This document shows, in pieces, positions 1-35,844 of a stretch of DNA of 35,844 nucleotides. Position numbers and translations under genes: made by a program. Location: positions 1-35,844 of the forward strand of contig JAGXLC010000008.1 in assembly GCA_018334875.1 (NCBI GenBank). Reading direction: 5' to 3'. The notes below the pieces were generated by a model, which was not told the DNA's origin, did no database searches, and saw nothing but the letters and a program-made list of their open reading frames with translations. Positions within the stretch are counted from its first letter, which is position 1. Every line of letters begins with the position of its first letter. This DNA is from Bacteroidales bacterium. Lineage in GTDB: Bacteria; Bacteroidota; Bacteroidia; Bacteroidales; UBA12077.

Positions 1-222
1 TCTAAAGGACATGATGATTTTTTTATCCCATTGCCTTATAAAAAAATATGAAGCTATAAATGAAAATCGGTTATGGCTTTATTTCCCTACCATATCGTTG
101 CATTCAATTCAGGCTTTCTAAAGGCCCGGCCTCTTGCCCCCGTTCAGGGGGCAGATAGCGATAGAAACGCCGAACCCAGCGGCTTGGGCGCCTCGTAGAG
201 TGTGCGACAGAATGTGAGCCGT
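1..222 (+). repeat. Element E, copy 1 (structured intergenic repeat)
   Basis: This stretch matches the reverse complement of 22235-22460 over its whole length, with roughly four-fifths identity by eye. It may continue past the left edge of the window. Two hairpins are visible. The first is TGCCCCC-GTTCA-GGGGGCA at 135-153, followed by GATAGCGATAG. The second is GCGC-CTC-GTA-GAG-T-GTGC at 188-205. Both stems are kept in the other copies by different base pairs, which points to a folded RNA or a cruciform rather than a decayed gene. No open reading frame explains the conservation. Confidence 0.75.
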
Positions 223-258
223 ATACCAACAAAACAAATATTCCATTAATTATCTTAT

Positions 259-776
259 ATTTCTATGGAAATCCGGTTTACCTTATGTTAAAAACCTTAA
301 ATTTCTGCAGAAATATGAGATCACTGGCGTCCGAAACGATACATTTCTGCCGACCGACGGCTTACCCTACATTAGAAATCCCAAATTTCTATGGAAAAAT
401 GGGTTGCCCTAGATTAGAAATCCCAAATTTCCATAGACAGATGGCTTACCCAACGTTGGAAACCGTATATTTCTGCCGTAAAACAGGCTTCCCGACAAAA
501 GCAAACCCTTATTTCTGCAGACACATGGCTTACCCGACGTCGGGAATATAGCATTCCTGCAGATAAATGGGTTGCCTGACGGCGAAGAACCTGCTTTTCC
601 GTGGAAAGATGCCTTACCCTATGTCCCAAATCATATTTGCCTGCAGAAATAAGGCTTACCTGGTATCACTAAGCTTATTGATCTGCAGTAACCTGGGTTT
701 ACCCACGAAACAATCCCTCTGTATCCATAGAAAAAACGATTACTTAACAGCCGGGAAGCAAATATACCGCAGATTA
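259..776. repeat. 42-bp phased array of 13 dyad-symmetric sites
   Basis: Thirteen 14-bp sites start at 259, 301, 343, 385, 427, 469, 511, 553, 595, 637, 679, 721 and 763, each exactly 42 bp after the last. The best copy, ATTTCTGCAGAAAT at 301-314, is a perfect palindrome. Core consensus is TTCYRYRGAA, which is symmetric in itself. A second, weaker block GGCTTACCC follows each core by about 16 bp. Read in frame the array gives a 14-residue repeat (for example YPTLEIPNF), but stops at 549-551 and 564-566 interrupt it, and the opposite strand is also open in parts, so it is more likely a DNA-level repeat than a gene. A degenerate tail reaches about 824. Confidence 0.85.
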
Positions 777-1061
777 CTGCCTTTTTCCGGTAAAAATATC
801 TTCATTTCCCACCGCAGAAAATGAGGATCATCCTGAATGATCTTTAACTGTCAGGTAACAAGACCCATTATTGCCCCATTTAAGATTCCATACAATTGCA
901 TCGGCTAAGAACAATTATTTGACCTGGTAATTTTCAAGAGGAGCTATGGTTTGTTTCCAAAAGTTATTAACAATTGATCATTTTGTAAAGAAGCATATTA
1001 AAATAATTCGTACTTTTAAATCAAATTTTTTAGCCAAATAAATTTTTAAAAATCAGAAGCC
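777..1061. other. AT-rich intergenic stretch before the first gene
   Basis: After a decayed final repeat unit (to about 824), this segment is AT-rich and has no gene-like frame. A possible weak promoter lies at 981-1018 (TTTTG, then TACTTTTA after 25 bases, one mismatch to the -7 consensus and long spacing). Nothing else is recognised. Confidence 0.4.
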
Positions 1062-1781
1062 ATGCCAATATTTGCAGAACCCACCAATGACGAAGCACGC
1101 CTGGGATTTCTCAAGCGCGCTGTAGTAACAGCAGCCTACGACAAAGCGGCCGGTAACTCGCATCTTACAGAACAGACCGAAAATGACGTAACAGAGTTTA
1201 TTCCGCTTTTTGAAGGGGCGATTAAAAGGATCAACGATTCGCTCAGCAAACGTACCGTAGAGGTTCAGGAAGGCTCGGAAGCTTTGGAGGACATGAAAAC
1301 CGCTACACGGGATTTCTGGGAGGTAGTAAGAAGAAGGGTTAAACGCCTGGACCAGCCGGCAGGTGTTTTGACCTATTACGAACTGCCTCTTAGTGGTCTT
1401 ACTCCCCGACCAACCACCATCGAGGAGTGGTTCATATTGGCAGACAAGATCATCGATGGCGATGCCAAAGCAGTGGCAGCAGGTTATCCCGCCATGGAAA
1501 ACCCGGATGCAGAAGAACTGAAAGCAGCCAGAGATAAGGCCCTGGCTGAAAGACGCGATATTCCCATTGCGGATCGCATATATGATGAGGCCCAGGCAGA
1601 ACTTGAAGGGCGCCGGCCTCGGGCCATCGAGCTGATCGACGACATCATGGCAGACCTTCGACATTCCCTTAGAAAAATGGACGGGCCCAGCCAGCGGCGC
1701 ATCATGCGCTCCTATGGTGCAACCTTTAAGTATTATAATGGAGAACCGGAAGACGAGATTCCGGAGACGGATACAGAATAA
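1062..1781 (+). CDS. Hypothetical protein, 239 aa, helical, unknown function
   Basis: I do not recognise this protein. It has no signal peptide and no membrane segment, so it is probably cytoplasmic. The sequence looks mostly alpha-helical and charged, with many Glu/Asp/Lys/Arg heptad-like stretches (about residues 50-95 and 150-215) and an acidic C-terminal tail ending EDEIPETDTE. A central segment with LTYYELPLSGLTPRP (about 104-118) could be a loop between two helical bundles. The ATG is preceded by an AT-rich leader without a Shine-Dalgarno sequence, as is normal for this phylum. A strong hairpin terminator at 1831-1864 closes the transcript, so it is probably monocistronic. The coding assignment is supported by length, codon-like composition and the terminator; function is open. 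Confidence 0.75.
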   Translation: MPIFAEPTNDEARLGFLKRAVVTAAYDKAAGNSHLTEQTENDVTEFIPLFEGAIKRINDSLSKRTVEVQEGSEALEDMKTATRDFWEVVRRRVKRLDQPAGVLTYYELPLSGLTPRPTTIEEWFILADKIIDGDAKAVAAGYPAMENPDAEELKAARDKALAERRDIPIADRIYDEAQAELEGRRPRAIELIDDIMADLRHSLRKMDGPSQRRIMRSYGATFKYYNGEPEDEIPETDTE

Positions 1782-1830
1782 TTGTTCAACAAATGTTTTC
1801 TTCAGGCTCATCAAGCCACTTTCCTGATCT

Positions 1831-1864
1831 GGCCGGGGTAACAGCGCAACCCCGGCCTTTTCTG
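1831..1864 (+). terminator. Rho-independent terminator after the 239-aa gene
   Basis: A perfect 9-bp GC-rich stem, GGCCGGGGT at 1831-1839 with ACCCCGGCC at 1849-1857, has a 9-nt loop and is followed by TTTTCTGTT. It sits 50 nt after the stop at 1781. Confidence 0.85.
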
Positions 1865-1927
1865 TTAAAACAAAACCCTGGCAATCAATTAAACAATAAA
1901 TCATCTATAGCATAAAAGCACTAAGAA

Positions 1928-2827
1928 ATGAGAACATTTTTTGCAGGTGTGATCCTGTTAACCCTCTTCACCGCAGGCTGTGAAAACGGCGGCAATCAAA
2001 TCCGTCCGTCCGAGGTCGGGTTCATTATGAAAATGAACAACCAAACCGTCATCAACTTTAGCGATATTGACTATTACGACTTCTCCACACACATGATCTA
2101 TCTAAAGCACGACTTCTCTTACTTTAAGGAAGAGGAGCTCCATGACATGGATGAATTTACGGTATATGCCGATGGAGAAAAGATCTACTCCGGGCATACC
2201 TTCCCCGGGTATTATTCCCATATGCCGAAAGGGCCGGTAATACACTGCGATCCCAACTTCTACAGCGATTATATTGTTCCCATCGGGTTCATCAATATCA
2301 TTGATACACTTGGAAACCCCACTCCCGATCCAAGGGGCGACCAGAGGATAGCCGCTGCGTTAAAACGTTTCAATCAGTACCATGAAGGATTGAAAGGCGA
2401 GATCCGTTCGGTAACCTACATGAACCAATATCGGGTTAAGTTCGAATTTACCCTGACCAACGAGGATTCATTCAACTATTATTACCTGGATCCGGATAAG
2501 ATGGGTGTCAAGCTGTTCCATTACTTCACAAATGGGCTTTATATCAGTGATGAAGCCACCCATGAATCTTACGCTCATAAGATGAAGGTTGAAAGCCCCG
2601 AGTCATATAAAACCTGGAAAAAAGAGTGGCTGTCGCTGATCAAAAGCGGGGAAACCAAAACCTTCACCATTACCTACAACCGTTTTGAAGTGGTTCCCAC
2701 GGGAATGTATACGGCCCGGTTTACCTTTCCGGGATTACATTGGGTAGATAAAGAAGAATTGAAACAGGACCAGGGAAGGATATGGCTGGGAAAAATATCC
2801 TTTCAAAAGGAAATCATCGTTCAATAA
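1928..2827 (+). CDS. Hypothetical lipoprotein, 299 aa
   Basis: The N-terminus is a lipoprotein signal peptide: Met-Arg, a hydrophobic stretch (FFAGVILLTLF) and a lipobox FTAGC with the lipidated Cys at residue 18. The mature protein is rich in Tyr, Phe and Asp and looks beta-rich. No catalytic motif is seen. Segments near residues 95-115 (DPNFYSDYIVPIGFINI) and the C-terminal GMYTARFTFPGLHWVDKEEL suggest an immunoglobulin- or jelly-roll-like fold, which is an inference. It lies after the terminator of the preceding gene, so it probably has its own promoter, and it converges with the BrnA gene 3 nt away. The +2 residue is Glu and the following residues are Asn, Gly, Gly. Likely outer-membrane or periplasmic; role unknown. 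Confidence 0.8.
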   Translation: MRTFFAGVILLTLFTAGCENGGNQIRPSEVGFIMKMNNQTVINFSDIDYYDFSTHMIYLKHDFSYFKEEELHDMDEFTVYADGEKIYSGHTFPGYYSHMPKGPVIHCDPNFYSDYIVPIGFINIIDTLGNPTPDPRGDQRIAAALKRFNQYHEGLKGEIRSVTYMNQYRVKFEFTLTNEDSFNYYYLDPDKMGVKLFHYFTNGLYISDEATHESYAHKMKVESPESYKTWKKEWLSLIKSGETKTFTITYNRFEVVPTGMYTARFTFPGLHWVDKEELKQDQGRIWLGKISFQKEIIVQ

Positions 2828-2830
2828 GGT

Positions 2831-3073
2831 TCAATAGGTTTGATTCTTTAACTTCTCCGAGATCCACATCCTAAGAACGGCCTGCCGGCTAACGCCCATT
2901 TTTTTTGCCTCTCTGTCAACACTACCCAACATCCATTCAGGCAGTTGAAGCCTGATTTTCTTGTTCTTAAGGCCGGGGCGATTGGCTTTCTCCATATCCA
3001 AATATTCAGAAAGATCTTCCCCCGCTTCAAATTTTTCGTCAAATTCTTTTGCTGAAATATATTTTCTTTTCAT
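2831..3073 (-). CDS. brnA: BrnA-like antitoxin (ribbon-helix-helix), 80 aa
   Basis: This is the probable antitoxin of a type II toxin-antitoxin pair. It has the layout of BrnA/CopG-type antitoxins: an N-terminal flexible part with ISAKEFDEKFEAGEDLSEYLD that should wrap the toxin, then a ribbon-helix-helix DNA-binding part with the strand KKIRLQLPEWMLGSVDREAK and helix MGVSRQAVLRMWISEKL. In the known family, BrnA neutralises BrnT and represses the shared promoter. The gene overlaps the end of brnT by 35 nt, toxin first, which is the usual BrnTA order. It ends 3 nt from the convergent lipoprotein gene. Confidence 0.8.
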   Translation of the reverse strand: MKRKYISAKEFDEKFEAGEDLSEYLDMEKANRPGLKNKKIRLQLPEWMLGSVDREAKKMGVSRQAVLRMWISEKLKNQTY

Positions 3074-3317
3074 CTTCTCTTGATTTTCGAACTGATATGA
3101 TTCGTATCATATGATCTCTGTAAGTTATAACGGCAGTCCATATTACATTATTTAGCCTTGCGATCATTAAAGTCCTTTTTTCTTCTACAAATTTTGAAGG
3201 AATCTCAATTCGAAATGGATCCTTCCATAAATTCTGGGCCTCCTTAAAGTCAATACCATGCTTCTTTTTATTTCTGGTGCTTTTATATGGATCAAACTGA
3301 AAGTTCACGAAGTGCAT
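3039..3317 (-). CDS. brnT: BrnT family toxin (DUF497), 92 aa
   Basis: BrnT toxins are small RelE-like ribonucleases that inhibit translation. Family signatures are visible: FQFDPYKSTRNKKKHGIDFKEA near the N-terminus (the conserved W/FDxxKxxxNxxKHGxxFxxA pattern), LWKDP, then a beta-sheet half with IWTAVITYRDHMIRIISVRKSREDEKKIY, where the conserved R-IIS-R and terminal E/Y residues match the family. Length is typical. The next gene downstream, overlapping by 35 nt, is the antitoxin. A -7 type element TAAATTTG lies on the minus strand at 3326-3333, only 9 nt before the start, so the leader would be very short. The divergent Rrf2-family gene begins about 100 bp away. Confidence 0.85.
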   Translation of the reverse strand: MHFVNFQFDPYKSTRNKKKHGIDFKEAQNLWKDPFRIEIPSKFVEEKRTLMIARLNNVIWTAVITYRDHMIRIISVRKSREDEKKIYFSKRI

Positions 3318-3325
3318 GTATATTT

Positions 3326-3333
3326 CAAATTTA
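3326..3333 (-). promoter_or_regulatory. Candidate -7 element for brnT-brnA
   Basis: TAAATTTG on the minus strand matches the Bacteroidota -7 consensus TAnnTTTG exactly. No good -33 TTG lies at the right distance. It is placed to give an almost leaderless brnT message. Confidence 0.4.
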
Positions 3334-3377
3334 AAAACAATTATTCAATTATCGAAGGAAACGGAAATATTTTTAAT

Positions 3378-3385
3378 TATATTTG
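3378..3385 (+). promoter_or_regulatory. Candidate -7 element for the Rrf2-family gene
   Basis: TATATTTG matches TAnnTTTG exactly. Transcription would begin near 3392, which puts the upstream ATG at 3383 outside the message and supports the ATG at 3425 as the true start. Confidence 0.5.
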
Positions 3386-3424
3386 CGTATTGAAATACTT
3401 AAATTACCAAAATACTTTATACGC

Positions 3425-3823
3425 ATGTCCAAAGTGGTTTCATTATCAGAAGCAGCTTCCATCGCTCTTCATGGAATAATATTGGTTGCAAGGGAAAAAC
3501 AGGGAATAAACGTTGCCAGGATAGCAGAACTTACCAGTACATCCAAGCATCACGTAGCCAAGGTAATGCAGAGGCTGGTAAAATCAGGATATCTTACATC
3601 GCATCGCGGCCCTCACGGAGGATTTGAGCTGAAGAAAAAACCCGAAGACATCAATTTCCTCAAAATTTATGAAACCATTGAAGGTACCATCGAGATCAAT
3701 ACCTGCCCGATGAACAAACCCGTATGCCCCTTCGACAAATGCATTATGAACAACATAACCAGCAAAATGTCGGAAGAATTTAAGGAATATCTGAGGAATC
3801 AAACGCTGGATGAATATGTTTGA
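3425..3823 (+). CDS. Rrf2 family transcriptional regulator with a three-Cys motif
   Basis: Rrf2 proteins are winged-helix repressors; many bind a [2Fe-2S] or [4Fe-4S] cluster and sense iron, NO or redox state. From the chosen start the protein begins MSKVVSLSEAASIALHG and is 132 aa. The helix-turn-helix is seen in VARIAELTSTSKHHVAKVMQ, the wing in KSGYLTSHRGPHGGFELKK. A cysteine cluster, CPMNKPVCPFDKC, follows near residues 92-104, giving Cys-x6-Cys-x4-Cys rather than the x5/x5 spacing of IscR and NsrR. The in-frame ATG at 3383 is less likely because a -7 promoter element overlaps it. It is divergent from brnTA. The target is unknown; ferritin lies 1.5 kb downstream. Confidence 0.88.
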   Translation: MSKVVSLSEAASIALHGIILVAREKQGINVARIAELTSTSKHHVAKVMQRLVKSGYLTSHRGPHGGFELKKKPEDINFLKIYETIEGTIEINTCPMNKPVCPFDKCIMNNITSKMSEEFKEYLRNQTLDEYV

Positions 3824-4521
3824 GGGCGACGATTTTCAGTCGAATATAGGATTCTAGAAGGGCTGAAGATGGCAGGTCTTTCAATTGTTTGACAAAAGAG
3901 TTTGATTGTTTGAAGGTTTGACAGGAGTTTGGGGAAGAAGGACAGGCAGGTATTGAAAGCTGAACAAGTTTTGTGGTCACCAATGGTCATTCAGTTGTCA
4001 TTCGTGGTCATTCCGTTGTATTCGCAGAAACACCTAACGTTAAAGTAAAATCGGCAAAACTCCAATATTCCCTACACTTAGCCTTTTACAAAAAAGCTGT
4101 TGGTAAACCGCAGTTGGCGTTAGGCAAACAGAGGCTAGCCGGACGATACAGCTACAGGCACTCAGGTAGGGGTTTGGCACCCCGTCTGACCGGTTGTCAG
4201 AGACAAATGTCCGGAACAGGTTCAGGCACCAGGCCAGTGAATTCTGGAAATATCCTGATCATGCATGCCGGTCGGACGGGTTGAGGATGGCAATAGAAAA
4301 GTGGGCATATGGCAAACTTTTGCTAAATGAAATATTACAGGCAAAGCAAATGATAAACCTAAAAGGGTGGGCCAGCAGAAAAAAATGGTCACTCAGTTAT
4401 TTGGCAAAAGGGTCCAATTGTTTGAAATAACCGGTCCGACCACATTCGGCAGTCGGACCGGATGACAAACCATCCAGGATATTTCGGATTAAAAGGAAAA
4501 GAGAGATCAAAGACTCCTTAG
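3824..4521. other. 698-bp intergenic stretch without a supported gene
   Basis: Frames here are short and have no recognisable product. Visible structure: an imperfect tandem repeat of about 21 bp, TGGTCATTC-GTTGT, two copies at about 3983-4024; degenerate T/G-rich words GTTTGATTGTTTGAA at about 3898-3912, recurring after the ferritin gene (about 5820-5834); a short hairpin GGGGT..CACCCC near 4169-4183; and a 10-bp hairpin at 4431-4461. It may be a decayed region. Confidence 0.5.
4431..4461 (-). terminator. Hairpin, possible terminator for the 162-aa membrane protein gene
   Basis: CCGGTCCGAC at 4431-4440 pairs perfectly with GTCGGACCGG at 4452-4461 over an 11-nt loop. It lies 60 nt past the stop of the minus-strand gene ending at 4522. 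Only a weak T-rich tract (TTATTTC) follows, so termination is a guess. Confidence 0.4.
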
Positions 4522-5010
4522 CTATTCATTCCTTATCGCTTTCCCGTCCAGCTTTTTTATCAGATCGTCCACATTCCTTGCTGCCTGTATTTGAAAAGGT
4601 ATGTTAACGAACAGATAAGCTCCCAGAAGGATCAGCACGGAACTGTTGAAAAACACATCAAGGTTGCCTTGTAAACCCTGACTTACAAAAAACAATACCA
4701 CTGCCAGGATCACAAGGGGCAAAACAACCCGCAGAAACGGACATACCATCTTCATATTTACGAGGGTTTTGGCCTGGATTTGCTCTTTGACCGTACCCTG
4801 AATTTCCAGCGGGGATATGTTCCAATACGGAACAACAGGCCGGATCCTGAAAGCAGTGGGACTAACATTACCCCAATACGTCTTATAAAAACGTTTCCCC
4901 CAGTAAATGCCCGTATTATTCTGATCAGTGGATTGATGCATCTTTTGATATATTTCATCCTTATCCAGGGAAGTTTCTATCGATAATTTTCTCAAAGGCC
5001 AGAGTAACAT
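4522..5010 (-). CDS. Hypothetical membrane protein, two TM segments, 162 aa
   Basis: I do not recognise the family. The N-terminal half (residues 1-85) is soluble-looking and mixed. Two hydrophobic segments follow at about residues 90-112 (VCPFLRVVLPLVILAVVLFFVS) and 120-140 (VFFNSSVLILLGAYLFVNIPF), joined by a short polar turn. The C-terminal tail IQAARNVDDLIKKLDGKAIRNE is charged and could be amphipathic. The N-terminus MLLWPLRKL is not a clear signal peptide. It is flanked by long AT-rich gaps and has no partner gene, and no -7 element of the phylum type was found upstream. Reading frame length and the paired membrane segments support a real gene. Confidence 0.65.
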   Translation of the reverse strand: MLLWPLRKLSIETSLDKDEIYQKMHQSTDQNNTGIYWGKRFYKTYWGNVSPTAFRIRPVVPYWNISPLEIQGTVKEQIQAKTLVNMKMVCPFLRVVLPLVILAVVLFFVSQGLQGNLDVFFNSSVLILLGAYLFVNIPFQIQAARNVDDLIKKLDGKAIRNE

Positions 5011-5210
5011 AATATTTTTATTGGTTTAACAATTTTAATGAGCCGGTTGTTTGGCAGGATAAAATATTCTTATAATGGGTGCATATTCTGTTTTTCTGGC
5101 CCTCCAGCCGCCGGGTACATGCTTTCTACCGACTGCCATTGATATTTAACCCCAATTATTGAGTTCAGTCAAAAAAGGGAGAAAAATTCTTAAACAAAAA
5201 CCCTACAAAG

Positions 5211-5240
5211 TTGTTGAACAAGATATTTAACTTAAGTTTG
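5211..5240 (+). promoter_or_regulatory. Promoter of the ferritin gene
   Basis: TAAGTTTG at 5233-5240 matches the -7 consensus TAnnTTTG, with TTG at 5211-5213 as the -33 element 19 nt upstream. Both position and spacing fit Bacteroidota promoters. Confidence 0.65.
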
Positions 5241-5270
5241 TAAATAAAATTTATCTAAAACATAAAAATA

Positions 5271-5276
5271 AGGAGG
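5271..5276 (+). promoter_or_regulatory. Strong Shine-Dalgarno sequence of ferritin
   Basis: AGGAGG ends 8 nt before the ATG at 5285. Such full-length Shine-Dalgarno sequences are rare before genes in this phylum and in this window; the other clear case is pgk. Confidence 0.7.
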
Positions 5277-5284
5277 AAAATCTT

Positions 5285-5800
5285 ATGTTATCAGAAAAAA
5301 TGGAAGAAGCACTGAATAAACAGATCAACGCAGAAATGTATTCTGCATACCTTTATCTTGGTATGTCGGCTTATTTTGAAGATCGCAATCTATCTGGATT
5401 TGCCAACTGGATGTATATTCAGGCCCAGGAAGAAATGACCCATGCCATGAAATTCTACCGCTACATCAATGAAAGAGGCGGCAGGGTTCAGCTTGAAACC
5501 ATCGAAAAACCCCCTAAAGAATGGAAAGATGAGGTGGAAGTAGCTGAAGAGGTTTATGCCCACGAACAGAAGGTGACCGGGATGATTCATGATCTGGTTA
5601 ATCTTGCCAGGGAAGAAAAAGACCATGGTACCGATAACATGCTGCAATGGTTTGTTTCCGAGCAGGTGGAAGAAGAAGCCAATTCGGATGAACTGCTTCA
5701 GCAGCTCAAGATGGTCGGTGGCAAAGGCCAGGGACTGTTGATGCTCGACCGGGAACTGGGCCGGCGTCAATTTGTGGATGAAACACAAGAGGAAGAATAA
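5285..5800 (+). CDS. ftnA: Ferritin (non-heme), 171 aa
   Basis: Ferritin oxidises Fe(II) at a dinuclear ferroxidase centre and stores Fe(III) mineral inside a 24-subunit cytoplasmic shell. The four-helix bundle is plain: helix A starts MLSEKMEEALNKQINAEMYSAYLYL with ferroxidase Glu17; helix B holds QAQEEMTHAMKFYRY with Glu50 and His53; helix C carries EVYAHEQKVTGMIHDLV (Glu94 region); helix D has LQWFVSEQVEEE (Glu/Gln ligands near 127-130). No heme-binding Met as in bacterioferritin is apparent. Length matches FtnA. It is monocistronic, with its own promoter and a strong ribosome binding site. The C-terminal tail FVDETQEEE is acidic. Confidence in the family is very high. Confidence 0.97.
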   Translation: MLSEKMEEALNKQINAEMYSAYLYLGMSAYFEDRNLSGFANWMYIQAQEEMTHAMKFYRYINERGGRVQLETIEKPPKEWKDEVEVAEEVYAHEQKVTGMIHDLVNLAREEKDHGTDNMLQWFVSEQVEEEANSDELLQQLKMVGGKGQGLLMLDRELGRRQFVDETQEEE

Positions 5801-5953
5801 CCTTACTAGTTTGGCCGGAGTTTGATTGTTTGAATGTTGGACTGTTTTTAAAGCCAAAGTTTGTAGGAGAATATAATGATCGGAATCTCAGATGTTTTTA
5901 TATACTGAGGTTTTGGTCATTTTTATTAAAAAAAGAAAGGATAAAGGAGAAGA

Positions 5954-6577
5954 TCAGGATTGATCTCTGAGACCCTTCAGTTCAAGCTGGTGGGCGTCTG
6001 GAAGTAATTTAAAACTTTTTCGGTGATAAGGCGTAATGCCGTATTCCATTAAAGCCTTTCTGTGCCGGGCAGTGGCATAGCCTTTGTTGCTGTGCCATCC
6101 GTATTCCGGATATTCGCTGCTTAACCGGATCATGTAATCATCGCGGCAGGTTTTAGCCAATACGGAAGCTGCTGCTATGGACAGGTACTTCCCGTCCCCT
6201 TCCACAATGCATTGATAAGGAACATTTTTATACGGATAGAAATATTTCCCATCAACCAGCACATGCTCCGGTAGGGGATTTAACCTTTCCAAAGCCTTAT
6301 GCATGGCAAGCATGGAAGCTTTGAAAATGTTTATCTTGTCAATTTCTTCATTCTCTATGGAAGCTACGGCATAACCGAGTGCAAATCTTTGAATTTCCTC
6401 CCTGAGGGCATACCGATTCCTTGGTGTGAGCTTTTTGGAGTCATTTAACAGTGGAAGCTCCAAATCAGAAGGCAAAACTACAGCGGCGGCAAAGACAGGA
6501 CCTGCAAGGCAACCCCTGCCTGCTTCATCGCATCCTGCTTCCACAACACCTTTTTTGAAGTATCTCAGTAAAGCCAT
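5954..6577 (-). CDS. rnhB: Ribonuclease HII
   Basis: RNase HII cuts the RNA strand of RNA-DNA hybrids and removes single ribonucleotides misincorporated into DNA. The 207-aa protein has the diagnostic motif CDEAGRGCLAGPV (catalytic Asp17 and Glu18, GRG loop 20-22), the third acidic residue in VLVDGKYF (Asp109), the segment SIAAASVLAKTCRDDYM with a fourth Asp at 146, and the C-terminal YHRKSFK. The GRG motif contacts the 2'-OH of the ribonucleotide in the known family. It lies downstream of pgk on the same strand but behind a strong hairpin terminator, so transcription is either by read-through or from a promoter I could not find. Confidence 0.97.
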   Translation of the reverse strand: MALLRYFKKGVVEAGCDEAGRGCLAGPVFAAAVVLPSDLELPLLNDSKKLTPRNRYALREEIQRFALGYAVASIENEEIDKINIFKASMLAMHKALERLNPLPEHVLVDGKYFYPYKNVPYQCIVEGDGKYLSIAAASVLAKTCRDDYMIRLSSEYPEYGWHSNKGYATARHRKALMEYGITPYHRKSFKLLPDAHQLELKGLRDQS

Positions 6578-6597
6578 AACATCAAAAGAGCATTACA

Positions 6598-6630
6598 AAA
6601 ACTGGTATGGAAATCATCCATACCAGTTTT
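6598..6630 (-). terminator. Rho-independent terminator after pgk (works on either strand)
   Basis: A 14-bp stem, AAAACTGGTATGGA (6598-6611) with TCCATACCAGTTTT (6617-6630), has a 5-nt loop and ends in T runs on both strands. It lies 23 nt past the pgk stop. A second small hairpin, ACACC-ATTC-GGTGT, sits at 6640-6653. Confidence 0.85.
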
Positions 6631-6652
6631 ATAGTTAAGACACCATTCGGTG

Positions 6653-7939
6653 TTATTTCATGAGCGCTTTCACCGGATCAAGGCCTACTGTGGTACCTTC
6701 CTGAATGGCTTTCAGAACGGCTCCGCCACCTGTGAAGAGATAGTAACTGGGATCATCTACAGCCTTCATGTACACGCCGGGCAGCAGATTTTTCAGTTCC
6801 TCGTTGGTATCACCGCCGCCAAACAGCTTCATGGCATCTTTATTTTCATCAATAAGCTTATCCAGGGCAATGGTACCTTCTGCAAAATCAGGTGTCAGGC
6901 CCATAACAGCATTGGTGAAAATGGTTTTCGCCTTCTTAAAGGCCTCCTGAACCTTATCTTCCCGGAAAGATTTTTCGGAAACATCCAGAACATAATTCAG
7001 CTTGGTTCCGGCTTCCAGTGATCTTACATCATGTTCACGGTATTTGCCTTCAAATTTACCATCCAGTGTATCCGATTCAATGATGTAAGGAAGCTCCAGT
7101 ATTTTATCCGCATGCTTGGAAGCATAATCAACGAACTCTTTAGCCACCTTGATGTCATCATCCGATACCCCTTCAATTTTGATATCGTACTTGGCACACA
7201 GATAGGCATTGTAAATAACTCCGCCAAGAACAAGGTGATCGGCCTTGTCGAGAAGGGAATAAAGGGAATCGGCCTTGGTATCAAATTTGGCACCGGCTAC
7301 CACTGCTACAAAAGGCTTCTCGGGATTGAAAATCCGCTCAAGGTTCTTAATTTCCTTTTGCATCAAATGACCGGCGTAAGCGGGAAGATGTTTGGCCACA
7401 CCTACAGTGGAAACATGAGCCTGCCATGAGCCAAAGGCATCATTCACATAAACGTCGGCCAGGCCAGCCAGTTGTTTAGAAAGCTTTTCAGCTTCTTCAC
7501 CCTTATCCTCTTCGCCCAGGAACCAACGGGTATTGGGCATATAGATGGCATCAATCTTACCTTCCTTCAAATCCTTAATATGATCTTTAATGGAGGAGTC
7601 CACATCGGTATAACCCTTCTTAGCCGTTTCAGTAAACTCGGGTACTACAATGTTCAGATAGAGCTTATTCTGTAGATACTCCACAATTGGCCTGACAGAA
7701 CTATCAGGGCTTATGGATATTTCACCCGTTTTCTTATCTTTGGGTCTTCCCACGTGAGTCATCAATATGGGCCGGCCACCTTTGGCATAAATGCTCATCA
7801 AAGTCCCAATCGTGGAATCTATTCTGTAAGGATCCTTAATAATGCCTTTCTTAACTACATTGTGGTCCACTCTGGCCAAAACCACCTTACCGTTAAGATC
7901 CGCATCCTGCAATACTTGCAAATTTTTCATTTCACTCAT
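6653..7939 (-). CDS. pgk: Phosphoglycerate kinase, divergent form, 428 aa
   Basis: PGK transfers the acyl phosphate of 1,3-bisphosphoglycerate to ADP in glycolysis. Family landmarks remain in order: RVDHNV (23-28, usually RVDFNVP), THVGRP (61-66, usually SHLGRP), NTRW (136-139), VNDAFG (165-170), AGAKFDTKA (216-223), GGGDT (374-378) and TGGGAVL (403-409). Several differ from the norm. The usual HRAH segment after DAFG is shortened to WQAH, so its arginine in the substrate-binding basic patch is missing; the usual NGPMGVFE is NAVMGLTP. The ATP-site glycines are kept. This may be a distinct PGK subfamily or a paralogue with changed properties. A GGAGGT ribosome site (7943-7948) supports the start, and the gene ends at a strong terminator. 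Confidence 0.9.
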   Translation of the reverse strand: MSEMKNLQVLQDADLNGKVVLARVDHNVVKKGIIKDPYRIDSTIGTLMSIYAKGGRPILMTHVGRPKDKKTGEISISPDSSVRPIVEYLQNKLYLNIVVPEFTETAKKGYTDVDSSIKDHIKDLKEGKIDAIYMPNTRWFLGEEDKGEEAEKLSKQLAGLADVYVNDAFGSWQAHVSTVGVAKHLPAYAGHLMQKEIKNLERIFNPEKPFVAVVAGAKFDTKADSLYSLLDKADHLVLGGVIYNAYLCAKYDIKIEGVSDDDIKVAKEFVDYASKHADKILELPYIIESDTLDGKFEGKYREHDVRSLEAGTKLNYVLDVSEKSFREDKVQEAFKKAKTIFTNAVMGLTPDFAEGTIALDKLIDENKDAMKLFGGGDTNEELKNLLPGVYMKAVDDPSYYLFTGGGAVLKAIQEGTTVGLDPVKALMK

Positions 7940-7942
7940 AAT

Positions 7943-7948
7943 ACCTCC
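7943..7948 (-). promoter_or_regulatory. Strong Shine-Dalgarno sequence of pgk
   Basis: On the minus strand GGAGGT lies 3 nt before the ATG at 7939. An in-frame ATG nine nucleotides further in (MKNLQ) would have the more usual spacing of about 12 nt, so either Met may be used. Confidence 0.6.
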
Positions 7949-8016
7949 TTTTTATAATCAACACCACAATACATGATGTGATTCGTTTAAACATAAAATA
8001 ATACTTATTTGTGAAC

Positions 8017-8024
8017 CAAATATA
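8017..8024 (-). promoter_or_regulatory. Candidate -7 element for pgk
   Basis: TATATTTG on the minus strand matches TAnnTTTG. It is 77 nt before the start codon. No -33 element at the expected distance was found. Confidence 0.4.
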
Positions 8025-8180
8025 AGATTCCTGCAAATTTAAAGATAAAAATAGATTTTTGTCTACCGATTGGCTACAAGTTAATCACTTAAAACCTGAT
8101 TTTGCCCATGGTGCTTATTTTCTTTCGGTTTAAGCCGGCCGCATGAATTTTATCCAATCTTATCTGATATAAAATTCAAC

Positions 8181-8258
8181 CTAATTTGGACAAGCCAAAA
8201 CCAAACAGGATACTTTGAAGGAATTTAATGTGTTTCCGTTTTGGCTTGTCCAAATTAG
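8181..8258 (+). repeat. Element A, copy 1 (78-bp palindromic repeat)
   Basis: The ends form a perfect 21-bp inverted repeat: the left arm at 8181-8201 begins CTAATTTGGACAAGCC and the right arm at 8238-8258 ends GGCTTGTCCAAATTAG. The asymmetric middle, CAAACAGGAT..TTTGAAGGAATTTAATG, defines orientation. Further copies are at 12290-12365, 13914-13990 and 32721-32798 (reverse). All are intergenic. It is directly followed by element B. Confidence 0.9.
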
Positions 8259-8261
8259 CAA

Positions 8262-8340
8262 GCAAAATTTATGAGGCAAAATTATATAAAGGTCATGATC
8301 TTTTTCAATTATTTTTATCTTTGAAAAGGCTATAAAATCA
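8262..8340 (+). repeat. Element B, copy 1, one arm decayed
   Basis: GCAAAATTTATGAGGCA at 8262-8278 and the following 50 bp match the reverse complement of 32634-32717. The distal arm (8328-8340, GGCTATAAAATCA) has diverged so the hairpin is lost here. This copy contains the -7 element of holB. Confidence 0.8.
8316..8323 (+). promoter_or_regulatory. Candidate -7 element for holB, inside repeat element B
   Basis: TATCTTTG matches TAnnTTTG and lies 52 nt before the holB ATG. The same octamer is present, inverted, in the second copy of element B (32656-32663). No clear -33 TTG is seen. Confidence 0.45.
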
Positions 8341-8375
8341 CAAACCCTGGCAATAAGGAAAAGAATCCGAAATAT

Positions 8376-9500
8376 ATGTTATTCAGAGAGATTATCGGGC
8401 AGGACAGGATAAAAGATCAGCTTATCAAAACGGTAAAGGAAAGCCGAATAGCTCATGCTCAACTATTCCTTGGACCGGAAGGTTCGGGTAAGCTTGCTCT
8501 GGCACTTGCTTATGCACAATATATCAACTGCGAAAACAAGGGAGAAAAGGATGCTTGCGGAACCTGTGCTTCGTGCAGAAAATATAACAAGCTGGTTCAC
8601 CCCGATCTCCATTTTATGTTTCCGGTAAAAAAAGCTTCTGAATCCAAACCCGAAACTTCCGATCACTACATAGAAACATGGCGGAATACCCTTCTGGAAA
8701 ACCCCTATATCAATCCCAGAACATGGTACCAAAAGCTGGATCTGGAAAATAAACAGGGCATCATTCCTGCCAATGAAAGCAACCGGGTCATTAATAAACT
8801 TTATTTCAAAAGCTTCGAATCGGAATACAAGATCATGATCATATGGCTCCCGGAACGCATGAACAGGAGTGCTGCCAACAAGCTGCTGAAACTGATCGAG
8901 GAACCACCGCCCAAAACACTTTTTCTGATGGTATCGGAAAATTCCGATCTGTTGCTTCCCACCATCCTGTCAAGAACACAAAAAATTCGTGTACCCAGAA
9001 TTGATGATGAAAGCATGTTCAATGCAATCAGCGATCATTTCGGACTGGAGCCCAAAAAGGCCCAGGAAGTGGTAAGGTTGGCCAATGGCAATTACCTGGA
9101 AGCACTGCACTTTATTCATACAAGAGAAGAGGAAAAAGAAAATTTTCAGCGCTTCGTTTCGTTAATGCGTTTATGCTACAGCAAAAAAGTGGTGGATATA
9201 CTGGACTGGGTGGATCAGAACGCATCAGTGGGAAGAGAAAACCTGAAAATTTTTCTGCAATATGCTTCCAGGATGGTCAGAGAAAATTTTATGTTGAATC
9301 TTAAAATGGAAAATCTCGTATACCTCACGGAAGAAGAAAAAACATTTTCAGATAATTTTTCATCATTCATCCATGAGAACAATGCACACAGAATTTATAA
9401 CCAATTTAACAAAGCGTACCGGGACATTCAGATGAATGCACATACAAAAACCATATTGTTGGATCTTTCTATTCAACTGATGAAATTGTTAAGATTATAA
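8376..9500 (+). CDS. holB: DNA polymerase III, delta' subunit
   Basis: Delta' is a part of the clamp-loader that places the sliding clamp on primed DNA. The 374-aa protein starts with the family pattern FREIIGQDRIKDQL and has the AAA+ P-loop GPEGSGKL at residues 33-40. A four-cysteine zinc module follows (Cys52, 61, 64 and 67, in NC..CGTCASC). LIEEPPPKTLFLMVSEN and the sensor-type SRT in LPTILSRTQKIRV (normally SRC) complete the ATPase core; the C-terminal third is the helical collar domain. Delta' is usually a poor ATPase, but a P-loop is retained here. The next gene, ricT, has its own promoter inside the end of holB, so the two may be only partly co-transcribed. Confidence 0.93.
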   Translation: MLFREIIGQDRIKDQLIKTVKESRIAHAQLFLGPEGSGKLALALAYAQYINCENKGEKDACGTCASCRKYNKLVHPDLHFMFPVKKASESKPETSDHYIETWRNTLLENPYINPRTWYQKLDLENKQGIIPANESNRVINKLYFKSFESEYKIMIIWLPERMNRSAANKLLKLIEEPPPKTLFLMVSENSDLLLPTILSRTQKIRVPRIDDESMFNAISDHFGLEPKKAQEVVRLANGNYLEALHFIHTREEEKENFQRFVSLMRLCYSKKVVDILDWVDQNASVGRENLKIFLQYASRMVRENFMLNLKMENLVYLTEEEKTFSDNFSSFIHENNAHRIYNQFNKAYRDIQMNAHTKTILLDLSIQLMKLLRL

Positions 9501-9514
9501 TTTTATTACCTTTG
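9486..9514 (+). promoter_or_regulatory. Promoter of the ricT-gldH-trmB operon
   Basis: TTG at 9486-9488 and TACCTTTG at 9507-9514 are separated by 18 nt, matching the Bacteroidota -33/-7 pattern. It overlaps the last codons of holB. The leader of about 80 nt is unusually AT-rich and contains the inverted repeat ATATAC-AAT-GTATAT at 9543-9557. Confidence 0.65.
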
Positions 9515-9598
9515 CATCAGAATCAAATGAAATGAATAATACATATACAATGTATATACTATATATATTCATGCACATGCATTTAAATCAAGCCATCT

Positions 9599-10786
9599 AT
9601 GGACCAAAATATAAACAAAGATATAAACGGGGATCAATCCCTGAAGCAAGATCAAACCACACAATACCAAAATAAATGTCAAAGGGATTTTTGCAAAGCA
9701 GAGCACTATACCAAACTATCCGCGTACAATTGGCTGAAGGATCTCCCCAATAACGGGGATCAGTTCCATGTTGTTGAAGTTCGGTTCAAAAATACCCGTA
9801 AGGAATATTTCCAAAACATTAACCATATACCGCTCACTGAAGGGGATATTGTTGCATTAGAAGCTTCACCGGGTCATGATATCGGGATTGTTTCGCTTAC
9901 CGGCGAACTGGTCTGGAGAAAATTGAAACAGGAGGGTATCACACCCGAAGATACCGAATTCAAAAAGATCTACAGAAAGGCTAAGGAAGCCGACATAGAA
10001 AAATGGCGCGAAGCTGTTGCCCTGGAACACCAAACGATGATCAAAGCCCGGAAGCTTGCCAAAGAGCTCAAACTGAACATGAAGATCGGCGATGTGGAAT
10101 ATCAGGGTGATAAGACCAAGGCCATTTTCTATTATATTGCAGAAGAAAGAGTGGATTTCAGGGAATTGATCAAAGTACTCGCCGAGGAATTCAAAATACG
10201 GATTGAGATGAGGCAGATCGGCACAAGGCAGGAATCCGGAAGAATTGGAGGCATTGGCTCGTGCGGAAGAGAATTGTGCTGTTCCAAATGGATCAGCAAT
10301 TTCGTTTCAGTAACCACCAATGCAGCAAGATATCAGGAGTTGAGCCTGAATCCTCAGAAATTGGCGGGCCAGTGCGGCAAACTTAAATGCTGTCTCAATT
10401 TTGAACTCGATAGCTACATCGATGCCAAGAAAGATTTCCCGGATACTTCTATAGAGTTAAAAACCAAACAAGGGACAGCCTACCACCAAAAAACCGATAT
10501 TTTCAAAAAAGTACTCTGGTATTCCTTCTACAAGGAATCCTCTGAAAACCTGATTCCGGTTACAGTAGATCGTGTCAAGGAAATCATCGAAATCAATCAG
10601 AAGGGTAACTGTGTGGAATCACTTGTTGAAGTAAAAGAATCCAGCACGGAGGGCTACAGTTTTGAGAACGATGTAGGCCAGGACAGTGCCGATCGTTTCA
10701 ACAATAAGCAAAAGAGCAGCAAAAAGAAAAAAAACCGGCGAAACAAGAAAAAAAGAAAAAGCAAAAGCAATGATAAAAAACAGTAG
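9599..10786 (+). CDS. ricT: PSP1-domain protein, RicT/YaaT family
   Basis: RicT (YaaT) in Bacillus works with RicA and RicF in a [4Fe-4S] complex that promotes RNase Y-dependent RNA maturation; the role in Bacteroidota is not settled. The 395-aa protein has the PSP1 core from about residue 60 (VVEVRFKNTRKEYF) to 280. Cysteine motifs are kept: GSCGRELCCSKW (about 221-232) and AGQCGKLKCCLNFE (about 257-270). The C-terminal tail is Lys/Arg-rich (KKKKNRRNKKKRK) and could bind RNA; it is not part of the core domain. The gene overlaps gldH by 17 nt, so translation is probably coupled. Confidence 0.92.
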   Translation: MDQNINKDINGDQSLKQDQTTQYQNKCQRDFCKAEHYTKLSAYNWLKDLPNNGDQFHVVEVRFKNTRKEYFQNINHIPLTEGDIVALEASPGHDIGIVSLTGELVWRKLKQEGITPEDTEFKKIYRKAKEADIEKWREAVALEHQTMIKARKLAKELKLNMKIGDVEYQGDKTKAIFYYIAEERVDFRELIKVLAEEFKIRIEMRQIGTRQESGRIGGIGSCGRELCCSKWISNFVSVTTNAARYQELSLNPQKLAGQCGKLKCCLNFELDSYIDAKKDFPDTSIELKTKQGTAYHQKTDIFKKVLWYSFYKESSENLIPVTVDRVKEIIEINQKGNCVESLVEVKESSTEGYSFENDVGQDSADRFNNKQKSSKKKKNRRNKKKRKSKSNDKKQ

Positions 10787-11264
10787 GATCTTTTTGGGAG
10801 CTGTGTTGGCTCTTTTCTTGATACATGGCTGCAATTCCAATGTAATCCACAACGAAACCAAAGACATCCCCGGTTCCGAATGGAACAAAAACCAAATATT
10901 AAGCTATGACTTTAAAATAGAGGATACCCTCCAGCCCTATAATGTATATTTGAGTGTTCGCAACACTTCCAAGTACCAGTTCAGGAACCTTTACCTTTTC
11001 ATCGAAACAACATCGCCCCGGGGAAATACGGTAAGGGACACATTTGAATGTATGCTGGCCGATGATAGAGGAAGATGGTACGGGAAAGGCTGGGGAGATG
11101 TTTATGAGAATAAGATCCCCTACAAAGAATATATAAGATTCCCGGCAAAAGGCACCTACGGCATGAAAATAGAGCAGGCCATGAGAAGATCGGACTTAAA
11201 GTACATTACTGATATTGGCATTGTGATAGAAGAAGCAAAAATTCCGGACCGTGAGCAAGAATAA
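10770..11264 (+). CDS. gldH: Gliding motility lipoprotein GldH
   Basis: GldH is a lipoprotein required for gliding in Flavobacterium johnsoniae and found widely in Bacteroidota, also in non-gliders. The start at 10770 gives 164 aa with a lipoprotein signal, MIKNSRIFLGAVLALFLIHGC, lipidated Cys at 21. An upstream in-frame ATG (10686) lies in the basic tail of ricT and would bury this signal. Family features include YNVYLSVRNTSKYQFRNLY, an ETTSPRGNTVRDTFECMLAD segment and GRWYGKGWGDVYENKIPYK. The end overlaps trmB by 14 nt. It is likely anchored in the envelope, possibly the outer membrane. sprE and porX follow within about 6 kb. Confidence 0.92.
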   Translation: MIKNSRIFLGAVLALFLIHGCNSNVIHNETKDIPGSEWNKNQILSYDFKIEDTLQPYNVYLSVRNTSKYQFRNLYLFIETTSPRGNTVRDTFECMLADDRGRWYGKGWGDVYENKIPYKEYIRFPAKGTYGMKIEQAMRRSDLKYITDIGIVIEEAKIPDREQE

Positions 11265-11952
11265 GCTGACGCGTTTTGCGGAGATGAAAGCCTTCCCGAA
11301 TGTGATCGAACCGGAATTCGTGGAAGTATTTAATAAGGATTACCATTTAAAGGGAAAATGGCATCAGGCAGTCTTTAAGAATGACAATCCCATTGTTTTA
11401 GAACTTGGATGCGGAAAAGGAGAGTATACGGTTAACCTGGCCCGTCGATATCCCGGCTACAATTTCATCGGGATTGATATCAAGGGAGCCAGAATGTGGA
11501 GAGGAGCCAAAACTGCTGTGGAGGAAAATATTCCCAACGCCGTATTTCTCAGAACCAGAATAGATTTTATCACTTCCTTCTTTGAGAAGGATGAAGTTAC
11601 GGCCATCTGGATAACCTTCCCCGACCCTCAGCCCAAAAAAGCCAGAAAACGCCTGGTCTCCACAAAGTTCTTAACCCGTTATCAGCAGTTTATACGGGAC
11701 GATGCCACCATTCACCTCAAAACAGACAATTCCAATGTTTACCAGTATACCCTGGCCATTATCCGGGAAAATAAGCTGAATCTACGGCATGCCGAAAACG
11801 ACATCCATGCTCTCAATAACAGTGAGCTGGAAGAGGTCAGAAAAATTCAAACCTTCTATGAAAAACAATTCCTGGAAGAAAATAAAAAAATCAAATACAT
11901 AGCTTTCAAACTGGACAAACACCAAAATTTGAAAGAACCGCAGGATGAATGA
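11251..11952 (+). CDS. trmB: tRNA (guanine-N7-)-methyltransferase
   Basis: TrmB methylates G46 of tRNA to m7G using S-adenosylmethionine. The SAM site is LELGCGKGEYTVNLA (about residues 51-65), followed by FIGIDIKGARMWRGA; the substrate-binding motif is ITFPDPQPKKARKRL (about 128-142), with HLKTDNSNVYQYT downstream. The protein is 233 aa. The start is GTG at 11251, giving SKNKLTRFAEMKAFPNV, which matches the N-terminal pattern I expect for Bacteroidota TrmB; a later ATG would remove it. It overlaps gldH by 14 nt and the next gene by 8 nt. Confidence 0.95.
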   Translation: MSKNKLTRFAEMKAFPNVIEPEFVEVFNKDYHLKGKWHQAVFKNDNPIVLELGCGKGEYTVNLARRYPGYNFIGIDIKGARMWRGAKTAVEENIPNAVFLRTRIDFITSFFEKDEVTAIWITFPDPQPKKARKRLVSTKFLTRYQQFIRDDATIHLKTDNSNVYQYTLAIIRENKLNLRHAENDIHALNNSELEEVRKIQTFYEKQFLEENKKIKYIAFKLDKHQNLKEPQDE

Positions 11953-12271
11953 AGAATCCTTCTTCCAAAAGGTATATAAAGTAACCAAAATGATCCCTGA
12001 GGGCAGGGTAACCACTTATGGAGCCATTGCGAGGTATCTGGGTGCACCCGGCTCGGCAAGGATGGTTGGGTGGGCATTGAATAACAGCCATGCACAGGAT
12101 GAATTCATTCCTGCCCACAGGGTGGTCAACAGGCAAGGCCTTCTTACCGGGAAACATCACTTTCCCGGACCGGATGTAATGCAACAATTACTGGAAAGTG
12201 AAGGGGTTCGCGTAAAAGATGATCAAGTTTATGATTTTCATAACCTTTTCTGGGATCCAAATAAAGAATGA
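11945..12271 (+). CDS. Alkyltransferase-like protein (MGMT family, no active Cys)
   Basis: This 108-aa protein has the DNA-binding domain of O6-alkylguanine-DNA alkyltransferases, but the active-site PCHR is PAHR (Pro56-Ala57-His58-Arg59 in IPAHRVVNRQG). That substitution defines alkyltransferase-like (ATL) proteins, which bind alkylated guanine and hand it to nucleotide excision repair instead of repairing it. The helix-turn-helix part GRVTTYGAIARYLG and the arginine finger region GSARMVGWAL are kept. It closes the ricT-gldH-trmB run, overlapping trmB by 8 nt, so it is probably co-expressed with it. No N-terminal domain is missing; ATLs are normally this short. Confidence 0.92.
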   Translation: MNEESFFQKVYKVTKMIPEGRVTTYGAIARYLGAPGSARMVGWALNNSHAQDEFIPAHRVVNRQGLLTGKHHFPGPDVMQQLLESEGVRVKDDQVYDFHNLFWDPNKE

Positions 12272-12289
12272 TTAATAGAATTTTTTGAA

Positions 12290-12365
12290 TAATTTGGACA
12301 TGCCAAAACCAAACAGGATGCTTTCAAGGAATTTATGTGTTTCCGTTTTGGCTTCTCCAAATTAG
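12290..12365 (+). repeat. Element A, copy 2
   Basis: It has the same structure as the copy at 8181-8258. Here the arms carry two independent mismatches (ACATGCC on the left, GGCTTCTCC on the right) and the outermost C is lost. It lies in the gap between the alkyltransferase-like gene and mrp. Confidence 0.9.
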
Positions 12366-12385
12366 GGATTGTATAATTATCTCCT

Positions 12386-12393
12386 TATTTTTG
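12386..12393 (+). promoter_or_regulatory. Candidate -7 element for mrp-nifU
   Basis: TATTTTTG matches TAnnTTTG, 36 nt before the ATG at 12430 and just downstream of element A. A TTG lies at 12369-12371, only 14 nt upstream, shorter than usual. Confidence 0.4.
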
Positions 12394-12429
12394 TTGTTTA
12401 TTTAAATCAAATTAATATAATATGTTTTT

Positions 12430-13554
12430 ATGAGTTACTCGAAGAAACAAATTTTAGATATACTTAAAAAGGTGAAACATCCGGAAAAACAGCAGGATAT
12501 CGTTTCACTGGGCATGGTGGATGACATGGAGATCAAAGAAGACAGCGTAAGTTTCAGCCTGTTATTTAAAAAGCAAAACGACCCAGTTATCTCCTCTCTC
12601 AGGAAAGCCTGTGTACAGGCAATAGAAGATGAATTGGGTGAAAAAGTCCAGATACGGGGAAACATATCGGTTAAAACGGAGGAACAAAAACAGGACAAAG
12701 AAACAGCATCCGGGGAAGATGAACCCGTGCTTCCCGGGGTAAAAAACATCATTGCCATAGCTTCAGGTAAAGGGGGCGTAGGTAAATCCACCATCGCCTG
12801 CAATACTGCTGTGAGCATGGCTAAAACCGGCGCCAGGGTAGGTCTGATCGATGCAGATATCTTTGGCCCTTCCATACCCAAAATGTTCAATGTAGAAGGA
12901 CAAAGACCTTACGTAAAAAAAGAAGAAGGGATTGATAAAATAACACCTATTGAAAATTATGGGGTTAAGATGCTTTCCATAGGATTTTTTATTAACCCGG
13001 AAGATGCATTGGTTTGGAGAGGCCCTATGGCCACGAATGCATTACAACAGATGATCAACCAAGGCGACTGGGGGGAACTTGATTATTTAGTGGTTGACCT
13101 GCCCCCGGGAACAAGCGATGTCCATTTAACGCTGGTGCAGGAATTGCCTGTAACCGGAGCCGTAATTGTGAGCACCCCTCAAAAAGTGGCATTGGCCGAT
13201 GCCATTAAGGGAATACGGATGTTTACACAACAACAGATCAATGTTCCGGTGTTGGGGCTGGTAGAGAATATGTCGTGGTTCACTCCGGCAGAGTTGCCTG
13301 ATAACAAATACTATATATTCGGAAAAGAAGGATGTAAAAAGCTTGCCGAACAGGAAGGAATACCCCTTCTGGGACAAATACCCATAGTGCAGAGCATCAT
13401 GGAAGACGGAGAGAAAGGAACACCAACGGCTTTGGATGAAAATTCACAGACCGGTGCGGCGTTTTATGAATTGGGCCAAAACCTGATCAATGAAGTTGAA
13501 AAAAGAAATAAAAACCTTGATCCTACCCAAAGGGTGCAGATCAAACACAAATAA
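12430..13554 (+). CDS. mrp: Mrp/ApbC-type iron-sulfur cluster carrier ATPase
   Basis: Mrp/ApbC proteins are P-loop NTPases of the MinD/NBP35 group that carry or deliver Fe-S clusters. The 374-aa protein has an N-terminal MIP18/DUF59 domain (residues 1-80), a linker, and the NTPase with the deviant Walker A GKGGVGKST at 113-121, LIDADIFGPSIPKMF, and DLPPGTSDVHLTL. The CxxC found in many ApbC proteins is absent: the equivalent segment reads MSWFTPAELPDNKYYIF. This Cys-less form is, as far as I recall, usual for Bacteroidota. The nifU-like gene follows after 15 nt, which fits a joint role in Fe-S assembly. Confidence 0.94.
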   Translation: MSYSKKQILDILKKVKHPEKQQDIVSLGMVDDMEIKEDSVSFSLLFKKQNDPVISSLRKACVQAIEDELGEKVQIRGNISVKTEEQKQDKETASGEDEPVLPGVKNIIAIASGKGGVGKSTIACNTAVSMAKTGARVGLIDADIFGPSIPKMFNVEGQRPYVKKEEGIDKITPIENYGVKMLSIGFFINPEDALVWRGPMATNALQQMINQGDWGELDYLVVDLPPGTSDVHLTLVQELPVTGAVIVSTPQKVALADAIKGIRMFTQQQINVPVLGLVENMSWFTPAELPDNKYYIFGKEGCKKLAEQEGIPLLGQIPIVQSIMEDGEKGTPTALDENSQTGAAFYELGQNLINEVEKRNKNLDPTQRVQIKHK

Positions 13555-13569
13555 ACTAAAACTACAGCC

Positions 13570-13824
13570 ATGGAACAGGAAAAAAGAAAGGAAATAGAAA
13601 AAAAGATATCCGAAACGATAGATAAAGTAAGACCTTACCTGTTAGCCGACGGGGGTGATATCTCATTGGAGGAAATCACCGACGATCTTACTGTAAAGGT
13701 TCATTTAAAGGGAGCTTGCGGTACCTGCCCTTTCAGCCTTTATACCCTTAAAAACGGAGTTGAACAGGCATTGAAAAAGGAGATACCCGAAGTAAAAGAA
13801 GTTGTTGCAATCAACAACGAGTAG
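13570..13824 (+). CDS. NifU-like C-terminal domain protein (Fe-S scaffold)
   Basis: This 84-aa protein is a stand-alone NifU C-terminal domain, which holds or transfers an Fe-S cluster on a CxxC. The motif is KGACGTCPFS with Cys50 and Cys53. The preceding LLADGGDISLEEI (24-36) and the end VKEVVAINNE are typical of the family. The start is ATG 15 nt after mrp, without a Shine-Dalgarno sequence, so the two are one operon. Related names are NfuA-like or YutI-like; it lacks the N-terminal A-type domain of NfuA. Confidence 0.93.
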   Translation: MEQEKRKEIEKKISETIDKVRPYLLADGGDISLEEITDDLTVKVHLKGACGTCPFSLYTLKNGVEQALKKEIPEVKEVVAINNE

Positions 13825-13913
13825 CCAGAATACGGGCGTATTGACCTAAAAGGACGAAAGGCCCTTTTGCTCATTTTCAGGAAATGAATCATTTTTATAT
13901 GTACGTGGAATTT

Positions 13914-13990
13914 TAATTTGGACAAGCCAAAACCAAACAGGATGCTCTCAAGGAATTTAATGTTCTTCCGTTTTGGCTTGTCCAAATTAG
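13914..13990 (+). repeat. Element A, copy 3
   Basis: A palindromic copy with intact arms (TAATTTGGACAAGCCAAAAC and its complement GTTTTGGCTTGTCCAAATTA), lying between the nifU-like gene and sprE in the same orientation as both. It ends 14 bp before a short upstream ORF. Confidence 0.9.
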
Positions 13991-14004
13991 GATTTATACT
14001 CCAT

Positions 14005-14061
14005 ATGGATAATATCAAATCCAAAATTCAGTTAGATTGGTTAAAGAACCATTTAATGTGA
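14005..14061 (+). other. Possible 18-codon leader ORF overlapping the sprE start
   Basis: ATG at 14005 opens a frame of 18 codons (MDNIKSKIQLDWLKNHLM) that ends in TGA at 14059-14061. The stop overlaps the GTG start of sprE (ATGTGA), a geometry suited to translational coupling. This is inference; the peptide has no recognisable family. Confidence 0.3.
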
Positions 14062-16778
14062 AAACACCGATAAAAATACGGGTCATTCCATTATTGCTGC
14101 TTTTTCTTTTTCCGTGGCTCTTCTTTCAGTGCAGCCCGGAAAAAAATACGGCTATTACACGCTTTTATCACAACCTCACCTCTTATTACAACATCCTGTT
14201 CAATGCCAAAGAAAGCTATGAGGAAGGATTAAACAGGTATAAAGAAGGGCACCAATATGATTTTACAAGAACGCTTCCCTTGTTCATCAACGGCAACGAA
14301 ACGCTCTCGGAAAACATAAAACCCCAGATGGACCGAACAATAGAAAAATGCTCCAAATTGATCCGCTTACATTCCATCTCTTCAAAGCCCAAATCCCTTG
14401 AAGACAAAAGAAACTTAAGCAAAGAAGAAAAAGAATATTACAACAAATCGGAATTTAACAAGTACGTGGACGATGCCTACCTGTTGATGGGAAAAGCTTA
14501 CTTCTGGGAGATGGAGTACGGCACAGCCGCAAAATTATTACAACATGCAAGTTGGGAATTCAAGAATGAACTTATTCAGCAGGAGTCCAAAATCTGGCTT
14601 TCCCGGTGTCATATTGAAATGAACAATTTCAGGGAAGCGGAAAAAGTACTTGCCGGTTTTGAGAAAGAACACACGCTGTCTGACAACTTCGCAACCGAAT
14701 TTTTTGCTACCTATGCCGACTATCATATCAAACAGGATCAACCTGAAGATGCCATTCCCCATTTGAAAAAAGCAATTGATCATGCCGATAAAAAAGAGAA
14801 AAGAGTGAGGTATTCGTTCATACTTGCTCAGCTTTATGAGGAAGCCGAAAAACACAATGAAGCTTTCCGGCAATATGAAGCAGTGATAGACATGAATCCC
14901 GATTATAAAATGGAATTCAATGCCAGGTTAAAACGGGCCACGCTCTCGCAGATAACCAGGCGGGGCGGCAATGAAGTAAAAAGAGACCTTGAGAACATGG
15001 TGGGAAATAATAAAAATGAAGAATACCTGGATCAGATTTATTATGCTTTGGGTGAAATAGCTGTTGCAGAGAACAACTTCCAACAGGCCCTGGATTATTA
15101 CAAAAAGTCAATTGCTCACAACACCGATAATGAAAATCAAAAAGGACTTTCCTACCTATCGGTCGCTGATATTTATTTCCAGAATAAGAAATATTCCAAT
15201 GCTCAGGCATACTATGACAGTGCAGTAACTACCATTGAATCCGACTACCCGGGATACACCGATCTGTTTATGAAAACACAGCATCTGACAAGCCTCGTTG
15301 ATAATCTGAACACCATTGAAAGGGAGGACAGCCTCCAGAAAGTGGCCAGGATGGAACCCGCTGAAAGGAACCGGCTGATAAGCCAGCTAATTGAAAAACG
15401 AAGGAAATCAGAACAACAAAAAACACGCGATCAGCAAAATCAATTAAGTGCTCAAAGAAGACAAAACACCAATCGGAACAGGACCGACGGAGCGTGGTAT
15501 TTTTACAGTTCTACTGCCATACAAAACGGCCAGTCAGAATTTGAGAACAGGTGGGGCAATCGGGAATTGAAAGACAACTGGCGCATCAGCAGTAAAACCC
15601 AGGCTGATTTTGAAGGCTTTTCAGATAGTGAAGAACAAGAGCAGGCTCAAAAAACCAATCAACAGCAATACAGCAAGAGCAACAAACAATATTACGTCAA
15701 GAATCTGCCCCTGACGGATTCGGCCATGGAAGCCTCCCACAGCAAAATTCAGGAAGCTTATTTCAGCGTAGGAAATATTTACATGAATGACCTGAACAAC
15801 CCAGCCAAAGCGATTGAAGCATTTCAGACACTTAATGAGCAGTATCCCGACAATCCCTTTAAACTCACCTGTTATTACAACATGCACAAACTATATAAAA
15901 AACAGGACAATACAAGCCAGGCCGAAAGATATAAAGATAAAATCCTGAATGAATATCCTGAAAGCAATCATGCAAAAGTTTTGAACAATCCCGATTATTT
16001 CAGGGAACTGGAAAACCGGAAGAATGAGGCAGAAAAGCTATATTCGGAATCTCTGGAGCTATACCGCAACAATCAATACGGAAAAGTGCTCGACAACTGC
16101 CGTAAAGCAAAAGAACAATTAGAGGACAGCACTTATCTTGCAAGATTTGATTACCTGGAAGCATTGGTTATAGGCCAGACGAGGGATATTATTTCATTCC
16201 GCAACCGGCTGCAATCGCTGGTTGAATCTTATTCAGAAACAGACGTTTCCGGTCAGGCAAAAGATATTTTATCCTATCTCCAAAAAACAGAACTGCAGCA
16301 GCTCAACAAGAAATTTGCTCAAAACAAGCCGGGCTCAGATGACGGAGAAAAATCTACGCCTGACACTTCCGGAGAGGATGTATCCACAGCACGGGAAGTG
16401 GAAGACAGCCTGTATACCTTTAACAAAGATGGGCCCTATTACTTCGCCATCATCGCAAATCCGGAAAAAATTGACCTTGACCGGCTCAGGTTTGAAGTGA
16501 TTAATTTTAACCTGGATTATTTCCTTCAAAAAGACTATAACACAGAAATCAGTGAATTCAATGAATTCTACAACATCATTACGGTAAGGAAATTCGAGGA
16601 CTACAGCACGGCAAAAAAATATTTCGATCTGCTTAGCAAAAGAGAAGAAAGAGTTTTTTCCGAAGTGGATTCCAACGAATACAGATATTTTTTCATTTCA
16701 GTAAAAAATTACCTTACTTTACTTGATAAAAAATCAATAATTGAATATATTAACTTCTTTAAAGAAAGAACCATTTAA
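14058..16778 (+). CDS. sprE: SprE/PorW, TPR lipoprotein of gliding and type IX secretion
   Basis: SprE (F. johnsoniae) and PorW (Porphyromonas gingivalis) are large TPR lipoproteins needed for type IX secretion. The GTG at 14058 gives 906 aa with a clean lipoprotein signal, VKTPIKIRVIPLLLLFLFPW then FFQCSPEK (Cys25). A TTG at 14037 is in frame but only adds a polar tail. The typical SprE opening NTAITRFYHNLTSYYNILFNAKESY follows at once. TPR-like helices fill about residues 110-460, then a Gln/Asn/Arg-rich linker (about 465-570) and more TPRs (about 580-700). The C-terminal 100 residues (YYFAIIANPEKIDLDRL, TVRKFEDYSTAKKYFDLL) form a SPOR-like beta-alpha domain. porX follows after 22 nt. Confidence 0.92.
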   Translation: MKTPIKIRVIPLLLLFLFPWLFFQCSPEKNTAITRFYHNLTSYYNILFNAKESYEEGLNRYKEGHQYDFTRTLPLFINGNETLSENIKPQMDRTIEKCSKLIRLHSISSKPKSLEDKRNLSKEEKEYYNKSEFNKYVDDAYLLMGKAYFWEMEYGTAAKLLQHASWEFKNELIQQESKIWLSRCHIEMNNFREAEKVLAGFEKEHTLSDNFATEFFATYADYHIKQDQPEDAIPHLKKAIDHADKKEKRVRYSFILAQLYEEAEKHNEAFRQYEAVIDMNPDYKMEFNARLKRATLSQITRRGGNEVKRDLENMVGNNKNEEYLDQIYYALGEIAVAENNFQQALDYYKKSIAHNTDNENQKGLSYLSVADIYFQNKKYSNAQAYYDSAVTTIESDYPGYTDLFMKTQHLTSLVDNLNTIEREDSLQKVARMEPAERNRLISQLIEKRRKSEQQKTRDQQNQLSAQRRQNTNRNRTDGAWYFYSSTAIQNGQSEFENRWGNRELKDNWRISSKTQADFEGFSDSEEQEQAQKTNQQQYSKSNKQYYVKNLPLTDSAMEASHSKIQEAYFSVGNIYMNDLNNPAKAIEAFQTLNEQYPDNPFKLTCYYNMHKLYKKQDNTSQAERYKDKILNEYPESNHAKVLNNPDYFRELENRKNEAEKLYSESLELYRNNQYGKVLDNCRKAKEQLEDSTYLARFDYLEALVIGQTRDIISFRNRLQSLVESYSETDVSGQAKDILSYLQKTELQQLNKKFAQNKPGSDDGEKSTPDTSGEDVSTAREVEDSLYTFNKDGPYYFAIIANPEKIDLDRLRFEVINFNLDYFLQKDYNTEISEFNEFYNIITVRKFEDYSTAKKYFDLLSKREERVFSEVDSNEYRYFFISVKNYLTLLDKKSIIEYINFFKERTI

Positions 16779-16800
16779 TAATTAGTGGATTGCAAAAAAG

Positions 16801-18372
16801 ATGGGCGCAAACACAAGGATGAAAAGCATTGAGGTACTATGGATTGATGATGAAATTGACTTACTAAAGCCCCAAATCCTGTTTCTGGAAGAAAAGGGTT
16901 ATACGGTATTCACTGTAAGCAATGCCGATGATGCCATTGAAGCATTAAAAAACAAAACCTATGACATCATCCTTCTGGATGAACAAATGCCAGGCGTGAG
17001 CGGTTTGGAGGCACTTGGCAGGATAAAGAACAACGCCCAATCTACCCCTGTCATTATGATCACCAAAAGCGAAGAAGAAGACATTATGGAAGAAGCGATA
17101 GGGGCTAAAATTGATGATTACCTGATCAAACCTGTAAATCCGAAACAAATTCTGCTGACCATAAAAAAACATGTGGAGACCAGAAAAATCGTCTCTCAAA
17201 AAACCATATCCAAGTATCAATCCAATTTTCAGGAAATTACCCAATTGATCAATCAGGCCGAAACCCCCGACCACTGGAAAACGATCTACGATAAAATCGT
17301 TTACTGGGAGCTTGAACTGGAAGGGCAGAGCGAAGGTGAGATGAATGAGGTATTGACAATGCAGAAGACAGAGGCGAACAAAGAATTCTCAAAATTCATT
17401 GAAGCCAATTACTTCAACTGGTTTTCGGATAATACCCAAAGTCCGCTATTGTCTCCCAATTTAATGAAATATAAGATATTCCCTTTGCTTGAACAGGGTG
17501 AGAAGGTATGTTTAATATTGATTGACAACCTTCGTTATGATCACTGGAAAAAACTGAGTCCGTTTTTCAGGGAGTATTATTCGATAGATAATGAAGAGAT
17601 GTATTTCAGCATACTACCCACCGCCACTCAGTATTCAAGGAATTCTATTTTTGCCGGTTTAATGCCCCTTGAAATTTCAGAGATGTATCCAAAATTCTGG
17701 TTGAATGATGAAGAAGAAGGGGGCAAAAATCTGAAGGAAAAAAGCCTGTTAAAAAACCACATCGATCGACAGGGACTGGATATTAAATTCTATTACGAAA
17801 AACTGGGAGCCACTAAAAAAGGAACAAAGCTTTTACAGAATCTCTCCAATCTTGAAAATTATCCCTTAACAGTACTCATTATCAATTATATCGATATGCT
17901 TTCCCATGCCCGCACGGAAATAGAGGTAATAAAAGAGCTCGCCAGCAATGAAGCTGCATACCGAACATTAACACAATCCTGGTTCACTCACTCTTCACTT
18001 TTTACCTTAATTAAAGAACTGGCTGATAAAAACATCAATCTGATTATCACTACTGATCACGGCAATATTCAGGTACAGAATCCAAGAAAGGTGATTGGAG
18101 ATAAAAAAACCTCCGTAAACCTCAGATACAAAAATGGTAAAAATCTTTCCTATAATCCTTCGGAGGTGGTTGAAGTCAACGATCCGGAGACCATCCATCT
18201 TCCCAAAACCCACCTGTCCACAAAATATATTTTCTGCCGGAATCAGGATTATTTTGTGTATCCCAACAACTACAATTATTATGTCAATTACTACAAGGAT
18301 ACTTTTCAGCACGGTGGTATTTCGATGGAAGAGATGATGATTCCTTTTGTTAATTTGAAACCAAAGCAATAA
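16801..18372 (+). CDS. porX: PorX, response regulator with PglZ phosphatase-like domain
   Basis: PorX is the type IX secretion response regulator, partner of the kinase PorY; in P. gingivalis its PglZ domain is a zinc-dependent oligonucleotide phosphodiesterase. The 523-aa protein starts with a receiver domain (about 7-130): acidic pair Asp16-Asp17 in WIDDEID, phospho-acceptor Asp60 in LLDEQMPG, Thr88 and Lys110. A helical linker leads to the PglZ domain (about 210-523) with metal and catalytic residues in LILIDNLRYDHW, the nucleophile Thr in LPTATQYSRNSIF (near 274-276), NYIDMLSHA, ITTDHGN and FQHGGISMEEMMIPF. An alternative start at 16819 (MKSIEVLW) matches homologues as well or better. It lies between sprE and tsaE, 7 nt from the latter. 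Confidence 0.95.
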   Translation: MGANTRMKSIEVLWIDDEIDLLKPQILFLEEKGYTVFTVSNADDAIEALKNKTYDIILLDEQMPGVSGLEALGRIKNNAQSTPVIMITKSEEEDIMEEAIGAKIDDYLIKPVNPKQILLTIKKHVETRKIVSQKTISKYQSNFQEITQLINQAETPDHWKTIYDKIVYWELELEGQSEGEMNEVLTMQKTEANKEFSKFIEANYFNWFSDNTQSPLLSPNLMKYKIFPLLEQGEKVCLILIDNLRYDHWKKLSPFFREYYSIDNEEMYFSILPTATQYSRNSIFAGLMPLEISEMYPKFWLNDEEEGGKNLKEKSLLKNHIDRQGLDIKFYYEKLGATKKGTKLLQNLSNLENYPLTVLIINYIDMLSHARTEIEVIKELASNEAAYRTLTQSWFTHSSLFTLIKELADKNINLIITTDHGNIQVQNPRKVIGDKKTSVNLRYKNGKNLSYNPSEVVEVNDPETIHLPKTHLSTKYIFCRNQDYFVYPNNYNYYVNYYKDTFQHGGISMEEMMIPFVNLKPKQ

Positions 18373-18379
18373 CAGACCG

Positions 18380-18796
18380 ATGCAGACGCTATATATAAAA
18401 AATCTGAAAAGTTTACCTGATGTAGCCAGTAAGTTTCTGGATACCAATAAAGAGCATAAAATATTTGCATTCTTCGGTGACCTGGGTTCAGGAAAAACCA
18501 CTTTTATTAAAGCCATTTGTAACGAACTGAATGTTATCGATATCGTAAGCAGTCCTACATTTTCCCTTATCAATGAATACAGGAGCAAAGAGGGGCACAT
18601 CATTTACCACATGGATTTTTACAGGATCAATTCCCTGGATGAAGCCCTGAACATTGGAATAGAGGATTACCTGACCACAAATAATTATTGCTTTATTGAA
18701 TGGCCGGAGAAAATAGAAAGCCTGTTGCCCAATCAAACCACATACATTAAAATCTCAGAGGACGAGGAAAAGGGGAGAATTCTTAATATTTATTAG
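18380..18796 (+). CDS. tsaE: tRNA threonylcarbamoyladenosine biosynthesis ATPase TsaE
   Basis: TsaE is an ATPase that acts with TsaB and TsaD to make the t6A37 modification of tRNAs reading ANN codons. The 138-aa protein has the P-loop GDLGSGKTT (33-41), SSPTFSLINEY (Thr as a key residue), the HMDFYRI..EALNIGIEDYL segment, and FIEWPEKIESLLP. All are standard for the family and the length is normal. The start lies 7 nt after the porX stop, so it is co-transcribed with porX; this pairing of porX, tsaE and alanine dehydrogenase looks like conserved synteny rather than a functional link. Confidence 0.96.
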   Translation: MQTLYIKNLKSLPDVASKFLDTNKEHKIFAFFGDLGSGKTTFIKAICNELNVIDIVSSPTFSLINEYRSKEGHIIYHMDFYRINSLDEALNIGIEDYLTTNNYCFIEWPEKIESLLPNQTTYIKISEDEEKGRILNIY

Positions 18797-18856
18797 CTCA
18801 TTTCATTATGGCAGGAAAGAAAACTCAATGATATCAATATATAACGGACTAATTCT

Positions 18857-20074
18857 ATGAAAATGAATCAACCTTCATATTTTTCGCTTGAAAAGGCAGG
18901 CATTTTCCCAAAGGAAGAAATGCTTGAAGTGGGCAGAAAACACAACAAACTGGTCATTGGGATACCCATGGATGACCATAAAATTGAAAAAAGGGTGGCC
19001 CTTACTCCTGAAGCGGTTGAAGTGCTTGTCAACCAGGGCCACGAAGTGATCATTGAAAGCGGGGCCGGTGATGCGGCCAATTACCGTGACCACGAATACA
19101 GTGAAAATGGAGGATTTATAGTACGTGAAAAAGATCAGGTTTATCAATGCGACATCATTATAAGGATTTCACCCCTCAATGAGGATGAGATAGACCTTTT
19201 GAAAGGGGACCAGATCATATTTACCAACATCAATCTTCCCCAACAGGGGGCCGAATATATTCAGAAACTGATGCAAAAGAATGTCATTGCCATTGCTTTT
19301 GAATACCTAAGGGAAGAGGATAGCAGTTTCCCGGTCATTAAAGCAATGAGTGAAATAGCCGGAACCACTTCCATTCTGGTAGCATCGGAATATCTCAGCA
19401 ATTCACGGGAAGGAAAAGGAGTGTTACTGGGAGGGGTCAGCGGAATCACCCCGACCGAAATAGTGATCCTTGGGGCCGGAACAGCAGCGGAATATGCAGC
19501 CAAAGCAGCTATAGGCCTGGGAGCCTCGGTGAAAATATTCGATTATTCACTGATTAAATTGCGCCGATTGCAAAAGCATATCGGTACCAGATTGTATACC
19601 TCCGTTTTCCATCCCAAGGTGCTTAAGAAAGACATTCAATCGGCAGATGTCATTATCGGAGCCATGTATCAGCACGAAAACTATCCCCAGTATCTTCTCA
19701 ATGAAGAAATGATCCAACAAATGAAAGACGGCTCCGTAGTCATTGACCTCAGCATCGATCAGGGAGGATGCATAGAAACCTCGGAGATAAGAACCATTGC
19801 CAGTCCTTCATTCGTAAAATATGGAGTGATCCATTATTGTGTACCCAACATAGCTTCCCGGGTAAGCAGGACGGCTTCCATTGCCCTGAGCAATGTATTT
19901 ACGCCAATGTTGTTGGCTATGGGGGAATACGGGGGCTTTATCAATCATCTGAAAGAAAACAGGGGTTTAAGAAATGGCGTATACATCTATAACGGCATCC
20001 TTACCAGCAAAAAAATCGGCGACCGGTTCGGGATGTCCTCCAGAGACATAGACCTGCTTATGGCAGCATTTTAA
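18857..20074 (+). CDS. ald: Alanine dehydrogenase (NAD-dependent)
   Basis: Alanine dehydrogenase converts L-alanine to pyruvate and ammonia with NAD. The 405-aa protein belongs to the AlaDH/PNT family. The catalytic N-terminal part shows IGIPMDDHKIEKRVALTPEAV (substrate-binding Arg and Lys) and HEVIIESGAGDAANYRDHEY. The Rossmann NAD domain has the glycine-rich VILGAGTAAEYAAKAAIGLGA with the acidic partner in KIFDYS. VIDLSIDQGGCIETS and YCVPNIASRVSRTASIALSN complete the active site. An N-terminal extension of about 30 residues precedes the core, a feature of the Bacteroidota type in my recollection. It starts 60 nt after tsaE, possibly in the same transcript. Confidence 0.94.
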   Translation: MKMNQPSYFSLEKAGIFPKEEMLEVGRKHNKLVIGIPMDDHKIEKRVALTPEAVEVLVNQGHEVIIESGAGDAANYRDHEYSENGGFIVREKDQVYQCDIIIRISPLNEDEIDLLKGDQIIFTNINLPQQGAEYIQKLMQKNVIAIAFEYLREEDSSFPVIKAMSEIAGTTSILVASEYLSNSREGKGVLLGGVSGITPTEIVILGAGTAAEYAAKAAIGLGASVKIFDYSLIKLRRLQKHIGTRLYTSVFHPKVLKKDIQSADVIIGAMYQHENYPQYLLNEEMIQQMKDGSVVIDLSIDQGGCIETSEIRTIASPSFVKYGVIHYCVPNIASRVSRTASIALSNVFTPMLLAMGEYGGFINHLKENRGLRNGVYIYNGILTSKKIGDRFGMSSRDIDLLMAAF

Positions 20075-20140
20075 CCCCCCAATATTTTCAAATCCAATAA
20101 TAAAAAATCTTACCGAAGCGTTTCATAGATAGAAGGAAAA

Positions 20141-20164
20141 GCTATTTATACATAATTAAATAGC
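20141..20164 (+). terminator. Hairpin after ald, possible terminator
   Basis: GCTATTTA at 20141-20148 pairs perfectly with TAAATAGC at 20157-20164 across an 8-nt loop and is followed by GGAATTTT. It is AT-rich and has only a short T run, so it is a weak terminator candidate. Confidence 0.4.
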
Positions 20165-20212
20165 GGAATTTTAATCATGTTCAATTCAACCTTTACTTAA
20201 AAATTTAAAGAT

Positions 20213-20902
20213 ATGGAACGCAAAAAATCACCAAAAGCAGATTTGGAAAGAAAAAAAGGTCTGTTTCTTGAAATAGGGTTTATCGTTACCCTGGGTTTGG
20301 TGCTTTTAGCATTCGAATGGACCTCGCGTCCGGAACCTACAAAAGGTTTCCAGCAAGAAACAGATGAGGACATAGTTCAGGAGGATGTACCCATAACGCG
20401 TCAGGAACAAGAAAAAGAGCCACCACCGCCACCACCATCATCCACAGAACAACTGAACATCGTGGATGATGATGTGGAAATCGAAGATGAGCTCCGCCTG
20501 GAAGAATCGGAAGCAGACGAGGATACCGAAGTGTCCATTGATGCCTTTGCCCAGGAAGAAGAGGAAGAATCAGAGGAAGAAAAGGAGATATTCGTAGTTG
20601 TTGAGGACATGCCCGAATTCAAGGATGGCGGCATTAACGCTTTCCGTAAATACGTTCAGGAAAACATCAAATACCCGACAGTGGCAGCGGAAAACGGCAT
20701 CGAAGGAACAGTCTTCGTTCAATTTGTTGTAGATACCGATGGGGGTATTTCAAATGTAACAGTCACGCGAGGCGTGGATCCCTCTCTTAATGAAGAAGCC
20801 ATGAGGGTTATCAGAAACGCTCCCAAATGGAAGCCGGGCCAGCAGAGAGGAAAACCGGTAAGGGTGCAGTTTACCATTCCCATTGTATTTAAACTGCAAT
20901 AG
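20213..20902 (+). CDS. tonB: TonB family energy transducer, paralogue 1
   Basis: TonB passes proton-motive energy from ExbBD in the inner membrane to outer-membrane transporters. The 229-aa protein has a basic N-terminus, one membrane anchor at about 17-35 (LFLEIGFIVTLGLVLLAFE), a short proline run (EKEPPPPPPSS, 67-77), a long acidic periplasmic linker (about 80-127, EEEEESEEEKE), and the TonB C-terminal domain (about 135-229) with YP at 154-155, GTVFVQFVVDTDG, and WKPGQQRGKPVRVQFTIPIVFKLQ. The N-terminal cytoplasmic part (about 16 residues, 8 of them Lys or Arg) is strongly charged. The next gene is a close copy. exbB and exbD are not in the window. Confidence 0.94.
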   Translation: MERKKSPKADLERKKGLFLEIGFIVTLGLVLLAFEWTSRPEPTKGFQQETDEDIVQEDVPITRQEQEKEPPPPPPSSTEQLNIVDDDVEIEDELRLEESEADEDTEVSIDAFAQEEEEESEEEKEIFVVVEDMPEFKDGGINAFRKYVQENIKYPTVAAENGIEGTVFVQFVVDTDGGISNVTVTRGVDPSLNEEAMRVIRNAPKWKPGQQRGKPVRVQFTIPIVFKLQ

Positions 20903-20947
20903 ATGGTTTACCTTGCCACTCCAATACAAAATATGAAAAAAATTTGC

Positions 20948-20978
20948 TTTGTTAAATAAATAGATTTACGTAAATTTA
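20948..20978 (+). promoter_or_regulatory. Candidate promoter of the second tonB
   Basis: TTTG at 20948-20951 and TAAATTTA at 20971-20978 are 19 nt apart. The -7 element has one mismatch to TAnnTTTG. It would let the second copy be expressed independently of the first. Confidence 0.4.
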
Positions 20979-21001
20979 TCCCGGAAAAAAAATGTAATGA
21001 T

Positions 21002-21688
21002 ATGGAACGCAAAAAGTCAAAAAATGCTGATTTAGAAAGTAAAAAAGGCCTTTTCCTCGAAATAGGATTTATTGTTGCCCTGGGTTTGGTGCTTTTAGCA
21101 TTCGAATGGGCAACCCGGCCGCAAGCCACAGAAGGTTTCCAACAGGAAACAGAAGAGGACATAGTGCAGGAAGATGTACCCATAACGCGTCAACAAGAAA
21201 AGAAAGAACCACCACCGCCACCGCCCTCATCCACAGAACAACTGAACATCGTGGATGACGATGTAGAGATCGAAGACGAACTCCGCCTGGAAGAATCGGA
21301 AGCGGATGAAGATACCGAAGTTTCAATTAACGCCTTTGCCCAGGAAGAAGAAGAGGAAGAAGAAGAGCAACAGATATTTGTTGTGGTTGAAGACATGCCC
21401 GAATTTAAGGGAGGTGGTATCAATGCATTCAGGAAATATGTACAGGAAAACATCAGTTATCCCACAGTCGCAGCAGAAAATGGTATTGAAGGCACTGTTT
21501 TTGTCAAATTCGTGGTGGATAAAGATGGTGGTATTTCGAACGTAACGGTAATGAGAGGTGTTGATCCGGCACTAAACGAAGAAGCCATGCGGGTTATCAG
21601 GAGTGGTCCCGACTGGGAACCTGGCCAGCAACGTGGTGAAAAAGTAAGGGTTCAGTTTACCATCCCTATCGTATTTAAGCTGCAATAA
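21002..21688 (+). CDS. tonB: TonB family energy transducer, paralogue 2
   Basis: This 228-aa protein is a tandem duplicate of the preceding gene, with most residues identical and the same order of parts: anchor (about 17-35), proline run (EPPPPPPSS), acidic linker and TonB domain. The linker differs in length and runs EEEEEEEEQQ. In the C-terminal domain the changes are conservative (for example FVKFVVDKDG for FVQFVVDTDG, WEPGQQRGEKVRVQF). The copies keep very similar DNA even in linker positions, which suggests a fairly recent duplication or gene conversion. A good hairpin terminator follows at 21703-21736. Different partner transporters for the two copies is a guess. Confidence 0.94.
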   Translation: MERKKSKNADLESKKGLFLEIGFIVALGLVLLAFEWATRPQATEGFQQETEEDIVQEDVPITRQQEKKEPPPPPPSSTEQLNIVDDDVEIEDELRLEESEADEDTEVSINAFAQEEEEEEEEQQIFVVVEDMPEFKGGGINAFRKYVQENISYPTVAAENGIEGTVFVKFVVDKDGGISNVTVMRGVDPALNEEAMRVIRSGPDWEPGQQRGEKVRVQFTIPIVFKLQ

Positions 21689-21702
21689 ATTGATTGTGAA
21701 AT

Positions 21703-21736
21703 AAGAGGCTGCCAGAAAAAGGACAGCCTCTTTTTT
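21703..21736 (+). terminator. Rho-independent terminator after the tonB pair
   Basis: AAGAGGCTG (21703-21711) pairs with CAGCCTCTT (21724-21732) over a 12-nt loop and is followed by a run of T to 21736. It lies 15 nt after the stop. Confidence 0.88.
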
Positions 21737-21759
21737 CAATAGGCCTTTAATACATTATG

Positions 21760-21812
21760 TACTTTACCGGGCAAGTTTTGCCAAAAAAGCAAGAATTTGA
21801 CAGGTAAGGCAC
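21760..21812 (+). repeat. Element D, copy 1
   Basis: GTACTTTACCGGGCAAG .. ACAGGTAAGGCAC matches the reverse complement of 32574-32630. The outer arms are still complementary but with mismatches. It is joined directly to element C. Confidence 0.8.
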
Positions 21813-21918
21813 TAATTTTTTCCATGCCAAGCCTGAAAAAAGCGCTTCGCGGAAGAAACTAATGTTGAGATTAAGTTTGAACAACATGTTGGTTCAAGTT
21901 GCGCTTTAAGCGCCTAAT
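21812..21918 (+). repeat. Element C, copy 1 (107 bp)
   Basis: It begins CTAATTTTTTCCATGCC and ends AAGCGCCTAATTA. By eye it differs from the copy at 22460-22566 at about three internal positions. Internal complementary parts include GCGCTT with AAGCGC, and TTGAAC with GTTCAA around CAACATGTTG-like sequence, so it can fold. Confidence 0.88.
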
Positions 21919-22005
21919 TATCGCCCAATGATGCATGATTTGAGGACAAAAATCATCTGTTTTTCCTTTACCCGAGCAGGGGAATAATAAATCCATGATG
22001 TACTT

Positions 22006-22090
22006 TTCCGCCCTCGTAGAGGGCCAATAGCGATAGCGATAGCGGACCCCTCACCACACCCGCGCCTCGTAGAGTGCGCGATAGAATGCG
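22006..22090 (+). repeat. Element E, partial copy (3' half only)
   Basis: It matches the last 90 bp of element E (about 130-222). The first hairpin is GCCCTC-GTA-GAGGGC at 22010-22024, then AATAGCGATAG, and the second is CGCGC-CTC-GTA-GAG-T-GCGCG at 22061-22080. Sequence in the stems differs from the other copies but pairing is intact. Confidence 0.7.
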
Positions 22091-22234
22091 GATCGATTAA
22101 TTTATTATGTTTTGAGTGAGACGAGCTGGTCTCTGATCTGTGAATTATGATACGTATCCGCTGAACATTGGGCATATTGTAGATGCTCTGTTTGTCGAGG
22201 GTTCCAATCCGATATCTGGATAGCTCAAAATATC
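22091..22234. other. Spacer between two inverted copies of element E
   Basis: About 145 bp with no gene seen. It contains a short inverted repeat GAGAC-GAGCTG-GTCTC and is AT-rich elsewhere. It is flanked by E sequence in opposite orientations. Confidence 0.4.
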
Positions 22235-22460
22235 TATCGCGCGCTCTACGAGGCGCCCAACCCGCCGAGGTATGGTATTTCTATCGCTATTTGCCCCTTA
22301 TCGGGGCAAGAGGCCGGGGCCTTTAAAAAGGCTAAATTAAATGCAACGATATGGTTGGGAAATAAGGCCCTAACCGGAATTCATAATGGATTTTCATATA
22401 TAGATTGATATTTTTTTATAGGGCAATAGGATATAAAAACATCATGTGCCCTTTAGTTTC
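22235..22460 (-). repeat. Element E, copy 2 (inverted)
   Basis: The reverse complement of this segment aligns with 1-222 along its length. Hairpin 1 is TTGCCCC-TTATC-GGGGCAA at 22291-22309; hairpin 2 uses GCGC/GCGC around CTC-TAC-GAG at 22239-22256. Its 5' end touches element C copy 2 directly. Confidence 0.78.
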
Positions 22461-22566
22461 TAATTTTTTCCATGCCAAGCATGAAAAAAGCGCTTCGCGG
22501 AAGAAACCAATGTTGAGATTAAGTTTGAACAACATGTTGGTTCAAGTTGCGCTTTAAGCGGCTAAT
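22460..22566 (+). repeat. Element C, copy 2
   Basis: Almost identical to 21812-21918 and in the same orientation. Its end, CTAATT, supplies the stop codon (TAG on the minus strand) and final Asn codon of the GT2 gene. Confidence 0.88.
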
Positions 22567-23335
22567 TCCCGGCTTTTTTCTGAAGCTCCTTCAGTTTGGC
22601 ATATTTAATGAAATTTGAAAAAGCAGACATTCTGCAGATGATGTAGCCGTAATATCCGTCGAGAAAACCGAGTTTTATAAAGTAGTTCCTGAAAAACCGG
22701 GACGCCGATTTAACAATGATCTTCAAGGTGCTGCTTCTTTTTCCTTTGTCAAATAAAGCTTTTGCACCTTCTTCGGAAAACTTATTGGTCTGATCTACAT
22801 GTTCCTGTATGCTGTTGAAACAGTAATGCAGTAAATCCCCCTGAAGAAATTTCAGTCTGCTGCCTTCCTCGAGTTCGTAACGATCATGGGGATTAACACC
22901 TTTCCATCTGCCTTTACGGGTATCAAACAGCCTCAGCTTCCGGTCGGGATACCATCCCGAATGCCGGATCCATTTACCGCAATAATTGGTCAGCCGGTTA
23001 AAATAATATCCATCGTATTTCTGGTCTTGCTTAACCTTGCGTATCGATTCCTTTAATTCATCTGACAAGGCTTCGTCGGCATCAAGAGATAAAATAAAAG
23101 GATATGTTGCCTGGACAACGGCAAAATTCTTTTGCTGTATGTGCCCTTCAAAAGCATGTTGAATGAATTTTGCTCCGTATTGCCTGCAAATCTCTTCAGT
23201 TCTGTCTGTGGAGAAAGAATCCACTACCACCACTTCATCGGCTAGTTCTCCCACCGATTCAATGCAACGGGCAATGTTTCGCTCTTCATTATATGTGATA
23301 ATCACAAGTGAGATGGGGGTCATCAGTCCGGTCAT
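22562..23335 (-). CDS. Glycosyltransferase family 2 (WaaE/KdtX-like)
   Basis: This 257-aa protein is a GT2 glycosyltransferase of the lipopolysaccharide-core type that adds a sugar from a nucleotide donor at the cytoplasmic face of the membrane. The GT-A fold is clear: ISLVIITYNEERNIARCIES (8-27), VVVVDSFSTDRT (35-45), the DxD-like motif SLDADEAL with Asp85 and Asp87, and the acceptor segment HSGWYPDRKLRLF. The C-terminal part with LGFLDGYYGYIICRMSAFSNF resembles a membrane-associated helix pair. The start overlaps the stop of the upstream heptosyltransferase gene (TAATG), so translation is coupled. Its stop codon lies in repeat element C, so the original C-terminus may have been replaced. 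Confidence 0.93.
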   Translation of the reverse strand: MTGLMTPISLVIITYNEERNIARCIESVGELADEVVVVDSFSTDRTEEICRQYGAKFIQHAFEGHIQQKNFAVVQATYPFILSLDADEALSDELKESIRKVKQDQKYDGYYFNRLTNYCGKWIRHSGWYPDRKLRLFDTRKGRWKGVNPHDRYELEEGSRLKFLQGDLLHYCFNSIQEHVDQTNKFSEEGAKALFDKGKRSSTLKIIVKSASRFFRNYFIKLGFLDGYYGYIICRMSAFSNFIKYAKLKELQKKAGN

Positions 23336-24312
23336 TAAATCAACAATTTGTTTATATCAATGGTTCGTGCACATCTGAAATGTCCTTCGGGGCAGGCATG
23401 AAACCCATGAAGGCCACAGGGCCGGCAATACAAATCGATATCGGTTTCCACGACATGGGATTGATCGGAGACGGGATAAAAACCAAATTCCGGAACGGTA
23501 GAGCAAAAAACAGCCGTTACCGGAGCATTCATAGCCGAGGCCATATGCAGGGGGGCGGAATCATTTACATAATTCATTCGTGCGTTTTCCATCAGTGCGG
23601 CCGTTTCCAGAAAGCTCAGCTTTCCAGCAAGGTTAAAGACCCTCTCCCTGCCTGATTCCTGAATGATCTGCATACATAATTCATGGTCTTCCGGTCCCCC
23701 GATCATATGAATGTCATATTGAGGATCCAGCTTGCCCAGTAAGCCAATCCACTTCTCTTTCGGAAATTGCTTGGTAAACCAAACCGATGCCGGCGCTATA
23801 GTCAGATACGCTCTCTCCTTTAGTGGTTTCACCTTATTATAGTGCTCCCTGGACGGATATAACCGGGGTCTGGTAAATTCAGAACCGGTAATGGGTTCCA
23901 CCAACTCCAGGTTCCTTTCTATTTCATGCTTTCCGTTTCCTATTTCATGATGAACCTTAAGGTCGTAAGCAAAGGCAAGGGGATTTTTATCAAACCCTGC
24001 CTTATGTTGCGATCGGGCAAAAAGAGAAATGACGCCGGTTGTAAAAAAACGCTGAAGGTTGATCACATAATCATAACGAAGCTTCCTGATTTTCCGGATC
24101 ATCTGAAGCACATGGGCATATTTCCGTGTCTTTTTATCCAGCACATATACCTGTTGGAGATGCGGGTGGTTACTCAGTAACACTTCATTTCCCTTCCTGA
24201 GCAGAAAGTCGATTCCGGCACCGGGATAATGTTGCCTGAGTTTTTCGATTAATGGCGTAGCAAGAATAACATCTCCGATGAATGCGGTTTGAATAATCAA
24301 AAACTGCTTCAT
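23335..24312 (-). CDS. Glycosyltransferase family 9 (heptosyltransferase-like)
   Basis: GT9 enzymes such as WaaC and WaaF add heptose to the inner core of lipopolysaccharide. This 325-aa protein has the N-terminal pattern FLIIQTAFIGDVILATPLIEKLRQHYP (acceptor domain with the GD motif) and the C-terminal nucleotide-sugar domain with APASVWFTKQFPKEKW (conserved Lys), IHMIGGPEDHELC, VFNLAGKLSFLETAALMENA and NDSAPLHMASAMNAPVTAVF. The C-terminus is Cys-rich (CRPCGLHGFHACPEGHFRCA), a known feature of some GT9 proteins. The donor sugar is not predictable. It lies 6 nt after dapD. Confidence 0.94.
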   Translation of the reverse strand: MKQFLIIQTAFIGDVILATPLIEKLRQHYPGAGIDFLLRKGNEVLLSNHPHLQQVYVLDKKTRKYAHVLQMIRKIRKLRYDYVINLQRFFTTGVISLFARSQHKAGFDKNPLAFAYDLKVHHEIGNGKHEIERNLELVEPITGSEFTRPRLYPSREHYNKVKPLKERAYLTIAPASVWFTKQFPKEKWIGLLGKLDPQYDIHMIGGPEDHELCMQIIQESGRERVFNLAGKLSFLETAALMENARMNYVNDSAPLHMASAMNAPVTAVFCSTVPEFGFYPVSDQSHVVETDIDLYCRPCGLHGFHACPEGHFRCARTIDINKLLI

Positions 24313-24318
24313 ACCAGG

Positions 24319-25134
24319 TTATGCTTCCACATTAAATTCTCTCAGGGCTTGATTCAACGAAGTTTTATGATCCGTGGAGGCTTTTCTTTCTCCGATAATC
24401 AGCGCGCACTGCACCTGGAATTCACCGGCAGGAAACTGTTTGGTATAAGTGCCCGGGATAACCACTGAGCGTGCGGGAACTTTCCCTTTGTACGTAACCG
24501 GCTCATCGCCCGACACATCAATAATTTTTGTAGATTGGGTTATGGAAACATTGGCGGCAATAACGGCCTCCTTCTCTATCCTGACGCCCTCCACGATTAT
24601 GGCACGCGATCCGATGAAACAATGGTCCTCAATGATCACGGGTGCAGCCTGTACAGGTTCAAGCACGCCGCCTATACCTACACCACCGCTTAAGTGGACA
24701 TTTTCCCCGATTTGAGCGCAACTTCCTACTGTTGCCCAGGTATCCACCATTGTGCCACTTCCCACATGAGCCCCAATATTCACGTAGGAAGGCATCATAA
24801 TGACATTGGGAGAAAGATAGGAACCGTAACGGGCAATGGCATGCGGAACAACACGAACGCCCATCTTATCGTAACCATGCTTTAAATCAATTTTATCGTG
24901 AAACTCAAAAGGACCGCTCTCAATCTTCTTCATCTCCTGAATGGGGAAATACAAAATCACGGCCATCTTCACCCATTGATTGACCCTCCATTCTCCTTCG
25001 GAAAACTCAGCAACCCGGATCTTGCCCTGATCCAGCATATCAATTACTTCCCTGATCATCTTCTGGTTGTCCGGAACATTCAATAATTCCCGGTTGTCCC
25101 AAATTTCTTGTATTTTATTCTTATATTGTTCCAT
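24319..25134 (-). CDS. dapD: Tetrahydrodipicolinate N-succinyltransferase
   Basis: DapD succinylates tetrahydrodipicolinate in the succinylase branch of lysine and meso-diaminopimelate synthesis. The 271-aa protein is a left-handed beta-helix trimer: an N-terminal helical domain (1-100), then hexapeptide repeats from about residue 105 (NVIMMPSYVNIGAHVGSGTMVDTWATVG, GENVHLSGGVGIGG), the catalytic and CoA segments around DHCFIGSRAIIVEGV, and a C-terminal part with VVIPGTYTKQFPAGEF. It heads a minus-strand operon with two glycosyltransferases, linking peptidoglycan precursor supply and surface polysaccharide. A good promoter lies at 25156-25186. Confidence 0.96.
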   Translation of the reverse strand: MEQYKNKIQEIWDNRELLNVPDNQKMIREVIDMLDQGKIRVAEFSEGEWRVNQWVKMAVILYFPIQEMKKIESGPFEFHDKIDLKHGYDKMGVRVVPHAIARYGSYLSPNVIMMPSYVNIGAHVGSGTMVDTWATVGSCAQIGENVHLSGGVGIGGVLEPVQAAPVIIEDHCFIGSRAIIVEGVRIEKEAVIAANVSITQSTKIIDVSGDEPVTYKGKVPARSVVIPGTYTKQFPAGEFQVQCALIIGERKASTDHKTSLNQALREFNVEA

Positions 25135-25155
25135 AATTCAAAGTTTTTAACTTCA

Positions 25156-25186
25156 CAAAAATACAGAAAAAAGTATATTACAAAAA
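25156..25186 (-). promoter_or_regulatory. Promoter of the dapD operon
   Basis: On the minus strand TTTTTG (25181-25186) is followed after 17 nt by TATTTTTG (25156-25163), a textbook Bacteroidota -33/-7 pair. The start codon is 21 nt downstream. Confidence 0.75.
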
Positions 25187-25313
25187 CGATTAAAAGAAAG
25201 GGAACTGCTGTTAATTTTTGTTAATTGAGGAGTATATCCGTTTGAAAACAATTATATATGCAGTAAATTTATCATTCTAAATTCAAATCGATATCAAAGA
25301 CCGTTTCTACATA

Positions 25314-26102
25314 ATGATCATTTTGATAATTCTGAGTCAGCTTGCTTATTCTCAGAAAAAGGACAGTACCATCCATTTTTTCGGGAATCTTTATGATGCT
25401 GATACTTTCAAACCGATACGCAACGCTCATATCATCAATATAAACAACAACAGGGCTACCATCTCCGATACGCTGGGCAATTTCGATATCAGATTAAACC
25501 CGGGTGATTCTCTGAAGATAAGCTCCATTGGATACAGGCAGAAGTTTTATCAATATACCGGAGAATGGAAAAATGATGCTTTCGAAAGCATCCCGTTAAA
25601 GGAAAGAATATATGAAATATCAGAGGTAGAGATTACGCCCTGGGGAACTTATGAAGAGTTTAAAGAAAGGTTTTTGAATCTTGACAGGGAAACGCCAAGG
25701 GAAAAAATTCATCCCCTGGCATGGGATTTTCTGAAGGAAAGACCGGAAGAAGAAGAGCCTATCGAGCCAGGCATCTCTTCGCCAATAAGCATGATATACA
25801 ACCTGCTTAGTCAGGAGGGGAAAGAAAGAAGGAAATACCAGGAAATTAAAAAGAAAGAGGACAAGGAGAAAAAAATCAACTCGAAATTCAACAGGGAGAT
25901 CGTGGGCAATCTTACGGGGCTGGAGGGAGAGAAACTTGACAGGTTTATGGAATTTTGTAATTTTACCGATGAATATATCCTCAACACCAGAGAATATTTT
26001 ATTCTTGAAAGGGTGAAACGGAAATACAAGCAGTTCATGAAAGTGGATTCACTGAATCAAATTAAACCAAAAAGTAATGAGCCACTCGATCCCATCAATT
26101 AA
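25314..26102 (+). CDS. Exported protein with carboxypeptidase-like regulatory domain
   Basis: The 262-aa protein begins with a short hydrophobic signal peptide, MIILIILSQLAYSQ, which matches the Bacteroidota pattern ending in Gln. A single carboxypeptidase D regulatory-like beta-sandwich follows (about 20-90): FFGNLYDADTFKPIRNAHIININNNRATISDTLGNF, then SIGYRQKFYQYTG. The C-terminal two-thirds is charged and helical (KEEEPIEP, ERRKYQEIKKKEDKEKK) without recognised domain. Such proteins are common in Bacteroidota and often resemble the first domain of TonB-dependent receptors; function is unknown. It overlaps the next gene by 26 nt, so they are probably co-translated. A slightly earlier start could exist. 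Confidence 0.85.
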   Translation: MIILIILSQLAYSQKKDSTIHFFGNLYDADTFKPIRNAHIININNNRATISDTLGNFDIRLNPGDSLKISSIGYRQKFYQYTGEWKNDAFESIPLKERIYEISEVEITPWGTYEEFKERFLNLDRETPREKIHPLAWDFLKERPEEEEPIEPGISSPISMIYNLLSQEGKERRKYQEIKKKEDKEKKINSKFNREIVGNLTGLEGEKLDRFMEFCNFTDEYILNTREYFILERVKRKYKQFMKVDSLNQIKPKSNEPLDPIN

Positions 26103-27039
26103 AGATATAGAAAATGCGCATCAACGCATATCTGATCAGGTACGCCATACCCAGGTGCTTACTTCATCTTTAGTCAATGAGCTATGCAGCGCAGAGCTGT
26201 ATTTCAAATGCGAAAACTTTCAGAAAACCGGTTCCTTCAAATTCAGGGGAGCTTCCAATGCCGTTCTACAGTTAAGTGAGGAAGAGTCAATCCATGGAGT
26301 TGGCAGCCATTCCTCGGGTAATCATGCAGCCGCGCTGGCATTGGCTACCAGCCTGAGAGGAATTGATGCCCATATCGTTATGCCTGAAAACTCATCCCCG
26401 GTGAAAAGGAAGGCTGTAGAACATTACAATGCCAGGATCACCTATTGTGCACCGGGGCTGGATGCCAGAGAAAAAACTTACCGCAAAATAGAAAAGCAGA
26501 CGGGTGCCAGGTTCATCCATCCTTCCGGCGATTTTCACGTTATCTGCGGACAAGGTACAGCAGCAAAAGAACTGCTGGAAGAAATTCCCGGTTTGGATGC
26601 CATCATAGCACCTGTGGGCGGTGGCGGACTGATAAGTGGTACGGCCATAGCAGCCAAAGCAATGAACAAGAACATACGCGTGTTTGCCGGAGAACCGCAA
26701 AAGGCTGACGATGCCTATCGTTCTTTTAAACAGGGCTTCCTCATTCCGGTTGACCGGCCCAACACCATTGCCGATGGTCTCCTGACCTCTCTTAATCCGC
26801 TTACGTTTAAAATTATAAGCGAATATCTGGACGATGTCTTCACCACCAGTGAAGAAACCATTGTTAAAGCCATGCGCCTGATATGGGAACGCATGAAAAT
26901 CATCGCCGAACCCTCTGCTGCTGTTGCTCTTGCCGCAATCCTCGAGCACAGGTTTGTGTTCAAATCCAAAAAGGTTGGGATTATTCTTTCAGGCGGTAAT
27001 GTAGACCTGAACAATTTGCCTTTCCATAGTAACAGCTAA
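26077..27039 (+). CDS. Threonine/serine dehydratase or serine racemase, PLP-dependent
   Basis: This 320-aa protein is a fold-type II PLP enzyme of the threonine dehydratase/serine racemase group, which removes water from Thr or Ser to give a 2-keto acid and ammonia, or racemises Ser. The PLP lysine is Lys55 in KTGSFKFRGA. SHSSGNHAAALALA (about 97-110) binds the substrate carboxylate, the phosphate loop is VGGGGLISG (about 189-197), and EPSAAVALAAI and LSGGNVDL (PLP ring contact) follow. There is no C-terminal ACT regulatory domain, so it is the catabolic or racemase-like form. It ends 3 nt from the convergent EEP gene. Confidence 0.9.
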   Translation: MSHSIPSIKDIENAHQRISDQVRHTQVLTSSLVNELCSAELYFKCENFQKTGSFKFRGASNAVLQLSEEESIHGVGSHSSGNHAAALALATSLRGIDAHIVMPENSSPVKRKAVEHYNARITYCAPGLDAREKTYRKIEKQTGARFIHPSGDFHVICGQGTAAKELLEEIPGLDAIIAPVGGGGLISGTAIAAKAMNKNIRVFAGEPQKADDAYRSFKQGFLIPVDRPNTIADGLLTSLNPLTFKIISEYLDDVFTTSEETIVKAMRLIWERMKIIAEPSAAVALAAILEHRFVFKSKKVGIILSGGNVDLNNLPFHSNS

Positions 27040-27042
27040 CAA

Positions 27043-28143
27043 TCAATCTTTGATGCTTACCGAGGCTTTAACAGGATAATGATCGGAAAGCGGTTTTCTA
27101 ATAATATCAAATCCGTTTACTTCAAAGGCATCATCATATAAGATATAATCTATACGATAGGATGGGAATTTTCCTTTGTAGGTAATGCCCAAACCTGTGC
27201 CGGCCTCAACAAAAGCATCGTTCAAACCGAAACTGATGGTGTGGTAGGTATAAGATACCGGCGTGTCGTTAAAATCCCCGCAAACAATTACAGGATAAGT
27301 CGATCTATTGATGCTCGCGGAAATTTCTTGTGCCTGTTTTGAACGCTTAATAAAAGCATTTTTTAAACGGGATGAAATATCCCGTATCTCTTTTAAACGG
27401 CGTCGATCACTGTATTGGCTTTGATTGGAAATGAACTGATAATTGTTGTTTTTAAAACGAATGGATTGAAGATGGTTGTTGTAAACGCGAAATCTTTCCC
27501 TGTCAATGAGAATATCGCTAAAAATAGCGGCATTCAAACTTTTTCCAAAATCAATATGCCCCTTCTTTACAATCGGGTATTTACTGAATGTAGCTATTCC
27601 GTATTTGTAATTGCTGTCCTGTGATAACCAAAGGATATGGTTATATTTTAAATCGGGCAGATACTTGCTGATGGTATCCAGGTTAAATTTTTTCTTTTCG
27701 CTTGTATAAAATTCCTGAAAACAAACAATATCCGGGTTATTTTCCCGGATGAGAGAAAAAAGTTCTTTCTGATCCTCACCAGATTCAGAGTCTCCCAGCA
27801 AATTAAACAACCTTACATTATATGAAAGAAAGGTAATTTCTTCCTGGGATTGCAAGGTTTGGATTTTGTCCTTGCCTGAAAAATTCATCTGATAGATAAG
27901 AGAAATAGGTTTAATCCCAATCAGCAAAATGATCAGCGAGAGCAAAAAAAACCATTTCTTGCTAATTATCCAGTAAATTCCAAAGAGTACATTGGCAATC
28001 ACCAGAAAAGGAACAACCAGGCCCAGAAAGGCCATGGGCCAAAAAAGTTCCGGTGATACATAAACAGACACATATGCCAGCAACAAAGCACCACCTAAAA
28101 TATAGTTCAGGAGTTTAATTATTTTATCTATAAAAACTTTCAA
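27043..28143 (-). CDS. Endonuclease/exonuclease/phosphatase family membrane protein
   Basis: The 366-aa protein has two or three hydrophobic N-terminal segments (about 12-30, 36-58 and 65-85), then an EEP-family catalytic domain facing the periplasm or cytoplasm. Catalytic residues can be placed: SYNVRLFN (metal-binding Asn), IVCFQEF (Glu), GIATFSKYPIV, the His of NNHLQSIRF, CGDFNDTP (Asp, Asn) and the terminal SDHYPVKA (Asp-His pair). Such proteins hydrolyse phosphodiester bonds of nucleic acids or phospholipids; substrate is not known. It is the last gene of a minus-strand run and lies behind a large hairpin region (28208-28386), so it may have its own transcript. Confidence 0.9.
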   Translation of the reverse strand: MKVFIDKIIKLLNYILGGALLLAYVSVYVSPELFWPMAFLGLVVPFLVIANVLFGIYWIISKKWFFLLSLIILLIGIKPISLIYQMNFSGKDKIQTLQSQEEITFLSYNVRLFNLLGDSESGEDQKELFSLIRENNPDIVCFQEFYTSEKKKFNLDTISKYLPDLKYNHILWLSQDSNYKYGIATFSKYPIVKKGHIDFGKSLNAAIFSDILIDRERFRVYNNHLQSIRFKNNNYQFISNQSQYSDRRRLKEIRDISSRLKNAFIKRSKQAQEISASINRSTYPVIVCGDFNDTPVSYTYHTISFGLNDAFVEAGTGLGITYKGKFPSYRIDYILYDDAFEVNGFDIIRKPLSDHYPVKASVSIKD

Positions 28144-28207
28144 AACCTAAATTTTTAGCGTTTTGGGTAAAATATCATATTTTCAGATAATGACCGGGAA
28201 ATTGCTC

Positions 28208-28237
28208 TAACCCGAATTATCCAAGAATAATTCTGAC
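28208..28237 (-). repeat. Element F, copy 1 (30-bp inverted repeat)
   Basis: TAACCCGAATTAT-CCAAG-AATAATTCTGAC, a short palindrome. A second copy with one or two changes is at 32388-32417. Confidence 0.6.
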
Positions 28238-28305
28238 GCTATTGAAAAACCTGGCTTTTTACTTCAATAAATTTCGTAAAAACCCGGTTTTTCTAATGCG
28301 GGGTT

Positions 28306-28386
28306 GCCTGCATCCATCCCGCAAACCATCCCGTATTCAAAAACTTTCCCGCTTAACAGCGGGATTCGTTTTTGAATAATGCAGGC
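28306..28386 (-). terminator. Long nested hairpin after the first rhomboid gene
   Basis: GCCTGCAT (28306-28313) pairs with ATGCAGGC (28379-28386), TATTCAAAAAC (28334-28344) with GTTTTTGAATA (28368-28378), and CCCGCT with AGCGGG inside. It begins at the stop codon of the rhomboid gene on the minus strand, so it may terminate or stabilise that message. A further near-palindrome AAAAACCCGGTTTTT is at 28278-28292. Confidence 0.5.
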
Positions 28387-29288
28387 TAATTGGATTGGTC
28401 CTTGCCTCCACCGGCTTTGAATAATAGTTCCTTTTCTTCTTTTGTTAAGCTTTCATAACCTTTTTTGGAAATCTTTTCAAGGATTTTATTGATCTTTTGC
28501 TGCCTTTTGGCTTTTTCTCTGTTGTATTCAATATCCGTTTTAGGTTTATGCTGTTTGTGGGTTACCTTAAATTTAGGCCGGGGTTTAAAAAGGGCGAAAA
28601 GCTCATCCATAAAGTGGTCAAAACCTTTGGTTATAATCTTTCCTTTACGATATTGCCTGATATAAAGATAACCGAATAAAGCTCCGCCAAGGTGTGCAAT
28701 ATGCCCGCCGGAATTAGACGTAGGGATACTCAAAACATCCAGAACTATGGTAAATATGGCAATATATTTCAGTTTAACCGGACCGAGCAGGAGCAGATTG
28801 ATGGAAAAATCCGGAACATATACGGAAATGGCAATCACTATGGCCATCACTGAAGCTGATGCGCCCAGGGCAAAGGAAAGGGTTACAACATCCTGAAAAG
28901 CCGGAAATACATTGAAGGAAAGAATATATAAAGCGGCTCCTGCAAATCCGCCCACCAAATAAACACTCAGCAACTTCTTTTCATTGAGATACATCAGAAA
29001 GATGCGCCCAAATACATAAAGCCACAATAGGTTAAAAGCAATATGGAAAAAACCCTCATGAAGGAACATATAAGTCAGCAGGGTCCAGGGTCGGGTCACC
29101 AGCGTACCAAGTTCGGCCGGCACTGAAAGCCAATGTACAAGGACTGAGCTGACGCCACTGAACCCGAATAAAAATGCCAGCACCTGAATGACTTTAATAC
29201 CAAGAAAAACGGCGACATTGATATAAATCAATTTGATCAGGCTGCTCCCGCGTTTAAACGTATCACGAATTTGATCTGCAATACCCAT
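28386..29288 (-). CDS. Rhomboid family intramembrane serine protease, with C-terminal tail
   Basis: Rhomboids cut transmembrane proteins inside the membrane using a Ser-His dyad. In this 300-aa protein six hydrophobic segments span about residues 18-210. Catalytic Ser144 sits in GASASVMA (usual GASG), and His199 in GGHIAHLGGALFG. The HxxxN oxyanion region is HIAFNLLWL (82-90). The tail (210-300) is cytoplasmic, strongly basic (KPRPKFKVTHKQHKPKTD) and ends in a helical KKGYESLTKEEKELLFKAGG motif often seen in Bacteroidota rhomboids. It lies 62 nt downstream of a second rhomboid gene. Confidence 0.92.
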   Translation of the reverse strand: MGIADQIRDTFKRGSSLIKLIYINVAVFLGIKVIQVLAFLFGFSGVSSVLVHWLSVPAELGTLVTRPWTLLTYMFLHEGFFHIAFNLLWLYVFGRIFLMYLNEKKLLSVYLVGGFAGAALYILSFNVFPAFQDVVTLSFALGASASVMAIVIAISVYVPDFSINLLLLGPVKLKYIAIFTIVLDVLSIPTSNSGGHIAHLGGALFGYLYIRQYRKGKIITKGFDHFMDELFALFKPRPKFKVTHKQHKPKTDIEYNREKAKRQQKINKILEKISKKGYESLTKEEKELLFKAGGGKDQSN

Positions 29289-29350
29289 AACTCAATCTTT
29301 TTAAAATTTGCTCTTTTGTAAACAATCTCTTACTATGTGTGAATTGATAA

Positions 29351-30088
29351 TCAATAAAACGAGCCTTTTCTGGAATTCCAATATTTAATCAGAATAAAAC
29401 CAAAAAGCATTCCGCCCACATGGGCAAAATGAGCTACATTGCTCCCTGGCTGGCTGATACCAAGAAACAGTTCAATTACCCCATACCCCATGACAAAATA
29501 TTTTGCTTTAATGGGAATGGGAGGAAAAAGCAACAACAACTGTGTATTGGGAAAAAGCATACCAAAGGCCAGCAGAATACCAAAAACAGCGCCTGAGGCC
29601 CCAACAGTAGGTATATTTATCGAGAGATTCAGCTTAGCCATATTGGGGTCGGTAAAATTTTGATTATTCTGTAAGGCACTAAAACCTCTTGCCATCACTT
29701 CATTAATTTGTTCCTGCGGCATTTGAGCCATAAGACTTTGAATCTGGATATGGTTCACCATCAAATGGAGGAAGGCTGCCCCAAGGCCTGTAACAAAGTA
29801 ATAGATGAAAAACCTTTTAGGTCCCCAAACATTTTCCAATACCCGGCCAAACATCCAAAGCGCAAACATATTGAAAAACAGGTGGGCAAAATTCCCGTGC
29901 ATGAACATATGGGTGATAATTTGATAAGGCTCAAACTGATCTGAACCCCAATAAAATAAACCCAATGTCCAGTTCAGGTTAATGGCTCCGCTAAATGCAT
30001 AATAACCAAGCAACATTAAAGCATTAATGATAATAAGGTTCTTAACTACCGGCGGCGTCCCACCAAATGGGCTTTTTCTGTAATTCAT
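29351..30088 (-). CDS. Rhomboid family intramembrane serine protease, short form
   Basis: This 245-aa protein has the same family motifs with canonical residues: Ser165 in GASGAVFGILLAFGMLFP, His220 and His223 in AHFAHVGGMLFG, and HxxxN in HGNFAHLFFNMFALW. An insertion of about 45 residues (about 112-158, QIQSLMAQMPQEQINEVMARG) between TM segments is polar and helical; such a loop lies on the periplasmic side. It lies 35 nt downstream of mutL and 62 nt upstream of the other rhomboid, in one minus-strand run. The substrates of both proteases are unknown. Confidence 0.94.
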   Translation of the reverse strand: MNYRKSPFGGTPPVVKNLIIINALMLLGYYAFSGAINLNWTLGLFYWGSDQFEPYQIITHMFMHGNFAHLFFNMFALWMFGRVLENVWGPKRFFIYYFVTGLGAAFLHLMVNHIQIQSLMAQMPQEQINEVMARGFSALQNNQNFTDPNMAKLNLSINIPTVGASGAVFGILLAFGMLFPNTQLLLLFPPIPIKAKYFVMGYGVIELFLGISQPGSNVAHFAHVGGMLFGFILIKYWNSRKGSFY

Positions 30089-30123
30089 TATATCCCGTAT
30101 TTTTGTTGTAAATTTTAAAAAAT

Positions 30124-31971
30124 TTATTTAAAAAGCTTTTCGATTTCTTCAGTTTTGATAAAAGAGATCACCTTTTGTCCATCTGGCGTATAGTTTGGAG
30201 CAGAACAGGCAAATAATCTATCCAGAAGCTCTCTCATTTCCTCTTGTTCGAGAACCCTGCCATATTGAATGGCGGTGGCCCCGGCCAGGCTCAGGGCAAT
30301 TCTTTCAAGCAAACTTTCCCCGAAATTTTTATTATCTCCATATTGTTCCAGCAAAGATTCCACCACTTCAGCAGGATTGACAATATCCGATTCTGCAGGT
30401 ATACCCCTTACTTCAACTACATTGGACCCTTTTAATTCCACCTCGATACCAATCTTTTTCACTTCATCTTTTATCTCCTTAAGCAAATTATAATCGGAAT
30501 TGTTCAATTGCACTGCCTCGGGATACAATTGCTTTTGAATGACACCCGATCTATTTTTTTGGGTTTGAACATAATATTCATATAAGATACGCGTATGGGC
30601 CCGGTGCTGATTAATAATCATTAACCCTGACTTAACGGGGGTCAGGATATAACTTCCCTTAAACTGAAAAAACTTTGATGCATCCCGGCTCTCCGGAGGA
30701 GCAGACTCTCCCTTCGCCTCACTTCCGGCCCGGGAAGTCATAGTTATGGTTTTTTGCCCTGGAGGTTGCTCAAAATCGTGGTATAATTTTTCCCAGTTCC
30801 GAAGGTTCTCCTTATCGTTCCAGTTGTTTTTCTTTTCGGTACGACCCGTGGAAGGAGTTGCGTCTTCAAATGGATTATAGTTCGGGTCCACCTGAACAGA
30901 GGGAGGAGATACCTCCCTGTTCTTCATCAGAGGCGGGATGCCTATATTTCCCTGCTGGTCAAAATCAATAGAGGGCACGATATGGTTTTTACCCAACGCT
31001 TCTTTCACTGAAGCATGCAATATTTGCCATACGGCCTGCTGATCCTCAAATTTTACTTCGGTTTTGGTAGGATGAATATTCACGTCCAGGGTATCCGGAT
31101 TCGCTTTCAGATTAATGAAATATGCCGGAAGGACACCCTGGGGAATAATTTTCTCATAGGCATTCATAATGGCCTTATGAAGATAGGGATTCTTCATAAA
31201 CCGGGAATTCACAAAGAAAAACTGCTCATATCCGCGTTTTTTAGCCTTTTCAGGTCGGCCGATATAACCCATAATGCTCACAATACGGGTGTCGGACCGC
31301 ACAGGAATGAGGTTATCCCTCATGTTTTCTCCGAAAACATCTACAATTCTTTTACCAAATTTGGCCGGATTCAGCTTATAAAGAATTACATTGTTATGAA
31401 TCAGGGAGAAAGAAAGATCGGTATGAGACAATGCTACCCTTTTAAACTCCTGAATGATATGATTCAGTTCAGTGGAGTCCTTTTTAAGGAATTTTCTCCT
31501 GGCAGGTACATTATAGAACAGATTTCTGACAATAAAATTGCTGCCATCAGGGCATTGAACCGGTTCCTGGTCAACCACCTGAGAACCCTCTATGCGGATC
31601 CGGGTTCCGATTTCATCTTCCATTCTCTTTGTTTTAAGCTCAACATGAGCAATGGCCGCCACGGAGGCCAGGGCTTCTCCCCTGAAACCCATGGTTTGAA
31701 TAGAAAATAAATCTTCGGCGGCATGAATCTTGGAAGTTGAATGACGTTCAAAAGCAAGCCGGGCATCGGTAGGAGACATTCCAGCTCCATTATCTATAAC
31801 CTGAATGGATGTTTTCCCTGCATCCTTGACTATCACCTTTATTTCAGACGCCCCGGCATCAACGCAGTTTTCCATCAATTCTTTAACTACAGAAGCAGGA
31901 CGTTGAATAACTTCACCAGCCGCAATCTGATTGGCCACCGAATCGGATAATACCTGTATAAGATCTGCCAT
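30124..31971 (-). CDS. mutL: DNA mismatch repair protein MutL
   Basis: MutL links mismatch recognition by MutS to strand removal. The 615-aa protein has a GHKL ATPase: ELMENCVDAGASEIKV (31-46, with Glu and Asn for Mg and ATP), VIDNGAGMS (58-66) and TMGFRGEALASVAAIA. The central part carries FVNSRFMKNPYLHKAI and DVNIHPTKTEVKF. A linker (about 350-440) precedes the C-terminal dimerisation domain. The metal-binding endonuclease motif DQHAxxE found in many MutL proteins reads NQHRAHT here, so endonuclease activity is doubtful. Length and order are normal. Downstream are two rhomboid genes; upstream a small membrane protein is 14 nt away. Confidence 0.96.
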   Translation of the reverse strand: MADLIQVLSDSVANQIAAGEVIQRPASVVKELMENCVDAGASEIKVIVKDAGKTSIQVIDNGAGMSPTDARLAFERHSTSKIHAAEDLFSIQTMGFRGEALASVAAIAHVELKTKRMEDEIGTRIRIEGSQVVDQEPVQCPDGSNFIVRNLFYNVPARRKFLKKDSTELNHIIQEFKRVALSHTDLSFSLIHNNVILYKLNPAKFGKRIVDVFGENMRDNLIPVRSDTRIVSIMGYIGRPEKAKKRGYEQFFFVNSRFMKNPYLHKAIMNAYEKIIPQGVLPAYFINLKANPDTLDVNIHPTKTEVKFEDQQAVWQILHASVKEALGKNHIVPSIDFDQQGNIGIPPLMKNREVSPPSVQVDPNYNPFEDATPSTGRTEKKNNWNDKENLRNWEKLYHDFEQPPGQKTITMTSRAGSEAKGESAPPESRDASKFFQFKGSYILTPVKSGLMIINQHRAHTRILYEYYVQTQKNRSGVIQKQLYPEAVQLNNSDYNLLKEIKDEVKKIGIEVELKGSNVVEVRGIPAESDIVNPAEVVESLLEQYGDNKNFGESLLERIALSLAGATAIQYGRVLEQEEMRELLDRLFACSAPNYTPDGQKVISFIKTEEIEKLFK

Positions 31972-31985
31972 TTAACGCTGGTTTC

Positions 31986-32270
31986 TCAGATCCGCAAAAG
32001 CATATAAGTGAGAAATATCAAAAACGCCAGAACAACTAACATAATTGTAGTAGAAGTTCTTTTCCGTTTTTTGTTGACTATCTTAAGATGCCGGCGCATC
32101 TCACCCTTAATATGGGGAATATACATATCTTTGCCTCCATCTTCTTCAAGTCCCAGTTCACGGTCTATCCGACGCTTTCTTCTTTCCAGCTCCTCTTTTC
32201 TCTCATCATAAAATCGGGGCTGATAATTATATCCTCTGCCTCTCGGCAGATAAAAAAATCTTATGGGCAT
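31986..32270 (-). CDS. Small basic membrane protein, unknown, upstream of mutL
   Basis: From the ATG at 32270 the protein is 94 aa: MPIRFFYLPRGRGYNYQPRF, then a basic, helical stretch (ERRKRRIDRELGLEE, about 29-43), and a single membrane segment at the C-terminus (TTIMLVVLAFLIFLTYMLL), so it is tail-anchored. An ATG at 32291 is also in frame, but a -7 promoter element at 32289-32296 would lie over it, which supports the internal start. It precedes mutL by 14 nt and is probably the first gene of that operon. The function is not known; similar small proteins precede mutL or rhomboid genes in related genomes as far as I recall. Confidence 0.7.
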   Translation of the reverse strand: MPIRFFYLPRGRGYNYQPRFYDERKEELERRKRRIDRELGLEEDGGKDMYIPHIKGEMRRHLKIVNKKRKRTSTTIMLVVLAFLIFLTYMLLRI

Positions 32271-32288
32271 AACTGAAAACTTTAACGT

Positions 32289-32296
32289 CAAAGGTA
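32289..32296 (-). promoter_or_regulatory. Candidate -7 element of the mutL operon
   Basis: TACCTTTG on the minus strand matches TAnnTTTG. Transcription would start near 32282, giving a leader of about 12 nt to the ATG at 32270. No clear -33 element was found. Confidence 0.5.
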
Positions 32297-32387
32297 TTCA
32301 ATATTTTTCAAAATTAAATACGCATTTCATCATTTAATTATTGTTCAGGGTATTATTTTAATAAATAAGAGGATATCCAAAAGTCTT

Positions 32388-32417
32388 TAACCCGAATTAT
32401 TCACAAATAATTCTGAC
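32388..32417 (-). repeat. Element F, copy 2
   Basis: TAACCCGAATTATTCACAAATAATTCTGAC contains the palindrome GAATTATT-CACA-AATAATTC and matches 28208-28237 with few changes. Confidence 0.65.
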
Positions 32418-32470
32418 TTTTATAAATGTTCATCCCCTGGTATCTCTTTATGAGTTATTTTGTAATCCTT

Positions 32471-32560
32471 TAGGCGCTTAAAGCGCAACTTGAACCAACA
32501 TGTTGTTCAAATTTGATCTCTACATTGATTCTTCCGAGAAGCGCTTTTTTTCAGGCCTGT
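32471..32560 (-). repeat. Element C, copy 3 (reverse, diverged)
   Basis: TAGGCGCTTAAAGCGCAACTTGAACCAACATG.. is the reverse complement of element C. It is less similar than the two copies near 22 kb, with changes in the TTGATCTC..CATTGATTC region and an end that is not sharp. Confidence 0.8.
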
Positions 32561-32573
32561 CCTGAAAAAACGT

Positions 32574-32630
32574 AGTACCTTACCGGTCAAATTCTTGCAT
32601 TTTTTGGCAAAACTTGCCCGGTAAGGTACT
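32574..32630 (-). repeat. Element D, copy 2 (57-bp hairpin)
   Basis: AGTACCTTACCGG at 32574-32586 and CCGGTAAGGTACT at 32618-32630 are perfect complements of 13 bp; the next base mismatches, then CAA pairs with TTG. Confidence 0.85.
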
Positions 32631-32633
32631 GTG

Positions 32634-32717
32634 GCAAAATTTATGAGGCAATTTTCAAAGATAAAAATAATTAAAAAAGATCATGACCTTTATATAATTT
32701 TGCCTCATAAATTTTGC
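32634..32717 (-). repeat. Element B, copy 2 (84-bp hairpin)
   Basis: GCAAAATTTATGAGGCA at 32634-32650 and TGCCTCATAAATTTTGC at 32701-32717 are perfect 17-bp inverted repeats. The middle matches 8278-8327 in reverse. Confidence 0.88.
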
Positions 32718-32720
32718 TTG

Positions 32721-32798
32721 CTAATTTGGACAAGCCAAAACGGAAACACATTAAATTTCTTCAAAGTATCCTGTTTGGTTTTGGCTTGTCCAAATTAG
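32721..32798 (-). repeat. Element A, copy 4 (reverse)
   Basis: The 78-bp palindromic repeat with intact 21-bp arms, in reverse orientation relative to the other three copies. It is followed by the 3' end of the RND gene after about 100 bp. A frame crossing it gives a peptide that only reflects the repeat. Confidence 0.9.
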
Positions 32799-32899
32799 GG
32801 TTTAACAATGCAATTGAACCACAAACGCGCTCAAAGGATTTCTCAAAGAACACCAGGGACTATTTGGAAAGCCTCTTATTCCGGCAGAAGATAGTAAAA

Positions 32900-35844
32900 T
32901 TACTGATCCGAAACATCAGCTACTTTGTGTTCCATATTAAAAAGCTTGAGCAATCGTTTTTGAATAACAATTGAGATGCGATACATCACGGGTACAATAA
33001 CCAAAGTAAGGAAAGTTGCAAAAGTAAGGCCAAATATTACGGTCCAGGAGATCGGGCCCCAGAACTTGGCCATATTGCCCCCAAAATATATTTGTGGATC
33101 GAACTCACTCAACAGCGTTCCAAAATTCATATTCAACCCGATGGCCAGGGGTAAAAGTCCGAGGATAGTAGTGATCGCTGTAAGCAATACCGGCCGGAGG
33201 CGGGTTTTACCACCCTGCACCACACATTCGGTTGCCTCTTCGGAAGGAAGATAAGACCCCTCTTCCAGACCCAATTCCTTTCGCTTTCTCTTTTTCAGCA
33301 ATTCAATATAATCAACCAGTACAATGGCATTGTTCACAACAATTCCTGCAAGGGAAACAACACCGATACCCGTCATCACCACCACAATATCCATATTAAA
33401 AACGCCAATACCCAGAAAGACACCGATTGTGCTGAATATAACGCTGGATATGATGATCAATGGCTTAACCAATGAATTGAACTGAGTAACCAGAATGATC
33501 ATTATAAGCACTGCGGCAATAATCAGGGCCCGGATCAGAAAATCCGTGGATTCTCTCTGTTCTTCCTGTTCCCCTGTAAACTCATAATTATACCCTTCAG
33601 GCATATCATAGTTTTCCAAAATGGTTGCTAACTGGTTGTTGATCTCAGTGGCATTATAGCCCTCCATTACATTTGAATACAAGGTGATCACCCGGTCCAT
33701 ATCTTTTCGTTTAACAGCACCATATGTGGTACTGTATTCTACATCAGCCACCGATGAGATGGGTATATTCACGACTTCACCATTGTTACGCAGGGTCAGT
33801 TTTTGGTTCATCAGGGTGGAGAGATCATACCGCTGCGGTTCCTGCATCCTGAGTTGTATGGGATACTCATCCTCTCCCACCTTAAAATCGGAAATGTCTC
33901 TTCCGAAAAGTGAGGTTCTGATCTGATTGGCTATTTGCATGGTAGACAAGCCAAAGCGTCTGGCTTTTTCCCTGTCGATATTGACGAGCACCTCGGGCTT
34001 TCCTACATCCAGATCCATTTTCAGTCCCTCAATACCAGGCAGGTTGGCCCGTTCAATCCTTTGCCTTATAGAATCAGTTAACTGGATCAGGCGGTTAAAA
34101 TCCTGGCCGCTGATCTCAAGATTAATGGCATTACCGGCTGGTGGTCCCATCCGGTTTTTTTCAATGGATATCTGAGCACCCGGATATTCACCAATAAGCC
34201 GATCGCTCAAACCTGCCATAATATTAGAGGTATTAACTCCTTGCCTGAACTCATAATCTATAAAAGAAACGGTGGTAAGCCCGATGTTGGATGTACCGCC
34301 GGCAGAAATGCCTTCTCCGGCTCCGCTACCTACGGTTGTAAGCACCGATTCAACAATCTTACTATGAGGCTCAAGATATTCGATGATATCTTCTTCCACA
34401 ATATGCATTACAGAATCCGTGGCCTGAATATCCGTTCCTACAGGAAGTTCGGCCCTTACATTGATATAGTCAGGCTCATTATCAGGAAAGAACAATATGT
34501 TGGGCTGACGCAGACCTAAAAATATAAGGACCAAAATCAAGGCAAAGAAGGTACCGGCAAAAAATTTAACCGGATTCTTTTTATGAAGGGCAAATTGCAA
34601 CAATTTTAAATAAACGTTTTCCAGCCTGGCCAGGAAGACATTCTGAAATAAATACTGAGCCCTGTGAAAAAAAAGCGCATTTAAAAATACAATAAGTACG
34701 ATGATCATTAAGATATTGGCAATGGAATATACTCCAACCAGGTAAAATAGTCCGGATATAATCGCCATAACGGCAACGATACGGTAATTTTTTCGCTTAT
34801 CAATTTTACCGTCATTCTTCATCTTCCCGTACTTAATGAAAGTAGCTGCAAGCACGGGTATGATAACCAGGGCTACAAACAGCGAGGAAGTGAGTACGAT
34901 GATCAAGGTGATGGGCAGATTTTTCATGAATTCCCCTGTTATTCCGCCCCAGAAGGCCAGGGGAAGAAAAGCTGAAAGGGTGGTAACGGTAGAGGTGATG
35001 ATGGGCAAGGCAATTTCCCCAACGGCCTGTCGTGCACCTTTGTAAGGCTCATACCCGTGGTCATGGACAAACCGGTAGATATTCTCTACAACTACAATGG
35101 CATTGTCCACTAAAAGTCCTAGCGCAAGGATCAGGGAAAAGAGCACGATCATGTTGATCCTGCCCTCGAGCAACGTCAATACAATAAATGAAAGGAACAT
35201 GGACATGGGAATAGCAGTACCCACAAACAAAGCATTTTTGGTGCCAAGAAAATAATAGAGCACCAGTACCACAAAGATAACCCCCAGGATGATCGAATTT
35301 TCCAGGTTATTCAACTGATTCCGGATCATATCACTCTGATCGTTGGTAAGGGTGATTTTTAAATCTTCGGGTACCTGATGCTCTTCCCTTGCGCGATCCA
35401 AAATATTAAATATCTGATCGGTAGCGGCCAGCAAGTTTTCTCCGCTTTTTTTAATGACCTGTAGACTCACAACGGGATTCTGGTCGAGTCTTGTATAGCT
35501 GTCGGGATAAGCATATCCCATACGCACATCAGCTAAATCTTTCAGATAAACCAATTTATCATCGTCGTCTTTAACTATAATATTCCGGAGCTCGGCTACA
35601 TCTTCAAACTCGCCTATCGTACGTATTGAACGTTTGCTTCTGCTGAATCTGAGTTCTCCTCCGGGCATGGTAACATTTTCATTCTGGATGGCCGTTTGTA
35701 TATCCCGAAAAGTAAAACCGGTAGCCTCCATCTTATAAGGATCCACATCTACTTTAACCTCCTTCTCATTCACCCCCTGAATGTCTACACTGGAAATCTG
35801 GCTGATCTCTTCAATTTCATCCTCGAAGTATTCACCATATTCAT
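32900..35844 (-). CDS. RND family efflux transporter, inner-membrane subunit (5' end missing)
   Basis: AcrB/MexB-type RND pumps move substrates out using the proton gradient, as trimers with a periplasmic adaptor and outer-membrane channel. Some 980 residues are visible; the frame runs off the right edge (first codons read EYGEYFEDEIEEISQ), so roughly the first 150 residues are missing. Seen in order are the first porter domain, a TM block with LALGLLVDNAIVVVENIYRF, the second porter domain (ENRMGPPAGNAINLEISG), and a final TM block with GVVSLAGIVVNNAIVLVDYIELLKKR. In TM4 the usual Asp-Asp of AcrB is Asp-Asn. A large insertion at about 315-400 contains extra hydrophobic segments. The adaptor gene is not in the window. 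Confidence 0.93.
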   Translation of the reverse strand, partial: EYGEYFEDEIEEISQISSVDIQGVNEKEVKVDVDPYKMEATGFTFRDIQTAIQNENVTMPGGELRFSRSKRSIRTIGEFEDVAELRNIIVKDDDDKLVYLKDLADVRMGYAYPDSYTRLDQNPVVSLQVIKKSGENLLAATDQIFNILDRAREEHQVPEDLKITLTNDQSDMIRNQLNNLENSIILGVIFVVLVLYYFLGTKNALFVGTAIPMSMFLSFIVLTLLEGRINMIVLFSLILALGLLVDNAIVVVENIYRFVHDHGYEPYKGARQAVGEIALPIITSTVTTLSAFLPLAFWGGITGEFMKNLPITLIIVLTSSLFVALVIIPVLAATFIKYGKMKNDGKIDKRKNYRIVAVMAIISGLFYLVGVYSIANILMIIVLIVFLNALFFHRAQYLFQNVFLARLENVYLKLLQFALHKKNPVKFFAGTFFALILVLIFLGLRQPNILFFPDNEPDYINVRAELPVGTDIQATDSVMHIVEEDIIEYLEPHSKIVESVLTTVGSGAGEGISAGGTSNIGLTTVSFIDYEFRQGVNTSNIMAGLSDRLIGEYPGAQISIEKNRMGPPAGNAINLEISGQDFNRLIQLTDSIRQRIERANLPGIEGLKMDLDVGKPEVLVNIDREKARRFGLSTMQIANQIRTSLFGRDISDFKVGEDEYPIQLRMQEPQRYDLSTLMNQKLTLRNNGEVVNIPISSVADVEYSTTYGAVKRKDMDRVITLYSNVMEGYNATEINNQLATILENYDMPEGYNYEFTGEQEEQRESTDFLIRALIIAAVLIMIILVTQFNSLVKPLIIISSVIFSTIGVFLGIGVFNMDIVVVMTGIGVVSLAGIVVNNAIVLVDYIELLKKRKRKELGLEEGSYLPSEEATECVVQGGKTRLRPVLLTAITTILGLLPLAIGLNMNFGTLLSEFDPQIYFGGNMAKFWGPISWTVIFGLTFATFLTLVIVPVMYRISIVIQKRLLKLFNMEHKVADVSDQ

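Follow-up and report, generated by a model that had tools for sequence, protein, structure and literature searches.

Bacterial intergenic minisatellites are usually treated as passive sequence. CRISPR arrays combine near-identical repeats with unrelated spacers, and REPs are high-copy sequences of 20-40 bp. In REP/BIME systems, the gene for a RAYT (Y1) transposase is flanked by palindromes and a GTAG/CGTC tag is found at one palindrome end. REP/BIME elements are extragenic palindromes that are sometimes clustered (PMC3733652). Two repeat families of Porphyromonas gingivalis are described in PMC4596501. BrickBuilt is a MITE with a 23-nt unit and 19 copies, in which variation within elements amounts to 0-11% mismatches and 0-6% indels, and each element is bounded by a leader and a tail segment that terminate in inverted repeats. 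The second family, 464/PgRS, is MITE-like and dispersed and contains 41-nt tandem direct repeats, for which PMC4596501 reports no BLAST match outside P. gingivalis.

Here, we describe a tandem array in a window of 35,844 nucleotides from a Bacteroidales bacterium (GCA_018334875.1), the window being the entire contig C8 of this 533-contig genome (G000, the source genome). The array resembles the P. gingivalis families in general plan and departs from BrickBuilt in the length, symmetry and spacing of its unit.

Results

The window array consists of 13 tandem 42-bp units that align when the sequence is broken into lines of 42 letters from position 259 to position 804 (546 bp, Table 1), and the first-pass annotation, which had described 13 copies with exact 42-bp starts and no slip, is thus borne out. 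The repeat itself was misjudged: the whole 42-bp unit recurs and not a 14-bp site set in filler, as is evident from columns G10 and T21, which are invariant over 42 units in four arrays, and from C5 (41/42) and A36 (40/42). The proposed core TTCYRYRGAA is present literally at 4/13 sites only, whereas the shorter CYRYRG is found at 11/13. All 11 CYRYRG occurrences inside the array, among 95 in the whole window, share one phase of 42, and across the four arrays the figure is 35/35. Between positions 241 and 800, self-identity averages 0.26 across lags 5-129 but reaches 0.53 at lag 42, 0.565 at lag 84, and 0.54 at lag 126. Because the window units average 52% identity, Tandem Repeats Finder (TRF) alone calls only 343-462 in the window (2.9 copies, 0 indels). 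Just left of the array, positions 60-211 hold another dispersed, intergenic-looking repeat with 12 further matches in the source genome (27-152 bases, 73-93% identical), two of which fall in the window, at 22233-22384 (minus) and 22062-22088 (plus).

Table 1. Positions of the window array, its parts, and the 42-bp arrays of a sister-genus genome
Feature	Position	Strand	Basis or remark
Whole window array (13 imperfectly palindromic units of 42 bp in tandem)	259..804	+	layout, lag identity, frames, column statistics
Unit starts of window array	259, 301, 343, 385, 427, 469, 511, 553, 595, 637, 679, 721, 763	+	
A-dyad TTTC-YRYR-GAAA of window array	centred at the junction of unit columns 7 and 8, with the other dyad centre 21 bp further along		
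Two most worn units, at right array edge	721..804	+	family-consensus identity 0.52 and 0.48
Left array edge, containing TAATTAT	243..258	+	12/16 bases in register with left edge of C432 array
42-bp arrays of G017	L245 ~1510-1960 (minus numbering), L246 1612-1885, L247 ~1-220 (minus numbering)		

Column statistics were computed over 36 units of the source genome and six of its congener G004 (42 units, four arrays). Since these units are related to one another, the conservation statistics treat them as more independent than they are (SD of pairwise identity 0.10 vs 0.07 expected). The unit is an imperfect palindrome whose consensus is symmetric at 28/42 positions (shuffled mean 19.9; 11/5000 shuffles as high). 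Repeating a palindrome in tandem inevitably creates another dyad centre midway through each period, and dyads therefore recur every 21 bp; CGTC stands at this second centre in the consensus. Information content is mirror-symmetric about the palindrome centre (r 0.57, rank 1 of 42 mirror maps), and the column-to-column variance of changes is 51, compared with a maximum of 17.4 in 5000 equal-rate simulations. As the first-pass annotation had noted for the window, the core varies while its YRYR symmetry is retained: 36/42 units keep YRYR and 12 of the 16 possible types occur. Core columns show 47 transitions to 7 transversions vs 220:258 elsewhere (Fisher p 4.5e-9, with units that are not independent), and YRYR retention exceeds general transition bias. 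The 42 units have accumulated at least 105 substitutions with zero phase slip.

The two halves of the unit do not covary, as 56.7% of cells are paired vs 57.6% when shuffled. This count, like alignment A1 and model R1, used 30 of the 36 source-genome units and no G004 units; the six most worn units were left out (window units 12 and 13; C110 units 1, 12, and 13; C432 unit 10). The absence of covariation fits a dimer that contacts its half-sites independently, and the RNA hairpin was rejected as a candidate on the same count. Dyad-symmetric conservation, independent half-sites, and a fixed phase are thus all found, as for an array of dimeric sites, with unit kinship weakening the statistics. 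Mirror-symmetric conservation, near-exclusive transitions within YRYR, and non-covarying halves together form the pattern of a dyad contacted by protein, as opposed to a hairpin. The earlier proposal of a dyad site for a dimeric protein therefore stands as a candidate, to which the spacing kept in four arrays can be added.

A pattern search found the same unit at exactly 42-bp spacing on two further contigs of the source genome, C110 (13 units) and C432 (10 units). The three arrays are about 420-580 bp long, with stops in all frames. In G004, which is 57% complete, six units occupy the start of contig C46 and adjoin a tRNA-Met gene; all six are in phase, and the suggestion that spacing should hold in a relative while sequence drifts was confirmed there. 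When model R1 (30 units) was run against 30 genomes, only the source genome (30 matches) and G004 (4 matches) responded. All 30 source-genome matches lie on the arrays of C8, C110, and C432, and two of them represent the opposite strand of the palindrome. This search scored 150/1488 first-look candidates in the source genome and may therefore have overlooked weak units that stand alone. A pattern search across 59 genomes gave matches in five, of which those in G032, G037, and G041 were single and unlike the unit. Each of the four arrays is no more than about 900 bases from the end of its contig, and other arrays may therefore be lost in assembly. The C432 array had no match in phage and plasmid collections.

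The window and C432 arrays align best at shift 0 of 13 shifts, with unit 1 81% identical, and the agreement of their left edges (Table 1) was equalled by 0/20000 random pairs. TAATTA is present at the C110 left edge too, but shifted by 2 bp, making an indel there possible; the G004 left edge is without it. Register homology was not found between C110 and C432. Mean unit identity is 0.52, 0.55, and 0.59 within the source-genome arrays and 0.54-0.58 between them, so that homogenisation is not under way in these arrays. In G004, by contrast, the six units are closer to each other (0.70) than to other arrays (0.57-0.62), a pattern that would fit ordinary homogenisation in that array. The nearest neighbour of a unit was in its own array for 14/42 units (about 10.5 expected), and the outermost units of the three source-genome arrays are the most worn.

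Contig C110 aligns to G004 contig C79 up to position 10531 and again from 11114, and these points are adjacent in G004 (2822/2819). The extra 582 bp corresponds to 13 units plus about 36 bp, and by this alignment the C110 array is an insertion absent from the congener. Its first bases fall within the T-tract of a nuoE hairpin that resembles a terminator (identified by eye). TTTTTA flanks the insert on both sides and may represent a target duplication, though of low complexity and in a T-rich terminator tail. C110 is the only locus at which both ends of the element are defined, and a search for terminal inverted repeats there gave nothing better than chance (best ungapped 24-mer with 14 matches; 170/300 shuffles as good). 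Units (PWM score >=9) were found at 0/22 loci around homologous genes in G000-G007; these loci include the nuoE places (syntenic by blastn in G001-G004, best protein match only in G005-G007) and the source-genome place corresponding to the G004 array.

The C110 array lies between the convergent ends of nuoE and the gene for a T9SS-sorted protein; a Por_Secre_tail domain, in keeping with a Bacteroidota genome, was found in the neighbour-gene family search. Insertion between convergent gene ends argues against an operator role for this copy. The C432 array lies between a photolyase-related gene and the start of a KefB-like antiporter (the latter read by eye), and the window array precedes the gene for a 239-aa protein with no Pfam match. 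This window gene (1062-1781) has only 20-22% identity matches, in 4/7 genomes, and the photolyase-related gene has matches in G001-G003 and not in G004 or G005-G007, with blastn aligning its coding part only. No partner gene recurs among the immediate neighbours looked at, which are housekeeping or unknown genes. A single local platform for partition, replication, or defence, as had been envisaged, gains no support, since the genome holds two further dispersed copies, no partner gene recurs among the neighbours looked at, and the C110 copy is an insertion. Separately, Y1_Tnp (IS200/RAYT-type) transposase matches occur in the source genome at C369:932-1273, C297:17-265, and C21:11310-11651, none of them on array contigs; G001, G003, and G004 have none, and G002 has one below the cut-off.

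To place the period in context, tandem arrays were counted as non-coding when no stop-free stretch of 150 codons spanned them. Congener G002 has 43 such arrays in 0.8 Mb, with periods of 14-85 bp that cluster near 16-22 and 40-43, and TRF reports indels in 24/43. Counts elsewhere were 4 in G000 (0.37 Mb, window included), 2 in G003 (0.37 Mb), 0 in G007 (0.40 Mb), and 1 in G014 (0.35 Mb). Arrays of the minisatellite-rich G002 were sampled in L285-L304 and L325-L344. Among G002 periods of at least 15 bp, 16/42 are within 1.05 bp of a 10.5-bp multiple (24% expected, p 0.03), and 5/42 non-coding G002 arrays have palindromic units at shuffle p <=0.01. The exact 42-bp phase on which a four-turn helical argument had been built is real, but the argument is weak because minisatellites of this congener have many periods; arrays with a 42-bp period are no rarity among these genomes, and the period by itself therefore gives no proof of helical selection.

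The reversed control pattern led to three dispersed 42-bp arrays of unrelated sequence in G017, a genome of a sister genus in the same GTDB family. These arrays alternate GCA/ACG subtypes and are cut by contig ends in two of three cases. They differ from the window family in having near-identical units, some of 41 bp, and palindromicity at chance level (534/5000 shuffles as high). Three TTTCYRYRG motifs at 42-bp spacing occur at no fewer than 119 genome loci and at 15 viral loci. These 134 loci were rejected as family members, since the unit (PWM score >=15) is present at 0/134. The majority are tandem repeats whose period is 42 or divides 42, many within open frames; among those listed, 20 look non-coding and 7 are without a TRF array, and 3/20 of the non-coding-looking loci are clearly palindromic (shuffle p <=0.005). 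Tandem arrays of similar style, with 21-bp (or 2 x 21-bp) units and TTTCYRYRG-type cores, were seen in other phyla and families at L042, L064, L115, and L140 (Tannerellaceae), at L059 (Treponema), and at L129, L135, L146, and L160. For the 21-bp arrays of termite-gut Tannerellaceae and Treponema (ten loci), core likeness was selected by the search pattern and serves as a lead only.

Discussion

On balance, we consider it somewhat more likely than not that the array belongs to a lineage-specific, dispersed, non-coding minisatellite of mobile type, in which a 42-bp dyad monomer is held by a predicted dimeric protein. Such an element would comprise about 10-14 imperfect-palindrome monomers in strict register, and whole arrays may have spread to intergenic sites in a MITE-like manner. 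A dimeric DNA-binding protein encoded elsewhere would bind the dyads side by side, and sequence and spacing would be held because of this binding, with the YRYR steps forming the flexible centre of each putative site. Candidate binders include the mobilising enzyme of the element and a chromosomal protein. Counting against this explanation are the missing terminal inverted repeat and low-complexity TTTTTA at C110, the absence of register homology between C110 and C432, the presence of only three copies in a 533-contig assembly, and the fact that palindromic units are not unique to the family. It is conceivable, if unlikely, that the arrays are mobile binding platforms in a fuller sense, with 10-14 dyad sites in two- and four-turn phasing inserted at different places in two sister species; a dedicated dimeric protein would polymerise on them, as on a portable centromere-like or nucleoid-like array, and so hold the sites in register despite sequence drift.

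A rather unlikely alternative, and the one that weighs most among the rivals, is a neutral, decaying intergenic minisatellite, in which a palindromic unit was amplified and spread and is now wearing, such that apparent constraint is inherited and nothing binds. The abundance and varied periods of non-coding arrays in G002, the three unrelated 42-bp arrays of G017, the worn edge units of the source genome, and the mutual likeness of the G004 units within their array are all in keeping with such passive behaviour. It is harder to reconcile neutrality with the lack of any slip in 42 units despite their many substitutions, when over half of the G002 arrays contain indels and the little-diverged arrays of G017 include units of 41 bp. 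A unit has its nearest neighbour in its own array scarcely more often than expected, yet G10 and T21 never vary, and the bias of core changes towards transitions also speaks against simple wear. Selection by the host on a binding platform at fixed sites (a nucleoid, partition, or regulator array), with mobility secondary or absent, would account for the dyad conservation, phase lock, YRYR core, and spacing kept in two species. However, the array is absent from the equivalents of C110 in G004 and G001-G003, and from the source genome at the G004 locus, and no partition, replication, or regulator gene recurs among the immediate neighbours. The convergent setting of C110 and the restriction of the unit to two of 30 model-searched genomes also oppose a host platform, and we regard it as distinctly unlikely.

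Transcribed tandem hairpins acting as a terminator, mRNA stabiliser, or small RNA would agree with RNA folding that is more stable than in shuffles (z -4.1 for window 259-720; z -5.0 for L010 377-754) and with the start of the C110 insert just past the nuoE hairpin. Stable folding is to be expected of any tandem array of palindromes, regardless of function. Moreover, we found no compensatory change in the 30 units counted and no Rfam match to the array at gathering thresholds, and a consensus scan of window positions 1-1200 placed no terminator-like site within the array; an RNA element is thus very improbable. The possibility of a decayed protein-coding repeat of 14 residues is slighter still and barely credible. 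The period equals 14 codons, an open stretch of 109 codons runs in one frame at C110, and some frames contain 1-2 stops where the shuffled mean is 5-11 per frame. Nevertheless, at least one stop interrupts each of the six frames in all four arrays, so that no open frame runs through the repeats in any of them, the least interrupted frame is not the same from one array to the next, and conservation is dyad-symmetric. The first-pass annotation had likewise argued against a coding repeat from a frame broken by two stops, and the best of six window frames does contain two.

The mobile, protein-held minisatellite that we favour bears on how such sequences are viewed. Exact spacing and a mirror motif kept at 52-59% mean identity in the three source-genome arrays point to a DNA-protein interface under selection, which makes the partner protein worth searching for. 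In addition, the minisatellite-rich G002 and the unrelated 42-bp arrays of G017 suggest that such arrays arise repeatedly, and period and symmetry can therefore be compared across families.

Among known systems, a CRISPR array was rejected, as the repeat fills the whole 42-bp period and source-genome units average only the above identity. The family is unlike REP/BIME in that only long arrays were found and the three Y1_Tnp matches are all off the array contigs. Like BrickBuilt (PMC4596501), it is intergenic and built from a short, imperfect tandem unit in which some positions are conserved and others vary; both families have several dispersed, non-coding copies of unequal length and are confined to a single lineage. 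Unlike BrickBuilt, it has a 42-bp palindromic unit, a mean difference of 41-48% between units of the source-genome arrays, no slip, and three source-genome copies; leader and tail segments and terminal inverted repeats were not found, and beyond the units and about 36 bp of the C110 insert there is only a short shared left edge. The 464/PgRS family, likened here by its description in PMC4596501, is also dispersed and MITE-like, with a nearly equal tandem period. Among the open-licence papers listed on the subject, no title or abstract opening describes a 42-bp palindromic array in Bacteroidota. The type of repeat is known in related bacteria, while the 42-bp family itself looks new.
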